Assembly (NCBI RefSeq): GCF_022627575.1
Contig: NZ_JADEYQ010000015.1
Coordinates: forward strand, 1 to 64,000
Origin: Sphingobacterium rhinopitheci
GTDB lineage: Bacteria > Bacteroidota > Bacteroidia > Sphingobacteriales > Sphingobacteriaceae
Length of the DNA stretch: 64,000 nt
Direction of reading: 5' to 3'
A program made the position numbers and the translations under genes. The notes under the pieces were generated by a model that worked only from the letters and a program-made list of their open reading frames with translations, had not been told where the DNA came from and searched no databases. Within the stretch, counting starts at the first letter, position 1, and each line of letters begins with the position of its first letter. Of the stretch, positions 1-64,000 are shown one piece after another.

Positions 1-72
1 TTCCGAACAGAGAAGTTAAGCCCGCCCGAGCCGATGGTATTGCCGTAACAGGTGGGAGAGTAGGTCGGTGCC
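1..72 (+). rRNA. rrf: 5S ribosomal RNA, 3' portion
   Basis: The window opens inside a 5S rRNA. The segment GAACAGAGAAGTTAAGCCC near the start and GGTGGGAGAGTAGGTCGGTG near the end are characteristic conserved 5S stretches. The 5' part lies outside the window. It should be the last gene of an rrn operon read on the plus strand, as an intrinsic terminator follows directly. Confidence 0.93.
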
Positions 73-85
73 TTTTTTTAAACAG

Positions 86-115
86 AAGCCTTAGAGAAAT
101 CTAAGGCTTTTTGCG
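86..115 (+). terminator. Intrinsic terminator of the rrn operon
   Basis: A perfect 10-bp stem (AAGCCTTAGA, 86-95, with TCTAAGGCTT, 100-109) closes a GAAA tetraloop and is followed by T-rich sequence. It lies 14 bases after the 5S end. Confidence 0.85.
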
Positions 116-120
116 TTTAT

Positions 121-800
121 AGACTTTGTTCAACATGACAGTCTATATTTATGTTGTCATCCTGACGACAGGAAGGATCTAAAAAGATGTTGATATTTAG
201 ATGTTTCACTACGTTCAACATGACATCTATACTTATGTTGTCATCCAAACGATAGGAAGAATCTCAAAAGAGGTGGATGTTTAGCTGTTTCACTACGTTC
301 AACATGACATCTATACTAATGTTGTCATCCTGATCGCAGGAAGGATCTCAAAAGTTGTTGTTTTTAGATGTTTCACTACGTTCAACATGACAGTCTATAC
401 AAATATCCTCACTTGTCATCCTGATCGCAGGAAGGATCTAAACAAAGGTTTCATGCTGTTTAGATGTTTCACTACGTTCAACATGACAGTCTAAACACAA
501 AAAAAACTTATTTGTTATCCTGACATTAGGAAGGATCTAAACAAAGGTTTCATGCTGTTTAGATGTTTCACTACGTTCAACATGACAGTCTAAACACAAA
601 AAAAACTTATTTGTTATCCTGACATTAGGAAGGATCTAAACAAAGGTTTCATGCTGTTTAGATGTTTCACTACGTTCAACATGACAGTCTAAACACAAAA
701 AAAACTTATTTGTTATCCTGACATTAGGAAGGATCTAAACAAAGGTTTCATGCTATTTAGCTGTTTCACTTTGTTCAACATGACATCTATACTTATGTTG
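121..800. repeat. Tandem array of 84-99 bp intergenic repeats
   Basis: Seven units begin with TTGTCATCCTGA or a variant at 154, 238, 322, 413, 512, 611 and 710, giving periods of 84, 84, 91, 99, 99 and 99 bases. A partial unit end precedes them at 121-153. Each unit contains GGAAGGATCT and ends with TTCACTACGTTCAACATGAC. The units at 512 and 611 are identical by eye, so the last expansion is recent. TGTCAT near the start of a unit can pair with ATGACA near its end, so each unit could form a hairpin. The array directly follows the rrn terminator. Similar TCATCCTGA/GAAGGATCT elements are dispersed in many bacterial genomes; none other is seen in this window. Confidence 0.85.
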
Positions 801-1477
801 TTCCATCTCTAACTAATCCTAACCATTTACCCCTTACTATTTCCCTAACTAAAACCCTAACCGTCATTTTTATTTCTACTGTTGAAATAGTGCTAACACT
901 ATACATATATTATACTCTTTGATAGTAAATATCTTGTAATATTAATTTGTGGTAATTAATTAAATACTATATTTGATTTGCAAATAAGTGAATACATATT
1001 ATGCATTTGACCAAGACCTTAGAAGATTATTATAATTATTTCATTTATCGGTAACGTTTTCTAATTTGTTATAAGCAACTAAATATCGTATACATATGCT
1101 TTACGATTACTACTCTTAATAACCATTCTAATACTATGTCTATTAAGAGAGTAGTACTGGCGAATTAGTATGTTTAACGGCGCTAAAGGTTTTTTGTTGA
1201 AGATAATATGATCAAAGAAGTAATAATGGATGATAATTGTGGACAACAACAAGTTAATGTTGGATGCTTTGAAAAGATATAATTAGTACCGAAGAAAGCA
1301 TTCAAAATAAGTATTTAGTATATATTTTTTATTGTGCCCGGTATGCGTATTGATATGTCTGTTAGGGAGGCTATATGTCGAAATGTAAAGGTGGATTTTC
1401 CTGCTATAATTCTTCAGTAGTATCCAAAGGTAAAATCGTATAGTAGTAGTTTAATTCAAAATTAAATATCATAATTA
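801..1477. other. Gene-free AT-rich interval
   Basis: No open frame of credible length is visible. It holds an imperfect inverted repeat (TACTACTCTTAATA, 1108-1121, with TATTAAGAGAGTAGTA, 1141-1156) and short coding-like fragments between about 1155 and 1425, listed separately as a possible decayed gene. 810-865 is a C-rich stretch with repeated CCTAAC words and no recognised role. Confidence 0.6.
1155..1425 (+). pseudogene. Possible scrambled remnant of a response regulator
   Basis: Three short translated stretches resemble receiver domains. In one frame 1167-1199 encodes SMFNGAKGFLLK, like the conserved end of NarL-type receivers. In another frame 1230-1286 encodes MIIVDNNKLMLDALKRYN followed by a stop, like a receiver start (IxIVDDHxLML). 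At 1334-1420 a third stretch contains VPGMRIDMS and VDFPAIIL, like the phosphorylation-site loop and the next strand. The pieces are in different frames, and the receiver end precedes the receiver start, so this would be a rearranged relic. The match is by eye and each piece is short; confidence is low. Confidence 0.28.
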
Positions 1478-2467
1478 ATGAAATTGATTACCAGAAAGGA
1501 CTTTTTAATGTCGAGTAGCTTAGCTTTAGGATGGCTTGCTTCACATAAAGTCCAGGCTTTAGATAAGTCAAGTATACATCGTAAGCGTATCGGTATAATA
1601 GGTCTCGATACATCTCATTCGTTGGCATTTGCGAAAAGTATATTTGAAGATCCTAATCGCTATCTCAATTATCGAGTTGTCGCAGCATATCCTTATGGTA
1701 CTAGAACCATTCCCTCTGCTACGGAGCGTATACCAAAGTATATAGAGGAAATTAAAAAGCTCGATGTCAAGATAATGCCCTCCATTAAAGAACTGCTAAA
1801 GGAAGTAGACTATGTATTATTAGAAACAAATGATGGCCGTCTACATTTGGAACAAGCTAAGGAAGTATTCAAAGCAGGTAAACCATTATTTATAGATAAA
1901 CCATTAGCAGCTTCCTATGATGATGCTGTAGAAATATTTAAGCTTTCTGCCAAGTATAATGTGCCTTTTTTCTCTTCCTCTAGTTTACGGTATATAGATG
2001 GTATGCAAGAGGTATTGAGTGGTAAATATGGTCAAGTAATTGGTGCAGATGTTTATTCTCCTGCTGTATTAGATCCTTCACATCCTGATTTTTTTTGGTA
2101 TGGAATACATGCTGTCGAAATGTTATTTACTGCAATGGGATTAGGATGTATATCTGTGAGTAGGACTTATGCTCCTAATTCTGATATGTTAGTCGGAGTC
2201 TGGCCCGATGGGCGAATAGGTACAGTAAGGGGAAAGCGAAGTGGTAAAAGTGATTTTGGAGGTACAGTTCATTGTGAATTAGCCACTATTAAGTTAGGCG
2301 AATTCAAAGGATATGATCCTTTACTACTAGAAATAGTGAAATTTTTTGATACTGGAGTAGTTCCTTTTGATGGTAAGGAAACATTAGAAATATGTGCTTT
2401 TATAGATGCTGCAGATAAGAGTAAATTAGCTAATGGTGCAGCAATAAAATTGGAAACCAATACATAA
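1478..2467 (+). CDS. Gfo/Idh/MocA family oxidoreductase, exported
   Basis: A 329-residue NAD(P)-dependent sugar oxidoreductase-like protein. The N-terminus (TRKDFLMSSSLALGW) looks like a Tat-type signal with RK instead of RR, as is common for periplasmic Gfo/Idh/MocA proteins of Bacteroidota. The nucleotide-binding strand GIIGLDTSHS is at about residues 39-48. The family's EKP lysine motif appears as DKP in LFIDKPLAAS at about 138-147, and WYGIHAVEML carries the conserved C-terminal-half histidine. The next oxidoreductase gene starts 8 bases downstream, so the two are very probably cotranscribed. Substrate unknown; inferred to be an oxidised (3-keto) sugar or cyclitol derivative. Confidence 0.85.
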   Translation: MKLITRKDFLMSSSLALGWLASHKVQALDKSSIHRKRIGIIGLDTSHSLAFAKSIFEDPNRYLNYRVVAAYPYGTRTIPSATERIPKYIEEIKKLDVKIMPSIKELLKEVDYVLLETNDGRLHLEQAKEVFKAGKPLFIDKPLAASYDDAVEIFKLSAKYNVPFFSSSSLRYIDGMQEVLSGKYGQVIGADVYSPAVLDPSHPDFFWYGIHAVEMLFTAMGLGCISVSRTYAPNSDMLVGVWPDGRIGTVRGKRSGKSDFGGTVHCELATIKLGEFKGYDPLLLEIVKFFDTGVVPFDGKETLEICAFIDAADKSKLANGAAIKLETNT

Positions 2468-2475
2468 TTTAAATT

Positions 2476-3819
2476 ATGAACAGTAGAAGAGATTTTATAA
2501 AAAAGTCATTAGTCACATCAGCAGTAGTAAGTATTGGAGGGATACTCCCTTCTTTTAGTGCCAAGAGCTATAAGAATATAATCGGTGCTAATGAGCGATT
2601 ACGAGTTTCTATGATGGGCGTAAATTCTAGAGGAAAGGCTCTAGCCGAAAATTTTGCTTCTCAGCCCAATAGTGAGGTTGTACATATTTGTGATGTAGAT
2701 AGTAGAGCTATTATTAAATGTCAATCGGCTGTTTCTAAATTCCAAAATTCTCCAACTAAAGCAATTGAAGATTTTAGAATATCTTTAGAAGATAAAGATG
2801 TAGATATTTTAGTTGTCGCCGCACCAGATCATTGGCATGCACCTGCTGCATTATTGGCTTCTCAAGCGGGTAAGCATGTTTATTTAGAAAAACCCTGTAG
2901 CCATAATCCTTGTGAAGGTGAGTTATTGGTTGCTGCCGTGAATAAATATAATAATGTAATTCAAATGGGCAATCAACGCCGCTCTTGGCCTAATATATTA
3001 AAAGCCATTGCTTTTATTCATAGTGGTGGTATAGGTGAAGTATCTTTTGCAAAGACTTGGTATACCAACAATCGTGCTTCTATAGGGGTGGGTAAAAAAT
3101 CTCCTATCCCAGATTGGTTAAATTATGAATTGTGGCAAGGTCCTGCACCTAGGCGTGATTATAAGGATAATATATTACACTATAATTGGCATTGGTTCTG
3201 GCATTGGGGCACTGGGGAATCCTTAAATAATGGTACACATATGGTTGATTTAGCACGTTGGGGATTAGGGGTTGATTATCCTTCAAAAGTAAGCTCTAAT
3301 GGTGGGCGTTATGCATATCAAGATGATTGGGAGACACCAGATACTCAGGTGATCAATATAGAATTTGCTAATGATAAGTTGATTACTTGGGAAGGCCGTA
3401 GCTGTAATGCTATGCCTATTGAAGGTAGTAGTGTTGGTGTGCTTTTTTATGGTTCCAAGGGTGCTTTACAAATAGATGGGAGTAACTCTTATAAAGTGTT
3501 TGATATAACAGGCAAATTAACAGAGCATGTAAAAGATGATCGTGCTGTGGATACTAAAAGCTTGATGAGTCCATCTCAAAAGCTTGATGCTATTCATATT
3601 CAAAATTTCTTTTCGGCAATAAAAACAGGAGAAAATCTAAATTCTGATATTATCAATGGTCATAAGAGTACATTATTGATGCAATTAGGTAATATAGCAC
3701 AAAGGACAGGTCATGATCTAAGGATTGATCCTACGTCAGGGCGAATCATCAATGACAATAAAGTAATGTCAAATTTTTGGTCCCGCGAATATGAAAAGGG
3801 ATGGGATCCTAAGGTTTAA
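2476..3819 (+). CDS. Gfo/Idh/MocA family oxidoreductase with Tat signal
   Basis: A 447-residue protein with a canonical twin-arginine signal at the very N-terminus (NSRRDFIKKSLVTSA), so it is expected to be folded with its cofactor and exported to the periplasm. The Rossmann domain follows at about residues 40-160, with YLEKPCSHNP carrying the EKP catalytic lysine motif. GTHMVDLARWGL carries the conserved histidine and aspartate of the substrate site. Length and architecture fit the large Bacteroidota group of Tat-exported Gfo/Idh/MocA proteins found in sugar-catabolic loci. The gene follows the previous one after 8 bases, and the remains of a sugar transporter gene start about 40 bases downstream. 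Function beyond sugar redox chemistry cannot be read from sequence. Confidence 0.87.
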   Translation: MNSRRDFIKKSLVTSAVVSIGGILPSFSAKSYKNIIGANERLRVSMMGVNSRGKALAENFASQPNSEVVHICDVDSRAIIKCQSAVSKFQNSPTKAIEDFRISLEDKDVDILVVAAPDHWHAPAALLASQAGKHVYLEKPCSHNPCEGELLVAAVNKYNNVIQMGNQRRSWPNILKAIAFIHSGGIGEVSFAKTWYTNNRASIGVGKKSPIPDWLNYELWQGPAPRRDYKDNILHYNWHWFWHWGTGESLNNGTHMVDLARWGLGVDYPSKVSSNGGRYAYQDDWETPDTQVINIEFANDKLITWEGRSCNAMPIEGSSVGVLFYGSKGALQIDGSNSYKVFDITGKLTEHVKDDRAVDTKSLMSPSQKLDAIHIQNFFSAIKTGENLNSDIINGHKSTLLMQLGNIAQRTGHDLRIDPTSGRIINDNKVMSNFWSREYEKGWDPKV

Positions 3820-3861
3820 CAGCTTATCTACGGTATAGCTAGATCTGTAAATAGTCATAGT

Positions 3862-4278
3862 ATGCGTAAGACTTATTTTTCAATAGCCATACTAGCTGTA
3901 TAGTTGTTTGTTTTGGGATTTGTAAGTTGAGTTAATTCAAAATTGATTCCATATTTTAAAACAACCTGCGAATTATCCAATTATCAATAGTATCGCGTAG
4001 CTTTTGCATTTTATATTTCTCTCCTTAGGTATCATCTTTACGAAAGGTGATATAACTTTATGGAGGCACATATGTGCTATATCTATTTGGTTTGTTATCC
4101 TATTTAGGTTGTGAAATCATTACTATGGATCGGAATATGGCCTTTAGCATGGCGTGATTTCGGAAGATTCACGAGACGTGGAGGAGCCTTATTAATCTTG
4201 GGATTGTGGGGAAATGCTATTATGCAGATGATATATGGATACATTGCTGAGTTATTCAATCTTAGATTAGCCTATTGA
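3862..4278 (+). pseudogene. Decayed FucP-family sugar MFS transporter
   Basis: One continuous frame from the ATG at 3862 encodes recognisable N-terminal sequence of a Bacteroidota sugar:H+ symporter, including LFVLGFVS, VNSKLIPYFKTTCELSNYQ and YRVAFAFYISLL. It is broken by stops at 3901, 3928, 3988 and 4048. The stop at 3928 (TGA) sits where relatives usually have a tryptophan (TGG). A second piece in another frame from 4062 (TYVLYLFGLLSYLG) resembles a membrane segment. A third piece at 4111-4278 encodes 55 residues (IWPLAWRDFGRFTRRGGALL, then GLWGNAIMQMIYGY) typical of segments TM10-TM11. About three quarters of the expected roughly 400-residue gene is deleted, so it cannot be functional. 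Confidence 0.8.
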
Positions 4279-4405
4279 ATTTTTAATCCATGTTATATTT
4301 ATCTGATATTTTATGCTGTATAGGGCGTACAATTTGTCAATGAAAGTAAGTTAAATGAAATACTCTATTTATGGGTTTTTATAACTGCTGGTGAAATAAA
4401 GTTTT

Positions 4406-5704
4406 ATGTCGAAATATAAAAGAAAATTTAATACAAGACTATTGGTGATAGACCCACAGCATTTTCATGCTGCATTAATACTAAAGGCGAATATTCCTTC
4501 ACTTAGTAATGAAATTAAATTATTTGCACCTGATAAATTAGCTGCTGCCGATTATATATCTTTAGTTAGAGAATATAATTCGTGTAATGGTAGCGCAACT
4601 AATTGGCATATAATCCCTTACTATGGTGTTGATTTTTTAGAAAAGGCTGTACTCGATAAAAGTGCTGATATAGTTGTTTTAGCAGGTGATAATAGCCGAA
4701 AGATCACCTATATGGTAGAATCCATCAAATATAATAAGGCTGTATTTGCTGATAAGCCATTAGTAATAAATGAGAAGGGATATGCCCAATTACAAAAACT
4801 ATTGAACCGTAATGGTCGCCATACTCCTATAGTATATGATATCATGACCGAGCGGTTTGATATTAAGAATATTTTGGTAAAACTTATCTTGTCAAATAAA
4901 ACATTGACCGGAGGATTTGAACCCAATGCTGCTTTTCCTCTTATAGAATTTCATAGCAAGCATCATTTTAGTAAAGTAGTTGCTGGCCATCAACTTATTA
5001 GGCCAGCTATGTTTTTTGATATAAATAAACAAGGTGAAGGGATTGTAGATGTAACGACACATTATATTGATTTGGTCCAATGGATGTTAGCAGATAGTAC
5101 TGTTATTGATATCCAAAGAGATTTGAAACTATTGAAATCGCAAAGATGGTCTACTTCAATATCTATGGCAGATTATGAAAAAATAACATCATTAAAAGAA
5201 TATGCTCCGACATCAAATCATATCCTTGATGCGGATAATAATCTACGGGTATTTAGTAATGGTATGATTCATTATTCTCTTTTTGGAGTTCCTATTTCGG
5301 TGTGTGTACAATGGGATGTAAATTCTAATGATGGTGAAGGCGATCAATTGCGCGCTTTATTTAAAACAAAGAAATGTACCATAACAATCGAACCGGACAG
5401 TAATGGTGTTAGTAGTATTTTTGTGAAACCAAAGGATACATGTAAAGTCTTTGAAGAGGAGCTACAGCGTACATTGACGTCTAATGGGTACGCTAAAGTT
5501 ACCGTTCAATACGTAGACAATTCCTACAAATTGATTATTCCTTATGCTATGTATTTGAGCCATGAAGATCATTTTTCAAAAGCATTACAGCAATTTCTTG
5601 ACTATAAGGAACATGGTGCACTTCCAGAATGGGAGAAATCTTTTCTTTTAGCGAAGTATTATTTGACTACGCAAGCATTAAAAATAGCAGAAACTAAAAC
5701 GTAA
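4406..5704 (+). CDS. Putative oxidoreductase (PF16490-like C-terminal domain)
   Basis: A 432-residue protein of the Gfo/Idh/MocA superfamily with the long C-terminal domain usually named putative oxidoreductase C-terminal domain. The start LLVIDPQHFHAAL (residues 12-24), ADKPLVI at about 115-121 and THYIDLVQWML near the middle are characteristic. Relatives normally carry a lipoprotein or Sec signal. This one begins directly with MSKYKRKFNTR, and an in-frame stop (4397-4399) lies 6 bases before the ATG, so no signal can be recovered. It may therefore be cytoplasmic or 5'-truncated. It lies between the dead transporter and the GMC oxidoreductase and probably belongs to the same sugar pathway. 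Confidence 0.75.
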   Translation: MSKYKRKFNTRLLVIDPQHFHAALILKANIPSLSNEIKLFAPDKLAAADYISLVREYNSCNGSATNWHIIPYYGVDFLEKAVLDKSADIVVLAGDNSRKITYMVESIKYNKAVFADKPLVINEKGYAQLQKLLNRNGRHTPIVYDIMTERFDIKNILVKLILSNKTLTGGFEPNAAFPLIEFHSKHHFSKVVAGHQLIRPAMFFDINKQGEGIVDVTTHYIDLVQWMLADSTVIDIQRDLKLLKSQRWSTSISMADYEKITSLKEYAPTSNHILDADNNLRVFSNGMIHYSLFGVPISVCVQWDVNSNDGEGDQLRALFKTKKCTITIEPDSNGVSSIFVKPKDTCKVFEEELQRTLTSNGYAKVTVQYVDNSYKLIIPYAMYLSHEDHFSKALQQFLDYKEHGALPEWEKSFLLAKYYLTTQALKIAETKT

Positions 5705-5854
5705 TTTTTTCGTTAATCATATAAAATAGTCCTTATTTTTTGTGTTTTGTATTCTAAAAAGTGGATATTTATGTTTTGATATCTAACGCTATATAAGTTA
5801 CAGATCGAATACCAATTATAGTAAACAAGTGCTTACTTAATAGCATACTAAATT

Positions 5855-7552
5855 ATGAATATGGACTATGATGTGATTGTTGTCGGCTCCGGTATTACTG
5901 GAGGATGGGCTGCTAAAGAATTTGCCGAAAAAGGATTGAAAACATTGGTTTTGGAAAGAGGAAGGATGGTCAAGCATATTCAAGACTATCCAACAGCTAA
6001 TTTGGACCCTTGGCAATTTGAACATTATGGTGCTAAAACGCAACAAGATATTAAGGAGTATCCTATCACCTCGGTACATTATGCTTTTGGTGAACCAACA
6101 AAACATTTTTACCTCAAAAGTGAAGAACAAGAGTATATACAAGAGAAACCCTTCAAGTGGATTAGAGGTTATCAGGTAGGAGGTAAATCATTACTTTGGG
6201 CACGTCAAACTCAAAGGTGGTCGACCTATGATTTTGAAGCTCCACAGAAATATAATTACAGTATAGACTGGCCTATACGGTACGCTGAATTGGCGCCTTG
6301 GTATTCTAAAGTGGAAAAATTTATAGGAATTTCAGGAACTAGAGACGGTATTGATGCCATGCCTGATTCTGAAGTTGTCGGCGCATTTGAAATGAATAAA
6401 GTGGAGAAAGCTATTGTTAGTTCCATTCATGAAAATTTTCCGGATCGTCATGCTGTTATTGGACGCTGTGCTAATCTAGCAGATGTCAAAGAGGAGCAAT
6501 TGGCGCAGGGGCGTACCAAATGTATGGCTAGAGGAAAATGTGAAAGAGGATGTCCTTTTGGGGGCTATTTTAGCTCCAATTCGTCTACATTGCCTCATGC
6601 CGAAAAAACAGGCAATCTTACGTTGAAGACGGATGTTATTGTAGAATCTATTATTTATGATGAGGCCACAGGCAAGGCTTCTGGTGTTCAAATAATAGAT
6701 GCTCATACTGGTGCTAAAGAGATTATTAATGCTAGAATAATATTTTTGAATGCTTCAACATTAAATTCCAATCTTATACTATTAAATTCAAAATCAAAGC
6801 GATTCCCTAATGGTTTGGGAAATGATAATGGCTTACTAGGTCGATATATTATATTTCATAATTACAGAGGGCGTATTACGGCAGATTATCCTGGCTACGA
6901 AGATTCGTATTACTATGGAAAAAGGCCGACACAAGTTTTTATGCCTGCTTTTAAGAATATAAAAACTACAGCAGAAAATTTTAAAGGTTCATATTTAATC
7001 GCTTTTTCCGCTTCGCGGGAAGGTTGGGGGCGTTCGGTAAATGGAGCTCAGGTAGGCCCTGAATTTAAAGATAAGCTAACGGAACCCGGCAAATGGAAGA
7101 TTCATATGATGATGCAAGGAGAGGTATTACCGATCTATGAAAATCATGTCCGCTTAAGTGAGGAATTGGATAAATATGGATTACCTAAGTTGATAACGAG
7201 CGTTTCCTATACTCAAAATGATGTGGATATGATGAATGATTTTTTTGAAGAAGGGGAGCAAATGTTATTGAAGTGTGGCGCCACAAATATTGTCAAAACA
7301 GATCATCATATTGCTTTTGACAGGCAGCCAGGTTTAGAGGTTCATGAAATGGGCGGCGTACGTATGGGGAATGATCCTAAAGACTCTCTATTAAATAAAT
7401 ATAATCAAATGCATTTATGTCCTAATGTATTTGTAACGGATGGTGCTGCTATGATATCAACGTCTAATCAGAATCCTTCCTTGACATTTATGGCTTTTAC
7501 AGCACGTGCTGCAGATTATGCCTATCAGCAGTTTAAAGAAGGAAAAATCTAA
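5855..7552 (+). CDS. GMC family FAD-dependent oxidoreductase
   Basis: A 565-residue glucose-methanol-choline family flavoprotein. The FAD Rossmann motif GSGITG is at residues 11-16 and the family's C-terminal signature HEMGGVRMG at about 497-505. The stretch CMARGKCERGCPFGGYFSS is typical of the Bacteroidota subgroup that oxidises sugars or glycosides, often at C3. No signal peptide is visible. In related loci a small gluconate 2-dehydrogenase subunit 3-like protein usually accompanies this enzyme and carries the Tat signal; none is seen here. The gene starts 150 bases after the previous one and ends at a strong terminator. It probably makes the oxidised intermediate handled by the upstream oxidoreductases; the substrate is not known. 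Confidence 0.88.
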   Translation: MNMDYDVIVVGSGITGGWAAKEFAEKGLKTLVLERGRMVKHIQDYPTANLDPWQFEHYGAKTQQDIKEYPITSVHYAFGEPTKHFYLKSEEQEYIQEKPFKWIRGYQVGGKSLLWARQTQRWSTYDFEAPQKYNYSIDWPIRYAELAPWYSKVEKFIGISGTRDGIDAMPDSEVVGAFEMNKVEKAIVSSIHENFPDRHAVIGRCANLADVKEEQLAQGRTKCMARGKCERGCPFGGYFSSNSSTLPHAEKTGNLTLKTDVIVESIIYDEATGKASGVQIIDAHTGAKEIINARIIFLNASTLNSNLILLNSKSKRFPNGLGNDNGLLGRYIIFHNYRGRITADYPGYEDSYYYGKRPTQVFMPAFKNIKTTAENFKGSYLIAFSASREGWGRSVNGAQVGPEFKDKLTEPGKWKIHMMMQGEVLPIYENHVRLSEELDKYGLPKLITSVSYTQNDVDMMNDFFEEGEQMLLKCGATNIVKTDHHIAFDRQPGLEVHEMGGVRMGNDPKDSLLNKYNQMHLCPNVFVTDGAAMISTSNQNPSLTFMAFTARAADYAYQQFKEGKI

Positions 7553-7587
7553 TGCAAAAGATATATTGATTATAAAAATGTACTAAA

Positions 7588-7619
7588 AAATAAAGCGGTG
7601 AATATTCACCGCTTTATTT
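7588..7619. terminator. Bidirectional terminator between convergent genes
   Basis: A near-perfect palindrome (AAATAAAGCGGTGAATATTC and its complement) of about 16 bp per arm lies between the GMC gene and the convergent LolA gene. A-rich and T-rich flanks allow termination in both directions. Confidence 0.85.
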
Positions 7620-8273
7620 TTATCTTAAGTCCACTATTTCATAGCCTGGATATTTTTCCTTATTGAAGGAGAAAATTGAAGGAGGCAGATTCTTCCCTAG
7701 ATATAATGACTGTATAGTATAGGTATAACGATTATTAGATTTATCAAAGATGGTAACATCATGAATATGATTATTACTATTGATACGTAATTTTATTTTA
7801 TAATAATTCGTTTTGGTGTCAATAGGTGATAATTCTACAACTTTTAAGATTTCTGTTTTTCCATTTTTGGTAATCTTTTCATCCTCCATCAATAGGTATT
7901 TATATCCCGATTGATAGAATGTAAAAAGGTTATTAGGACCTATCGAGCTGTTATCATTTTCAGCATCCGTAATTTGTACTTCTTTGATATCTTTAGAAAT
8001 ATTCCATACTGATTTACCATTTGAAATGAATTCTTGATCCTTCAAAATTATAGCATACTCCTTCTTAGGCTTATTAAAGAACATTTCTCCCGCATCGCTA
8101 TAATTTTTCTTGTTAGCGTCTTGGACAGATAAAGTAAAGTCCGATTGAATAGTTTTATAACTATTATATTTTTTGGATACTTCTGTTAATAATTTTTTAG
8201 CAGCAGGGTCATTTTGGCCATATGCAAATGCGGTGCTCGCTATTACAATAATACTTAATAACAATTTTTTCAT
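7620..8273 (-). CDS. lolA: LolA-like outer-membrane lipoprotein carrier
   Basis: A 217-residue periplasmic protein with a clear Sec signal (MKKLLLSIIVIASTAFAYGQ). The mature part has the LolA-type fold signature: SYKTIQSDFTL, a GEMFFNKPKKEY strand typical of carriers that accept lipoproteins, and a C-terminal NRYTYTIQSL segment. LolA shuttles outer-membrane lipoproteins across the periplasm from LolCDE. The Bacteroidota homologue commonly sits next to ftsK, and here it starts only 5 bases after the ftsK stop, so the two are cotranscribed. The stop lies at the edge of the convergent terminator. Confidence 0.83.
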   Translation of the reverse strand: MKKLLLSIIVIASTAFAYGQNDPAAKKLLTEVSKKYNSYKTIQSDFTLSVQDANKKNYSDAGEMFFNKPKKEYAIILKDQEFISNGKSVWNISKDIKEVQITDAENDNSSIGPNNLFTFYQSGYKYLLMEDEKITKNGKTEILKVVELSPIDTKTNYYKIKLRINSNNHIHDVTIFDKSNNRYTYTIQSLYLGKNLPPSIFSFNKEKYPGYEIVDLR

Positions 8274-8278
8274 TTTTA

Positions 8279-10948
8279 TTATTTCTTTAATGTATCTAAA
8301 AATTGTTCTAAAGAGTATTCATCAGGGTATAAAACTTCTCTTGCTTTAGATCCTTCAAATGGTCCTACAATACCGGCAGCTTCCAATTGATCGATGATAC
8401 GTCCTGCTCTATTATAGCCTAATTTCAACTTACGCTGAATTAAAGAGGTAGAGCCTTGTTGATGCATAACGATTAAACGCGCCGCTTCTTCAAAAAGTTG
8501 ATCTCTGTCTGAGAAATCAAAATCTGTAGAACCTGAGCCATCACCAGATTCGTCTACATACTCAGGGAGCATGAATGCCGATGGATATCCGCGCTGCCCG
8601 CCGATAAAGTCTGAAATTCCTTCTACTTCAGGAGTATCGACAAAGGCACATTGAATACGAATCAAATCTGAGCCTGTAGATAAAAGCATATCTCCACGAC
8701 CTATCAACTGGTCTGCACCACCGGAGTCTAGGATTGTGCGTGAGTCTACTTTTGATAATACTCTGAATGCTAGACGTGCAGGAAAGTTCGCTTTGATCGT
8801 ACCCGTGATAATATTTACTGACGGTCGTTGTGTAGCTATTACTAAGTGAATACCAACAGCACGGGCCAATTGTGCTAATCGGGCAATAGGTGTTTCAACT
8901 TCTTTACCAGCAGTCATCATTAAATCTGCAAATTCATCAACTATAAGAACTATAAATGGTAAGAATCGATGACCCTCCTCAGGGTTTAATCTTCTATTGA
9001 CAAATTTTGCATTATATTCCTTTAAATTCCTTACCTGTCCATTTTTTAATAGATCATAACGCTGATCCATCTCAATACACAAGGAGTTTAAGGTGTTTAT
9101 CACTTTCTTTGTATCAGTGATAATAGCATCTTCCTCGCCTGGTAATTTTGCTAAGAAGTGTCTTTCTATTTTTTTGAATAATGATAATTCTACTTTCTTT
9201 GGATCGACAAGAACAAATTTTAGCTCGGCTGGATGTTTCTTATACAGTAATGACGTAAGAATAGCATTGATACCAACAGATTTACCTTGTCCTGTCGCAC
9301 CGGCAACTAGTAAGTGAGGCATTTTTGCCAAATCGGCAATAAATACTTCATTGGAAATAGTTTTTCCTAATGCAATAGGAAGATCCATATCTGTCTTTTG
9401 AAACTTCTCTGTAGCTAATACGGAGCGCATTGATACCATTTCTGGATTACTATTAGGTACCTCAATACCAATCGTTCCCTTGCCCGGCATTGGTGCTATG
9501 ATACGTATTCCTAATGCCGCTAAACTCAATGCAATATCATCCTCTAAATTTTTAATCTTCGAGATTCGAACACCTGGCTTAGGTATTATTTCATATAATG
9601 TTACTGTGGGACCAATCGTTGCTTTGATATGTTCGATCTCTATACTATAATGTCTAAGCGTATCTACAATTTTATTCTTGTTTGCTTCGAGTTCTTGTTG
9701 ATTGATAGTGATTTTACCTGAGCCATATTCTTTAAGTAAATCTAAGGTTGGATGCTGATAGCCCGATAAGTCGAGCTTCGGATCATATTCACCAAATTGA
9801 GCTACGAGGTCATTTGCTGTTATTTGCTTCTCTTCTTTGACTTCTTCCACCGCCAAGGATAATGAAGTGTCTTCAACAGGCTCTTCTATCTCTAAAGGCG
9901 TATTGACCGTTAACTCTATAGCATTATCCTTTATTTCTTCGACGGGCTCCTCTATAAAAGTTGGTTTTGTTTCGAAAGTAACACTATTTATAGCTTCATC
10001 CTCTTCCAAAATTTCCTCTTCCTGCGGCAGGTTTTCCTCCTGCAAATGTGCATATCTTTCATTTAGCGTAAGAGGATTGTTTACTTGATTTTTTAGGGTA
10101 TTGGAAACTTCGATAACCATTTCATTACCAAAATCATCTTCTTCTGGCTGTTCTTTGATTGTATTTATTGGGGCTGAAGGAGCGACGTCACTCTTGAATA
10201 CATAATCTTCCTCTTCACTTTTTGTTTTGTTTGAGCTTGATGACAAAAATGAAAATTTGAGATCTAGATTATAAACTAAAACCAATAACGCCAAGTAAGA
10301 AAATATAATTAGACCTCCTACACCGTATTTACCGATTTGAGCATTTAATAGTTGGTTTGTCCAATATCCAAATTTACCCTCTAGTATTCGAGGCGTGTCT
10401 GCGATAAAATCTTGAATGAATCCAAATGTAATTGATAGGAATATAATACCTGTTAAAGTATATAAAAGGGTTTTCCAAATGGGAAGAATTGATTTCTTAT
10501 ACAGTAATTTATAACCAACAGTAAACATTAATAGAATGAATAGGAAGGAAGAGACACCAAACCATTCAAATATAAATTGATTGGCTAATAATGCGCCTAG
10601 TTTACCCAATTTGTTCTCCACAATTGGTAAATTACCTAATTGTTCTTCTAATTCTTCAGCCGTACTAAACAAAGTACTCCATCCTCCATTTGTAGAATTT
10701 ATATAACTTTGGTCCTCTTTCCATGTGAATAGGTATGAAATAAAAGCTACGGCAAATAGAAATGAACTTATTATTAAAAATAAGCCTAAAATTTTAAGCG
10801 CTTTTTTTTGACCTTCTGAAAAATCTATGCTATCAAAAGATTTTATGAGTGGAGACGATTTCTTAGGTATTGCTTTAATAGTCGTTTTAGAGTCTTTTGG
10901 ACGACTATTTTGACTATTATTTTTAAATGAATTTCCTTTGTATGCCAT
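8279..10948 (-). CDS. ftsK: DNA translocase FtsK/SpoIIIE
   Basis: An 889-residue septal DNA pump that moves chromosomes and activates dimer resolution during division. A basic, Asn/Ser-rich N-terminus is followed by four or five membrane segments (about residues 50-225), a Glu-rich linker (about 230-385), then the RecA-like motor with Walker A GATGQGKS at about residue 550 and Walker B VLIVDEFADLM. The C-terminal winged-helix gamma domain includes LIQRKLKLGYNRAGRIIDQL. The linker is short compared with E. coli FtsK, as is usual in this phylum. The downstream lolA-like gene forms an operon with it. Confidence 0.96.
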   Translation of the reverse strand: MAYKGNSFKNNSQNSRPKDSKTTIKAIPKKSSPLIKSFDSIDFSEGQKKALKILGLFLIISSFLFAVAFISYLFTWKEDQSYINSTNGGWSTLFSTAEELEEQLGNLPIVENKLGKLGALLANQFIFEWFGVSSFLFILLMFTVGYKLLYKKSILPIWKTLLYTLTGIIFLSITFGFIQDFIADTPRILEGKFGYWTNQLLNAQIGKYGVGGLIIFSYLALLVLVYNLDLKFSFLSSSSNKTKSEEEDYVFKSDVAPSAPINTIKEQPEEDDFGNEMVIEVSNTLKNQVNNPLTLNERYAHLQEENLPQEEEILEEDEAINSVTFETKPTFIEEPVEEIKDNAIELTVNTPLEIEEPVEDTSLSLAVEEVKEEKQITANDLVAQFGEYDPKLDLSGYQHPTLDLLKEYGSGKITINQQELEANKNKIVDTLRHYSIEIEHIKATIGPTVTLYEIIPKPGVRISKIKNLEDDIALSLAALGIRIIAPMPGKGTIGIEVPNSNPEMVSMRSVLATEKFQKTDMDLPIALGKTISNEVFIADLAKMPHLLVAGATGQGKSVGINAILTSLLYKKHPAELKFVLVDPKKVELSLFKKIERHFLAKLPGEEDAIITDTKKVINTLNSLCIEMDQRYDLLKNGQVRNLKEYNAKFVNRRLNPEEGHRFLPFIVLIVDEFADLMMTAGKEVETPIARLAQLARAVGIHLVIATQRPSVNIITGTIKANFPARLAFRVLSKVDSRTILDSGGADQLIGRGDMLLSTGSDLIRIQCAFVDTPEVEGISDFIGGQRGYPSAFMLPEYVDESGDGSGSTDFDFSDRDQLFEEAARLIVMHQQGSTSLIQRKLKLGYNRAGRIIDQLEAAGIVGPFEGSKAREVLYPDEYSLEQFLDTLKK

Positions 10949-10973
10949 GAAAAATGTTTACTATTCCTTATTA

Positions 10974-10981
10974 CAAACTTA
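10974..10981 (-). promoter_or_regulatory. Possible -7 box of the ftsK operon
   Basis: On the minus strand TAAGTTTG matches the Bacteroidota TAnnTTTG element 26 bases before the ftsK start. I see no TTG at the usual 17-23 base spacing upstream, so support is limited. Confidence 0.35.
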
Positions 10982-11091
10982 TTAAAAAAAGATCAAAATT
11001 TATTGCGTTATTACTTAAATAAGCAATGTTGTAGCATAAAGCTTTTTTTTATCGTTATACCTAATATGTGGCAGTTTTAATAATGATATGA

Positions 11092-11811
11092 ATGTTTTTT
11101 AAGAATATATTAATAGTTTTTTGTGTAGTAATATTATCGATTCTCGGTTGTAATAAGGATGAAGATAGTGTTGTAAACTTGAATAGTTCGATTGCTAAGC
11201 TATCTTCTGTTGCTGTTTTCAATGCTATTCCTAATTCCACAGGTCTGACCTTATATATTGGACAAGGGACTACCCAACAAATGGTAATCTCTGATAGTGA
11301 TAAATTGATTTTTGGAAGTTATGTAACTTACAAAAATTGGTATGCTGGTTCCTTCGATATAATGGTTCAAAATCAAATTGACAAAAGTAGAGAGCAAGTT
11401 AACTATAAATTATTATTGAATGCCGGTAAGTTTTATAGCCTTTTTTTATATCAGAAAAATGTACAGTTACAGTATCTTTTGACTGATGACAACATAATTA
11501 ATCCTAAAGATGATTATGTGAAAATTAGAATTGCTCATTTGTGTGAAGATATTGCTAATATGAGTATAATGGATGGTACGGGAAGTTCATTATTGTTTCA
11601 AAATATAAAATTTGAAACTATTACTAATTTTATCGAAATCGATTTGAACAAATTAAAGGATCTAACAATTCAAATTGATGACCATAAAATTAATTTTAAA
11701 GATATGGCTATTTTTGTGAATAAAGGTATATATACGATTATGCTCCTACAGCCTCTTGACGATAGTAATGATGGAAAAATAACGGACTATATTAGTGTTA
11801 TTAAACAATAG
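11092..11811 (+). CDS. DUF4397-like surface lipoprotein
   Basis: A 239-residue protein with a lipoprotein signal: a hydrophobic stretch ending in the lipobox LSILGC, then NKDEDS. The body alternates short beta-strand motifs (AVFNAIPNSTGLTLYIG and VKIRIAHLCEDIANMSIMDG), the twofold pattern of DUF4397 domains common in Bacteroidota lipoproteins. No catalytic residues are evident. It is divergent from ftsK and stands alone, ending at a hairpin shared with the convergent sigma-factor operon. Role unknown, presumably on the outer membrane or in the periplasm. Confidence 0.7.
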   Translation: MFFKNILIVFCVVILSILGCNKDEDSVVNLNSSIAKLSSVAVFNAIPNSTGLTLYIGQGTTQQMVISDSDKLIFGSYVTYKNWYAGSFDIMVQNQIDKSREQVNYKLLLNAGKFYSLFLYQKNVQLQYLLTDDNIINPKDDYVKIRIAHLCEDIANMSIMDGTGSSLLFQNIKFETITNFIEIDLNKLKDLTIQIDDHKINFKDMAIFVNKGIYTIMLLQPLDDSNDGKITDYISVIKQ

Positions 11812-11825
11812 AAATTAGTGATAAA

Positions 11826-11858
11826 AAAAGCCGTTAATTAAATTAACAGCTTTTATCG
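11826..11858. terminator. Convergent terminator
   Basis: AAAAGCCGTTAATT (11826-11839) pairs with AATTAACAGCTTTT (11841-11854) with one mismatch and the innermost bases unpaired. It lies between two convergent genes and overlaps the stop of the minus-strand gene. A- and T-rich ends fit use in both directions. Confidence 0.65.
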
Positions 11859-12251
11859 ATGACGACTATTTTGTCGATTTTGTAATGTATGCCGTAGCAT
11901 ATCATTAAAATCTTCAACAACCTGAAAAAATTGAGAAGCGCGAGATTGTCCTATGACTTTTGCAAACTCATTACGATATTGCTTTTTAATTTCTACCTCT
12001 TTCGCATCAAACGAAATAACATCTTGCCTTTGACGTTTTTTTTCCGCTTTTAATTGCCACATTAGATCATTGTATTTGTTATATACAGGGAAGAAACGTT
12101 GGGCTTCACTGGGTGTTAATTTTAGCTGTTTCGTAATGTAAGCTACTTTTTCACTTTCAATTGCTTCAAAATTATTCCTTTGCGCAAATGAGCTAAATTG
12201 TAAAGTGAACAAAAGGCACAATGTTGTAAAAATATACTTCAGTTGTAACAT
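11853..12251 (-). CDS. Small exported Spy/CpxP-like protein
   Basis: A 132-residue protein with a Sec signal ending SSFAQ, followed by helical, highly charged sequence. YITKQLKLTPSEAQRFFPVYNKY resembles the LTPxQ-type helices of Spy/CpxP-like periplasmic chaperones and metal sensors, though identity is low. It is the last gene of the sigma-factor operon: its ATG overlaps the preceding stop by one base (TAATG), which suggests translational coupling. It may sense or buffer the envelope stress that the sigma factor responds to; that role is inferred from position. Confidence 0.6.
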   Translation of the reverse strand: MLQLKYIFTTLCLLFTLQFSSFAQRNNFEAIESEKVAYITKQLKLTPSEAQRFFPVYNKYNDLMWQLKAEKKRQRQDVISFDAKEVEIKKQYRNEFAKVIGQSRASQFFQVVEDFNDMLRHTLQNRQNSRHR

Positions 12252-13198
12252 TATAGCATGTAATTTAAATATTCTTCTATTACATCATCTTCCAACTCTG
12301 AATTGAATTTAATTGATGCATCACTTTTATTATCAATCATTTTAGACAAATGTAGTAATTGATCACTATCATCAGATACTTGTGCCAAATAACTCACCAA
12401 TTCATCATCACTTATATTTTGTAAGCTAGTACGTGTCAACGATTCTTCTGCTATAGTGGACTGGAATAATGTATTATTATTCACAGCAAAATAGCTCCCT
12501 ATACCGATAAGTAATAGTACTGCTGCGGCACTATATCGAGACCAATTAGTACGTTTTGGTAAAGTGATTATTGGCGTATTGTCATTCTCGATCTTAGCAA
12601 TTATTTTTTGCTCTAGATTTTCAAAATAGTTTGTAGGAGTAACAAAGCCATCACTTGATAATGTATCAGATAGTCTATCAACAGTTATATTATCTTTAAT
12701 ACGATCCGCTAAAGTCTCAAAATAAGAAGTAGGTGTACTAAAACCATCATTTGAAGTGACTAATTTTAAATTATTTTCAGCGATTTTTGAAGTAATAGAA
12801 CTTTCTAAAGAGTTGAAATAATCACTAGGGATTTCAAATCCTATATTACTAATTTTATCCTTCAATTGAGCCTCAAATATCCTAGTTTGGATGGATTCTT
12901 CTAATTTGATAAAATAATTGTCGGGAATTTCAAATCCATCAGAGTTAATTTCATCTTTAAGTTTTATTTCACTGATTTTAGCTAAAATATTGTGCTCTAA
13001 TTCGGCGAAATAACCCTCAGGGATATTTTTTTTTGTGTTTAAAGATGATGTTAGTCGATTTTCAACCTTTATTTGGTTAATAATTTCTTCTTTTTGGTGT
13101 TCAAAATAATCTTCAGGTACTACAAAAGGGTTTATACCTAAATAATCAGGGAGTTTGAAGGCTCCAAAATCATCCGTGTATGTGTTTTTTTCTTCCAT
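12251..13198 (-). CDS. Putative anti-sigma protein with six PxxYF repeats
   Basis: A 315-residue protein with one membrane segment (YSAAAVLLLIGIGSYFAV, about residues 222-240) placed two thirds along the chain, no signal peptide, and a C-terminal domain of about 75 residues presumed periplasmic. The cytoplasmic part consists largely of six units with the core P-x-x-Y-F-x-x-L-E-x-x-I-x-x-K-I: PEDYF, PEGYF, PDNYF, PSDYF, PTSYF and PTNYF, the later ones spaced 32-34 residues apart. It follows the ECF sigma gene by 33 bases and overlaps the next gene by one base. Position and topology suggest a membrane-bound anti-sigma factor; the repeats could be sigma-binding helices. I recognise no named domain. 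Confidence 0.6.
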   Translation of the reverse strand: MEEKNTYTDDFGAFKLPDYLGINPFVVPEDYFEHQKEEIINQIKVENRLTSSLNTKKNIPEGYFAELEHNILAKISEIKLKDEINSDGFEIPDNYFIKLEESIQTRIFEAQLKDKISNIGFEIPSDYFNSLESSITSKIAENNLKLVTSNDGFSTPTSYFETLADRIKDNITVDRLSDTLSSDGFVTPTNYFENLEQKIIAKIENDNTPIITLPKRTNWSRYSAAAVLLLIGIGSYFAVNNNTLFQSTIAEESLTRTSLQNISDDELVSYLAQVSDDSDQLLHLSKMIDNKSDASIKFNSELEDDVIEEYLNYML

Positions 13199-13231
13199 AG
13201 TAGTTATAAGATACTTTTTTGTGCAAAAGGT

Positions 13232-13777
13232 TTAATCATGATTGTTAAAAAAGTTTTCAATCTTTTTAACGGCAAGATGATATGATGCTTTTAAAGCACC
13301 TACGCTGGTACCTAGAATTTGAGATATCTCTTCATACTTTAAGTCTTCAAAATATTTCATGTTGAAAACAAGTTTTTGTTTCTCTGGTAATGTTAATAGA
13401 GCTTGTTGTAATTTCATCTCTGCTTTATCTCCATTGAAATATTGTCCGTCTGCAAGGGTTTCTGCAAGATAGGATGTACTATCATCATCCAATGAAACAT
13501 TGTATTTCTGCTTCTTTTTATTCAAAAAGGTAATACATTCATTGGTTGCAATCCTGTAGAGCCATGTGTACAGTTGAGAATCTTCTCTAAATTTCTCTAG
13601 GTTTTTCCACACTTTTACAAAAATATCTTGGGTCACGTCATCCGCATCGTCATGATCGATGACCATGCGTCTGACGTGCCAATATATTTTTTGTTGATAT
13701 TTCTTCAACAACTGGCTGAACGCAGCTTCGCGCGTACGTTCATCGGCAAACATAGATATGATTTGCGCGTCTTCCAT
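13232..13777 (-). CDS. ECF-type RNA polymerase sigma factor
   Basis: A 181-residue sigma-70 family protein of the extracytoplasmic-function group. Region 2 contains DDADDVTQDIFVKVWKNL and TWLYRIATNECITFL. Region 4 contains LPEKQKLVFNMKYFEDLKYE followed by the helix-turn-helix GTSVGALKASYHLAVKKI. There is no region 1 or 3. It heads an operon with the PxxYF-repeat membrane protein and the Spy-like protein and lies 9 bases after the transketolase C-terminal gene, so transcription could also read in from there. It probably directs a small envelope-stress regulon. Confidence 0.92.
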   Translation of the reverse strand: MEDAQIISMFADERTREAAFSQLLKKYQQKIYWHVRRMVIDHDDADDVTQDIFVKVWKNLEKFREDSQLYTWLYRIATNECITFLNKKKQKYNVSLDDDSTSYLAETLADGQYFNGDKAEMKLQQALLTLPEKQKLVFNMKYFEDLKYEEISQILGTSVGALKASYHLAVKKIENFFNNHD

Positions 13778-13786
13778 TTAATATTA

Positions 13787-14740
13787 TTATTTTCTGCTAA
13801 TAGCTTTTTGAGCAGCAGCTACAATGCTAGCAGCATTTAATCCGTATTTTTCCATTAATTGAGCTGGAGTACCTGATTCGCCGAAGCTATCGTCTACTGC
13901 AACATATTCTTGTGGAGAAGGTAGGTATTTCGCTAATACTTGAGCTACACTGTCACCCAATCCACCTAGGCGGTTGTGCTCTTCTGCTGTAACTACACAT
14001 CCTGTTTTCTTAACAGACGCTAATATTGCTTCTTCGTCTAATGGTTTAATCGTATGAATGTTGATAATCTCAGCATCAATACCTAATTTTTCTAATTCTT
14101 CACCCGCTTGGATTGCTTCCCACACTAAGTGACCTGTAGCAATAATAGTAACGTCTTTACCTTCGTTCAACATTACTGCTTTACCGATTTCAAAAGTTTG
14201 ATCAGCAGGTGTAAAGTTTGGAACAACAGGACGGCCGAAACGTAAATAAACAGGACCTTCATATTGCGCTACTGCGATAGTAGCAGCTTTTGTTTGATTG
14301 AAGTCACATGGATTGATAACCACCATTCCAGGTAACATTTTCATCATACCGATATCTTCTAAAGTTTGGTGTGTAGCACCATCTTCACCTAATGTAAGAC
14401 CAGCATGTGAAGCTGCGATTTTTACATTTTTGTTAGAATAAGCGATTGATTGACGAATTTGGTCATAAACACGTGCTGTAGAGAATTCCGCAAATGTACC
14501 TGTAAATGGAACTTTACCACCAATTGTTAAACCTGCAGCAATACACATCATGTTTGCTTCAGCAATACCAATTTGGAAAAAACGCTCCGGAAACTCCTTA
14601 ATAAAAGCATCCATTTTTAATGAGCCAATCAAATCAGCACATAATGCTACTACATTTTCGTTCTGTTTTCCGGCTTCTAATAATCCAGCACCAAAACCCG
14701 AACGTGTATCTTTAGATTCTGTAAAAGTATATTTTTTCAT
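13787..14740 (-). CDS. Transketolase, C-terminal subunit
   Basis: A 317-residue protein covering the pyrimidine-binding and C-terminal domains of transketolase. DSFGESGTPAQLMEKYGL near the C-terminus, EEHNRLGGLGDSVA and the middle part FTGTFAEFSTARVYDQIRQ are family hallmarks. It works with the adjacent N-terminal subunit as a split transketolase of the non-oxidative pentose phosphate pathway (thiamine diphosphate and Mg dependent, cytoplasmic). The 77-base gap from the N-terminal gene holds a short repeat structure. Confidence 0.93.
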   Translation of the reverse strand: MKKYTFTESKDTRSGFGAGLLEAGKQNENVVALCADLIGSLKMDAFIKEFPERFFQIGIAEANMMCIAAGLTIGGKVPFTGTFAEFSTARVYDQIRQSIAYSNKNVKIAASHAGLTLGEDGATHQTLEDIGMMKMLPGMVVINPCDFNQTKAATIAVAQYEGPVYLRFGRPVVPNFTPADQTFEIGKAVMLNEGKDVTIIATGHLVWEAIQAGEELEKLGIDAEIINIHTIKPLDEEAILASVKKTGCVVTAEEHNRLGGLGDSVAQVLAKYLPSPQEYVAVDDSFGESGTPAQLMEKYGLNAASIVAAAQKAISRK

Positions 14741-14750
14741 GTTGTTGTCG

Positions 14751-14814
14751 TAGTATTTAGATGTTAGTAGTTAGTATTTAGAATGATGTCTAATGTCTAA
14801 CATCTGCTATCTAA
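14751..14814. repeat. Short intergenic repeat with hairpin between transketolase genes
   Basis: TTAG-rich sequence containing the word TAGTATTTAGA twice (14751-14761 and 14772-14782) and a perfect 9-bp inverted repeat, AGATGTTAG (14759-14767) with CTAACATCT (14797-14805). It fills almost the whole gap between the two transketolase subunit genes. Confidence 0.6.
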
Positions 14815-14817
14815 TTA

Positions 14818-15666
14818 TTAATAATCGCCTAATGTTTCAGGTAATTGATTCAATGCACTAGCTAATTGCTCATCATTTGGAGCGACACCATGCCATTTGT
14901 GTGTACCCATCATGAAATCTATCCCAGAACCCATTTCAGTATGTAATAAGATGATAACAGGTTTGCCTTTACCAGTACGTGATTTTGCTTCTTCTATACC
15001 AGCTACAACAGATGTCATATCATTACCTTTTGTAACTTCTAATACGTCCCATCCGAAAGCTTCCCATTTAGCACGTAAATTACCTAATGATAATACGTGA
15101 TCTGTAGAGCCATCAATTTGAGCACCATTATAATCTACAGCAGCGATTAAGTTGTCAATTTTATTGTGTGGAGCATACATTGCTGCTTCCCATACTTGAC
15201 CTTCTTGCAATTCACCGTCCCCCATCAATACATAAACTAAACTATTGTCTTTATTTAGTTTTTTAGCTTGAGCAGCACCGATAGCAGTAGAAAGACCTTG
15301 TCCTAAAGATCCTGAAGCAATACGGATTCCTGGAAGATGTTCGTGTGTAGTAGGGTGTCCTTGTAGACGAGTATTGATTTTACGGAATGTCGCTAATTCG
15401 CTAACAGGGAAATAGCCTGCTCTCGCTAATGTGCTATAAAACACAGGAGAGATGTGTCCATTTGATAAAAAGAATAAATCTTCGCCAATGCCATCCATGT
15501 TGAAAGAAGGATCGTGTTTCATTGCGTGGAAATATAAAGCCACGAAATAATCTGCACAGCCCAAAGAACCACCTGGGTGACCTGATTGACAACCGTGTAC
15601 CATACGTACGATGTCACGTCTTACTTGTGTTGCAGTCTGTTCAAGTTTATTGATATCTACAGTCAT
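14818..15666 (-). CDS. Transketolase, N-terminal subunit
   Basis: A 282-residue thiamine diphosphate-binding domain of transketolase. The sequence GHPGGSLGCADYFVAL near the N-terminus, GSLGQGLSTAIGAAQAKK, and the cofactor motif GDGELQEGQVWEAAMYAPHN (GDG then N) are all present. It pairs with the C-terminal subunit encoded next. A TAAATTTG box on the minus strand at 15683-15690 is a possible -7 element, implying a very short leader. Split transketolases are common in Bacteroidota and archaea. Confidence 0.93.
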   Translation of the reverse strand: MTVDINKLEQTATQVRRDIVRMVHGCQSGHPGGSLGCADYFVALYFHAMKHDPSFNMDGIGEDLFFLSNGHISPVFYSTLARAGYFPVSELATFRKINTRLQGHPTTHEHLPGIRIASGSLGQGLSTAIGAAQAKKLNKDNSLVYVLMGDGELQEGQVWEAAMYAPHNKIDNLIAAVDYNGAQIDGSTDHVLSLGNLRAKWEAFGWDVLEVTKGNDMTSVVAGIEEAKSRTGKGKPVIILLHTEMGSGIDFMMGTHKWHGVAPNDEQLASALNQLPETLGDY

Positions 15667-15835
15667 TATTGATTGTTTTAAACAAATTTATGCTTGTAAA
15701 GTTAATGATTTTTGTACATCTAGCCTTATAAATATCACTTTAATTGTGATGTATTTATGTAATAATGGCAGTTTTTGTATCTATAGTAGTATGTTCTGTG
15801 TATAATTATTTAATTTTAATAAAAACGAATTCATT

Positions 15836-17461
15836 ATGATTAAAGGAAATATAAATGTTATCTATATTATCGCTACCTGTATTTTGTCACTATTGTTAGT
15901 TTTTAATCTACAAGCTCAAGATAAGGTCAATGCTACAGCTATTGTAAAGGGAGTAACGATTTTTGCAAATGCTGCAGAGATAAGTAATACTGTTGCCGTT
16001 AGTTTACCTAAAGGGAATAGTAGGTTGCTTATTCAAAATGTAGCCCAAGATATCGCTATAAATTCTGTACAAATTGCCGGAATTGATGGCGCAACTATTT
16101 TGTCTGTTAGCGTAGGTAGGGCTAGTGAAGCAGAAATACTCATACCTGCTCATCGCAGATTAAAAGATAGTCTGGATATCGCACAGGCCAAGAGAGAGGT
16201 TCTGGTCAATAAGCAGAAAGCGGCACAAGGTGCACTGAAAATATTGAGCAACGACCAATTATTAGGTGCTGGAGCTAAGTTAGATATGAATGAGTTAACC
16301 AAATTCGTTGATTATTATCAAGTAAAATCATTAGAGCTAAATACTGCTATAGAAAGATTTAATAAAAGTATTGCAGAAGAGGATAAAGTTATAAATAGAC
16401 TTCAAAAGCAGATTCAAACTTATGTAGGTAATGGAAGTGTGTTGGTTGTTCAATTAACAAGTAATAAAGCTATTAAGGGCGATTTAGCATTGTCATATAT
16501 GACTTATGCAGCCACTTGGCAGGCTTATTATGATTTGAAAGCCGCATCAATTAATGCTCCTTTAGCAATTTTGTATAAAGCTAAAGTGATGCAGTCAACT
16601 GGTGTTGATTGGAAGAATGTAAAGTTGATATTGTCTACTGGAAATCCGGCTCAAAATGGTAATGCTCCTGTATTGAATTCTAGCTATGCACAATTTTATA
16701 CAAATGGTATTTTCGGAGATTTAGTTGGTCGTACTACAAGTATGCGTGTTCCTAAGGATAAACAATATGCTGCCGACGGGAATAATATGGAATTAGCAGA
16801 AGTATCTGTAAAGGGAATGGCCAAAGGTCCTGTAACTACTCTTGTAGAAAATCAATTGAGTGTAACATTTGATATTGATATACCTTATGACATACTTTCT
16901 AATGGAGAACCGCATTCTGTTACGCTTAAAGAATCTGTACAGCCTGCTAAGTTTACGTATTATGCGGTTCCAAAATTAGATAAAGATGCCTTCTTGTTGG
17001 CTGAAATAACTGATTTTGAAAAACTTAATCTAATTGCAGGTGAAGCAAATATCATATTTGAAAATATGCTTGTCGGTTCTTCTTATATCAACCCTAATGT
17101 TACAACAGATACACTAATTCTAACGATGGGGAGAGATAAATCGATAACCGTAAAACGTGACCGCATAATGGATGTCAAAAGTAGCCAGACAAGTGGTAGT
17201 ACAAAACGACAAACTTTTAGTTATGAGCTCCAGGTACGCAATGGTAAATCAACAGCTATAGATATGGAATTGAAAGATCAATATCCTATTTCCACAGACA
17301 AAGCTATAGAGATAGAACTTATCGATAGTGGTGGAGCCGTAGTAAATAAGGAAACAGGGGTATTGACTTGGGATAAAAAAATAAATGCTGGGGAAACGCA
17401 GACGTATCGTTTTACCTATACGATAAAGAGTCCAAAGGATAGGGCACTAATTTTTAATTAA
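15836..17461 (+). CDS. DUF4140/DUF4139 domain exported protein
   Basis: A 541-residue protein with an N-terminal signal or anchor segment ending in LLLVFNLQAQ. The DUF4140-type N-terminal domain (about 30-130) leads into a coiled-coil stretch (about 95-190). The C-terminal DUF4139-type domain contains YMTYAATWQAYYDLKA, TGVDWKNVKLILSTGNP and a terminal TLTWDKKINAGETQTYRF-like segment (here VLTWDKKINAGETQTY). Such mucoidy-inhibitor-like proteins are widespread in Bacteroidota, with no established biochemical role. It stands alone, divergent from the transketolase genes, and is followed by a strong terminator. Confidence 0.8.
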   Translation: MIKGNINVIYIIATCILSLLLVFNLQAQDKVNATAIVKGVTIFANAAEISNTVAVSLPKGNSRLLIQNVAQDIAINSVQIAGIDGATILSVSVGRASEAEILIPAHRRLKDSLDIAQAKREVLVNKQKAAQGALKILSNDQLLGAGAKLDMNELTKFVDYYQVKSLELNTAIERFNKSIAEEDKVINRLQKQIQTYVGNGSVLVVQLTSNKAIKGDLALSYMTYAATWQAYYDLKAASINAPLAILYKAKVMQSTGVDWKNVKLILSTGNPAQNGNAPVLNSSYAQFYTNGIFGDLVGRTTSMRVPKDKQYAADGNNMELAEVSVKGMAKGPVTTLVENQLSVTFDIDIPYDILSNGEPHSVTLKESVQPAKFTYYAVPKLDKDAFLLAEITDFEKLNLIAGEANIIFENMLVGSSYINPNVTTDTLILTMGRDKSITVKRDRIMDVKSSQTSGSTKRQTFSYELQVRNGKSTAIDMELKDQYPISTDKAIEIELIDSGGAVVNKETGVLTWDKKINAGETQTYRFTYTIKSPKDRALIFN

Positions 17462-17473
17462 TAGAGTTTTTAG

Positions 17474-17521
17474 ACCAATAAAAAGCTCCTTCTTAAACTT
17501 AAGAAGGAGCTTTTTATTGGT
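17474..17521. terminator. Strong bidirectional terminator
   Basis: A stem of more than 20 bp, ACCAATAAAAAGCTCCTTCT (from 17474) with its exact complement ending at 17521, separates the DUF4139 gene from the convergent membrane-protein gene. The interior A and T runs allow use in both directions. Confidence 0.88.
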
Positions 17522-17540
17522 TATACATTGCACTAACTTA

Positions 17541-17969
17541 TTAGTTCAGCAATGACCAAGTAGACCAAGGTATTCTTGATAAAATAACGATTAAAGCAAC
17601 AGTATACGTAATAAATACAATTTTGTTAGCAGCATAATCAGCAGGAGCTTTCTTTGCTTTTGAATATCCAATAGTGATTATGATAATTCCGATAAGCATC
17701 ATCAATGGATGCTCCAAGAAATAGAAGCGAGCACCACTATTACTCATATTTGCACCGGAAAAACTTTGAAGGCCTAAAGGGGATGTAAAGTATAAAATTA
17801 AACCTACCAATAATTGTAAGTGTGCACTGATAAAACCTATTAAAGCAATTTTGCGGTTGTACGGTTTACTTTTGAAATAATTAATAGCTGTTATAACAAT
17901 GGAGATTACTAAAGCCAATAGTAATATAACTGCTAAAGTTGAATGTAGATGTTTCATACCTGTTAACAT
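17541..17969 (-). CDS. Small four-helix membrane protein (cytochrome B-like annotation in relatives)
   Basis: A 142-residue integral membrane protein with four hydrophobic segments (about residues 12-30, 43-62, 85-104 and 120-137). Histidines lie in or near the segments (KHLHS, SAHLQ and LEHPLMM), spaced as might suit heme ligands. Close relatives in Sphingobacteriaceae are, from memory, sometimes labelled cytochrome B, but I cannot demonstrate heme binding. The gene is single and ends at the shared terminator. Function unknown. Confidence 0.6.
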   Translation of the reverse strand: MLTGMKHLHSTLAVILLLALVISIVITAINYFKSKPYNRKIALIGFISAHLQLLVGLILYFTSPLGLQSFSGANMSNSGARFYFLEHPLMMLIGIIIITIGYSKAKKAPADYAANKIVFITYTVALIVILSRIPWSTWSLLN

Positions 17970-18011
17970 ATGTTTTTGTTTTTAAATTTCTTTTGATGTT
18001 TTACAAAAATA

Positions 18012-19661
18012 CTATTTTGAAAGTCTTTTTTCTCCTAATTCTCTAAATTCTGATTTTGCCTTGAAATTAGGGTATGTTTTTTCGTGACTCATGGTGTAAC
18101 CGATATCAAAAAACAACTTAATATCTTCTAGAATACCTTGGAAATCCCAATGCTCATCCACTTGGTCTGAAGGGGCATGATATCTACCGGCAAGGGCTTT
18201 TCTACGTTTTTCTATAGCGATGGTATCCGTGGATAGTAGCTCAGATCCCGATCCCATAAATAATCCCGGTACTCCTTTTTTAACAAAATTGAAGTGATCA
18301 GAACGGTAGAATCCTCCTGAGGTAGGATTTTTCTCTCCATGTACTGTTCTACCAAATTTTGAAGCTGAACGTATCACATAATCGTCGATTTCTGTTTGGC
18401 CAAATCCTACAATAGATACATCTTTAGTCGCTCCGAGGGGACTGAATGCATCCATATTGAGATTTGCTACTGTTTTATTTAGTGGATATATAGGGTTTGC
18501 AGTATAATATGTAGAGCCTAATAACCCCTCTTCTTCAGCAGTGAGTGCTATAAAAATAATGCTTCTTTCAGGTTTTACTTTAGCGGCTTTGAAAGCCTTG
18601 GCTATTTCGAATAGTGCAGCGACTCCTGCAGCATTGTCAATCGCTCCATTATAGATAGAATCACCATTTACAGCTTCACCAACTCCCAAGTGATCCCAAT
18701 GTGCGGTATAGATAATGGTTTCTTCGGGTCTTGACGTTCCTTCAATCTTTGCTATTACATTATTAGAATTAGCATATCTATATTTATTCTTTAAGCTGAT
18801 AGCCGTCTTTACATGCATAGGGAATGCCTTGAATCCTTTCTTTTTGGCACTGTCCATCAAACTAGGATCTAATCCACCAATTTCAAATAACTTCTTTGCT
18901 GTAGTATTTGAAATCCAGCCTTCAAAATCTGGAACAGGCTCTTCGGAAAGTGTATTCAATTGTGGGCCACTCCATCCGGAGCGTACAACATCCCAACCAT
19001 AACTAGCAGCTGGAGTATCGTGCACCAATAGTATGCCTGTAGCACCTTGTCTACCTGCTTCCTCAAATTTGTATATCCATCGGCCATAATAGGTCATTGT
19101 ATCTGCATTGAACAACGTACTATCGTACAAACCTGGATCAGATACAAGTACGACAACAGTTTTCCCTTTGACATCTAATCCTTCATAATCATTCCATCCG
19201 AATTCGGGTGCTACAATACCAAATCCCGCAAATACTAATGATGTAGAGTCGATGTTTATATGGTCTTGAATCTTACGTGAACTGATGACATAGTCATCAA
19301 GATGGTTGATGGCTAAATTCCCTTTCGTTCCCTCAAATGTAATTTTCTTAATGGTTGGTTGACTGCTTATCTCAACCATTGGTACTTCTTGAAAATAGGA
19401 TGTACCATTTCCCGGTAATAAACCTAAATCTTTAAATTGCTTTTCGATGTAGTCAACAGTAAGTGTATCACCTTTAGTAAAAGGTTTTCTTCCTGCAAAT
19501 TCATCTGATGACAAGTCTGAAACATATTTTTTATAGCTTGCTTCTGTTATTGATGCTAATGCGGTACTGTCTAATTTGCTGGCATCAAAGTTACTGCTAT
19601 TTGTTTTACAGCTCACATTAATAAGTGAGCATATAAAAAGGAAATAAAGGTAATTCTTCAT
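18012..19661 (-). CDS. M28 family zinc aminopeptidase, lipoprotein
   Basis: A 549-residue peptidase. I place the start at 19661, giving a lipoprotein signal (MKNYLYFLFICSLINVSC); the frame is open further upstream, but that would bury the signal and overlap the next gene. A PA domain (about 150-280) is inserted before the catalytic domain. Zinc-binding motifs of M28 are visible: TAHWDHLG, GAIDNAAGVAALFEIA, the ALTAEEEGLLGS pair and NMDAFSPLG, with a final histidine in RSDHFNFVKKG. It probably trims peptides at the outer membrane or in the periplasm. Confidence 0.9.
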   Translation of the reverse strand: MKNYLYFLFICSLINVSCKTNSSNFDASKLDSTALASITEASYKKYVSDLSSDEFAGRKPFTKGDTLTVDYIEKQFKDLGLLPGNGTSYFQEVPMVEISSQPTIKKITFEGTKGNLAINHLDDYVISSRKIQDHINIDSTSLVFAGFGIVAPEFGWNDYEGLDVKGKTVVVLVSDPGLYDSTLFNADTMTYYGRWIYKFEEAGRQGATGILLVHDTPAASYGWDVVRSGWSGPQLNTLSEEPVPDFEGWISNTTAKKLFEIGGLDPSLMDSAKKKGFKAFPMHVKTAISLKNKYRYANSNNVIAKIEGTSRPEETIIYTAHWDHLGVGEAVNGDSIYNGAIDNAAGVAALFEIAKAFKAAKVKPERSIIFIALTAEEEGLLGSTYYTANPIYPLNKTVANLNMDAFSPLGATKDVSIVGFGQTEIDDYVIRSASKFGRTVHGEKNPTSGGFYRSDHFNFVKKGVPGLFMGSGSELLSTDTIAIEKRRKALAGRYHAPSDQVDEHWDFQGILEDIKLFFDIGYTMSHEKTYPNFKAKSEFRELGEKRLSK

Positions 19662-19723
19662 AAGGATTAGTAGTTCAATCAATGTTAAAAATACAATTTT
19701 AATTATGGTTAGCAGCGCTGTAT

Positions 19724-20338
19724 CTAATCTTTGACAAGAAATACTTCTGCTAAAGGGTGAAATAGGTACGTCCTGTTTGTAGTCAGTTCGATGCATTTGA
19801 AGCGTTTACGAAGTTTTTCTCCTTTCCGAAATTGACGACCATTTTTAAGGTTAAAGATGGTGTTTTCGGCTAAGTCTTCGATGTGTATGGAGTCTTCCGC
19901 TTTATTATCGTAGTTCTTTAGGATTCTATAGAGATTTAAATCAGTACATGAGGATGCTGCGGGATTATTCATGTAGGATGATATGGCCTCTATGATATCT
20001 GGTGGAAATATATTGAGCTTTATGAAAGGGGACATTAAATTTTTAAAATTGTCTTTCCATTCTACACCATGTGGTTTGACCTGATTTTTAAAATCTTGGT
20101 ACGTCTTCAGATGGGCAAATTCATGAATAGTAGTTATCAGAAAAGAATATGAATTTAAATCATGATTGACCGTGATCTGATGAGGATTACCTTTATATGG
20201 AGCGGTGTAGTCACCCAATTTACTACTGCGACTACGCGTTACCTTAAATCGACAGCCTGTATCATTAATCCATTGGGAGATGATAGGGGCTGCTGTTTCG
20301 GGTATATATTTGCTCAATTGCTTGGTGAAATCTGCCAT
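19724..20338 (-). CDS. SprT-like zinc metalloprotein
   Basis: A 204-residue protein taken from the ATG at 20338 (MADFTKQLSKYIPE); an earlier in-frame start exists at 20392. The HEFAH motif (HExxH zinc-binding helix) follows DLNSYSFLITTI, and the later histidine in KPHGVEWKDNF fits the third ligand of the SprT/Spartan family. The C-terminal part has a beta segment (FRKGEKLRKRFKCIELTTNR) and no zinc-ribbon cysteines. SprT-like proteins are implicated in DNA-protein crosslink repair in eukaryotes; the bacterial role is unclear. It sits upstream of the M28 peptidase gene and is divergent from recN. Confidence 0.83.
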   Translation of the reverse strand: MADFTKQLSKYIPETAAPIISQWINDTGCRFKVTRSRSSKLGDYTAPYKGNPHQITVNHDLNSYSFLITTIHEFAHLKTYQDFKNQVKPHGVEWKDNFKNLMSPFIKLNIFPPDIIEAISSYMNNPAASSCTDLNLYRILKNYDNKAEDSIHIEDLAENTIFNLKNGRQFRKGEKLRKRFKCIELTTNRTYLFHPLAEVFLVKD

Positions 20339-20502
20339 TTGGTACAAACTTATTATTTTATAATGATAAGATGAATTTTTTCGGACTTTCAAAGCTTCAA
20401 ATAATCAAGTATATTTGATACGATTATAATCCAAGATGCTTCATTAAGCTTCTTCGAATTCTAAGATGAGAAAGTAAAAATTTAACTATTCAACATTAGT
20501 TT

Positions 20503-22164
20503 ATGCTTGTAAGATTATTGATAAAAAATTATGCCCTGATAGATAATTCGGATATCTCCTTTCATAAAGGATTAAATATGATAACTGGAGAGACGGGAGC
20601 AGGTAAGTCAATATTAATGGGTGCTTTGGGATTAATACTAGGGAATAGAGCTGAAGGGAAGCAATTTTTTGATGATACTAAAAAATGTGTTATCGAAGGT
20701 TATTTCAATATTAGCAATTATAACCTACAATCATTTTTTCAGGAGTACGATTTAGATTACGAGCTAGAAACGATTATTCGTAGGGAGATTGCTATTGACG
20801 GCAAATCAAGAGCATTTGTCAATGATTCGCCAGTGACCTTAAATACGTTAAAGCAACTGGGGGAGAGGCTTATTGATATTCATTCGCAGCATGCTACATT
20901 GCAGATTACAACAGAAGAGTTTCAGTTATTTGTATTGGATAGCTTGGCACACAATGAAGATAATTTAGTCCTATTTCGCCAAGATTGGAAAGAATTGAAG
21001 CGCATTGATAAACACCTACGTGATATCAAGGAACAGATGGCATCTGCTAATGCAGAGTTAGATTATAATCAATTTTTGTTTGATGAATTAGAGAAGTTGA
21101 ATGTGCTTTCTGGGGAAGTCAAAAAATTAGAAGAGGAGCAGCAACAATTAGAAAATGCAGAAGAAATAAAGCGTAATCTTTTAGCTTCAAATTATTTAAT
21201 TTCTGATGGTGATCAGAATGTTTTATCCTTATTGAAGGAAAGTATTCAGCAAGTACAATCGGCTAGTAAATTCTTATCTGATGCGACTTCGCTCGTGGAT
21301 CGCTTGCAAAGTGCTTATATTGATATCAAGGATGTATCTAATGAAATCGCTTCTGAAGAAGGTAATGTAAATGTAGATGACAAACGTCTAGAGGATATCA
21401 ATTCACGATTGAGTGAAATCTATAATTTGTTAAAAAAACATCGTGTAGATACGGAGGATGAATTGATCGCTATAAAAGATGCTTTAAGTCAAAAACTACT
21501 TATTGCCCTAAATCAAGATGAGGTTTTAGAGAAATTAGAGAAGGAACGCGAAACACAATTAACTAAAGTGACTGCCATCACGGCAAAGATTCATGACCTT
21601 CGTGTAGAAACAATTCCAAAGGTGCAAAAGTATGTACAGGATGTATTGACTTCCGTAGGAATGCCTAACGCCCAATTGAAAATCAACTTAGAACAACTAG
21701 GAGTTGATAAAATTAATAGTAATGGCTGTGATGCGGTTTCATTTTTATTCTCCGCAAATAAAGGTCAAAGCCTACAAGCTATACAAAAGGTAGCTTCTGG
21801 CGGAGAATTGTCACGTGTGATGTTAGCTATTAAATCTCTAGTAGCAAAAAGTTCTGCGCTACCAACCATTATATTTGATGAAATAGATACCGGTATTTCG
21901 GGGGAAGTGGCTTTGAAAGTAGGTGAGGTAATGGAAGATTTAAGTGAAAATATGCAAGTGATAGCGATCTCACATCTGCCACAGATTGCTTCTAAGGGAA
22001 CAGCACATTTCAAGGTCTACAAAAATGATAAGGATAATAAAACCTATTCTAATATACTGTTGTTAGATAAGGAACAACGTATATTAGAAATAGCACAAAT
22101 GTTGAGTGGTATAAATCCTGGTGAGGCTGCTTTGCAACACGCCAAAGATTTGTTGGGACAATAG
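20503..22164 (+). CDS. recN: DNA repair protein RecN
   Basis: A 553-residue SMC-like ATPase of double-strand break repair. The Walker A GETGAGKS is at about residues 29-36 after IKNYALIDNSDISF. A long coiled-coil middle (about 160-370) follows, then the ABC signature SGGELSRVMLAIKSL and the Walker B region PTIIFDEIDTGISGEVALKV. The final domain contains QVIAISHLPQIAS. Length matches RecN of other bacteria. It is transcribed alone; the next gene is convergent, 3 bases beyond its stop, with no terminator hairpin evident. Confidence 0.97.
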   Translation: MLVRLLIKNYALIDNSDISFHKGLNMITGETGAGKSILMGALGLILGNRAEGKQFFDDTKKCVIEGYFNISNYNLQSFFQEYDLDYELETIIRREIAIDGKSRAFVNDSPVTLNTLKQLGERLIDIHSQHATLQITTEEFQLFVLDSLAHNEDNLVLFRQDWKELKRIDKHLRDIKEQMASANAELDYNQFLFDELEKLNVLSGEVKKLEEEQQQLENAEEIKRNLLASNYLISDGDQNVLSLLKESIQQVQSASKFLSDATSLVDRLQSAYIDIKDVSNEIASEEGNVNVDDKRLEDINSRLSEIYNLLKKHRVDTEDELIAIKDALSQKLLIALNQDEVLEKLEKERETQLTKVTAITAKIHDLRVETIPKVQKYVQDVLTSVGMPNAQLKINLEQLGVDKINSNGCDAVSFLFSANKGQSLQAIQKVASGGELSRVMLAIKSLVAKSSALPTIIFDEIDTGISGEVALKVGEVMEDLSENMQVIAISHLPQIASKGTAHFKVYKNDKDNKTYSNILLLDKEQRILEIAQMLSGINPGEAALQHAKDLLGQ

Positions 22165-22167
22165 TAA

Positions 22168-22698
22168 CTAGGCGCCAAACATCTTATAGCCATCTCTGGC
22201 ACCGCTTATAACTTCTTCTAATTGATCCGCTTCCAATTCATTGATCTTGGATTGGAAGTGTTTCCAAAGTGTAGGAAGTTGCTCTTGCTGGGTAGCGAGG
22301 TAATTAAAAGTAGAATTTTGAAAGGATTCGTATTCTTTGAGCTTTTTTAAGATCATTTTATTGCCTAACATTGCGCCCAGTACGATATAAAAAAGCCCTA
22401 AAGTATGGTATTTGTCAGTATCAGCCAGTGTAACGGTTGCATTAGCTTCAGTAGGTACCCCAAGGAATACTAAATCGGCGTGAAGTGCTTCTTTTTTTGT
22501 GCTCAAAATAACACTGTATTCAGGCCAATGTAAAGTGCTGCTGGGGGCAATAGCTGCTATATAAGTGTAAGATTTACGAAGGAAATTTTTATAGTGATCT
22601 GCTGTAAATTTATTTGAAAAAAGTAGTGATGAATGCATTACTTTTTCAATACTATCATGCAGATCTTGAGTTTGAGTTTTTAATTTAGTACTATTCAT
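22168..22698 (-). CDS. bphO: Bacteriophytochrome-associated heme oxygenase
   Basis: A 176-residue biliverdin-producing heme oxygenase of the BphO/HemO type. I use the ATG at 22698, which overlaps the phytochrome stop by 8 bases; an earlier in-frame start lies at 22728. The N-terminal LKTQTQDLHDSIEKVMHSS provides the proximal heme histidine (His14), and GLFYIVLGAMLGNKMILKKL is the distal helix with its glycine-rich kink. The enzyme opens heme to biliverdin, the chromophore for the phytochrome encoded just upstream, so the two form an obligate functional pair in one operon. Confidence 0.88.
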   Translation of the reverse strand: MNSTKLKTQTQDLHDSIEKVMHSSLLFSNKFTADHYKNFLRKSYTYIAAIAPSSTLHWPEYSVILSTKKEALHADLVFLGVPTEANATVTLADTDKYHTLGLFYIVLGAMLGNKMILKKLKEYESFQNSTFNYLATQQEQLPTLWKHFQSKINELEADQLEEVISGARDGYKMFGA

Positions 22699-24877
22699 TT
22701 GGGAAAGATATTTTAAATGTTGTTCCAATACCTAGATGACTATCTATGCTTATTTTTGCTTGTAACTTATCGACAATTCTCTTTACGATAGACATACCAA
22801 TGCCATCACCTTCAAATTCCTGTGCATTAGACAATCGCTTGAAGATACTGAATATATGTGGTTTTTCTTCTTCGGAGATTCCGATGCCGTTATCTTTAAT
22901 ATGATATATTGTATTGTTTTCTTCCATGAAACTATCGATAGAAATTCTAGTGAATTGCTGTTTACTACTAAATTTGATAGCGTTATTGATAAGGTTCATA
23001 AAAAGCTGAAACAATAGTGTTTTCTCTCCATAAATAGGCAATAACTCTCCTAAATCAACCTTATAATTATCAATTTTATAATTTTCGAGGGCTTGATTAA
23101 TGAGTTGATTGATGAAAATATCTGTATTTATATATTCATAAGGCAAGATATCGGGCGTTGCTTTAGTGGATTCTAAGGTCTTGTTTATAATTTCATTTAT
23201 GAGTGTCGTAGCATCAGCAATATTTTTGGAAAATTGGTAGATCTTTTCACGTGAGATCTCTTTTCTTATTTGAATAAATTGTGCTTTTATTTTTATTTCT
23301 GTCAAAGGATTCTTCAAGTCATGCGCCAATTGGTGCGTGTAGGTTTCTAGCCTGTTGTTAACTTCTATTAATTTTTCATTGAGTTGCTTGACAGGAATTA
23401 TTTTTTGTAGGATAGAATTTCGTATCAATTTTTCAACCATGATTATGAAACCTTGGTCTATCAAAGACCATTTTTCTGATTGTCCTTTTACTTCATTTAA
23501 CCATAGCTGGAATGATGTTCTAGGTGAATAGTGTATTACATTCTTTTCTTTACAATAGATGGGGTATTTTTGGGGTATACCAGCCCATTTTTCCGCTATT
23601 TTAATTTCTTCGCGAAACCAATATACAGAAGAATTATGTTGATCATCAAAACTAATGCGTGCGATGCCTGCCCAATTTGAATGGTCTATTTGTAGCGGTT
23701 CATTGTAGGTGAAATTGTGCGTGGTATAAATATTCTTCGCATCAATATTTTTATTTATATAAGCATGGATTTTGTCAAATTCATTTTTGTTAGGTGTTTT
23801 TCCTATAGTATAGAAATAATTTGCTGATTTTATTATCATCCCATGCGCTGATAATTTAACCATAAAATCTTCCGCAAATTCCATTAAGGTATCTTCCCAA
23901 GATTTATTATAATAAAGCCTTTCTTTTAAATTGATCTCGAGTTCTTTTATATCTTGCTGTTTTAAAAAAAATTTACGTTCCTTTTTTACTAAATATTTGC
24001 TAGCCGCATATTGTGTTATAACTAAGCACAAATACCTGTAATCATAAGGTATATATTTTGGCGTAAAGTTTTGACAAGTTACAAGTCCCCATAATTTATT
24101 TTCTATAATGATAGAAAAACTTGCACTAGCCCTGACACCAAAATTTTCTAAATATTGTAGATGAATGGGGGATAATGCACGTATCTGTGAATGTGAAAGA
24201 TCTATATTTGAAGGCTCTAATCCAATGATATTTGATGTTGTGGCATAGATATCATGAACTTGTCGGGAGTGGTTCTTCTCATATAGTTGTCTCGCTTGCT
24301 GGGGGATGTCAAATTCCGGATAGCGATACCCCAACAGCTTCTCTTTATCTGGGCTTGTTTTTTCGGCGATTACGATACCACTGCTATCCTCTAGAAACTG
24401 ATAGACCATTACTCTATCATAGCCCGTTACGGTACGGATATTTTCAACTAATACTTGCCATGTATCTTCGGATTGGTCTAGTTTTAGTTGAAAATCATTC
24501 AATTGACTTATGTGTATGATTTCTTTTTCATTCTCCTCAAACTCAAAGAATATTTTGTTATTATTCGTGTATATGGTTAATTGATATGTTTTATTATTAA
24601 GGATTATCTTATAAGAGGTCGTTTTATCTATGAGTGAAGATGGCAATTGCTCATGCAGTATAAAGCTATCATTACTACTACTTTTGAAGTAAGGCAAGAA
24701 ATGATATATATCCTTATTTAATATATTTGCTGTATCGCAGTGCAGCCAGTCAGAGCAATTTTCACTTACAGCAATACAGTTTAGATCCAAATTGAATATA
24801 ATTAGGTAACCAAAACTCTGGATTTTGCCGCACAAATGAATGGCCTCTTCATAACAATTTAAGGTTAATACGGTCAT
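22691..24877 (-). CDS. bphP: Bacteriophytochrome sensor histidine kinase
   Basis: A 728-residue red/far-red photoreceptor kinase. The N-terminal PAS domain carries the biliverdin-attaching cysteine (Cys8) in NCYEEAIHLCGKIQSFGYL. The GAF domain has GYDRVMVYQF, the DIP motif with Asp190 (YRYPEFDIPQQA) and LSPIHLQYLENFGVRASASF. The PHY tongue has PRTSF at about residue 453. The kinase core has the H box HQLAHDLKNP at about 518, N box LFMNLINNAIKFS, and ATP-lid motifs DNGIGIS and GDGIGMSIVKR. All key residues are present. There is no attached receiver and no response regulator gene next to it. It overlaps the heme oxygenase gene. Confidence 0.95.
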   Translation of the reverse strand: MTVLTLNCYEEAIHLCGKIQSFGYLIIFNLDLNCIAVSENCSDWLHCDTANILNKDIYHFLPYFKSSSNDSFILHEQLPSSLIDKTTSYKIILNNKTYQLTIYTNNNKIFFEFEENEKEIIHISQLNDFQLKLDQSEDTWQVLVENIRTVTGYDRVMVYQFLEDSSGIVIAEKTSPDKEKLLGYRYPEFDIPQQARQLYEKNHSRQVHDIYATTSNIIGLEPSNIDLSHSQIRALSPIHLQYLENFGVRASASFSIIIENKLWGLVTCQNFTPKYIPYDYRYLCLVITQYAASKYLVKKERKFFLKQQDIKELEINLKERLYYNKSWEDTLMEFAEDFMVKLSAHGMIIKSANYFYTIGKTPNKNEFDKIHAYINKNIDAKNIYTTHNFTYNEPLQIDHSNWAGIARISFDDQHNSSVYWFREEIKIAEKWAGIPQKYPIYCKEKNVIHYSPRTSFQLWLNEVKGQSEKWSLIDQGFIIMVEKLIRNSILQKIIPVKQLNEKLIEVNNRLETYTHQLAHDLKNPLTEIKIKAQFIQIRKEISREKIYQFSKNIADATTLINEIINKTLESTKATPDILPYEYINTDIFINQLINQALENYKIDNYKVDLGELLPIYGEKTLLFQLFMNLINNAIKFSSKQQFTRISIDSFMEENNTIYHIKDNGIGISEEEKPHIFSIFKRLSNAQEFEGDGIGMSIVKRIVDKLQAKISIDSHLGIGTTFKISFPNE

Positions 24878-25039
24878 GATTATTTAGGTTTATTTCATGA
24901 ATATGGTTAAGGTATTTTTTTTTGGTGCACTTAAATATAATAAATTATACTAATAAAGAGTTCATGATTTTTAAGGTTTGATTGTTTTTAATCTATATAT
25001 TTTGACCGGGTGGTTGATATAGATATCGTGCTATACGAG

Positions 25040-25090
25040 AAACACCTAAATGATAATCTACAGTATTAAATATCATTTAGGTGTTTAAAT
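25040..25090 (-). terminator. Terminator after the lipoprotein gene
   Basis: AAACACCTAAATGATA (25040-25055) pairs perfectly with TATCATTTAGGTGTTT (25071-25086) around a 15-base loop. It lies just beyond the stop of the minus-strand lipoprotein gene, before the phytochrome promoter region. Confidence 0.7.
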
Positions 25091-25115
25091 TTTGTTATTG
25101 TGAATAGTAATTTAT

Positions 25116-25538
25116 TTAACTACCACCATTGTCAGCATCAGTAAGTGTTATTTTGGCTTTCATATCCTTGTCAATAGCATTTGTATTACCTCCAGGTAAT
25201 ACTTCTGCAAAGACCGTAACATAGCCTACTGTATAGTCAAAGCTATAATGTACATTTTTGATCGTCGCAGGTATAGCGTTATAGTAACCTGCAGCATCTT
25301 TAAATTCTAAAGCTACCTGCACTGTACCTGATTCGTAGTACTGGTTATCTAATTCTGGGAAATTTAATTCTGCATAATAAATATTCGTAGAGCCACTCAC
25401 CAATTTCCATTGATTTGGAGTAACATTTGTAGCATAAGATATACCTGGAAGGTAGTTTGTGATATATTCTTTTGTACACGAGTTAAGTGTAACTAATGAT
25501 GCGCTTGCAATGGCAAATGCGAGTAATAGTTTTTTCAT
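25116..25538 (-). CDS. Small lipoprotein of unknown function
   Basis: A 140-residue protein with a lipoprotein signal (MKKLLLAFAIASASLVTLNSC, Cys21 as lipidation site). The rest appears to be beta-rich (YYAELNFPELDNQYYESG and TVQVALEFKDAAGYYNAIPA) with an acidic C-terminus. I recognise no family. It is a single gene set between two hairpins. Probably outer-membrane or periplasmic. Confidence 0.7.
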   Translation of the reverse strand: MKKLLLAFAIASASLVTLNSCTKEYITNYLPGISYATNVTPNQWKLVSGSTNIYYAELNFPELDNQYYESGTVQVALEFKDAAGYYNAIPATIKNVHYSFDYTVGYVTVFAEVLPGGNTNAIDKDMKAKITLTDADNGGS

Positions 25539-25629
25539 ATTTGAGGTATTTGTTTTTCATATTTTAGGACAATATATAATATCCTAAGGTTTAATGTAAT
25601 ATCAAAAATATTGCCAAATTGGCTTATAG

Positions 25630-25690
25630 AAATAAGATATCGATTAGTTCTACCTTTTAAAAGGGTATAGAACCATTCGATATCTTATTT
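25630..25690 (-). terminator. Long hairpin terminator after hemL
   Basis: AAATAAGATATCGA (25630-25643) pairs with TCGATATCTTATTT near 25690, and an inner GTTCTA/TAGAAC plus CCTTTT/AAAAGG extends it, giving a hairpin of about 60 bases. It lies just after the hemL stop. Confidence 0.7.
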
Positions 25691-25724
25691 ATCTTTTTCG
25701 TAGAACTATCTTTTATAAAGATAT

Positions 25725-27044
25725 TTATTCAAAGGCGATTAATAAAGATTCCTTTAGTGCAGCAAGTGAAGTTGCCAAATCCTCTGCTGTATGTGCAGCG
25801 GAAATGAATCCTACCTCATAGCCTGAAGGGCCAAAATAAATCCCTCTATTCAATAATTCTCGGTGCATGATTTTATATTTTACCATCGATGCTGGGTCTA
25901 TTTGATCAGCTCTTTGTATTTGGTTATCTGAAGTAAATGCAAACCAAAAGATAGATCCAATAGTGAAAATCTTAACTTCTAAGTTGTTTGCTGCAATAAA
26001 AGTGCGCAATTCTTCAACAAATGCTAAAGTTGTCTTTTCCAATTTTTCATAAAAGCCCGGTTGTGCTAATATGCTCAAGGTAGCAATTCCCGCAGCCATA
26101 GCAACAGGATTACCTGATAGTGTTCCTGCTTGGTAAACAGCTCCATCAGGAGAGATGTTGCTCATGATTTCTTTGGAAGCACCATATGCACCTACTGGCA
26201 TACCTCCACCAATTATTTTACCATAAGTCAAGATATCGGGTTGGATATTATAATATTTAGCTGCTCCTTCAAAACCTAAGCGGAATCCTGTGATCACTTC
26301 ATCAAATATCAATAGTGAACCATTCTCTTTTGTGATCTCACGCAAGAATTGGATGTACTCTTTATCTTGAATCAATAAGCCATTATTAGCAGGGACACCT
26401 TCAATAATAACGGCCGCTATTTGATCTTTGAAATCCGTGAATACTTGCTTTATTGCTTCTTTGTCGTTTAATGCTATAACGATAGTTTCATCAGCAAATG
26501 CTTTTGGCACACCTGCAGAAGAGGTTTCACCAAATGTTACTAATCCTGAACCTGCTTTTACTAATAGCGAGTCGGAGTGGCCATGGTAACAACCTTCGAA
26601 CTTCACTATTTTATCACGTTTTGTATAGCCTCTAGCTAAGCGAATAGCAGACATCACAGCTTCTGTACCTGAGCTTACAAAGCGTATTTTTTCAATGAAT
26701 TTATTATTAGAAAGAATAAGATCTGCCAAATTGTTCTCCAATGCTGTAGGAGCACCAAAGCTCAGCCCTTTACCTAACTGTGCTTGCACAGCTTCTCGGA
26801 TTTCAGGCGTATTATGTCCTAAAATAAGGGGTCCCCAAGAACAACAGAAATCTATAAACTCGTTGCCATCAGCGTCCCAAATATGTGCTTTATCTCCTCG
26901 CTCAATAAATAAAGGTGTACCATATACAGATTTGAAGGCGCGGACAGGTGAATTTACACCTCCAGGGAAATAGTTTTTTGCTTTTTCGAAAAGTTCTGCC
27001 GACTTTTCTCTTGATATATCTTGTGCTTTCATTGTCTTGCTCAT
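25725..27044 (-). CDS. hemL: Glutamate-1-semialdehyde 2,1-aminomutase
   Basis: A 439-residue PLP enzyme converting glutamate-1-semialdehyde to 5-aminolevulinate, the last step of the C5 route to heme. The N-terminal FPGGVNSPVRAFKSV is diagnostic, SGTEAVMSAIRLARGYT binds the cofactor phosphate, and the PLP lysine is in DILTYGKIIGGGMPVGAYG (about residue 277). It is the most downstream of the four heme genes transcribed on the minus strand (hemA, hemCD, hemB, hemL), 117 bases after hemB, with a hairpin between the two. Confidence 0.96.
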   Translation of the reverse strand: MSKTMKAQDISREKSAELFEKAKNYFPGGVNSPVRAFKSVYGTPLFIERGDKAHIWDADGNEFIDFCCSWGPLILGHNTPEIREAVQAQLGKGLSFGAPTALENNLADLILSNNKFIEKIRFVSSGTEAVMSAIRLARGYTKRDKIVKFEGCYHGHSDSLLVKAGSGLVTFGETSSAGVPKAFADETIVIALNDKEAIKQVFTDFKDQIAAVIIEGVPANNGLLIQDKEYIQFLREITKENGSLLIFDEVITGFRLGFEGAAKYYNIQPDILTYGKIIGGGMPVGAYGASKEIMSNISPDGAVYQAGTLSGNPVAMAAGIATLSILAQPGFYEKLEKTTLAFVEELRTFIAANNLEVKIFTIGSIFWFAFTSDNQIQRADQIDPASMVKYKIMHRELLNRGIYFGPSGYEVGFISAAHTAEDLATSLAALKESLLIAFE

Positions 27045-27108
27045 AAATTATACAAAGTTATCCATTTAAAATTAAAATAGATTCATCATGTTGTCAGGTT
27101 TTAGCTAT

Positions 27109-27142
27109 AAGAAAAGCATCACCATATAGTGATGCTTTTCTT
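27109..27142 (-). terminator. Hairpin between hemB and hemL
   Basis: AAGAAAAGCATCAC (27109-27122) pairs perfectly with GTGATGCTTTTCTT (27129-27142). It follows the hemB stop on the minus strand and may terminate or attenuate transcription before hemL. Confidence 0.7.
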
Positions 27143-27161
27143 GATTCTCCAAAAAAAGATT

Positions 27162-28133
27162 TTATTTTATCCAACCTTTTTCGATTGCTTCTTTTGCGTG
27201 GTAGGTTAATATAGAAGTTGCTCCGGCACGTTTGAAACTTAATAACGTTTCCATGATAGCCGCTTCGGACAACCATCCGTTAGCGATAGCTGCCTTCAAC
27301 ATCGCATATTCACCAGATACATTATAGGCTGCAATCGGTAAATCAAAGTTGTCATTCAATAATTTGATGATATCCAAATAGGGAAGACCTGGTTTTACCA
27401 TTAAGAAATCAGCACCTTCTTCCATATCAAGTTGTGCTTCGATCAGCGCTTCTCTAGTGTTTGCAGGATTCATTTGGTATGATTTCTTATCTCCTTTTTT
27501 CGGAGCAGAACCTAGCGCATCACGGAATGGACCGTAGAATGCTGACGCATATTTTGCAGTATATGACATCAAGGAAACATTCGTAAACCCATTTTCATCC
27601 AATATATTACGGATATAGCCGATACGACCGTCCATCATGTCGGAAGGAGCGATGATATCTGCTCCTTTTTGGGCATGTGCTAATGCCATTTTGCCCAATA
27701 CTTCTAATGTTTCATCATTTAATATTTCGCCATTCTCAACGATACCATCGTGACCATCGGAGCTATATGGATCCATAGCGACGTCAGTAACAACACATGC
27801 CTCTGGAAAGTTTTTCTTTACTTCTTCTATGGCGCGTAAGTATAAAGTGCCTTCGCGGTAGCTTTCTGTAGCATATTTATCTTTCAATGATTCCTCTACA
27901 GCAGGGAATAAGTCGAATGCTTTAAGTCCGATATTCATACAACTATCGACTTCGCGTAGCAAGTTGTCAATAGAATAGCGATAGATACCTGGCATTGATT
28001 TAACCTCTACTTTTTGGTTTTCACCATCTACAATAAATAAAGGGAAAATTAAATTTGAAGCAGAGATATGCGTCTCTTGAATCATATCACGAATGACAGC
28101 TGACTTTCTATTTCTTCTTGGACGTTGTAACAT
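27162..28133 (-). CDS. hemB: Porphobilinogen synthase (5-aminolevulinate dehydratase)
   Basis: A 323-residue enzyme condensing two 5-aminolevulinate molecules. The start LQRPRRNRKSAVIRDMIQET and FPLFIVDG are typical. Both Schiff-base lysines are visible: TAKYASAFYGPFRDA (first) and FLMVKPGLPYLDI (second). ACVVTDVAMDPYSSDGHDG has the metal-binding region with an Asp/His pattern rather than three cysteines, suggesting the Mg/K-dependent type. It lies between hemCD (82 bases upstream) and hemL. Confidence 0.96.
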   Translation of the reverse strand: MLQRPRRNRKSAVIRDMIQETHISASNLIFPLFIVDGENQKVEVKSMPGIYRYSIDNLLREVDSCMNIGLKAFDLFPAVEESLKDKYATESYREGTLYLRAIEEVKKNFPEACVVTDVAMDPYSSDGHDGIVENGEILNDETLEVLGKMALAHAQKGADIIAPSDMMDGRIGYIRNILDENGFTNVSLMSYTAKYASAFYGPFRDALGSAPKKGDKKSYQMNPANTREALIEAQLDMEEGADFLMVKPGLPYLDIIKLLNDNFDLPIAAYNVSGEYAMLKAAIANGWLSEAAIMETLLSFKRAGATSILTYHAKEAIEKGWIK

Positions 28134-28214
28134 AATATGTACTATTTGATCATAATCTGTATCCTCGTGCTATTTTTTTACGTGAATACAGATTAATGAG
28201 GTGAATTTTTTTAA

Positions 28215-29837
28215 TTATATATCTAAACCAAATACAGCTTCTGCTAATCCCATTTCGTCAGGAGAGAATGGTAATACGTAAGATAATCCCATTGCTTCAA
28301 TAGGTTTGGCTGTAGAATATCCGATACAAATAATCTTTTGATTCGGCTCAGCTAGGTTTTCTTTGAAATAGGCCTCTACATTGCTAGGGCTTGTAAAGAT
28401 TAAGACATCAGCACTCGAGGCGCTAACATTATCCTCTACAACGGTTTCGTAAATTGGCATATCAATTACCGTCGTAGCTGCAGTCAATGCATTTTGAATA
28501 CTCATCAGCGAATCCTTTGCACGTGGTATAAATACCGTTTGACCATCTACTAACTTGGCAAACTCTTTAGCAATTTCTTCTGTGCTGATTCCTAAATCAT
28601 CACCCGAAAAATCTGCTATGCGGCCATATTTACGTAGAATAGTTTCAGAACCTCTTCCTAATACGCCAATTTTTGTCTTTTTTAATAATAAAGGCTTTAG
28701 GTTAAAGAAATGCTCTATTGCATTCTTACTGTTGAAGAAGATCCAATCTGCACGCTTTAGAATAAATGAATCCAATGTGTTAATTATTGGATATACTTTT
28801 ATTAAGGAGCGATCATCAATAGCAATATTGTGTTTTTTTAGTGATTTGGCAAGGTATGAGTGCTCGTCCAAATCTCTCGATATGAATACTGAGCTAGGTA
28901 ATTTTCTATCTTTTTGGTATTTGGCAAATATTTTCTCTGCCATTCCTTCCGTCGTTTCCGACTGTAGATAATAACGATCTGGAAAATCCTCATTTGTATC
29001 AGCTATAGATGTCCACGCTTCAAATTTACCATCTTTTTCACGACAATAACATCCTAATGGCGCATGGCAACCTGCATCAAACATATTTAAAACTTTACGT
29101 TCGACGGCGATAGTTTTTGCTACAGCCGCATTGTTTAACTTCTGTAAAGTATCAAATAGGTCTTTGTCTGTTTCACGGATTTGAATTGCTAATACTCCTT
29201 GAGCAGGAGCAGGGATTACCTCCACAGGAGCAATCTCCACAATGTGGAAATCTGATAAATCCATATCTATACGTGTAACACCAGCTTTGGCTAATACGAT
29301 AGCGTCGTATTTCTCATCACGTAATTTTTGAATACGTGTTTGAAGATTACCACGTAAGTCTGTGAATTCTAAATCTGGTCTCAACGATAACAACTGTGCT
29401 TTTCGACGGTTGGAAGAAGTTCCTACAGTAGCATTATGTTTTAGGGATAATCGTTTGGTCAGGTCTACACAATCTTTGTGAATAATTATGACCTCTGAGG
29501 GATCTTCACGCTCTGAAACAGCAGCAATAATTAATCCCGGTGGATTGATTGTTGGTAAATCTTTGTGCGAGTGAACAGCAAGGTCAATTTTAGAACTTAA
29601 TAATTCTTCTTCTAATTCTTTAGTAAAAAAGCCTTTACCTTCAAGTTTGTCTAATCTTAGGTGTTGAATGATATCACCTTGAGTTTTGATGATTTTCAAT
29701 TCTGCTTCGACGCCGATTTCTGCCAATCTATCTTTAACAAAATATGCTTGCCACAAAGCAAGTTTACTACCTCTTGTTCCTATTATTAATTTTCTATTCA
29801 CTGCTAATGATTTACGTTTCGTAAAAATTACATGCAA
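28215..29837 (-). CDS. hemCD: Fused hydroxymethylbilane synthase / uroporphyrinogen-III synthase
   Basis: A 540-residue fusion that joins two consecutive steps of heme synthesis. Residues about 15-300 are HemC: LIIGTRGSKLALWQA, KGFFTKELEEELL, HSHKDLPT, and the dipyrromethane-cofactor cysteine in FDAGCHAPLGCY. Residues about 315-540 are HemD-like: FISRDLDEHSYLAKSLKKH, ADWIFFNSKNAIEHFF, and FTSPSNVEAYF near the end. The frame is open from an ATG at 29837, but a GTG at 29801 (VNRKLIIGTRGS) gives the usual HemC N-terminus and may be the real start. HemCD fusions occur in several Bacteroidota. Confidence 0.93.
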   Translation of the reverse strand: MHVIFTKRKSLAVNRKLIIGTRGSKLALWQAYFVKDRLAEIGVEAELKIIKTQGDIIQHLRLDKLEGKGFFTKELEEELLSSKIDLAVHSHKDLPTINPPGLIIAAVSEREDPSEVIIIHKDCVDLTKRLSLKHNATVGTSSNRRKAQLLSLRPDLEFTDLRGNLQTRIQKLRDEKYDAIVLAKAGVTRIDMDLSDFHIVEIAPVEVIPAPAQGVLAIQIRETDKDLFDTLQKLNNAAVAKTIAVERKVLNMFDAGCHAPLGCYCREKDGKFEAWTSIADTNEDFPDRYYLQSETTEGMAEKIFAKYQKDRKLPSSVFISRDLDEHSYLAKSLKKHNIAIDDRSLIKVYPIINTLDSFILKRADWIFFNSKNAIEHFFNLKPLLLKKTKIGVLGRGSETILRKYGRIADFSGDDLGISTEEIAKEFAKLVDGQTVFIPRAKDSLMSIQNALTAATTVIDMPIYETVVEDNVSASSADVLIFTSPSNVEAYFKENLAEPNQKIICIGYSTAKPIEAMGLSYVLPFSPDEMGLAEAVFGLDI

Positions 29838-29915
29838 ATTTAGCCAAATAGAAGCATATTCTGACCGTCAATATGTCAGAATAAAGTATCTTTTAGCCTA
29901 AGAATTGTCGAAGGG

Positions 29916-31157
29916 TTAGTTATTATCGAATTCTGTGTTTTTTACAAGAATATCTTTTGCCATAACCATAGGAACTTTAATGTATTTTTTTTCCATATAG
30001 TTGATTACTTTTTCTAATACTTCACGCGCTTGTGGATCAAGTTTGTTGATATCTTGAGCAAATACTTCTTGCATTGCCATATCACGAATCTCTTTAATCT
30101 TATTAGGAACTTGGCGCATTGCTACTTCAACACGTCTTTGTTTGATAATAGGTAAAAATTCTTTGATATTTTCGTCAATGATTTTTTCAGCATTTGATAA
30201 TTCATTATAACGTTCTTGGATATTTTTTTCAGCAATAGCTTGTAAGCTACTTACTTCGATATAATGAATAGGGTTGTTTTCGAGAACCTCTGGAGCAATA
30301 TCATTTGGAATCGCTAAATCAATAACTATTTTTTTGTCCGTTTCGCCATTTAATAGGCTTTGGTAAAGATTATTGTCTATGATAGATGTTGCAGCCCCTG
30401 TGCATGTAATTAATAAATCGAATCCTTTTTTGTAATTCTTTAACTCTGACAAAGGATATACCTCTGCATTTAAGTCATTCGCTAAAGTAGTCGCATTTTC
30501 TACCGTACGGTTGAAAATCACAAAACTCGCTTTACTATGTTTGGTGAAATACTTAGCTAAATTTCTATTTGTTTCTCCAGATCCCACGATAATCACACGA
30601 GGATTCTCTATTTGTTTGCTCTCTTTTAACTTGCGGTAAGCTAATGAAACTACAGAAATAGGATTACGGGATATATTTGTATAGGTGTATACTTCTTTGG
30701 CAGTTTTTACTAGACGATCCATCATTAGACGAAGGAAATCACCTGTAAAACCTGCGTTTTTACATTGCTCGTAGGCACGACGTACTTGTGCAAGAATTTC
30801 TTTCTCACCCACTACTAGGCTTTCCAGTGAACAAGACATACGGAATAGGTGCTTCAATGCCTCCAACCCCGAATATCGCGTTACTTGGCCTAGGTAGCAT
30901 TGTAATCTATCTGATGGTACACAGAAGTTCATTTTGTCCATAAACTCAGCGATGAAATCATCCGTGAGTTCATGAGCACCATAAAAAACAAACTCCACAC
31001 GGTTACATGTACCGATATAGAATATCTCCGGTATATCAAGACTGTTTTTAAGATTAATTAATCGGGAATCTAACTCCTCATTACAAATAACCAAATTGCC
31101 CAAATCCTTTAGGTCAACATGCTTATGTGTAAATGCTATAACTTTTAAATTCTTCAA
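29916..31157 (-). CDS. hemA: Glutamyl-tRNA reductase
   Basis: A 413-residue enzyme that reduces Glu-tRNA(Glu) to glutamate-1-semialdehyde, the committed step of C5 heme synthesis. The catalytic cysteine is Cys51 in YIGTCNRVEFVFYG. SCSLESLVVGEKEILAQVRRAYE and the NADPH motif VIIVGSGETNRNLAKYF are present, and the C-terminal dimerisation helix follows. It is the first of four heme genes on this strand and has a good upstream promoter. Confidence 0.96.
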   Translation of the reverse strand: MKNLKVIAFTHKHVDLKDLGNLVICNEELDSRLINLKNSLDIPEIFYIGTCNRVEFVFYGAHELTDDFIAEFMDKMNFCVPSDRLQCYLGQVTRYSGLEALKHLFRMSCSLESLVVGEKEILAQVRRAYEQCKNAGFTGDFLRLMMDRLVKTAKEVYTYTNISRNPISVVSLAYRKLKESKQIENPRVIIVGSGETNRNLAKYFTKHSKASFVIFNRTVENATTLANDLNAEVYPLSELKNYKKGFDLLITCTGAATSIIDNNLYQSLLNGETDKKIVIDLAIPNDIAPEVLENNPIHYIEVSSLQAIAEKNIQERYNELSNAEKIIDENIKEFLPIIKQRRVEVAMRQVPNKIKEIRDMAMQEVFAQDINKLDPQAREVLEKVINYMEKKYIKVPMVMAKDILVKNTEFDNN

Positions 31158-31188
31158 CGCTCTAATTTCTAGCTCAAATAACTTGATG

Positions 31189-31222
31189 CAAATGTAGAGT
31201 AAAACGTTGGCTATTCTGTCAA
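31189..31222 (-). promoter_or_regulatory. hemA promoter with a TTTGACAG direct repeat
   Basis: On the minus strand TACATTTG (31189-31196) matches the TAnnTTTG -7 element, and TTG at 31220-31222 lies 23 bases upstream, within the 17-23 range for this phylum. The TTG belongs to TTTGACAG, which occurs again a few bases further upstream (ending near 31234); the repeat could be an operator. Confidence 0.6.
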
Positions 31223-31395
31223 AAATCTGTCAAAGCGGCGTAATTTAGAATTGTTATAAATAATGTTAAATAAGTGTTAAATATCGGTTTCAACGTAATA
31301 AACATACTTTTTTACGTGTAAATATGATGACTGTCAGTAAAACATGACAAAATTGTGATGAGAATCAATATTTGAATTAATTAAGTAAAATAAGA

Positions 31396-31428
31396 TTGTA
31401 CTATCTTGAAAATCACTAATTATCTTTG
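31396..31428 (+). promoter_or_regulatory. Promoter of the two-gene membrane-protein operon
   Basis: TTG (31396-31398), a 22-base spacer and TATCTTTG (31421-31428) match the TTG-N17-23-TAnnTTTG promoter of Bacteroidota, 20 bases before the start codon. Confidence 0.6.
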
Positions 31429-31447
31429 ATAAAATTATTTAATTAAA

Positions 31448-31894
31448 ATGTTAAAATCAAGTAGTATGTATATGATTAGAAAAAAGATAGCTTTTATTGG
31501 AATTATTGTAGCTGCTGTATCTACAATTATGTGTCCTTTTCTAAAAGTAGTATTGGTTGGTAATTGGAACATGTATCAAACTGATGAAAATCTTTTTTTT
31601 ATAACAAATGGTTTATTAGCTATTATGCTGTTGTTTATATTTATTCAAAAAACTAAACTATTTAATTTTTTTAGTAAATTATTTTTTGTTTGGTGCTTAC
31701 TGGCAGTTTGCGCAGTTTATTTCAAAACAAATAATTATTTCGGCATGTCTTTAGCAGATGGTGTATTATCCAAAACAATCCATTTAAGGTGGGGGTGGAT
31801 AGTATTATTCGGTGCAGCAGTAGTGTTATTAGTAAGTACCTCCAAAATAAAACCTAAAACAATTACCAATGAAGAGTCATCAAATAAACAATAA
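31448..31894 (+). CDS. Four-helix membrane protein of unknown function
   Basis: A 148-residue protein with four hydrophobic segments (about residues 12-30, 47-64, 73-91 and 112-130) and a charged C-terminal tail rich in Lys, Thr and Asn. No domain is recognised. Its 3' end overlaps the start of the AI-2E family gene by 26 bases, so the two are translationally linked and probably related in function. Confidence 0.65.
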   Translation: MLKSSSMYMIRKKIAFIGIIVAAVSTIMCPFLKVVLVGNWNMYQTDENLFFITNGLLAIMLLFIFIQKTKLFNFFSKLFFVWCLLAVCAVYFKTNNYFGMSLADGVLSKTIHLRWGWIVLFGAAVVLLVSTSKIKPKTITNEESSNKQ

Positions 31895-32945
31895 TTCCAT
31901 TAACCAGATTGTGTTAATCTTGGTTATTGCATTAATATCTATATTAATATTTACGAATTTAAGCTATTATCTAACCGGCTTTTTAGGGGCTGTGACCTTG
32001 TATATTTTATACCGTAATCTGTATAAAATATTAATTGAGAAAAAAGGTTGGAATAAGCCATTTGCAAGTATTTTATTTATCCTTATATCCATTGTATTTA
32101 TTGTTTTGCCTTTATGGGCATTGATAAATTATTTAACACCACAAATTGTTAATATTGGAAGTAATACTGATGAAATTATTCGTCAATTCAATCAGGTGAA
32201 GGTTTATATGAGTAATAAACCCGTGCTAAAGAATATTGATATGTCTGATGAAGCACTTTTAGGTTTTCTTCAAGATTTTACTAAGTATTTACCGACGATT
32301 TTTAATTCTTTAGTAGAAGTTGGTGTTAATATATTGGTGGCGTTATTCGTTTTGTATTTTATGCTCGTTTATGGTGGTAGTATGGAAAAAACAATTAACA
32401 ATGCGCTTCCATTTTCAAAAATGAGTAAAGATGAAATTTGGAATGAGGTATTCATGATGGTAAAATCTAATGCGTTAGGAATCCCAATTCTTGGATTATG
32501 TCAAGGAATTGTAGCCATGATAGGCTATTATTTTTTTGATGTTGAAAATTTTATTACTTGGGGTTTCCTTACTGGTATAGCTTCTTTAGTACCTGTACTG
32601 GGAACAATGATTATATATATTCCCCTTGGAATTGTTGTATTGGCGTCTGGTCAGACATACAATGGTATTGGTATATTGCTTTATGGCCTGTTTATAATTG
32701 GTAGTATAGATAATATTCTTCGTTTTACGATATTGAAAAGTTTAGGTAATGTGCCACCATTGATAACGGTTTTCGGGGTACTTCTGGGATTAAAGTTATT
32801 TGGAATGATGGGATTAATCTTTGGACCCTTGATTTTATCCTCTGTCGGTGTACTCTTAAAAGTATATAGTAATGAATATGGAAGGTCCAATGAAACCATA
32901 GAAATGGCCAATGCAAGTGATGAGGATACTATATTGGATCGTTAA
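31869..32945 (+). CDS. AI-2E family transporter
   Basis: A 358-residue polytopic membrane protein of the AI-2E/PerM family. The N-terminus has two membrane segments, then a soluble-looking stretch (about 85-145). The C-terminal half has the family's glycine-rich helices, including NALGIPILGLCQGIVAMIGY, GIASLVPVLGTMIIYIPLG, and LGLKLFGMMGLIFGPLILS near the end. Members export small molecules or work as Na+/H+ antiporters; the substrate cannot be told from sequence. It overlaps the preceding membrane-protein gene. Confidence 0.85.
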   Translation: MKSHQINNNSINQIVLILVIALISILIFTNLSYYLTGFLGAVTLYILYRNLYKILIEKKGWNKPFASILFILISIVFIVLPLWALINYLTPQIVNIGSNTDEIIRQFNQVKVYMSNKPVLKNIDMSDEALLGFLQDFTKYLPTIFNSLVEVGVNILVALFVLYFMLVYGGSMEKTINNALPFSKMSKDEIWNEVFMMVKSNALGIPILGLCQGIVAMIGYYFFDVENFITWGFLTGIASLVPVLGTMIIYIPLGIVVLASGQTYNGIGILLYGLFIIGSIDNILRFTILKSLGNVPPLITVFGVLLGLKLFGMMGLIFGPLILSSVGVLLKVYSNEYGRSNETIEMANASDEDTILDR

Positions 32946-33097
32946 TAAGTGAGCACTTACTTTATTTTGAGATATATCTTTTATTGTATTGATTATCTGA
33001 TTATGTTTGTAACACAAAGGGAGATGAAAAATCTATTGTGAGTTTCCACTTACAATATATAACCTCGAATAAACTAATGATAATGATAGACCACCAA

Positions 33098-33120
33098 GTC
33101 TTAAAACTGTAAGACATTTT
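33098..33120 (+). terminator. Weak terminator after the AI-2E gene
   Basis: GTCTTA (33098-33103) pairs with TAAGAC (33110-33115), followed by ATTTTT. Confidence 0.45.
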
Positions 33121-33148
33121 TCTATCCAATTAATAAACTAATTTTGAT

Positions 33149-33190
33149 AAAAAGACTTGACCATTCCATTATTGGCAAGTCTTTTTCCTT
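33149..33190 (+). terminator. Intrinsic terminator upstream of rbfA
   Basis: AAAAAGACTTG (33149-33159) pairs with CAAGTCTTTTT (33176-33186), extended by CCA/TGG across a bulged base. T-rich sequence follows. It either ends the upstream operon or a short transcript that starts within the interval. Confidence 0.75.
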
Positions 33191-33229
33191 TTTAAGACAT
33201 TCTCTTATCTAAGATGCCATTCAATTTTC

Positions 33230-33237
33230 TATCTTTG
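33230..33237 (+). promoter_or_regulatory. Possible -7 box for rbfA
   Basis: TATCTTTG matches TAnnTTTG and lies 52 bases before the rbfA start, downstream of the terminator. No TTG is seen at the usual spacing. Confidence 0.42.
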
Positions 33238-33289
33238 TACGGTATGATCGATTATAGTCGATTAGCACATTATATTAAATAGATTCAAT

Positions 33290-33661
33290 ATGGCGACGGA
33301 GAGTAAAAGACAACAACGATTCGCAGGCGTTATCCAACAAGATTTGGCCGAATTATTTCAGCGCGAGGGTACTGCTTGGGCACCAGGAGCTTTTGTGACA
33401 GTTACAAAAGTTCGTGTAACTCCAGATTTAGCGATAGCGCGTGTTTACCTTAGTTTTTTGAACACAAATACGGCAAAGGATGATTTAGCTAGTATTAAAA
33501 AGAAAACAAACGATATTCGATATAAATTAGGTGCAAGAATAAAACATCAAGCACGGATTGTTCCGCAATTAGAATTTTTCTTGGATGATACTAATGAATA
33601 TGTAGAGCATATGGACAAGTTGTTTGAAGAGATTAGTAAAGAAACTAGACAGCCAGATTAA
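33290..33661 (+). CDS. rbfA: Ribosome-binding factor A
   Basis: A 123-residue KH-like protein that helps mature the 30S subunit and processes 16S rRNA 5' ends. The N-terminal KRQQRFAGVIQQDLAELFQ and the middle stretch VTKVRVTPDLAIARVYLSF are typical, and RYKLGARIKHQARIVPQLEF then FFLDDTNEYVEHMDKLFEEI-like sequence completes the fold. Its stop codon lies within a terminator hairpin that separates it from aat. Confidence 0.94.
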   Translation: MATESKRQQRFAGVIQQDLAELFQREGTAWAPGAFVTVTKVRVTPDLAIARVYLSFLNTNTAKDDLASIKKKTNDIRYKLGARIKHQARIVPQLEFFLDDTNEYVEHMDKLFEEISKETRQPD

Positions 33662-33678
33662 TAAAATCTGGCTTTTTT
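33651..33678 (+). terminator. Terminator overlapping the rbfA stop
   Basis: AGCCAGATT (33651-33659) pairs perfectly with AATCTGGCT (33665-33673) around a 5-base loop and is followed by TTTTT. The stem includes the last rbfA codons, and the T run ends 4 bases before the aat ATG. Confidence 0.82.
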
Positions 33679-33682
33679 GATT

Positions 33683-34360
33683 ATGGTATTTGAATTAGAC
33701 CCCGACGATTATTCTTTTCCCAAACCGGCGCTAGCCGAAGCGGATGGCCTATTGGCGATAGGAGGTGATCTGTCTACAGATAGGCTATTGACGGCGTATT
33801 ATAACGGTATATTTCCTTGGTATTCTGAAGATACGCCGATACTATGGTATGCACCGCACGAGCGTTTTGTATTAGATCCTCAGGAGATAAAAATCAGTAA
33901 ATCTATGTCCAAAGTTCTGCGTACTAATACCTTTCATGTTACCTATAATAAATCTTTTGATGCGGTGATAGACAATTGCTCTTCTGTAGCACGTGTAGAT
34001 CAAGATGGTACCTGGATAGTGGATGACATGAAGCGTGCCTACAAGGAGTTGCATCGTTTGGGATTTGCACATAGCATAGAGGTGTGGCATGGAGAGGAGT
34101 TGGTAGGTGGTCTATATGGTATACTCGTTGGAAAAGTCTTTTGTGGAGAAAGTATGTTTGCTAAAGTTTCCAATGCCTCCAAGGTAGCATTGATTTATTT
34201 ATGTCAGTCTTTCGATTTGGAGTTGATCGATTGTCAAATACATTCAGAACATTTGGAATCTATGGGTGCTAAAACCATTGAATCCTCTGAATTTTATGCT
34301 AAATTGGGACAACAATTATACGATCAACATGGACTTCAAAGATTATTTCGACATCCCTAA
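33683..34360 (+). CDS. aat: Leucyl/phenylalanyl-tRNA-protein transferase
   Basis: A 225-residue enzyme that adds Leu or Phe from tRNA to proteins with basic N-termini, marking them for ClpS/ClpAP. I use the ATG at 33683; a TTG two codons upstream also fits the frame. Family hallmarks are FPKPALAEADGLLAIGGDLS near the start, YYNGIFPWYSEDTPILWYAP and GGLYGILVGKVFCGESMFA. It begins immediately after the rbfA terminator and overlaps the following aminotransferase gene by 32 bases. Confidence 0.95.
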   Translation: MVFELDPDDYSFPKPALAEADGLLAIGGDLSTDRLLTAYYNGIFPWYSEDTPILWYAPHERFVLDPQEIKISKSMSKVLRTNTFHVTYNKSFDAVIDNCSSVARVDQDGTWIVDDMKRAYKELHRLGFAHSIEVWHGEELVGGLYGILVGKVFCGESMFAKVSNASKVALIYLCQSFDLELIDCQIHSEHLESMGAKTIESSEFYAKLGQQLYDQHGLQRLFRHP

Positions 34361-35426
34361 TGGTATTACCTATCTCAATACGCCTGGGAATGGTTTGTTA
34401 CCCATAACTAGCCATGTATGGCGCAGCGGATGGGAGAATGATTTTTTTGACCCTGAAGGTGATTTAAGGGATCAGCAATCTACTTTTATTAAAGCTGTTA
34501 AAGAAGATTTTGCATCTCTTTTTCATTGTGCTACTGATCGTTTGTATTTAGTACCTAGCTTTTCCTTTGGTTACAATACCTTACTCGAAGGATTAGACAA
34601 AAGATGTAAGTTTTTACTTTTGGCGGATGAATATCCATCACTCAATTATCCCGTTATCAGTAGGGGGTTTGCGCATCATATTCTTGCTATATCGCCACAG
34701 ATAGAAGATGATATCTACCTGCATATCTTGAGTCATAAGCCTGATGTATTGGCATTAAGTATTGTAAACTATATCAATGGGCTACAAATAAATTTAGATT
34801 TTATAAAAAGGTTGAAAAGTGAATTTCCTAATCTTTTGATTATTGGAGATGCTACACAATATCTTGGTTCTGAACCCTTTTATTTTGATAATTCGGGATT
34901 TGATGCGCTAGGAGGTTCGGGTTACAAGTGGTTGATGTCTGGATTTGGCAATGGATATATGATGATCTCCGAAAAAATGTCTGAGTTATTATATAAAGAT
35001 GCTAAAGGAAAAGATCGGCCACCAGAAGCTATGTGGTCGCACAAGACAATCTTGGATATATACTTTGAACCTGGCCATCAGGATACATTGAGTCATGGGA
35101 CATTGCAGCAAGCTGTTTTATTTCTACAGAAAATAGGATTAAATAACGTAAAATCATATTTAGATGATCTTGTCAATTATGCTTATCGTATCTTTGGAGA
35201 TAGAAATTGGTTATTGCCATTGATTGCAGATAGAAAGGAGCGTTCGGCATTGATCAATTTACAGATAGATCCAGCGTGGTATCCTTATTTGTTAGCAAAT
35301 GGTATCAAATGCTTCCCACGAGGAACAGGTATTCGTATAGGTATTCATTTATATAATACCATAGAAGATATAAATAGATTAGTAGAGGTTATAGAGCGTA
35401 AAGAAAATGAATATAAAAATAGGTGA
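34329..35426 (+). CDS. Class V-type PLP-dependent aminotransferase family protein
   Basis: A 365-residue fold-type I PLP enzyme. I start at the ATG at 34329 (MDFKDYFDIPNGITYLN), which gives the usual N-terminus; the frame is open further upstream inside aat. GDATQYLGSEPF has the cofactor-binding aspartate, and GGSGYKWLMSGFGNGYM carries the PLP lysine. Relatives include cysteine desulfurase-like and kynureninase-like enzymes, but the loop motifs do not settle the substrate. It overlaps aat by 32 bases and the next gene by 20 bases, so the three form one translational unit. Confidence 0.82.
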   Translation: MDFKDYFDIPNGITYLNTPGNGLLPITSHVWRSGWENDFFDPEGDLRDQQSTFIKAVKEDFASLFHCATDRLYLVPSFSFGYNTLLEGLDKRCKFLLLADEYPSLNYPVISRGFAHHILAISPQIEDDIYLHILSHKPDVLALSIVNYINGLQINLDFIKRLKSEFPNLLIIGDATQYLGSEPFYFDNSGFDALGGSGYKWLMSGFGNGYMMISEKMSELLYKDAKGKDRPPEAMWSHKTILDIYFEPGHQDTLSHGTLQQAVLFLQKIGLNNVKSYLDDLVNYAYRIFGDRNWLLPLIADRKERSALINLQIDPAWYPYLLANGIKCFPRGTGIRIGIHLYNTIEDINRLVEVIERKENEYKNR

Positions 35427-36054
35427 TTTAGTACGATTTATAGATGAGCCTATCGAAGGACATATCACTTCGATACAAGCTAATGATATAATAGGCGTAA
35501 CGGATGATACAGGATTTGAAATTCCGGTGTTGCGAACCAAAGTAACTTTAGTACATGGCAATATGCGTATGCCAGAGGATGATTTTGAGGAAAGTCCTGC
35601 ACAGGCGAATATGCCTTTTGTGGATAAAGGGATTTATATAGGTATCGCTGGTGAGCAGAAGGATGGCTTGGCTAAATTTTATCTGATCAATGAAACTTCT
35701 TATGAGTTACTGGTTAGTATAGCTGAGGTATCAGGAACAAAGACAACGGGTCTTTTTGCTAATGCTATTCCTAAGCACGATTATGCACAAGTTTATACGG
35801 CTAATTTTTCTGCTGTGGGTAAGTGGCCTACTTTTCAGATTCAAATCATTAGACATACGCGTCAGGCACAAATACAGACTCAGCCTATCAGCAAAGAATT
35901 TCGAGTTAAGCCTTTGGAATTGATAAATTCTAAAGAGCGTGTAGACATGTTGAACGAAAAGGTTTGGTTATATGAAATTGATAAGATTGAAGAAGATATC
36001 GGTTTAGATAAATTAAAATCTCATTTTATCTCTCACCGTCCAAAGGGGAGATAA
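35407..36054 (+). CDS. DUF2027-like protein without a Smr domain
   Basis: A 215-residue protein whose N-terminus (IKIGDLVRFIDEPIEGHITS, then TDDTGFEIPVL) matches the KOW-like start of Bacteroidota DUF2027 proteins. The body (about 75-160) is a beta-rich domain with YIGIAGEQKDGLAKFYLINE. Proteins of this family, as I know them, often end in a MutS2-type Smr nuclease domain (DLHI motif). Here the chain ends at SHFISHRPKGR and a terminator follows 24 bases later, so no Smr domain exists. It overlaps the aminotransferase gene by 20 bases. Role unknown; nucleic-acid or ribosome binding is a guess from family resemblance. Confidence 0.65.
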   Translation: MNIKIGDLVRFIDEPIEGHITSIQANDIIGVTDDTGFEIPVLRTKVTLVHGNMRMPEDDFEESPAQANMPFVDKGIYIGIAGEQKDGLAKFYLINETSYELLVSIAEVSGTKTTGLFANAIPKHDYAQVYTANFSAVGKWPTFQIQIIRHTRQAQIQTQPISKEFRVKPLELINSKERVDMLNEKVWLYEIDKIEEDIGLDKLKSHFISHRPKGR

Positions 36055-36077
36055 TTTTAATACCTTAATAAAATAGT

Positions 36078-36107
36078 AAGCATTGATGTTCTTCAATGCT
36101 TTTTTTT
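36078..36107 (+). terminator. Terminator after the aat operon
   Basis: AAGCATTGA (36078-36086) pairs with TCAATGCTT (36093-36101), followed by a run of T. Confidence 0.85.
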
Positions 36108-36716
36108 ATGCTATTTTATCTCTATAATCAATTTATGGCCGACTTTTAAAAGCCTTGAGTTGTAAATTCAATATTGGTATTTTAGTATACTATCTAGCGT
36201 ATGGCATCTTTATGTTTTATAAAATGATGCTCCTATAGTGTCTCTTTGTATAAAGTGACGGTCGACTTCTGTGCTTTTGTGTCCTTTAAGGGATTGCCTA
36301 TAGAGGTATACATTTACTACCTAAATCTTATTTAGGTAGGTTAAATATTTTGTTTTTGTTTTGACAAAACAGTAGAGTATCTTATAGTAACGAAATGTTG
36401 TTTCTACAGAAGCACAAATACATATTGTTAGCAGTAACTTTTAATCTGTGGATATTTTCAGCCCTATTAGTGATATAGCTAACGCTAACAGGATGAAAGC
36501 AATGTTGTTATCTATCAGTGTGACAAGAGATCATTGTAGGGGAAGTATTTGCAGGCTATTGCCATACGCTGTATTGCTACAGCTCATGGTGAGTATTTAG
36601 TACAACGTATTTAATATTATTTATTTCATCGGGCATTATTCATTAGTTTACTGCCGCGTGATTTGATTACAATAGATAATATGCATACTTAATTAGTAAT
36701 TATACCGCATTAGAAA
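36108..36716. other. Long interval without a credible gene
   Basis: About 600 bases between two convergent transcription units with no long frame. A short plus-strand frame at about 36392-36475 encodes a hydrophobic peptide (KYILLAVTFNLWIFSALLV) and stops. Other fragments are too short to identify. The sequence looks like decayed coding DNA rather than regulatory DNA, but no parent gene can be named. Confidence 0.4.
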
Positions 36717-38186
36717 TTACCAATATCCTAAGAATTTCCACCACAAACCGCCAATCAAACTCCAAATTATAAGGTTCACTATACTGACTATAAATCCTAC
36801 TTTCCACCATTCGCCTAAAGTTGTATAACCAGAGCCAAATATAATCGGGGCTGTCCCCGTCCCATAATGTGTTATTGACATCATAATGGATGATGAAAAG
36901 GCTAATATCAATGCCCATAATACTGGTGGTGCTTGTAAAGCCATTCCTGCGATAAAAAAAGCACTAAACATAGCCGTAATATGTGCTGTAGTACTGGCGA
37001 AGAAATAGTGTGAATACACATATATCAATAAAAGGATCAGAATGGAAGCACTCCATGCTAAACCAAGATTATTGATTCCTGATCCTACAGTTTGAGCCAA
37101 CCATGATACTAATCCCAATTTCCCCAAGAAGCTAGCCATCATGACCAAAGCTGAAAACCATGTGACTGTATCCCACGAACCTTTATTTCCTAATATATCA
37201 TCCCATGTAAGTACTCCCGTTAATAGCAATATACTCAAACCAATAAATGCTGCCACTGTAGGAGGGACACTAAATTCACTACCAAAAATCATGGCAGGAA
37301 TACCCGCCCAAAGTAATAGTAGTATAACAAATACAGCAATGGTAATTTTTTCTGGTAATGAAATAGAACCTAATTCTTTCAGCTTTCCTCTAGCAAACTG
37401 TGGCGCATCTGGTGTCTTTTTGATCGTTGGGGGGTAGATGAAATAAATAATCAATGGTATGATCATTAACGAAAATAAGGCCGGCAAAAAAGCCGCAACA
37501 GCCCACATTCCCCAAGTAAGTACAAATCTGGAGTCTTGGTATATAAAGTTGACAATGAGTGGATTAGGTGCTGTAGCTGTAATGAACATGGCAGAAGTAA
37601 TCGGATTTATATTGTAGTTAACCAAAGCTAAATATCGGCCAACTTTTGTTCTAGAATCATCAGTGGGTTTGGAGTTGAAACTATCCGAAATAGAACGCAT
37701 TATCGGGTGTATTATTCCCCCGCCACGTGCTGTATTACTAGGTGTCACTGGAGCTAAAATAACTTCAGCAACTCCTATAGCATAAGCAATACCTAATGTA
37801 TTCTTGCCTACCAATGAAATAAAAAAATAACCAATACGAGCTCCTAAACCTGTTTTTATTAAGCTAATAGAAATCATAATTGAAGCCCCAATTAGCCAGA
37901 TCAATTCATTGGAAAATCCACTCAAAGCATCTGCTAATGCCCCAGAAGCACTTTCTGGATTAGTGACTCTAGTAATAGCGACTGAAGCAATAGCAATAAT
38001 AGATATTCCGCCGATTGGTAGCGCGTTACTGATTATAGCAGCTATCGTTCCAACAAATAGGGCTAAAAGATGCCATGCATTTGTATTTACGCCCTCAGGC
38101 ACAGGTATAACAAACCAAATCAATAATGTGATGGCTAAGGAAATTAGTGCAGGAATTCGCTTAATTGGGGTTAATTTATACGACAT
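36717..38186 (-). CDS. DASS family sodium-coupled anion symporter
   Basis: A 489-residue polytopic membrane protein of the SLC13/CitT divalent anion:Na+ symporter family, with about 12 hydrophobic segments. The two substrate/sodium-site motifs are visible: APVTPSNTARGGGIIHPI in the first half (SNT) and FFASTTAHITAMFSAFF in the second (STT). ITHYGTGTAPIIFGSGY near the C-terminus is characteristic of the 2-oxoglutarate, malate and tartrate transporter branch. Substrates are likely di- or tricarboxylates. The gene is single, with no metabolic partner beside it. Confidence 0.9.
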   Translation of the reverse strand: MSYKLTPIKRIPALISLAITLLIWFVIPVPEGVNTNAWHLLALFVGTIAAIISNALPIGGISIIAIASVAITRVTNPESASGALADALSGFSNELIWLIGASIMISISLIKTGLGARIGYFFISLVGKNTLGIAYAIGVAEVILAPVTPSNTARGGGIIHPIMRSISDSFNSKPTDDSRTKVGRYLALVNYNINPITSAMFITATAPNPLIVNFIYQDSRFVLTWGMWAVAAFLPALFSLMIIPLIIYFIYPPTIKKTPDAPQFARGKLKELGSISLPEKITIAVFVILLLLWAGIPAMIFGSEFSVPPTVAAFIGLSILLLTGVLTWDDILGNKGSWDTVTWFSALVMMASFLGKLGLVSWLAQTVGSGINNLGLAWSASILILLLIYVYSHYFFASTTAHITAMFSAFFIAGMALQAPPVLWALILAFSSSIMMSITHYGTGTAPIIFGSGYTTLGEWWKVGFIVSIVNLIIWSLIGGLWWKFLGYW

Positions 38187-38508
38187 AATGTAAGTGATCT
38201 TATATGTGTTTTAAGTGCCTTTTTTATTAACATGTAGTTTATGTAATTGTTTTACAGTTTGTTAGCTAAGTGGTGATTATTTAACAGAAAAAATAACTAC
38301 TTACTGTATTTAACCTAGCAATTTCTAGGTAAAAAAAAGAAACCACATTATAAGTCAAGCTGCTAATAGAGATAGTACCAATAAAAAATGTTCTATATGA
38401 TGGATTATTTATCGAAGGATTACCTATAAATAAGCATATTTTGTAGTAGTCCGTATCCTTTCTCAAATAGTAACCCTTATCCAAAAAGTCTCCCAAAAGC
38501 TGATTTCC
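38187..38508. other. Intergenic interval, nothing recognised
   Basis: 322 AT-rich bases between two minus-strand genes. A minus-strand frame of about 71 codons (38281-38496) lacks homologous-looking motifs and is probably chance. No strong hairpin is evident. Confidence 0.45.
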
Positions 38509-39486
38509 TTATTTTATATTTAGAAATTCAAATGGCTCAGATTCTACAAATAGAGCAGATGTCTCACCGGCATATATTTCATCTTTCTCCAGCGCAAGCT
38601 TTCTTACCTTACCGTTAAAGTCTAAGTTTTTAAAATTTACCCATATCGCATTCGGGCTCAGCGCATCTTCGTAGTAATACGTTAAATTCTTTTGATCGGA
38701 TACTGTTCGCCATCTTGTGGTCGACAAATTGGGATACCCTTCGATAGAAATACCATACGGTACAGAACACTGTCTTATCACGCTGAATGCACTAGCAATA
38801 GCTATCCGTTTGTCATCAGTTTGTGGAACTGCTGTTATGTAAAAAGAAGCTCTTACAAAGCGGTCTGGCGCACGATTTGTGCCTGGCAAGAATATTTTAC
38901 CTGGTATATCTTTCCAGTATTCATTGATCGCTAATTGGCTTTCGTAGATTGGGTCATTAGTCATCACCGTATAGGAAGGGTGGTGGTGGATTGTTAATTT
39001 ACCATTTATATATTCAAAAATTGCATTATCGCCCATTGCGTCCGATATAGAAAGGTGGACATCTACAAATCTATCCGTATTGGGGATATTATCTGAAACG
39101 ATGGTAAATTTTTCCATTTTCAATTCATCTACAGCTTCAGCTACGGTAGCAAAATTATCTAAAACATATTGGGCCCAGTATGAAACTACTAAGTAGTTAT
39201 CTTCAGTATCAGGATAAACATCAGGATATTGTGTACTTGTCAACCACAAGAGATTTGCTACTAATCCTTTTTCATTCATGCCGTCAGATACTGCCATATC
39301 ATATGAACTGGTTGCTACGCTGCCATACTTCGAAGTCCATGATATTTCCCTTGTTTTATAAGAACTTGTTCTTTCCAGTCCTTTGGGGAATAACCAAAGG
39401 TTTGCAGGTATTTCCATGGTAAAATCCATGCTTCTAGCCGTTATAATAGTATTGTTAGGTCCCTTGTAAACTACTCTTGTACACAT
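38509..39486 (-). CDS. Choloylglycine hydrolase-like linear amide C-N hydrolase
   Basis: A 325-residue Ntn-hydrolase of the bile salt hydrolase/penicillin V acylase family. Translation starts MCTRVVYKG, so removal of Met1 exposes the nucleophile Cys2. ARSMDF supplies the conserved Arg and Asp, MTNDP the conserved Asn, and TRWRTVSDQKN the conserved Arg near the C-terminus. There is no signal peptide in front of the cysteine, so it appears cytoplasmic, unlike exported bile salt hydrolases of gut Bacteroidota. In a non-gut species the substrate could be an N-acyl amide such as an acyl-homoserine lactone or penicillin V-like compound; this is not shown by sequence. Confidence 0.87.
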   Translation of the reverse strand: MCTRVVYKGPNNTIITARSMDFTMEIPANLWLFPKGLERTSSYKTREISWTSKYGSVATSSYDMAVSDGMNEKGLVANLLWLTSTQYPDVYPDTEDNYLVVSYWAQYVLDNFATVAEAVDELKMEKFTIVSDNIPNTDRFVDVHLSISDAMGDNAIFEYINGKLTIHHHPSYTVMTNDPIYESQLAINEYWKDIPGKIFLPGTNRAPDRFVRASFYITAVPQTDDKRIAIASAFSVIRQCSVPYGISIEGYPNLSTTRWRTVSDQKNLTYYYEDALSPNAIWVNFKNLDFNGKVRKLALEKDEIYAGETSALFVESEPFEFLNIK

Positions 39487-39877
39487 AATAATAAATTTAA
39501 TTTTAGATTATAACTCATTATAATACAACAACACGGGAGAGTGTGTAAATGTTTTAATAGTATTGCTTATGAGATCTAATTGTAAATGTAGTACCAATCC
39601 TAATGGACTGTAAATTGCAAGCACAAATGGATACATAACTATTTTTTGTATGGAAATATCATAGTTTAGAAGTGTCATCACTTGCTCTTTTAGAGATTTA
39701 CTTTTGTAGTAAGTATAGCTTTTGATTGGGTAAGATGCTGTTTAGTATTTTAGGAATGAATAGCGTGTAACAAGAGGTCTTGAAAGTAGGTATACTTTGG
39801 ATGACTGCGATATATAACTATGGTCTACGCCATTATTATCGTCATGCACAGCATGAACTACGATGTAGTATGCTATA
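39487..39877. other. Intergenic interval, nothing recognised
   Basis: About 390 AT-rich bases between the hydrolase start and a terminator. No coding frame or conserved RNA is evident. It must hold the promoter of the hydrolase gene near 39490-39540, but no clear TAnnTTTG box was found. Confidence 0.45.
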
Positions 39878-39911
39878 AAAAAGGCTTTTGTATTTCTACA
39901 AAAGCCTTTTT
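39878..39911. terminator. Strong terminator after the M20 peptidase gene
   Basis: AAAAAGGCTTTTGTA (39878-39892) pairs perfectly with TACAAAAGCCTTTTT (39897-39911) around TTTC. It serves the minus-strand M20 gene and, by symmetry, could stop plus-strand transcripts too. Confidence 0.85.
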
Positions 39912-39929
39912 AATGGGGTATGAGTATTG

Positions 39930-41453
39930 TTACTTCATCAATAATTTGAAATAATGAATCATGCGCATATAATTGTCTATCGTTATAGATTCATTGTCAT
40001 TATGGATAAGACGTTGATCATATTGATTGATTTCTATCGGCATAAAACGGAATACATTGTCCGATACAATTTCATATTTATAAGCATCTGTTCCTCCTAT
40101 AGTCAGGTATGAAGAAATGATCGCATTTGGATATACCTCTGCTATTGTTTTTTGCACTTTCTGGAATGGCTCCCCATTGATATCTGATATCTTTGATGGT
40201 TCGCGTGAAGAGATTACTTTGTAATCGACATCATAGCCTTCACATACTTGTTTGACATGATTCATTACATCTTCAACGGTATTACCTTGCAGTATTCTGA
40301 AGTTTACCGTGATCTCTGTTGTTGCAGACAGCACATTGGGCGCATCGCTCGAGTGTGCCATAGTCAATGCTGTTGTGGTACGTATCAATGCATTGGAGGC
40401 AGCATCATTCTCTAAGCTCTTTATCAACAATCCTTTCAATAGCCATTGGTTGGAAATAGCCAATTGTGATTTGAAGTCCATGGACCCTCCTACATTTTTG
40501 AGGAAGTATTCAATAGGATCCGTTATCATAGCCGGCATTTGGTCTGTATTTAGTCGCTCTACGATCTCAGATGCAAGCACTAGAGAGCCTTTCTTTGGTG
40601 GCATAGAAGAGTGGCCACCTGTACCTTTTACAGTTATCTGCAACGTTAAGAATCCTTTTTCGGCAACTCCAACTAGTGCAATAGCTTTGTCTATACTTTT
40701 GATGACAGATCCTGGGCTTACTACGTATCCGCCTTCATCATATACAGCATCAAATTCGATATTTTTATTTTTGAAATATTCCGCTATTTTGAGTGCTCCT
40801 TGGCGGCCACTTACTTCCTCATCGTGACCGAAAGCGAAATATATATCTTGTTCGGGTTGGTAGCCTTCCTCTAGCAACTGATCAGCACCTTCTAAGATAG
40901 ATATCAACATTCCTTTCATGTCCAATGTACCACGACCATATATTCTTCCATGATCTACAGCACCACTGAATGGGGGATAGGTCCAGGCGTCTTGATATTC
41001 TGTCAGTGGCGTAGCTTTTTCGCTGATATTGAACACCGGTGTATATGCTGGAGGGTTTGCAAAGTCATAATTGTTGATAGGGACAACATCATAATGCGAT
41101 AAAAATAACAGTGGTTTTTTACTACTATTTTTACCTTTCCAGTGAAATACCAATCCATATTTGTTGACTGTTGCGGTATCTAATTTTTCAAAAATTAAAG
41201 GATATGATTGTTGCAAAAATGTGTGAAACTGCTCAAAGGGTTCGAAATTCGTTTCACCATATTCTACAGTACTCACTGTAGGGATTTGTATTGCTTCTGA
41301 GAGTCTTTTTACAGCTTTTTCATTTATCGGGAATTCAGCTGGATCTTTTGCTAAATTTTTGGTCGAAGCAAATGGATAGGTGAATGTTTTTATAATTAAG
41401 ACAACTAGTAAAATAATCACAAGAATGATTATTCCTAATAATACTTTTTTCAT
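39930..41453 (-). CDS. M20 family peptidase (carboxypeptidase S-like), membrane-anchored
   Basis: A 507-residue di-zinc peptidase. One N-terminal membrane segment (about residues 5-24) anchors it, with the catalytic part outside the cytoplasm. Zinc and catalytic motifs in order: LFLSHYDVVP (His and the following Asp), YGRGTLDMKG (bridging Asp), FAFGHDEEVSG (general base Glu pair), AVYDEGG and a C-terminal GTDAYKY with the last ligands. Length and the large insert before GRGTLD fit the CPS1/PM20D1 branch. Probably trims peptides or N-acyl amino acids. Confidence 0.88.
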   Translation of the reverse strand: MKKVLLGIIILVIILLVVLIIKTFTYPFASTKNLAKDPAEFPINEKAVKRLSEAIQIPTVSTVEYGETNFEPFEQFHTFLQQSYPLIFEKLDTATVNKYGLVFHWKGKNSSKKPLLFLSHYDVVPINNYDFANPPAYTPVFNISEKATPLTEYQDAWTYPPFSGAVDHGRIYGRGTLDMKGMLISILEGADQLLEEGYQPEQDIYFAFGHDEEVSGRQGALKIAEYFKNKNIEFDAVYDEGGYVVSPGSVIKSIDKAIALVGVAEKGFLTLQITVKGTGGHSSMPPKKGSLVLASEIVERLNTDQMPAMITDPIEYFLKNVGGSMDFKSQLAISNQWLLKGLLIKSLENDAASNALIRTTTALTMAHSSDAPNVLSATTEITVNFRILQGNTVEDVMNHVKQVCEGYDVDYKVISSREPSKISDINGEPFQKVQKTIAEVYPNAIISSYLTIGGTDAYKYEIVSDNVFRFMPIEINQYDQRLIHNDNESITIDNYMRMIHYFKLLMK

Positions 41454-41577
41454 ATATTAACTTTTTGTGTGTACAGTTTTTGGATTACTATCTCGTATAA
41501 TGATACATACTATACAATTGGACCTCCTTTATGTTTTGGTAATTCTTGTTTTTAGGTGTTTTTTTATATTATCAGCA

Positions 41578-42333
41578 TTAATCCTCATGAATTGGTTTCT
41601 TTGGTGGGCCGACATAAAAATTTGTTTGTAGTTTGTTACTTCTTGGGTAATTAAGGAATTCATTATTATATTGCTTTGTAGACTTGGTGAATTTAAAAAA
41701 TATACCTACCGCCATTTTTGGGAATATTTTTGCTAATAACATAGCTATTCTACGTGGAAAAGGATAGAAATTGCTTCCATAAAAGCTTTCTAATTGATAG
41801 CCTGATGGAAATCCTGTATTTAGGAATTTAATAATATCATTTTTTGTGTAGCCTCTTACATGTGCAGAATTATTTTTTATGCATGTTGGCTGTTTGCCTA
41901 TTAGCAGTAATAATCTATTGTGAAAGGATGCTAAATTAGGTACGCCAATAATAAATGTACCTCCCGGTTTCAATACACGAGTGATTTCGTGACATATCCA
42001 CCATATTTCCTTACAATGTTCAAGTATTTGATTGCATATTATAAGGTCTATACTATTGTCCTCAAAAGGAAGCACTCCTTTTTCGATATCTATACCATAT
42101 ACGGTAATACCATTATCTTTTAAGTTTTGCTGAAAACTAATAAATGCTTCGATCGCATATAATTGGGCCACAGGATGATGTTTTTGAACAATACTCAGAT
42201 CTGTTCCATATCCAGCTCCAATATCTAATACTTTAATTGGAGTTGTAATATCTTGACAGAATTTATCAATTATAGCACGTCCATAATTTAGGTCCTTGCT
42301 ATATTTTCTTTTCTGGTTCATAATGGTCATCAT
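41578..42333 (-). CDS. Class I SAM-dependent methyltransferase
   Basis: A 251-residue methyltransferase. Motif I VLDIGAGYGTDLSIV (about residues 34-48) binds S-adenosylmethionine, YAIEAF is motif II, IDLIICNQILEHC is the UbiE-like motif with the catalytic-pocket histidine, and VLKPGGTFIIGVPN is post-motif. Substrate unknown; the UbiE-like pattern is shared with enzymes acting on lipids, sugars and glycans. It stands alone between the tsf terminator and the M20 gene. Starts at 42333, 42330 or 42321 are all possible. Confidence 0.85.
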   Translation of the reverse strand: MMTIMNQKRKYSKDLNYGRAIIDKFCQDITTPIKVLDIGAGYGTDLSIVQKHHPVAQLYAIEAFISFQQNLKDNGITVYGIDIEKGVLPFEDNSIDLIICNQILEHCKEIWWICHEITRVLKPGGTFIIGVPNLASFHNRLLLLIGKQPTCIKNNSAHVRGYTKNDIIKFLNTGFPSGYQLESFYGSNFYPFPRRIAMLLAKIFPKMAVGIFFKFTKSTKQYNNEFLNYPRSNKLQTNFYVGPPKKPIHED

Positions 42334-42392
42334 AATTACTAGGTTAATTCAATATAGTATTTAATTAAATATAATGAATCCTGTGTAAATAA

Positions 42393-42426
42393 AAAGCCCC
42401 ACTTATTTAATAATAAGTGGGGCTTT
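42393..42426 (-). terminator. Terminator of the rplM-tsf operon
   Basis: AAAGCCCCACTTATT (42393-42407) pairs perfectly with AATAAGTGGGGCTTT (42412-42426), just after the tsf stop. A- and T-rich flanks. Confidence 0.87.
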
Positions 42427-42446
42427 GTTATAACTTTCTTTCGAAA

Positions 42447-43283
42447 TTATGCACCTAATTGTACGCGTTTGAAAGCTTTTACAGTTAATCCTTTAGATAC
42501 TGAATCTAAGAATTGAGCGATACTTTTAGAAGAATCTTTAACGAATTCTTGGTTCAATAAAGTAGTTTCTTTAAAGAATTTGTTCAATTTACCTTGAGCA
42601 ATTTTCTCTGCCATTTCAGCAGGTTTACCTTCAGCAATGATTTGTTCTTTAGCGATAGCGATTTCACGCTCTACCGTATTTGCATCAACGCCGTCTTTAT
42701 CGATAGCGATAGGGTTCATTGCAGCGATTTGCATAGCTACATCTTTACCCGCTTCGTCAGCACCTTCAACAGCAGCAGAAAGACCTACTAATACACCTAA
42801 ACGGTAGTTACCGTGGATGTAAGCAACAACTTTCTCGCCAGTAACGATTTCGAATTTCGAAATATCGATTTTCTCACCGATAACACCAGTTTGCTCGATT
42901 AATAATTCTGAAATTACTTTACCGTCTAATGTTAATGCTTTTAATTCTTCTACTGTAGCAGGCGTGTTCGCTAAAGCTACCTCTGCGATTTTCTCCGCTA
43001 AAGCGATGAAATCAGAGTTTTTAGCTACGAAGTCAGTTTCACAGTTAACTTCTACTACGATACCAGTTTTGCCATCTGCTGTAGATTTAGCGATAACAAC
43101 ACCTTCGTTAGAGTCACGGTCTTGACGGCTAGCTGCTACTTTAGCACCTTTTTTACGTAGGTAATCAACAGCAGCTTCGAAGTCACCATTAGCTTCTACT
43201 AACGCTTTTTTACAATCCATCATACCTGCGCCTGTTTGTTGACGCAATTTGTTTACATCTGATGCAGAAATTTGTACTGACAT
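42447..43283 (-). CDS. tsf: Elongation factor Ts
   Basis: A 278-residue nucleotide-exchange factor for EF-Tu. The UBA-like start VNKLRQQTGAGMMDCKKALV and YLRKKGAKVAASRQDRDSNE are diagnostic. The core contains VVEVNCETDFVAKN (with the TDFV contact to EF-Tu). Length is typical. It is the last gene of the operon rplM-rpsI-rpsB-tsf and is separated from rpsB by 158 bases that contain a hairpin with a T tail. Confidence 0.97.
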   Translation of the reverse strand: MSVQISASDVNKLRQQTGAGMMDCKKALVEANGDFEAAVDYLRKKGAKVAASRQDRDSNEGVVIAKSTADGKTGIVVEVNCETDFVAKNSDFIALAEKIAEVALANTPATVEELKALTLDGKVISELLIEQTGVIGEKIDISKFEIVTGEKVVAYIHGNYRLGVLVGLSAAVEGADEAGKDVAMQIAAMNPIAIDKDGVDANTVEREIAIAKEQIIAEGKPAEMAEKIAQGKLNKFFKETTLLNQEFVKDSSKSIAQFLDSVSKGLTVKAFKRVQLGA

Positions 43284-43358
43284 GATATTTTCTTTTTAAA
43301 TAAAATTACAATTGATGTATTTAACAGCTTGTAAATCACTGTTAAAAGTTGATTAACA

Positions 43359-43425
43359 AAAAAACCGGAAAGACAGGGCAGGTAAAGGAAGATTAAGCTT
43401 CCAGAAACCAACACTTGTCTATCCG
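43359..43425 (-). terminator. Partial terminator or attenuator between rpsB and tsf
   Basis: Reading the minus strand after rpsB, AAGCCGGATAGACAAG can pair with CTGTCTTTCCGGTT (a few mismatches) around a loop that holds a smaller GGAAG/CTTCC hairpin (43387-43402), and a run of seven T follows. It would reduce but not abolish tsf transcription from upstream. Confidence 0.65.
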
Positions 43426-43441
43426 GCTTTATATAGAATTA

Positions 43442-44248
43442 TTATTCTACGTCTTTCGCTTTACGAGTGCGTTTTCCTGGAGTCGCTTCACCAGCTTCAC
43501 CATTGTCAACTGCAGCTTTAGCAGCAGCAGCTTCTTTTTCCGCATCATCTTCTTTATCGCGTTTACGCTCTTCTAAACCTTCTACGATCGCTTGACCAAT
43601 GATACCTGCGATTAAGCTAATAGATTTAGTAGCGTCATCATTTGCTGGAATTGGGAAATCGATGTTTGTAGGATCAGAGTTCGTATCTACCATTGCAAAA
43701 GTAGGGATGTTCAATTTGATAGCTTCTGCTACAGCGATGTGTTCTTTTTTCACATCGATGATGAATAAAGCTGCAGGCAAACGGTTTAAGTCAGCGATAC
43801 CTCCTAAAAGGTTATCTAACTTAATACGCTCACGTTGAATCATCAACTTCTCTTTTTTAGACAATACATCAAATGTACCATCTTTTTGCATTTTGTCAAT
43901 AGTAGTCATTTTTTTGATAGACTTACGAACTGTTGCGAAGTTAGTAAGCATACCACCTAACCAACGCTCTGTAACATAAGGCATGTTAACAGCCTTAGCT
44001 TGTTGCGCGATGATTTCTTTTGCTTGTTTTTTCGTTGCTACGAATAAAACTTTGCGACCTGATTTTACGATTTGTTTGATAGCTGAAGCAGCTTCTTCTA
44101 ATTTCGTAAGTGTTTTGTTCAAGTCAATGATGTGGATACCGTTGCGTTCCATGAAAATGTACTTAGACATTTTCGGATCCCATTTACGTGTAAGGTGACC
44201 AAAGTGCACACCTGCATCCAATAAATCTTGATAAGTAGTTCTTGCCAT
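43442..44248 (-). CDS. rpsB: 30S ribosomal protein S2
   Basis: A 268-residue uS2 protein. TYQDLLDAGVHFGHLTRKWD at the start, NGIHIIDLNKTL, FVATKKQAKEII and VTERWLGGMLTNFATV are diagnostic. The C-terminal tail is extended with an Ala/Lys/Glu-rich segment and ends in RTRKAKDVE. The gene follows rpsI by 18 bases and carries an unusually good Shine-Dalgarno site. Confidence 0.98.
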   Translation of the reverse strand: MARTTYQDLLDAGVHFGHLTRKWDPKMSKYIFMERNGIHIIDLNKTLTKLEEAASAIKQIVKSGRKVLFVATKKQAKEIIAQQAKAVNMPYVTERWLGGMLTNFATVRKSIKKMTTIDKMQKDGTFDVLSKKEKLMIQRERIKLDNLLGGIADLNRLPAALFIIDVKKEHIAVAEAIKLNIPTFAMVDTNSDPTNIDFPIPANDDATKSISLIAGIIGQAIVEGLEERKRDKEDDAEKEAAAAKAAVDNGEAGEATPGKRTRKAKDVE

Positions 44249-44256
44249 TTTTTGAT

Positions 44257-44262
44257 CCTCCT
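44257..44262 (-). promoter_or_regulatory. Shine-Dalgarno site of rpsB
   Basis: AGGAGG on the minus strand, 8 bases before the rpsB ATG. Such perfect sites are rare in Bacteroidota, where ribosomes largely do not use them. Confidence 0.8.
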
Positions 44263-44266
44263 GTGA

Positions 44267-44653
44267 TTAACGTTTACTGAATTGGAATCTTTTACGTGCT
44301 TTCTTGCGTCCTGGTTTTTTACGCTCAACCATACGGTCATCACGTGTTACTAAACCTTTCGCGCGTAAAGCAGGTTTTACTTCCGGGTTAAGTTCTACTA
44401 AAGCTTTAGCAATTGCTAAACGTACAGCTTCAGCTTGACCTTTAACACCACCACCTTGAACGTTAACTTTCACATCAAAATTTGCTAATGACTCGGCTAC
44501 GCTTAATGATTGCGTAACGATGTATTGCAAAGGCAATGTTGGGAAATACTCTTTGTAGTCTTTACCATTTACGGTAATGATTCCGCTACCAGCTCCTAAG
44601 TAGATACGAGCAACAGCAGTTTTTCTTCTTCCTGAAGTGTTAGTTGTTGACAT
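44267..44653 (-). CDS. rpsI: 30S ribosomal protein S9
   Basis: A 128-residue uS9 protein. GRRKTAVARIYLGAGSGIIT at the start and the basic C-terminus ending RKKARKRFQFSKR (the SKR tail that reaches the P-site tRNA) are diagnostic. It follows rplM by 11 bases in the same operon. Confidence 0.98.
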   Translation of the reverse strand: MSTTNTSGRRKTAVARIYLGAGSGIITVNGKDYKEYFPTLPLQYIVTQSLSVAESLANFDVKVNVQGGGVKGQAEAVRLAIAKALVELNPEVKPALRAKGLVTRDDRMVERKKPGRKKARKRFQFSKR

Positions 44654-44660
44654 AATTGTT

Positions 44661-44666
44661 CTCCTT
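44661..44666 (-). promoter_or_regulatory. Shine-Dalgarno site of rpsI
   Basis: AAGGAG on the minus strand, 7 bases before the rpsI ATG, overlapping the rplM stop codon. Supports coupled translation. Confidence 0.7.
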
Positions 44667-45108
44667 AAAATTTAACTGGTTTTGGATTTTGTGCCTCTTG
44701 TTTGTGCTCTGTTCCAGCATAAACGTAAAGGTTTTTAAATAACTGACGTCCTAAACGATTTTTCGGAAGCATACCACGTACAGCTTTCTCAATAATGCGC
44801 TCTGGATGTTTAGCCAATAATTCTTTTGGAGAAACAAAACGTTGACCACCTGGGTAGCCAGTGTAGCGAACATAAACTTTGTCGCCTAATTTGTTTCCTG
44901 TCAACTTAATTTTGTCTGCATTGATAACAATAACGTTATCTCCACAGTCTACGTGTGGGGTAAATGTTGGCTTGTGCTTTCCACGAATTACTTTTGCAAT
45001 TTCGCTGGCCAAACGTCCCAAGATCTCGCCTTCAGCGTCAACAACGATCCACTCTTTGTTAACAGTGTTTTTGTTGGCAGAGACAGTTTTGTAACTTAAC
45101 GTATTCAC
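44665..45108 (-). CDS. rplM: 50S ribosomal protein L13
   Basis: A 147-residue uL13 protein. [40 protein letters not shown] and the later [20 protein letters not shown] are diagnostic. It starts with GTG (45106-45108). It heads the operon rplM-rpsI-rpsB-tsf, with a promoter and a leader hairpin just upstream. Confidence 0.98.
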
Positions 45109-45142
45109 TTGCTTTTATTTAATTAATTAATAAATATTCTAA

Positions 45143-45165
45143 CCGAGTGTAATCTCTACAATCGG
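45143..45165 (-). promoter_or_regulatory. Hairpin at the 5' end of the rplM leader
   Basis: CCGA-x-TGTA (45143-45151) pairs with TACA-x-TCGG (45157-45165) around ATCTC, with one internal mismatch. It falls at or just after the expected transcription start, about 35 bases before the GTG. It could be an autoregulatory ribosomal-protein leader or a stabilising 5' hairpin. Confidence 0.5.
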
Positions 45166-45169
45166 AATG

Positions 45170-45201
45170 CAAAGGTATTAATTTTATTTGGTATTTTACA
45201 A
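45170..45201 (-). promoter_or_regulatory. Promoter of the rplM-rpsI-rpsB-tsf operon
   Basis: On the minus strand TTG (45199-45201), a 21-base spacer and TACCTTTG (45170-45177) fit the TTG-N17-23-TAnnTTTG promoter of Bacteroidota very well. Confidence 0.7.
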
Positions 45202-45298
45202 GTAGTTAGCTGTTTTTATTTTTAACATTTTTTAAGATGGATAAGGCTAACTTTTGGTGACAATATCCTACCTTAGTGAGGTGTTAAAAAGTACGAAT

Positions 45299-46999
45299 AT
45301 GATGAATAATATTATTAAGAGTATATTAGTATTGCTTTTTGTATTAGTTTTTGCAGGAAAAAACTATGCTCAAAGTAATAATTCGCTATATAGAAGTGAG
45401 CTCGCAGAGGTAGAGGTTAAGCTTCGTGAAGGTAATTTTCCTGCGGCTATAAATATACTAGATCAAATCTTAGTTAAATACCCTACTGCGGCGGAGGTTT
45501 TTTATGCCAAAGGGTTATTGCTAGGGCAGGTTGGTAATTTGGATGGTGCCATCACTAATGTAGAAGAAGCTTATAAGATAGAGCCATTGGTATTATATAC
45601 TAACTATCTAGTAGAGCTTTATAAGTCTAAAAAGGATTGGAAAAAAGCTGTGGAAGTATTGACGGCAGCACGTGCGAAATATCCCAATGATACTGCATTG
45701 GCTAGGGAATTGTTGTCGATATTGGGCTTTACAGATCAATTAGATCAAGCTTTAGTCGTATATAACCAAGAGAAAGATAAAGGGAATCATACAGATACCC
45801 TAGATGTAGCATTAGCCGATGTTTTCTTTTATGGTAATAAGAATAAAGAAGGTATAGCACTATTGCTGCCATGGTCAGGCAAATCTACATTGAGCAGTGT
45901 TTACGGTAGATTGGGGTATGGTTACCTCAATGAAAAGAAAGCTAAGAATGCTATTGCCACATTGGAATTAGGTGTCGCAAAATCCAATGATGCTAGTTTA
46001 TATTTAGATTTAGCGGATGCCTATAAAATGGAAGGTAAATCAAAATTTACCTTTGATGCCTTGGAAAAAGCTTTTAAATCTACAGACGTACAGTACGTAC
46101 ACAAGTACCGTGTGATGTTGGACTTATTAGGTGTAGAGAATAAATCGCTCACTATGGATCAAGTGCAGTCATTAGCAAATACATTGGTGTTAGTTCACCC
46201 CCGAATTGCGGAAAGTCACATGATTAAAGGGGAGATTTTATGGAAGCGTGGTAACACCGCTGAAGCGAAATCTATGTTTTTAACCGCAGTAGGCATAGCA
46301 CCAAATCAAATTGATGCTTGGCGGATGTTGATCAATGTAGATTTGGTCATGAAGCAAGTTGATGAAGCAATACAACATAGTAAGGAAGGTTTGAATGCAA
46401 ATCCCGGTAATCCGGCTTTATTGTACTTTTCAGGGTTAGCTTATTTAGCTAAAGAAGATAATGCCTCAGCGCGACAATTATTGGAAGCAGCATTGAATAA
46501 TAGTACAAATGAGAATAAATATTTGAGATCTATTATATATGGTTCTTTAGGGGATTTGTATCATAAGCTGAATATGGATGCTGCTTCGGATGTAGCATAT
46601 GAGGAAGCCATAAAGCTGGATAGTACAAATGCTGTCGCTATGAATAATCTGGCTTATTACTTATCCCTACGTAAGTTGGATTTAGAAAAAGCAGCTGATT
46701 ATTCTATGCGATCTATAGCATTAGAACCTAAAAGCTCCACTTACCAGGATACCTATGCTTGGGTTATGTTTCAACAAGGTAATTATACTGAAGCATTAAA
46801 ATGGATAGAGAAGGCACTGAAGAATTCACCCGTTACTTCGGTTACCTTGATAGAGCATTATGGTGACATCTTATCCCAATTGGGGAAAACTAAGGAAGCT
46901 TTAAAACAATGGCAAAAGGCACTTACATTAGCGGATATCAGCGAGAAAGATAAATTAAAAATTCAAGAAAAAATTAAAGAGAAAAAATATGTGGAGTAG
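45299..46999 (+). CDS. Exported tetratricopeptide repeat protein
   Basis: A 566-residue protein. I start at the ATG at 45299 so that a Sec signal (IIKSILVLLFVLVFAGKNYA) is at the N-terminus; the frame is open 15 codons upstream. The mature protein is made of TPR units from about residue 30 to the end, for example the unit with AAINILDQILVKYPTAAEVF and the last ones with NEALKW-like TPR helices (NYTEALKWIEKALKNSP). There is no other domain. It overlaps the DUF4292 lipoprotein gene by 11 bases, so the two probably form an outer-membrane-associated assembly; the ligand is unknown. Confidence 0.85.
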   Translation: MMNNIIKSILVLLFVLVFAGKNYAQSNNSLYRSELAEVEVKLREGNFPAAINILDQILVKYPTAAEVFYAKGLLLGQVGNLDGAITNVEEAYKIEPLVLYTNYLVELYKSKKDWKKAVEVLTAARAKYPNDTALARELLSILGFTDQLDQALVVYNQEKDKGNHTDTLDVALADVFFYGNKNKEGIALLLPWSGKSTLSSVYGRLGYGYLNEKKAKNAIATLELGVAKSNDASLYLDLADAYKMEGKSKFTFDALEKAFKSTDVQYVHKYRVMLDLLGVENKSLTMDQVQSLANTLVLVHPRIAESHMIKGEILWKRGNTAEAKSMFLTAVGIAPNQIDAWRMLINVDLVMKQVDEAIQHSKEGLNANPGNPALLYFSGLAYLAKEDNASARQLLEAALNNSTNENKYLRSIIYGSLGDLYHKLNMDAASDVAYEEAIKLDSTNAVAMNNLAYYLSLRKLDLEKAADYSMRSIALEPKSSTYQDTYAWVMFQQGNYTEALKWIEKALKNSPVTSVTLIEHYGDILSQLGKTKEALKQWQKALTLADISEKDKLKIQEKIKEKKYVE

Positions 47000-47756
47000 A
47001 GGAATAATCATCATGAGTTTGGCAATTTTTCTTTTTTCAAGTTGCGCATCAAAAAAGAAAGTTGTGGGCGATAAGACAGGGACAAATCCGGTCATGCTAA
47101 ATGATGGATATACGATTAATAATTTGGACTTTCATACCTTTAATGGTAGAGCGAAAACAAAAGTAGAGTTTGGTGACGAAAAGCAAGATGTTACCTTGCA
47201 TATTCGTATAGATAGAGATAAAGCTATTTGGATTTCCGTAACGGCTACTGTTGTAAATTATGAAGCAGCGCGGATATTGATTACGCCGGATACGGTGAAA
47301 ATTTTAAATAAACTGCAAAGTGAGTATATTGTTAAGCCATTTAGTTACATATATAAGTATGCAGGGGAAGGTATTAATTTTGCTATGCTACAGGATTTGA
47401 TTTTAGCAAATGTAAATACCAAATTGTTGCGTACAGAGAATCTTACGGTTGCTAGTGCAGCCGACGAGGTGCAATTAGTAGGGGTGATAAACGGTCTTTC
47501 TTTTCAATATAGCTTGAATGAAAATAATCGCCCAAAGGTATTTCGGTTAAATGCTATTGGTGCAAATGAGAATATTGAAGCATTTTACAGTAGTTTTGCT
47601 GCAGTAACAGGATATAATTTTCCACAAAACCAGAATTTAAAGGTCAATGCTGGGGCATTATCTATAAATGCTATACTCAACTACAACAAGCTAGAGTTTA
47701 ATGAACCTATTGAAATGCCTTTTACAGCACCTGCAAAATATAAGGTGGTAAATTGA
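46989..47756 (+). CDS. DUF4292 lipoprotein
   Basis: A 255-residue lipoprotein with the lipobox in LAIFLFSSCASKKK (lipidated Cys about residue 19). The body has the DUF4292 pattern: LDFHTFNGRAKTKVEFGDEK, then RIDRDKAIWISVTAT and ARILITPDTVKILNKLQ, a LolB/LolA-like half-barrel seen across Bacteroidota. It overlaps the upstream TPR gene by 11 bases and precedes the EnvC-like gene by 100 bases. An envelope carrier or assembly role is inferred from fold resemblance and neighbours. Confidence 0.8.
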   Translation: MWSRGIIIMSLAIFLFSSCASKKKVVGDKTGTNPVMLNDGYTINNLDFHTFNGRAKTKVEFGDEKQDVTLHIRIDRDKAIWISVTATVVNYEAARILITPDTVKILNKLQSEYIVKPFSYIYKYAGEGINFAMLQDLILANVNTKLLRTENLTVASAADEVQLVGVINGLSFQYSLNENNRPKVFRLNAIGANENIEAFYSSFAAVTGYNFPQNQNLKVNAGALSINAILNYNKLEFNEPIEMPFTAPAKYKVVN

Positions 47757-47856
47757 TAATAAATGTTGGTAAAATCACTCATTTTATTAGGCATATAGTT
47801 TTGTTATCGTTATTTTTGGACATTTTAAGATAAGCTAAATAAGAAATAGCATTTTG

Positions 47857-49122
47857 ATGAATTTGAATAAAATACTTTTTAGTATCATTATATTATGCGC
47901 CGCGACGCAAATTTCTTTTGGACAAAGTAGTGTTGCTCTAAAAAAGCAACGTGAAAAGATTGAAATAGAAATCGCTTCTTTGAACAAAGAGCTTGCCGCA
48001 AAGACGCGCGAAAAATTGCTTTCTCAAAAGGAAGTAAATGCACTCAGCCGTCAGTTAGCGTTGCGTGAGGAAAAAATCACGATTATCAGTCGAGAACTTA
48101 ATAATCTGAGCACACAGATTAACAGCAACACCAAGACCGTTCAGTCGTTGAAAGAAGAATTACAAAAGATGCGTGATGATTATGAGAAAATGATCATGTT
48201 TGCTTTTCGTAATAAGAATGGCTATAATAAAATGATGTTTATTTTTGCTTCAAAGGATTTTAATCAAGCCTTTAAGCGGGTTAAGTATTTGCAACAATTT
48301 ACGGATGCTCGGAAAATAAAGGTAGCAGAAATTGAAGTTGTTAAAAAAGAAATAGAGCTAAAAATAGCACAGCTAGAAGCTGATAGAAAGACACAAAAAG
48401 ATCTTTTAGCAGATCAACAACAGGAACGTAATATTATAGCGAAGGATCGTGCCGAGCATCAGGGCCAACTGAGCCAAATAGTCAAAGAAGAACGGTCCGT
48501 AAAAGGTCAGCTTTCCAAAAAGCAACAAGAAAAGAAACGTGTCGATTCTCAGATTAGGGCTGCTATTGCGCGCGAAATCGCTGAAGAGCGTCGCAAAGCA
48601 GAGGAAGAACGCAAACGAAAAGCGGAGCTTGAAGCCAAACGTACCGGCAAAACTGTAGCGGAGGTAGAAAAAACAATTCCCAAGAAAACGGATAGTGAGA
48701 TTTTACGCTCTACTCCAGAAGCCGCTCGCTTGTCAGCAGATTTTCAATCTAATAGAGGTAGGCTTCCATGGCCTGTAGGTCAAGGGAATATTGTACGAGG
48801 ATATGGTCGTAGATCTGTCGAAGGTGTTACAATTGATGAACCAGATGTTGCTATTCGAACAGCCGACAACGCTGCTGTTAAAACGGTATTTGAGGGCGAT
48901 GTGGTACAAGCATTGGGTGGTATTGTTGTCATCAAGCACGGTGAGTATTTTAGTTTTTATTCTAATTTAGGAAGTGTTTCTGTGCGTAAAGGTCAAAAAG
49001 TTACTAGAGGACAACAAATTGGTACAGCAGGAAGAGATGAAGATTTAGGTTATTCCGTTGTTAACTTTGGTTTGCAGCAGGGACAGCGTGAATTTGACCC
49101 ATCGTCTTGGTTAGCAAGATAG
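47857..49122 (+). CDS. EnvC-like coiled-coil protein with degenerate LytM domain
   Basis: A 421-residue periplasmic protein. A signal peptide ending in ISFGQ is followed by a long coiled coil (about residues 25-265) and a C-terminal LytM/M23 fold (about 295-421). The M23 zinc motifs are absent: the HxxxD position reads EPDVAIRT and the HxH position reads YSVVNFGLQQG. It should therefore bind but not cut peptidoglycan and act, like EnvC and NlpD, as an activator of an N-acetylmuramoyl-L-alanine amidase in cell separation. I start at the ATG at 47857. Confidence 0.85.
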   Translation: MNLNKILFSIIILCAATQISFGQSSVALKKQREKIEIEIASLNKELAAKTREKLLSQKEVNALSRQLALREEKITIISRELNNLSTQINSNTKTVQSLKEELQKMRDDYEKMIMFAFRNKNGYNKMMFIFASKDFNQAFKRVKYLQQFTDARKIKVAEIEVVKKEIELKIAQLEADRKTQKDLLADQQQERNIIAKDRAEHQGQLSQIVKEERSVKGQLSKKQQEKKRVDSQIRAAIAREIAEERRKAEEERKRKAELEAKRTGKTVAEVEKTIPKKTDSEILRSTPEAARLSADFQSNRGRLPWPVGQGNIVRGYGRRSVEGVTIDEPDVAIRTADNAAVKTVFEGDVVQALGGIVVIKHGEYFSFYSNLGSVSVRKGQKVTRGQQIGTAGRDEDLGYSVVNFGLQQGQREFDPSSWLAR

Positions 49123-49151
49123 TTGTTACAAAAAATTAATTATTTATTGAT

Positions 49152-49159
49152 TATATTTG
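49152..49159 (+). promoter_or_regulatory. Possible -7 box for tatA
   Basis: TATATTTG matches TAnnTTTG, 32 bases before the tatA ATG. The nearest TTG lies 26 bases upstream, slightly beyond the usual spacing. Confidence 0.42.
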
Positions 49160-49191
49160 CTTAGTTTAGAAAAGATATAAAGAAAATAAAA

Positions 49192-49395
49192 ATGTATACA
49201 TCAAACTTATTATTTATAGGAACTCAAGAGATTATTATAATCGTTGTGTTGGTTCTTTTATTATTTGGGGGTAAAAAAATTCCTGAATTAATGCGTGGTT
49301 TAGGTCGTGGAGTAAAAGAATTTAAAGATGGTCAGCGTGAAGATAGTTCTGAAGCTCCTACTACTACTACTGACACAGAAAAAAAGAACAACTAA
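49192..49395 (+). CDS. tatA: Twin-arginine translocase subunit TatA/TatE
   Basis: A 67-residue TatA-family protein. A single membrane helix (about residues 11-27, [12 protein letters not shown]) is followed by the [20 protein letters not shown] hinge and amphipathic helix, then a charged Thr/Glu/Lys tail. It forms the Tat pore for folded exported proteins, such as the SRRDFIKKS oxidoreductase in this window. No tatC is seen nearby. Confidence 0.94.
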
Positions 49396-49418
49396 TACAT
49401 GTTGTTAATTTATTAAAT

Positions 49419-49463
49419 AAAGATTTTACTAAGGCTTTCTTAGCTTTAGTAAAATCTTTTTTG
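49419..49463 (+). terminator. Terminator after tatA
   Basis: AAAGATTTTACTAA (49419-49432) pairs perfectly with TTAGTAAAATCTTT (49446-49459), extended by GCT/AGC, with a T tail. Confidence 0.83.
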
Positions 49464-49512
49464 TTTCATACTAAAAATATAATTCAATTTATTTTTAGCT
49501 AACTAATTTGTT

Positions 49513-50931
49513 ATGAGATTAGTGCTCTGTTTATTCTCACTTTTTTTTATCGCTCATACTAATGTTCTTGCTCAAGAGGATATGAATGAGTCTTATAATG
49601 AAGATTTTCATAATGCTATTCTTGAGTTCATAGAAGCGAAAAATGAACAGTTAATAATGGAATTGGATTCAATTAAAGGGAATTCTGATTCGCCAATCAC
49701 GCCTGAAGATATAGATATATTAAGGCGAAGTAAATTATTATCAAAAACGATCCCTTTAGAATATAATGAGCAGGTAAAATATTATATTGATAAATATACA
49801 TCTGCAAATTACAGGCCTTATATGAATAAGTTATTAGGGTTAAGTAAGCATTACTTCCCTATATACGAATCTATTCTTTCAGAAGTTGGAGTCCCAGAAG
49901 AGATTAAGTATTTATCCTTAGTAGAGTCTTCTTTGGATCCACATCTTGTTTCTCGATCTGGTGCTGTAGGACCGTGGCAGTTTATGCATATTACGGCCAA
50001 AGAATACAATTTAGAGATGAATAGTTATTTGGACGAAAGAAAAGATCCTTATTCATCTAGTTATGCGGTATCGCAATATTTGCAGAGCGCATATAATCAA
50101 TTTGGGGATTGGCTATTGGCTATAGCCTCGTATAACTGTGGCCGCGGTTGTGTGCAAAGAGCGATTAAAAAATCGGGCTATACGCAGCCTACATTTTGGG
50201 AATTATCTCCTTTCCTACCCGCAGAGACAAGAAATTATATACCAAAATATATAGCGATGAGCTATGTGTTGAGTGATCCTGGGTATTATGATATTTTTGG
50301 TGATAACTCAGATTTGAAATTTGATCATAAAGTATTATTTGTGTCCAATACTATAGATCTTAATAATGTTGCTTCCGCTTTAGGTATATCGCACGACGAC
50401 CTCAAGAAGTATAACCCTGCTTATAAGCGCAATTTGGTCAATGGTAGTGTTCAGAAGCCTAAGCGACTATTATTGCCGATTACACAGAATACCAATGATA
50501 GTTTATTGTATTTAGCATTGAATGATAGTAAATCCCTATTGTATAATGATACGGAAAAAACGGATGAAGGAAGTATAAAAAAATATAAGGTAAAAAGAGG
50601 GGAGACATTAGTTTCCATAAGTCGCAAATTTGGGGTTTCTATTCAAAACCTTAAAGCTTGGAATGGCCTGGGGTCCAGTAATTATATTACGGGTAAAACG
50701 TTGATTATCGAAAAGCCTATCAACAATCAGTTAGCTAAGAATACAAAGGTGGCAACTTCCGTAAAGAATTCCTCTTCAAGAATGACTGTGTATACCGTCA
50801 AAAAAGGAGATTCTCTTGATGCAATTGCTAATTTACACAAGGGTTTAACAGTTCAAAAGTTGAAAGCTGATAATGGTTTACGTACTAATTTGATCAAACC
50901 GGGTATGAAACTTAAAATCAATAAAGGTTAA
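49513..50931 (+). CDS. MltD-like lytic transglycosylase with two LysM domains
   Basis: A 472-residue exported enzyme (signal peptide ending NVLAQ). The SLT domain (about residues 105-235) has the catalytic glutamate in LVESSLDPHLVSRSGAVGPW and AIASYNCGRGCVQRA further on. LysM domains lie at about 355-400 (YKVKRGETLVSISRKFGVSI) and 425-470 (YTVKKGDSLDAIANLHKG); a weaker LysM-like stretch may exist at about 275-320. It cleaves glycan strands to 1,6-anhydro-muropeptides and is probably periplasmic. It is followed by a hairpin shared with the convergent phosphoribosyltransferase gene. Confidence 0.92.
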   Translation: MRLVLCLFSLFFIAHTNVLAQEDMNESYNEDFHNAILEFIEAKNEQLIMELDSIKGNSDSPITPEDIDILRRSKLLSKTIPLEYNEQVKYYIDKYTSANYRPYMNKLLGLSKHYFPIYESILSEVGVPEEIKYLSLVESSLDPHLVSRSGAVGPWQFMHITAKEYNLEMNSYLDERKDPYSSSYAVSQYLQSAYNQFGDWLLAIASYNCGRGCVQRAIKKSGYTQPTFWELSPFLPAETRNYIPKYIAMSYVLSDPGYYDIFGDNSDLKFDHKVLFVSNTIDLNNVASALGISHDDLKKYNPAYKRNLVNGSVQKPKRLLLPITQNTNDSLLYLALNDSKSLLYNDTEKTDEGSIKKYKVKRGETLVSISRKFGVSIQNLKAWNGLGSSNYITGKTLIIEKPINNQLAKNTKVATSVKNSSSRMTVYTVKKGDSLDAIANLHKGLTVQKLKADNGLRTNLIKPGMKLKINKG

Positions 50932-50936
50932 TAAAA

Positions 50937-50963
50937 ATGCAGCTTAGGAAAGCCAAGCTGCAT
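50937..50963. terminator. Convergent terminator
   Basis: ATGCAGCTT (50937-50945) pairs with AAGCTGCAT (50955-50963). On the minus strand it ends in TTTTTAT and includes the last codons of the phosphoribosyltransferase gene. Confidence 0.72.
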
Positions 50964-51459
50964 CTTCTTCTTTATCAAATTCTTCTAAACAAACTGTTAC
51001 GTGTTCTTTTAAAATCGTAGAAAGTTTTAAGCCATAAAAATCACTGAATATAGGGAATATATGATGACTTCTATCTATTAAGACCGCTGTTCTCATTTTC
51101 TTAAGTGGAATATTAATAAACACACCTAAGGCATAAGCCAATGTACGTCCACTATTTAATACATCATCAACAACAATTACCGTTTTATTATTAGCGACAT
51201 CTGTAGGTTTGTCCGTTATGGCATCTAATGAGCGTTTGTTTTTCTGTATACTAACTTTTATAAGTTCAATTTCTTTGTCAGGAGCAATTTCATGTAGGAT
51301 CACTTGTAGACGTTGCGCAAAAACGTATCCTCGATCTGCAATCCCTACTAATACAATATTTTTCTCATCAAAATTATCTTCTAATATTTGGTAGGCAATA
51401 CGTCTTGATTTTTGTACTATTTGCGTCTTGTTTAATATTAAAGTTTTCTTAGTTGACAT
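50944..51459 (-). CDS. Phosphoribosyltransferase (PyrR-like)
   Basis: A 171-residue type I phosphoribosyltransferase. The PRPP-binding loop is VIVVDDVLNSGRTLAYALGV (about residues 93-112) and VLVGIADRGYVFAQRL is the flexible-loop region. Length and the QILEDNFDEKNIVLVGI start resemble PyrR and uracil/hypoxanthine-type transferases; no RNA-binding patch can be judged. It has no pyrimidine or purine gene beside it, so the base is not certain. Confidence 0.82.
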   Translation of the reverse strand: MSTKKTLILNKTQIVQKSRRIAYQILEDNFDEKNIVLVGIADRGYVFAQRLQVILHEIAPDKEIELIKVSIQKNKRSLDAITDKPTDVANNKTVIVVDDVLNSGRTLAYALGVFINIPLKKMRTAVLIDRSHHIFPIFSDFYGLKLSTILKEHVTVCLEEFDKEEDAAWLS

Positions 51460-51489
51460 AATCTCTTTTTAACTGTACTAAATTAAATA

Positions 51490-51525
51490 AAAAGTCCGAA
51501 TGAATATCAATTCATTCGGACTTTT
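51490..51525 (-). terminator. Terminator after the NlpC/P60 gene
   Basis: AAAAGTCCGAATGAAT (51490-51505) pairs perfectly with ATTCATTCGGACTTTT (51510-51525). Confidence 0.85.
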
Positions 51526-51544
51526 ATTAATATAGGAATTAATA

Positions 51545-52111
51545 TTATTGTTCGTTATCGAATTCTGAAAGATCAGCAGTCATCATACGAGAATCTTCCG
51601 TTTTTGGACGTCCTCCATTATAGTAGTAGCGTTTCCAATACGAATCATTTAAATTACTTACCATTACTCCTTTACTAGAGGATGCATGTGCAAATTTGTC
51701 ATCACCGATATATACGCCTACATGCGTGATACTTTTACTTCTGATTTTAAAAAATACTAAATCGCCAGGTTGTAGGTTGTTTTTTTCTATAGGGGTAACG
51801 TTAGCAAATTGATTTCTACTGTTGTAGCCAATAGTAGTGTTAAAAACATTTTCATATAAAGCTAGAGAAAATTTAGAACAATCAATTCCTTTTTTTGAAT
51901 CTCCACCTAATCTGTATGGGGTACCTACCCAATCATAAACAAATTGATAAAGCTTCGTACTTGTTGTCGCATTTACAGCTACACCCATTATTTGAGAAAA
52001 ATATTCCTTTGCAAGATTATCTTGCTCTTTAACTTTATTGTTTGTTTGTGCATGCGACACTAGACAAAAGCCTATAAATAACATTCCTGCTATTAGTTTT
52101 TTTGTGTTCAT
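51545..52111 (-). CDS. NlpC/P60 family cysteine hydrolase
   Basis: A 188-residue exported C40 peptidase. I use the ATG at 52111, which puts the Sec signal (KLIAGMLFIGFCLVSHAQ) at the N-terminus; the frame extends 17 codons upstream to 52162. The catalytic cysteine is in GDSKKGIDCSKFSLALY, GDLVFFKIRSKSITHVGVYI holds the catalytic histidine, and FAHASSSKGVMVS the third polar residue. Enzymes of this type cut D-Glu-gamma-mDAP bonds in peptidoglycan peptides. It follows the pattern of Bacteroidota envelope hydrolases. Confidence 0.9.
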   Translation of the reverse strand: MNTKKLIAGMLFIGFCLVSHAQTNNKVKEQDNLAKEYFSQIMGVAVNATTSTKLYQFVYDWVGTPYRLGGDSKKGIDCSKFSLALYENVFNTTIGYNSRNQFANVTPIEKNNLQPGDLVFFKIRSKSITHVGVYIGDDKFAHASSSKGVMVSNLNDSYWKRYYYNGGRPKTEDSRMMTADLSEFDNEQ

Positions 52112-52417
52112 TAAATCGCTTTTTTTTAATTTACAACTTTGTTTTGATTTACTGAAAGTCATATATCCTTCCGTTTAGATCATAACGAAGATAGGGCTTC
52201 TTATATAGTAATCCAAGCAATTTTACCCTAATTTAACATTTTATTAACACTTTGCTATCTATAATAGTCTTTTAATAAGGTTTTTAAGTGATATTTAGTT
52301 CGCTGATTTTATGTTTTTTAACATTTTTTGTGTTTTAAGAGCTATTTCGTACAGTTTTTCAAATGTAACGGCATAAGTTGATATTTCGATTTATATAAAA
52401 ATATATTAAATAAAATA
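52112..52417. other. Divergent intergenic interval
   Basis: About 300 AT-rich bases between the divergent NlpC/P60 gene and the threonine leader. No gene or strong hairpin is evident apart from the end of the alternative 5' extension of the NlpC/P60 frame. Confidence 0.45.
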
Positions 52418-52446
52418 TTGTATTTATAAATTATATTTTATCTTTA
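52418..52446 (+). promoter_or_regulatory. Likely promoter of the threonine operon
   Basis: TTG (52418-52420), an 18-base spacer and TATCTTTA (52439-52446, one mismatch to TAnnTTTG). If used, transcription starts near 52452 and the leader ORF would begin at the second ATG (52467). Confidence 0.5.
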
Positions 52447-52550
52447 TGAAATATTTACAGAAAACAATGCAACAAGGCACGATTATTACAACGATTATTA
52501 TTACCACTGGGATTACATACCTCGGAGGAAGTACTTCTATTGTTGAATAA
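52446..52550 (+). CDS. thrL: Threonine/isoleucine-rich leader peptide of the thr operon
   Basis: A 34-codon ORF (or 27 codons from the second ATG at 52467) containing GTIITTIIITTGIT. Eight of the 34 residues are Thr and seven are Ile, clustered in codons 12-24, just before a terminator and the thrABC genes. This is the composition of the E. coli thr leader peptide, where ribosome stalling at Thr and Ile codons controls termination. The ORF ends with TAA at 52548. The peptide itself need have no function. The better promoter fit favours the shorter form. No homology search was possible; the call rests on composition, position and the RNA structures beside it. Confidence 0.8.
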   Translation: MKYLQKTMQQGTIITTIIITTGITYLGGSTSIVE

Positions 52551-52608
52551 TTAGTGTTCAAAAGATATGTGAAGCCTTCCTCTTAAAAAGAGGAAGGCTT
52601 TTTTTGTT
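52525..52608 (+). promoter_or_regulatory. Attenuator: antiterminator and terminator of thrABC
   Basis: GAGGAAG inside the leader ORF (52525-52531) is the same seven bases as the core of the terminator's 3' arm (52590-52596). It can therefore pair with CTTCCTC in the terminator's 5' arm (52577-52583) and prevent termination. GAAGTACTTC at 52528-52537 is self-complementary and could form a competing pairing that frees the terminator. The stalling codons lie upstream, as needed for Thr/Ile-responsive attenuation. Confidence 0.68.
52572..52607 (+). terminator. Leader terminator of the threonine operon
   Basis: AAGCCTTCCTCTT (52572-52584) pairs perfectly with AAGAGGAAGGCTT (52588-52600) around AAA and is followed by a T run. 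It lies 40 bases before thrA, so unregulated it would block the operon. Confidence 0.88.
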
Positions 52609-52646
52609 AGTCACTTATTTTAAACAACTATAAACAATAAACCAGT

Positions 52647-55097
52647 ATGAAAGTATTAAAGTTTGGGGGAACTTCAGTCGGTTCTAAAGAGAGTATAAGG
52701 GCTGTTCTTGATATCGTAAAAAAATCTCATGATAATGGAGAAAAGCCTTTGGTCGTATTATCGGCAATGGCTGGCGTAACCAATCTTTTATCTAAGATGG
52801 CAGACAATGCTGCCGAACGCTTATCATTTGATGCCGATATACAATATTTAGAAGAGAAACATTTTGCTGTTGTAAAGGAGTTAATCGCAGTAAAATATCA
52901 AAATCCGGTACTTACCAAATTAAAGTTGATGCTTAATGATCTTGAAGAAATCCTTCATGGTGTATTTGCATTAAAAGAACTTAGTCCACAATCTAAAGAT
53001 TTAATTGTTTCTTTTGGCGAGCGTTTTTCCAATTATTTGGTATCTAAAATTATGGAACAATATATCCAAGATGCTTTATATATCGATGCTTCGCATTATG
53101 TAAAGACGGATTCTAATTTTGGAAATGCACATTTGAATGAAGAATTAACTACACAATTAATACAATCTTTGGCGATAACACATGCAGATAAGTTATTATT
53201 TGTAACAGGTTTCATCGGCTCTAACGACAAAGGTCGTATAACTACATTAGGACGCGGCGGCTCTGATTATACAGCGGCTATTTTTGGATCTGTATTAAAT
53301 GCGGAGGTCATTGAGATATGGACGGATGTGAATGGTATGCTTACAGCTGATCCTCGTATTGTGAAAAAAGCATTTTCTCTACCTGTTCTATCGTATACGG
53401 AAGCGATGGAGTTATCTTATTTCGGCGCTAAGGTGATCTATCCACCGACGATGATTCCTGCCTTTATGAAGCGTATTCCTATCGCTATACGTAATACTTT
53501 TGACCCCGAATTTGCAGGTACATTTATTCAGTTTGCATCAGATTGTACGCAATATCCTATCAAAGGTATTTCTTCCATATCGGATATCTCTATTATCAAT
53601 CTTTCGGGATCGGGGATGATTGGAAAATCGGGCTTCTCTGGGCGATTATTTACGTTGTTGGCGCGCGAGCAAATCAATGTGGTATTGATTACGCAATCGT
53701 CATCTGAGCACAGTATTACTTTTGCAGTAAATCCTTCTGATGCTGAAAAAGCATTGAAGCTCATCGGTCAAGAATTTGAATTGGAATTGGAAGCAGCTAA
53801 GTTGGTGATTCCCGAGGTAGAAGAAAATCTATCTGTACTGGCAATCGTGGGTGAAAATATGAAACGTACGCCAGGTATGTCCGGTAAATTATTTGCTGCT
53901 TTAGGACGTAATGGTATCAATGTACGTGCTATAGCACAAGGATCTTCTGAGTTTAATATTTCGGTTATTATTTCCAAAGATGATCTAGCCAAAGCATTAA
54001 ATGCTGTACATGATGCTTTTTTTGCGGAGCTAAAGAAAACATTACATGTTTTTAATTTGGGTACCGGAAATATTGGAGCGACATTATTCCGACAGTTAGC
54101 CGAACAGCATGACTTTTTGTTGGAAAATAATGATATTGAAATAAAAGTAGTAGGTGTTTCAAATTCACGAAAAATGGTGTTCAATTTAGAGGGCATTAAT
54201 TTGGATACTTGGAGCGATGAGTTAGACGAAAAGGGGGAGTTAGCGGATTTGTCAGGTTTCGTAGAAAAGATGAAAGCTTTTAATTTGCCAAATTGTGTGT
54301 TTATAGATAATACAGCCAGTAAAGTGCCGGCCACATATTATGAAGATATTTTTAAAGCTAATATATCTATTGTTACGTGTAATAAAATAGCTAATTCTGG
54401 AGAGTATGCACAATATCGTTTGTTACATGATACGGCACGTAAGCATGGCGTAGATTTCTTCTATGAAACTAACGTAGGTGCAGGTTTACCTATCGTTAGT
54501 GTTTTAAAGGATTTGATGCTCAGTGGAGATCGTATTTTGAAAATTGAAGCTATTCTTTCAGGTACTATATCTTATATCTTTAATAATTTTATAGGCGATG
54601 CTTCTTTCTATGATGTGGTGAAGAAAGCCCAAGAATTAGGATATACAGAACCTGATCCTCGCGATGATTTAGGAGGTGTTGATTTTATGCGTAAGATGTT
54701 GATTTTGGCTCGTGATGCTGGCCATAAGATGGAGTCTTCAGATGTAAATTTGGGTGCTATTTTACCAGAATCATGCTTGAAGGCTAATTCGGTAGATGAA
54801 TTTTATACTGAATTATTAAAGGCTGATAAATATTTTAATAGCTTGAAAGAAAAGGCAGCAGCAGCGCATAAAGTTATTCGTTATATCGGCAAATTAGAAA
54901 ATGGAAAAGTGGATATTTCTTTACAGTTTGTAGATGAAAATCATCCTTTCTATGCCTTATCAGGCAGTGACAATATTATATCTTTTACGACAGAACGTTA
55001 CAAAGAAAGACCGTTAGTGGTAAAGGGGCCAGGTGCTGGTGCTGAAGTAACTGCAGGTGGTGTATTTGCGGACTTAGTAAATGTTGGGTCAAAATAA
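52647..55097 (+). CDS. thrA: Bifunctional aspartokinase / homoserine dehydrogenase I
   Basis: An 816-residue fusion catalysing the first and third steps from aspartate to homoserine. The kinase part (about 1-290) has KFGGTSVGSKESI at the start and TLGRGGSDYTAAIFGSVLNA. Two ACT domains (about 305-460), with signatures such as GENMKRTPGMSGKLFAALGR, bind threonine for feedback. The dehydrogenase part (about 465-816) has the NADP motif NLGTGNIGATLFRQL, then FYETNVGAGLPIVSVLKDLM and DPRDDLGGVDFMRKMLILAR. It is the first gene of thrABC, under the attenuator. Confidence 0.97.
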   Translation: MKVLKFGGTSVGSKESIRAVLDIVKKSHDNGEKPLVVLSAMAGVTNLLSKMADNAAERLSFDADIQYLEEKHFAVVKELIAVKYQNPVLTKLKLMLNDLEEILHGVFALKELSPQSKDLIVSFGERFSNYLVSKIMEQYIQDALYIDASHYVKTDSNFGNAHLNEELTTQLIQSLAITHADKLLFVTGFIGSNDKGRITTLGRGGSDYTAAIFGSVLNAEVIEIWTDVNGMLTADPRIVKKAFSLPVLSYTEAMELSYFGAKVIYPPTMIPAFMKRIPIAIRNTFDPEFAGTFIQFASDCTQYPIKGISSISDISIINLSGSGMIGKSGFSGRLFTLLAREQINVVLITQSSSEHSITFAVNPSDAEKALKLIGQEFELELEAAKLVIPEVEENLSVLAIVGENMKRTPGMSGKLFAALGRNGINVRAIAQGSSEFNISVIISKDDLAKALNAVHDAFFAELKKTLHVFNLGTGNIGATLFRQLAEQHDFLLENNDIEIKVVGVSNSRKMVFNLEGINLDTWSDELDEKGELADLSGFVEKMKAFNLPNCVFIDNTASKVPATYYEDIFKANISIVTCNKIANSGEYAQYRLLHDTARKHGVDFFYETNVGAGLPIVSVLKDLMLSGDRILKIEAILSGTISYIFNNFIGDASFYDVVKKAQELGYTEPDPRDDLGGVDFMRKMLILARDAGHKMESSDVNLGAILPESCLKANSVDEFYTELLKADKYFNSLKEKAAAAHKVIRYIGKLENGKVDISLQFVDENHPFYALSGSDNIISFTTERYKERPLVVKGPGAGAEVTAGGVFADLVNVGSK

Positions 55098-55111
55098 TTA
55101 TTAGAGAAAAA

Positions 55112-56113
55112 ATGTCAAATAATAAAGTGTCAACATCTATTGAAGGAAAAGCAGACCTATCACATGCAGTAGATAAAATTCGTGTATTTGCACCTGCTAC
55201 GGTAGCAAATATGATATGTGGATTTGATATATTAGGATTCGCTGTAGATCACCCTGGTGATGAGGTGAAGATGTATAAAGTACCAACTCCTGGTGTTCGT
55301 ATTCGTTCTATTGAAGGCGATGATGGACGACTTCCTTTGGATGCTGACAAGAATACTGTCAGTGCCTGTGTCAAGATGCTGCTTCGTGATTTGGGAATAT
55401 TAGACCACATCGGTATTGAGATTGAATTGATTAAACATATGCCTATCGGTTCGGGTTTAGGATCTAGTTCCGCAAGTACTGTTGCTGGCTTATTCGCTAT
55501 AAATGCGCTGTTAGGATTTCCATTGACCAAGGATGAGTTGATGCCTTATTGTGTAGAAGGCGAACGTTTGGCTTGTGGCCACGGTCACGCAGACAATGTT
55601 GCGCCTGCATTGATGGGGGGTGTTACCTTGATACGTGGACAGGAGGATTTGGATGTCATCAAATTGCCTGTTCCGCCAAAATTATATGCTGGTATTGTAT
55701 TCCCTCAAGTTGATGTGCCGACACGCGAAGCCAGACAACTAATCAAAGACAAAGTATTGTTGAAAGATGCGGTCGTACAATGGGGAAATATTGCTGGATT
55801 AATAGCTGGTTTATTTCAACATGATTATGAACTTATTGGTCGTAGTATGCATGATGTATTAATTGAACCTACTCGAGCAATATTGATTCCTGAGTTTTAT
55901 GAGATGAAGCGTATAGCTTTAGAAAATGGAGCATTGAGTTTCGGTATTTCTGGGTCAGGGCCATCTGTTGTGGCTATTACTAAAGGAGAAGAAATTGCTC
56001 GAATCGTGACCGAAAAGATTAAAGCGCATTTGTCAGCACGAGATATTGAGAGCTATCAATATGTATCTAATGTGAACGTAGAAGGTCCAAAAGTATTACC
56101 ATTTAATGATTAA
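55112..56113 (+). CDS. thrB: Homoserine kinase
   Basis: A 333-residue GHMP kinase phosphorylating homoserine. The N-terminal VFAPATVANMICGFDILGFA is diagnostic, the ATP loop is PIGSGLGSSSASTVAGL, and FGISGSGPSVVAI is the third GHMP motif. The N-terminus has an extension of about 25 residues before the domain. It starts 14 bases after thrA and is followed by thrC after 6 bases. Confidence 0.96.
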   Translation: MSNNKVSTSIEGKADLSHAVDKIRVFAPATVANMICGFDILGFAVDHPGDEVKMYKVPTPGVRIRSIEGDDGRLPLDADKNTVSACVKMLLRDLGILDHIGIEIELIKHMPIGSGLGSSSASTVAGLFAINALLGFPLTKDELMPYCVEGERLACGHGHADNVAPALMGGVTLIRGQEDLDVIKLPVPPKLYAGIVFPQVDVPTREARQLIKDKVLLKDAVVQWGNIAGLIAGLFQHDYELIGRSMHDVLIEPTRAILIPEFYEMKRIALENGALSFGISGSGPSVVAITKGEEIARIVTEKIKAHLSARDIESYQYVSNVNVEGPKVLPFND

Positions 56114-56119
56114 TAGGAA

Positions 56120-57427
56120 ATGAAATTATATAGTACAAATAATAAAGATTTACGTGTTTCTTTTGAAGAAGCTGTTTTTAATTCTTTGCCACAAGACAAA
56201 GGGTTATATATGCCTGTAGAGATACCTCAATTGGATCCATTATTTATAAAAAATATTCAACAGTATTCCTTACAGGAGATTGCCTTTACGGTAGCTAATG
56301 CTTTAATAGGCGATGATATCCCTAGAGAAGATTTAAAGAATATTGTGGAAGATGCCATTAATTTTGATGCACCTGTCAAGTTTTTAGATTCTACTACGGC
56401 CGTATTGGAGTTGTTTCACGGACCTTCATATGCCTTCAAAGATTTTGGTGCTCGATTTATGAGCCGTGTGATGGGTTATTTTGCGAAAGATGGTGATCAA
56501 TTGTTAGATGTATTAGTGGCTACATCGGGCGATACCGGTGGTGCTGTAGCATTGGGGTTTTTGGGTGTAGCAGGTACGCGTGTTACCATCCTTTATCCTA
56601 AAGGAAAAGTATCAAAAGTACAAGAAGAGCAATTGACAACAAATGGACAAAATATTCGCGCTTTAGAAGTTGACGGTACCTTTGATGATTGTCAAGCTTT
56701 GGTAAAGCAAGCTTTTAATGATCAAGAATTGAATCAGCAGTTGCGATTAACTTCAGCTAATTCTATCAACATTGCGCGTTTGATACCTCAAACATTTTAT
56801 TACTTCTGGGCTTATGCACAGTTGAAATCTCAAGGTATTAATGAGGTTGTGTTTACGGTACCTAGTGGTAATTTTGGTAATATTGGTGCTGGTTTATTAG
56901 CGTATAAATTAGGCCTTCCAGTAAAACATTTTGTTGCAGGAACAAACGTGAATGATGTAGTTCCACGTTTCTTACAAAGTGGCTCTTATGATCCAAAACC
57001 TTCCATCCAGACATTAGCTAATGCGATGGATGTCGGTAATCCGAGCAACTGGGTACGTATTCAAGATTTGTTTGCACATAATTTGGACGATTTGCGTGCG
57101 TTGATTTCATCATATACATATACAGATGAACAAACAAAAGTCGCTATGCAAGAATTATATGACAAATACAATTATATTGCTTGTCCACATACGGCAATTG
57201 CTTATATGGCAGCAGAAGCTTTTAAGAAAGATTTTCCCGGTGAATATGCTTCCGTGTTTTTATCTACCGCACATCCGTGCAAATTCCCTGATGGAATTGA
57301 AGCTTCTATTTTTGAACACGTAACCTATCCAAAAGGAGCAACAGAATTGGCTGAAAAGCCTAAATTGGCACATGATTTAAAAGTTTCCTATGAAGAATTT
57401 AAGACGTATCTGCTAGATAATAAATAA
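56120..57427 (+). CDS. thrC: Threonine synthase
   Basis: A 435-residue PLP enzyme converting O-phosphohomoserine to threonine. KLYSTNNKDLRVSFEEAV and the LPQDKGLYMPVEIP stretch at the start are typical. The PLP lysine is in GPSYAFKDFGARFMSRV, phosphate binding in ATSGDTGGAVALGFLGV. It is the last gene of the operon and is followed by a strong terminator. Confidence 0.97.
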   Translation: MKLYSTNNKDLRVSFEEAVFNSLPQDKGLYMPVEIPQLDPLFIKNIQQYSLQEIAFTVANALIGDDIPREDLKNIVEDAINFDAPVKFLDSTTAVLELFHGPSYAFKDFGARFMSRVMGYFAKDGDQLLDVLVATSGDTGGAVALGFLGVAGTRVTILYPKGKVSKVQEEQLTTNGQNIRALEVDGTFDDCQALVKQAFNDQELNQQLRLTSANSINIARLIPQTFYYFWAYAQLKSQGINEVVFTVPSGNFGNIGAGLLAYKLGLPVKHFVAGTNVNDVVPRFLQSGSYDPKPSIQTLANAMDVGNPSNWVRIQDLFAHNLDDLRALISSYTYTDEQTKVAMQELYDKYNYIACPHTAIAYMAAEAFKKDFPGEYASVFLSTAHPCKFPDGIEASIFEHVTYPKGATELAEKPKLAHDLKVSYEEFKTYLLDNK

Positions 57428-57447
57428 CAGTATATAACTTAATTATT

Positions 57448-57485
57448 AAAAGCGGTGTTTATGCAAGTAAACACCGCTTTTTTTT
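57448..57485 (+). terminator. Terminator of the thr operon
   Basis: AAAAGCGGTGTTTA (57448-57461) pairs perfectly with TAAACACCGCTTTT (57468-57481), followed by T. Confidence 0.88.
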
Positions 57486-57587
57486 GTTAAAATGGCATCG
57501 TAATTATGTTTTGTTATGATATATCATATTTTTTAGCGTAATTCGTTGATAATACTTAAATTATTACTACCTCTAAATCTATTGCAT

Positions 57588-60500
57588 ATGTCATTAAATG
57601 AATGTGGCAAAAAAGAAACTTTGCGAAGTCACTTTTCACAGCGTGTACCAAAATTAGGGACAGTTTTCTTATCCTGTTTGTTGATGGTATCGTATAGTGA
57701 GGCCAAGGTAATGTCAAATTCTGACTTATCTTCTTTCCAGCAATTAAGTCTAAGCAAACAATATCAACAAAATATAATAACAGGTAAAGTAGTTGATGGC
57801 TTTGGTAATCCTGTCTCGGGGGTGTTAATCACTGTTAAAGGATCCGCCTACAAAAGTACAACCTCTGCAGATGGTGCTTTTTCGATACAGGCAAAGCTTG
57901 GAGATGATTTGTTATTAACGCATGTTTCTTATTTTGCAAAGACCGTAACGGTCAATAAAGCGACAGATTTTATCATAACTATCGAACAGAATGATAACCT
58001 ATTAGATGAAGTAGTGGTTACGGGATATACCGATTATTCAAAAAATAAAAGTGCTAGTGCTTCTACTCAAGTGGCTGCGAAGGATATCAATCAGGTACCT
58101 ATGAGCTCTTTGGATCAAATACTTCAAGGACGCGTACCAGGGTTGTCTGTATCTTCCAGCTCAGGCCAACCTGGGCAATCGGCGTCCGTAGTGATTCGTG
58201 GCGTTGGATCCATCAATGGTACGACTTCCCCCTTATATGTGATGGATGGGATACCTATCGAGAGTGGTTATTTTCAAACTATAAACCCGCAAGATATAGA
58301 ATCTATGGATGTCTTGAAAGATGCTTCTGCTAAAGCTCTTTATGGTTCTCGTGGCTCTAACGGTGTTATCTTGATTACAACAAAAAAAGGTAAAAGGGGG
58401 CAGCTAAATATAAATTACAGTTCACAATATGGCTTTTCTACCTTAACACAGCCTACTTTCGTAATGATGGATACAAGAGAGCGTCTCCGTTTTGAAGAAG
58501 AGGTCGGTTTGGAAACGGGACGAAATATTGGTCCAGGATGGACTTATTCTAAACGAAACCCCAATTATTCCACACAAAATAGTAATTGGCAACAACAAGC
58601 AGATCAACTATTGGATAGCTTGGGCAATGTAAATACCGATTGGCGTGATTTATTTTTTCAAAAAGGTAGATTTATGGAGCAACAGGTTAGTCTAAGTGGT
58701 GGAAATGAAAATGTACAAACGTATAATTCTTTTGGTTTCTTGCAAGAAGAGGGCCTAGTCAAAGAAACAGGAATGAATAGATATTCCTTGCGAAGTAACA
58801 CAAATTTTAACTATGGAAAATTTACGGCCGGTATTAATTTTAATTTAGGATATTCCAAATCTAGGTTTACCTATAATGAAGGAGGTACAGGAGTTGGTTC
58901 TCCTATGGCATCTGTTTATTATGCCTTGCCTTATGAATATCCATATACTGCAGACGGAGTTTTTCATGCTACAGATGGTGATATTACTTTTTTGGATACT
59001 AGAGAAGGTAGTAGAGGTATAGATGTTCTAAATGGTACCTCTGATAAGACTGATCAATTGAAAGCCTTAGTCGCTGTAAATTTAGCCTATCAATTTACGG
59101 ATTATTTAAAATTTACAACCCGTGTAGGGGTTGATCTTCGTAATTCTACAGATCAGAACTTCATAGATCCTGCTTCCTATATTGGGAGCACACAAATTGG
59201 GAAAAAAGGATCTTTTGGTGAAGGTAGTAGACGTAATTTTGGTTTATCTACGACTTCAGGATTGACCTATGCTAAAACAATAGATATTCATGATTTTGAA
59301 GTATCTGGATTTTTCGAATATGTATATAACGATTATAGAGGGTTTAGTTACTTAGGATATGGTGTTGATGATAGATTGCCCGAAACACCAGCAGGAATTA
59401 CAGTGAGTACTTCATTTTTACCCATTATTAATGGTAGCCGAAATTCTAATGCATTAGCTTCATACATGGGTGTCGCGCGTTACACCTTATTAGATCGTTA
59501 TACATTGACAGGTAGCTATCGTTATGATGGTGCTTCCTTATCTGCTGTTCCATTAAAGAATCGTTGGCATGGTTTCTATTCTTTGGGCGCAGTGTGGGAT
59601 GTTAAGCGCGAAAATTTTTTAAAAGATATAACTTTAATCCCTGTATTCAGATTGCGTGCTAGTTATGGACAGACTGCTAGTCCATTTAGTGTTAATTTTG
59701 CCTATTTGGCGGCTTATTCTGTAGGTACATCATATGGAGGGCAACCAGGATTGCAACCAACAAATGTACCTAATCCAGATTTTGATTGGGAATATGTAGA
59801 TGAATTTAATACAGGTTTTGACCTTTCATTATTTCAAACACAGCGCATTAAGCTTTCCTTAGATTGGTACAATCGGATAACTAACAATATGTTTATTGAG
59901 CAACCTGTATCTATTACTGCTGGAGCAGAGTCAGGTAAAGCATTTTTGAGTACGGGCAAAATGCGTAATAGAGGCATTGAGGTTAGTCTTAGTGGCGATC
60001 TAATACAAACGACAGATTTCAATTGGAATATCGGTGTTAATGCGGCTTATAACAAAAATGCAATCTTACGTGTAACAGATATTGCTGATGAGCTGTTGGA
60101 TGGGGATGCACGCATTATAAAAGTAGGCTTGCCATATGGTACATATTATGCTCCACAATGGGCTGGTGTAGATCCTGCAAATGGGGATGCATTGTACTAT
60201 AATCGAGATGGATCTACGACTACCACCTATAATGAAGAAAACCAAGCTGTTGCTTTAGGGGTAAATATGTTTCCTAAGTTTACAGGCGGTATTACGACAG
60301 GTTTCCGTTGGAAGGATTTATCATTAAGTGCTTTGTTTAGTTTTGTTTCTGATGTTTCTAGATGGAATAATATAGATTTCTATAATGAAAATGAACGTTA
60401 CATGACGAGCAATCAAAGTAAGCGTATGTTGTATGATCGTTGGAAGAAACCCGGGGATGAAGCTACCTTACAACGTATCGATGTGCCTCGTAATTTTACA

Positions 60501-60743
60501 TCCAAAGATATTCAAGATGCTTCTTATATGCGCTTGCGAAACTTGAAAGTTAATTATAGCATTCCTGTAGCTTCTGTATTTAATACGAAGATTTTTAAAT
60601 CTATTGATGTATTTGCACAAGGAGAAAATCTATTTACATGGACAAAATGGAGAGGGCTAGATCCTGAAAATAGTCTTCAATATGGTCGTTTTGAGTATCC
60701 TAATGCTAGGAAATATACAGCAGGAATTAACATCAACTTTTAA
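57588..60743 (+). CDS. SusC/RagA family TonB-linked outer membrane transporter
   Basis: A 1051-residue outer membrane receptor, started at the ATG at 57588 (an upstream in-frame start at 57546 would disrupt the signal). A signal with a long charged n-region (hydrophobic core LGTVFLSCLLMVSYSEA) is followed by the carboxypeptidase-D-like regulatory domain (IITGKVVDGFGNPVSGVLIT, about residues 63-145), a TonB-box-like DEVVVTGY, the plug (about 165-275, with VVIRGVGSIN and GSRGSNGVILITTKKG) and the beta barrel to the end. It forms an uptake pair with the SusD-like lipoprotein encoded 11 bases downstream. Neighbours suggest an isoaspartyl peptide ligand. Confidence 0.95.
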   Translation: MSLNECGKKETLRSHFSQRVPKLGTVFLSCLLMVSYSEAKVMSNSDLSSFQQLSLSKQYQQNIITGKVVDGFGNPVSGVLITVKGSAYKSTTSADGAFSIQAKLGDDLLLTHVSYFAKTVTVNKATDFIITIEQNDNLLDEVVVTGYTDYSKNKSASASTQVAAKDINQVPMSSLDQILQGRVPGLSVSSSSGQPGQSASVVIRGVGSINGTTSPLYVMDGIPIESGYFQTINPQDIESMDVLKDASAKALYGSRGSNGVILITTKKGKRGQLNINYSSQYGFSTLTQPTFVMMDTRERLRFEEEVGLETGRNIGPGWTYSKRNPNYSTQNSNWQQQADQLLDSLGNVNTDWRDLFFQKGRFMEQQVSLSGGNENVQTYNSFGFLQEEGLVKETGMNRYSLRSNTNFNYGKFTAGINFNLGYSKSRFTYNEGGTGVGSPMASVYYALPYEYPYTADGVFHATDGDITFLDTREGSRGIDVLNGTSDKTDQLKALVAVNLAYQFTDYLKFTTRVGVDLRNSTDQNFIDPASYIGSTQIGKKGSFGEGSRRNFGLSTTSGLTYAKTIDIHDFEVSGFFEYVYNDYRGFSYLGYGVDDRLPETPAGITVSTSFLPIINGSRNSNALASYMGVARYTLLDRYTLTGSYRYDGASLSAVPLKNRWHGFYSLGAVWDVKRENFLKDITLIPVFRLRASYGQTASPFSVNFAYLAAYSVGTSYGGQPGLQPTNVPNPDFDWEYVDEFNTGFDLSLFQTQRIKLSLDWYNRITNNMFIEQPVSITAGAESGKAFLSTGKMRNRGIEVSLSGDLIQTTDFNWNIGVNAAYNKNAILRVTDIADELLDGDARIIKVGLPYGTYYAPQWAGVDPANGDALYYNRDGSTTTTYNEENQAVALGVNMFPKFTGGITTGFRWKDLSLSALFSFVSDVSRWNNIDFYNENERYMTSNQSKRMLYDRWKKPGDEATLQRIDVPRNFTSKDIQDASYMRLRNLKVNYSIPVASVFNTKIFKSIDVFAQGENLFTWTKWRGLDPENSLQYGRFEYPNARKYTAGININF

Positions 60744-60754
60744 TTTAGAGCGTT

Positions 60755-62176
60755 ATGAAAATCAATAAAATATTTATCTTATTATCGGTTGTAGGCTTAT
60801 GTTTTCAATCCTGTGATAAATTGGATAGCACATCAACGGATTCTATAGATTCTAACAAAGCATTCCGTAATGTTGATGATGTAAATATGGGTGTACTTGG
60901 GGCTTATGTTCCTATTACAACTACTTTAATTGAAGCAGGGGCTATTGTTTCAGACGAAGTAATGATGCCGCAGGAAAATACAGTGTCAAATTCATCTTTG
61001 CACAAATGGCAATATAATTCAAGTTCAGGAACAGTTACAGCAGCATTAACAGATTATTATATTGTGATAAATAGAGTAAATCTTGTTTTAGAGGCGTTAC
61101 CTACCGTTGCAGTAACTGCAAATACACAGCAGGTATTGAATCAATATCATGCAGAGTTACTAGCACTAAGAGCTTATAGTCATTTTGAGCTGCTAAGAGC
61201 TTATGCTTCCAAATATGATATGGATGGTATGGGAATTCCTTATAAGAAGACCTCCTCTTTAACGTATCCTGAGCGTCCTACCGTAGCGGCTAATTTTGTA
61301 GATATAAATGCCGACTTGACTGCAGCAAAGGATTTAATGCCTGCTACCTTTAATAGCATCAATCGTATTTCAAAAACCGCTATTTCGGCAATTCAAGCAC
61401 GTGTAGCCCTTTATGAGAAAAATTGGGATAATGCAATAAAATATGCTACTGAGGTTATTAATAATCAACAATTGGCATCAAAGTCTGATTTCCCAAAAAT
61501 ATGGACAGACAATACATCAGCAGAAATTGTATGGCAGTTGGCACGCGAAGTTGGGGAATCTAGATTAGGTGCTTCCTTTTATCGTGAAACGGGAGGAATA
61601 GTATTGTATGCACCATCATTCAAATTAAGAAGCCAGTTTAATATTGTAGATGATATCCGTTATGCTAGTTATATTAAATATGACCAATCGAGAGAAGCTA
61701 ATTCGGGAGGGGCAAAGTCTGCATATTTGATAAATAAATACATAGGCGGAAATAATGCCTCTCCTGGTTTGACTAATGTAAAACTATTTCGTGTAGGAGA
61801 GATGTATTTAATCCGTGCTGAAGCAGAAGTGGAGAAAAATCCTACCGCAGGTATAGCAGCTGCAAATTCGGATTTGAATACACTTAGAGCTGCACGTATA
61901 CATAATTATACAAATCAAACTGTATCCACTAAAGAAGATGTAATAGATGCTGTTTATATCGAAAGATTCAAGGAATTAGCTTTTGAAGGACATCGTTTCT
62001 TTGATTTGAAAAGAAGAAATCTTCCCATACAGCGTGTAGTTCAAGATTTGACTGATGTGATCACAATAAGCCAATTGACGAATAAAGATGCGCAATATTG
62101 TTTTCCTATAGCTGCAGATGAGATGTCTGTAAATAAGCAAATGAAGCAAAATCCATTTTATTCTTCAAATGAATAA
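60755..62176 (+). CDS. SusD/RagB family nutrient-binding lipoprotein
   Basis: A 473-residue surface lipoprotein. Lipobox VVGLCFQSC places the lipidated cysteine at about residue 20. The helical SusD core is visible: VNLVLEALPTV, YHAELLALRAYSHFELLRAY, and toward the end FKELAFEGHRFFDLKRRNLP, a typical C-terminal RagB/SusD signature. It caps the SusC barrel and delivers ligand. It lies between the SusC gene and the isoaspartyl peptidase gene, 255 bases before the latter. Confidence 0.95.
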   Translation: MKINKIFILLSVVGLCFQSCDKLDSTSTDSIDSNKAFRNVDDVNMGVLGAYVPITTTLIEAGAIVSDEVMMPQENTVSNSSLHKWQYNSSSGTVTAALTDYYIVINRVNLVLEALPTVAVTANTQQVLNQYHAELLALRAYSHFELLRAYASKYDMDGMGIPYKKTSSLTYPERPTVAANFVDINADLTAAKDLMPATFNSINRISKTAISAIQARVALYEKNWDNAIKYATEVINNQQLASKSDFPKIWTDNTSAEIVWQLAREVGESRLGASFYRETGGIVLYAPSFKLRSQFNIVDDIRYASYIKYDQSREANSGGAKSAYLINKYIGGNNASPGLTNVKLFRVGEMYLIRAEAEVEKNPTAGIAAANSDLNTLRAARIHNYTNQTVSTKEDVIDAVYIERFKELAFEGHRFFDLKRRNLPIQRVVQDLTDVITISQLTNKDAQYCFPIAADEMSVNKQMKQNPFYSSNE

Positions 62177-62431
62177 GGTAACAGATCAATAGATGCTTTT
62201 TAGTATTGTCGATTTAGGGAGGAAAATAAAAGTATTTTTAATAGTGATAAGTTGTTAAGCTTTAGTTCTTAAATAAAGAATCTTGTATAAAATTATGGAA
62301 GCAACAATATCGGGATAGAAATACCTATTTATGCCCAAATTGATTGAACCAATAGCTGCAAGAGAATTGAATGTGGTAGATTATTTTTGGTAAATAACGG
62401 TTTATATAGAAGCAGATTAAAAAAAGTTGAT

Positions 62432-63481
62432 ATGAAGAAGATTTTAAAAAATATAGGATTAGTTGTCGTTTGTGGGATGATGATGTTAAATAGTGAGGCG
62501 CAAACTATAGATCCACATACAAAATATGTAATGGTAATCCATGGCGGAGCTGGTACTATAGAAAAGAAGTATATGACTCCGCAAAAAGAAAAAGCGTATA
62601 GAGATGCCCTTACAAAAGCATTGGAGCATGGGTATAAGATGATTGACGAAGGATATCCAGCTATGGATGCTGTCCAAGCTGCGGTCAACGTGATGGAAGA
62701 TTCTCCACTGTTCAATGCAGGTAAAGGTGCTGTGTTTACCCATGAAGGAAAAAATGAGTTAGATGCTTCTATTATGGATGGAGCAACGTTGAAGGCAGGT
62801 GCTGTAGCAGGGATTACAACCATTAGGAATCCTATTAATGCGGCTCGCACAGTGATGGAAAAATCCGAACACGTGATGATGGTTGGACAGGGGGCAGATT
62901 TGTTTGCCCAGCAAAACGGATGTGATACTGTTTCTCCAGCGTATTTCTTTACGCAAGAACGTTGGGATCAATTGCAACGTACCATTGCAGAAGAGGAAGT
63001 GGGAAGAGCAGCCTATAATTATAACGATATCCGTGATAGTAGAATAGCAGGGATATCACCAAAAGATGCCAAATTTGGTACTGTTGGGGCTGTAGCTTTA
63101 GATAAAAAAGGTAATCTAGCTGCAGGAACATCTACTGGTGGTATGACCAATAAAAGATTTGGTCGTGTTGGTGATTCTCCAATTATTGGCGCTGGTACAT
63201 ATTGTAATAATGCGACAGCAGGGATTTCATGTACTGGCTGGGGTGAATATTATATTCGTGAAGTAGCCGCAAACCGTGTATCGTCTTTGATAGAGCTGAA
63301 AGGGCTTTCTGTAGTTGATGCTACAAAGCAAGTGATAGATGAAATAGGGAAAATGGGGGGCGATGGTGGTATCATTACCTTGAATAGAGATGGTCAGGTA
63401 GCGATGGAATTTAATACCTCTGGTATGTATCGTGGAACCGTAGATGAAAATGGAAAAATAACAGTTGAAATCTATAAATAG
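62432..63481 (+). CDS. Isoaspartyl peptidase/L-asparaginase, exported
   Basis: A 349-residue Ntn-hydrolase of the IaaA/asparaginase-2 family. I start at 62432, which puts a Sec signal (IGLVVVCGMMMLNSEAQ) at the N-terminus; an in-frame start lies 15 codons upstream. MVIHGGAGTI opens the alpha subunit. DAKFGTVGAVALDKKGNLAA contains the autocleavage site before the nucleophile Thr, and STGGMTNKRFGRVGDSPIIG plus GAGTYCNNAT are the substrate loop and pocket. The enzyme splits beta-aspartyl dipeptides. With the next gene it would turn cyanophycin-type dipeptides into amino acids in the periplasm. Confidence 0.94.
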   Translation: MKKILKNIGLVVVCGMMMLNSEAQTIDPHTKYVMVIHGGAGTIEKKYMTPQKEKAYRDALTKALEHGYKMIDEGYPAMDAVQAAVNVMEDSPLFNAGKGAVFTHEGKNELDASIMDGATLKAGAVAGITTIRNPINAARTVMEKSEHVMMVGQGADLFAQQNGCDTVSPAYFFTQERWDQLQRTIAEEEVGRAAYNYNDIRDSRIAGISPKDAKFGTVGAVALDKKGNLAAGTSTGGMTNKRFGRVGDSPIIGAGTYCNNATAGISCTGWGEYYIREVAANRVSSLIELKGLSVVDATKQVIDEIGKMGGDGGIITLNRDGQVAMEFNTSGMYRGTVDENGKITVEIYK

Positions 63482-63487
63482 TAGAAT

Positions 63488-64000
63488 ATGAGTAACTATA
63501 AAAAAGTAAGCTTTATTCTCCTCTTATCCGTATATGCCTTAACATCGTTTGCACAGCAAAAGGGTTCTTTGTTTATAATAGGAGGTGGTACTCGTTCCCC
63601 AGAATTGGTACAGCGTATGGTTAATTCTGCCGATTTGAAACCTACGGATTATATCGTCATATTACCCATGGCAACAAGTGAACCTATAGAATCTATAACG
63701 TATATATCAGAACAGATACAAGCATTTTCTAAACACAAAATAACTGCTTTTAATTTTACAAAAGATCAAGCAGATACAAAGAAAGATTGGATTGATTCGG
63801 TGCGCAATGCACGCCTGATCTATGTGACAGGTGGTGACCAAAATAAATTTATGGATGTTGTGCGTGGAACGAAATTGTATGATGCTATGCACAGTGCATT
63901 TCGTGATGGTGCTACAATAGCTGGGACGAGCGCTGGTGCAGCTATCATGTCGCAAGTGATGATAACAGGAGATCAAAGAGAAAATTCTAATTCTATTCAA
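63488..64000 (+). CDS. Cyanophycinase family protein, partial
   Basis: The first 171 codons of a gene that continues past the window end. A Sec signal (VSFILLLSVYALTSFAQQ) is followed by SLFIIGGGTRSPELVQRMV, VTGGDQNKFM and GTSAGAAIMSQVM, the last being the nucleophile serine elbow of the S51/cyanophycinase family. Cyanophycinases release beta-Asp-Arg dipeptides from the arginine-aspartate storage polymer. The gene begins 6 bases after the isoaspartyl peptidase, so the two are cotranscribed and form consecutive steps. Exported (CphE-like) versions act on external polymer. Confidence 0.9.
   Translation, partial: MSNYKKVSFILLLSVYALTSFAQQKGSLFIIGGGTRSPELVQRMVNSADLKPTDYIVILPMATSEPIESITYISEQIQAFSKHKITAFNFTKDQADTKKDWIDSVRNARLIYVTGGDQNKFMDVVRGTKLYDAMHSAFRDGATIAGTSAGAAIMSQVMITGDQRENSNSIQ

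Follow-up and report, generated by a model that had tools for sequence, protein, structure and literature searches.

How might a short leader region in front of the threonine biosynthesis operon thrABC control its transcription in Sphingobacterium rhinopitheci? The locus was studied in a stretch of 64,000 nucleotides, hereafter the window, in which a divergent gene is followed by a promoter-like motif, a leader ORF, a terminator, thrA and, closely behind it, thrB and thrC (Table 1). A sequence-only reading had placed a threonine/isoleucine attenuator in front of thrA. As judged from sequence comparison and folding models, it is highly probable that a classical three-hairpin, ribosome-mediated transcription attenuator controls thrABC.

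Table 1. Coordinates of the thrABC operon and of the features assigned to its leader region
Feature	Position in window	Strand	Basis
Bacteroidota-type promoter-like motif, TTG (52418-52420) and TATCTTTA (52440-52447)	52418-52447	+	motif conservation
Leader peptide ORF, 27 codons, MQQGTIITTIIITTGITYLGGSTSIVE	52467-52550	+	ORF in the window and family conservation
Protector hairpin (1:2), outer helix 52476-52495 with 52539-52558, inner helix 52499-52511 with 52521-52533	52476-52558	+	minimum free energy fold, clade alignments
Regulatory Thr/Ile codon run, T-I-I-T-T-I-I-I-T-T-G-I-T	52479-52517	+	aligned cores, Thr/Ile interchange nearly everywhere
Element 2, GGAGGAAG, antiterminator 5' strand inside the ORF	52524-52531	+	8-mer conservation, co-evolution with the terminator 5' arm
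Antiterminator hairpin (2:3), 52524-52531 with 52576-52583 and 52534-52537 with 52571-52574	52524-52583	+	-19.2 kcal/mol
Intrinsic terminator (3:4), stem 52571-52584/52588-52601 and U-run	52571-52607	+	fold, compensatory changes in the family
thrA, bifunctional aspartate kinase/homoserine dehydrogenase I	52647-55097	+	NF006959, 1020.7 bits (cut-off 726)
thrB, homoserine kinase	55112-56113	+	TIGR00191, above cut-off
thrC, threonine synthase	56120-57427	+	TIGR00260, above cut-off

The leader ORF and the terminator in front of thrA

The comparison was based on 181 thrA upstream regions, nearly all from Sphingobacteriaceae, that were collected from named genomes and from searches at the family, order and class level. 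This sample covers genera of the family with a thrA of at least approximately 62% identity and one locus of a neighboring family (L087); the closest thrA relatives (85-87% identity) came nearly all from Sphingobacterium species. Some genomes entered twice via different collections and unique sequences were used where stated. Two genera of the family with divergent thrA (48-50% identity) contributed six loci (L204-L209) that were left out of the 181 as an outgroup. The terminator-type thr element is absent from these six loci, and two of them (L207 and L208) carry another leader design that has no U-run.

The predicted short ORF rich in Thr and Ile codons is present in front of thrABC, with GTIITTIIITTGIT at positions 52476-52517 and a stop codon at 52548-52550. 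An ORF with at least five Thr/Ile codons and a run of four was found in 174 of the 175 loci that have a perfect terminator, compared with 3.5% of dinucleotide shuffles and 15 of 175 loci on the reverse strand; because the loci share ancestry, these and the following shuffle and permutation counts are not to be taken as probabilities. As the search rule itself selects for Thr/Ile, the aligned ten-codon cores were examined too, in which Ile and Thr swap freely at positions -10 to -4 and the third codon positions vary most (entropy of 0.24, 0.64 and 1.25 at positions 1, 2 and 3). Thr is replaced mainly by Ile and at times by Ser. The neighboring-family locus L087 has an Ile/Met/Thr leader that the search rule missed. 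The codons match the pathway of the operon, as thrABC lies downstream of a Thr/Ile-rich ORF. Because Thr is near-invariant at the end of the run and a few leaders lack Ile, the main signal is probably Thr, with Ile in second place.

Two start codons had been considered for the leader peptide and the shorter version was favored. This choice is borne out by the position of the -7-like box, by the A-rich context and by the homologous leader peptides, which start at the codon equivalent to 52467. Family leader starts are A-rich at -7 to -3, a context that is found at 52467 and is missing at the upper ATG (52446), and the -7-like box TATCTTTA overlaps the latter codon; the upper ATG was therefore rejected as a start. 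A motif of the form TTG-N17-22-TAnnTT[TA] at most 75 nt upstream of the leader start was detected in 105 of 153 family loci and in 5.4% of shuffles.

The region 52150-52700 contains a single terminator-like site (shuffles give 0.1 +/- 0.3), which reads GAAGCCTTCCTCTT-AAA-AAGAGGAAGGCTTT at 52571-52601 and is followed by a T-run. The 13-bp stem noticed before was confirmed with 13 Watson-Crick pairs and grows to 14 bp with one G-U pair, and its distance to thrA had to be corrected from 40 bases to 45 nt between the stem end and the ATG at 52647. Perfect stems of at least 9 bp precede the T-run in 175 of the 181 loci, and imperfect, interrupted stems are found in the remaining six. The covariation score of the terminator is 0.363 (0.199 shuffled). 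In a 51-row family alignment, the terminator was the sole structure recovered by RNAalifold, a run that is blind to other helices because MAFFT shifts the in-ORF element by 1-2 columns between clades; folds within clades worked, with the exception of one mixed group in which nothing was found. The 167-nt leader region folds 4.8 standard deviations better than shuffles.

The strong conservation and covariation of the terminator arms would also suit a premature terminator that is constitutive or controlled by a factor, the leader ORF then serving as filler that is translated or as a pausing device, with no sensing of amino acids. Such a terminator would not account for the retention of Thr/Ile codons while third positions drift, nor for the exchange of Thr mainly with Ile and sometimes with Ser. 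In addition, codon identity tracks the pathway within this genome, as Trp codons are found in front of trpE and His codons in front of hisG, and the insensitive terminator is regarded as very unlikely.

Predicted antiterminator and protector helices of the leader region

Attenuation by a translating ribosome requires alternative pairings, and the sequence-only reading had pointed to one of them, as seven bases of the terminator 3' arm (GAGGAAG) recur in the ORF at 52525-52531. The repeat is exact, and the usable element is longer (52524-52531). Its proposed pairing with the terminator 5' arm is conserved and covarying in the family and is prolonged by an extension of CUUC (52534-52537) with GAAG (52571-52574), for which together an energy of -15.6 kcal/mol as a duplex and -19.2 kcal/mol as a hairpin was computed. 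This extension and the protector helix were absent from the earlier reading and were found in the follow-up.

The exact 8-mer GGAGGAAG occurs in 106 of 174 leaders across all three reading frames, usually directly 5' of the stop codon; it encodes RRK in 53 loci, GGR or similar in 47 and EEG/EEV in 6. As the element is read in three frames, the sequence comparison argues that the RNA rather than the peptide is under selection there. Bacteroidota ribosomes do not use Shine-Dalgarno pairing, as their anti-Shine-Dalgarno sequence is sequestered (PMC9976891); therefore, this Shine-Dalgarno-like sequence within the ORF should not trap ribosomes. The reading frames also bear on the idea that the ORF encodes a functional small protein and that the terminator lies nearby by chance. 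An ORF of about 21 residues is indeed conserved across the family, but its C-terminal part is read in three frames among species, its length ranges from 15 to 36 residues, and Thr/Ile composition and RNA alone are retained, which makes a functional small protein very improbable.

The pairing between element and terminator 5' arm is present in every clade despite changes of the arm. Among unique loci, the arm types are CTTCCTC (109), CTTTCCTC (14), GTCCCGA (10), CTTCCGA (8) and, more rarely, CTTCTCTC (4), CTCCCGA (3) and others. Independent element/arm replacements include GAGGGAAG/CTTCTCTC, GAGGGGAG/CTTCCCTC, TCGGGAAGG/CCTTCCCGA and TATCGGGAGC/GCGTCCCGATA. Unique loci were grouped into 12 arm classes and the best duplex of each leader region was calculated both with own-class arms and with arms from the remaining classes. 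The own-class pairings total -187.5 kcal/mol, which was matched by 0 of 20,000 class permutations in a test that counts replacement events and not independent samples, as arm classes are clades. The small class CTTCCCC showed no cognate advantage. A mean non-cognate comparison across all arms was weak because CTTCCTC is common to most arms, and the class-level test was used instead. In the family alignment that had been suggested as a check, all three features are retained, namely the Thr/Ile codons, the terminator and an alternative pairing that covaries.

The protector hairpin has a minimum free energy of -21.7 kcal/mol. In the naked pre-terminator transcript of the window, the element is sequestered by upstream pairing with P = 0.73, and in 92% of loci it is hidden by upstream codons with P > 0.5. 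In the outer helix, the first Thr/Ile codons pair with the stretch past the element (for example ACACCAU/AUGGUGU in Mucilaginibacter), and in the inner helix ACC-ACC-GG of the near-fixed Thr-Thr-Gly codons pairs with the element. Synonymous replacement weakens the protector from a mean of -18.2 kcal/mol (native) to -13.3 kcal/mol, and in 96% of 156 loci the synonymous shuffles are less stable than the native protector. Synonymous codon choice favors the protector beyond the amino-acid code, and this selection accounts for the nearly constant use of ACC in the final Thr codons, in contrast to the variable Thr codons elsewhere. The Thr-Thr-Gly codons (52503-52511 in the window) read ACC-ACC-GG in 108 of the 128 leaders that contain this tripeptide. 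This fixation apparently serves pairing with the GGAGG element.

A stable naked leader fold of this kind could also belong to a metabolite- or tRNA-binding RNA, such as a riboswitch or T-box, that reads the signal in place of a translating ribosome. Nevertheless, neither the window nor ten homologous loci matched any Rfam family at threshold, T-box families included, and conservation resides in the codons and the complementarity, with low primary conservation elsewhere; an RNA sensor is therefore judged highly unlikely. A permissive Rfam search yielded hits over the terminator that were far below their own thresholds and represent no real family. Least probable of all is a main role of the terminated leader (about 150 nt) as a small RNA acting in trans, as is possible for short terminator-ended RNAs, since a trans role needs neither the complementarity observed between the element and its own terminator nor their coevolution.

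Modeled ribosome states and the predicted switch

At the sequence level, comparison of the loci establishes the ORF, its codon identity, the terminator, the covariation of the antiterminator and the selection on the protector, and the ribosome-mediated attenuator was modeled on these parts. Three states were considered, namely no ribosome, a ribosome stalled at the final Thr/Ile codon at which the element still stays free and a ribosome at the stop codon, with an assumed ribosome footprint of approximately 15 nt upstream and 12 nt downstream of the A-site codon. For stalling, coupling, signal and read-through, we infer the following course. RNA polymerase would start approximately 10-20 nt upstream of the leader ATG (52467). 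If no ribosome is present, the codon run would pair with the segment around and after GGAGGAAG to form the protector, the element would be hidden and the terminator would form; the modeled state without a ribosome consists of protector and terminator. With charged tRNA-Thr (and probably tRNA-Ile) in short supply, the ribosome would stall on the Thr/Ile codons and break the protector, and the freed GGAGGAAG would pair with the terminator 5' arm, allowing transcription of thrABC. In the stalled-ribosome model, the antiterminator is predicted with P = 0.97 in the window and with P > 0.5 in 99.4% of loci.

With charged tRNAs in good supply, the ribosome would reach the stop codon and either mask the element or let the inner protector close behind it, and transcription would end approximately 46 nt before thrA. 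In the model, a ribosome at the stop codon covers at least 50% of the element in 86% of loci. The stop codon of the window lies 19 nt past the element and a terminating ribosome covers 0% of it, a minority pattern that is also seen in L008, L010, L011 and L016. This stop-codon distance is the sole departure of the window from the family norm. Repression here would have to come either from the inner protector (52499-52511 with 52521-52533), which would close once the ribosome has moved on, or from ribosome passage, which would in itself block the pairing.

Related leaders and comparison with known attenuators

Leaders with other codons were observed in the same genome. Upstream of trpE (L217:725-863), a leader MITKSTYQLWWWPEANSVGQQSY that contains WWW is followed by a GCCCGAC...GTCGGGC terminator, and the leader ORF contains a repeat of the 3' arm of this terminator in the same design as for thr. 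This trp design matches no Rfam family, is present before trpE in most of 30 family loci (L249-L278) and was counted in favor of the thr attenuator. The prephenate dehydratase gene (L218:1341-1480) is preceded by a Phe/Tyr-rich leader MNNFSTYNFYYFFYFNNKSKD and a terminator hairpin, and hisG (L214, contig C7) by a His-rich leader (MILSHTNNLHMHHRHCGDM is an example of these peptides). His-rich leaders without a U-run terminator precede hisG in 29 of 30 family loci (L219-L248); most of them have a GC hairpin near the stop codon (for example AUCGCCA-UUG-UGGCGAU) and a second small covarying hairpin (GUUUC-UACGU-GAAAC or GUUUUG-UACGU-CAAAAC). No leader or terminator was found at ilvD and at a second chorismate-binding gene of the genome.

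Thr/Ile/Met-rich leaders were also seen at thrA loci of other families or divergent genera (L092, L094, L097, L099, L100, L105, L106, L107, L207 and L208), with ACCCC-N4-GGGGU over or next to the stop codon and no U-run; a CTACGTGA/CTACGCGA-like motif is common to L105, L106 and the his leader of Sphingobacterium. A phylum-wide suite of independently arisen leader-peptide switches in Bacteroidota is a tentative reading, to which we give slightly less than an even chance. It would comprise two designs, one with an intrinsic terminator for Thr, Trp and Phe/Tyr in Sphingobacteriaceae and one without a U-run for His and, elsewhere, Thr. The latter has a terminal GC hairpin at or beside the stop codon, to which many leaders, most His leaders among them, add the second small covarying hairpin. 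If so, it must act by another step, for example pausing, Rho or translation.

By the account of a 2010 survey, leader-peptide systems had been recorded in Proteobacteria and Actinobacteria alone, to which it added Firmicutes (PMC2965389). Within Bacteroidota, genome-wide work on Flavobacterium psychrophilum combined transcript maps with RNA structure, predicted leader-peptide attenuation upstream of amino-acid operons, for which it reports 'strong clues', and cites the elements in front of hisG and pheA as examples of conservation in the family (PMC9723704). These elements share the phylum and the proposed mechanism with the Sphingobacterium thr leader, and the main text of that study describes no thr attenuator or pairing scheme (PMC9723704). 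In B. thetaiotaomicron, short ORFs that recall leader peptides have been described (PMC7366714). The Bacteroid-trp RNA motif (RF01692) is likewise a putative cis-regulatory RNA of Bacteroidetes (PMC2864571), but it matched neither the window and ten homologous loci nor the trpE locus of the same genome. In the literature, leader-peptide attenuation in Bacteroidota was found as a prediction and no demonstration was found; a description of the Sphingobacteriaceae thr element was not found either, and the attenuation survey by Lopatovskaya et al. (2010) may already contain thr attenuators from the phylum.

The thr element provides a fully specified and comparatively supported case of leader-peptide attenuation for Bacteroidota and adds a leader peptide and an attenuator to the annotation that are missing from Rfam. 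It would imply tight coupling of transcription and translation in a phylum whose ribosomes initiate independently of Shine-Dalgarno sequences. Ribosome-mediated attenuation is a textbook mechanism, of which the thr element is a new instance. In the E. coli thr attenuator, a Thr/Ile leader peptide and alternative protector, antiterminator and terminator structures precede thrABC. The Sphingobacterium leader resembles this gammaproteobacterial thrL system (RF00506) in its Thr/Ile leader peptide, in the operon order and in the three alternative structures. As the sequence-only reading had supposed, the shared logic comes without kinship in sequence, since the window scores 22.9 bits against the Thr_leader model (threshold 55) and is not a member. 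Unlike thrL, the Sphingobacterium leader belongs to another phylum and has no Shine-Dalgarno start, and in Sphingobacteriaceae the ORF itself contains the antiterminator strand, in most cases immediately ahead of the stop codon.
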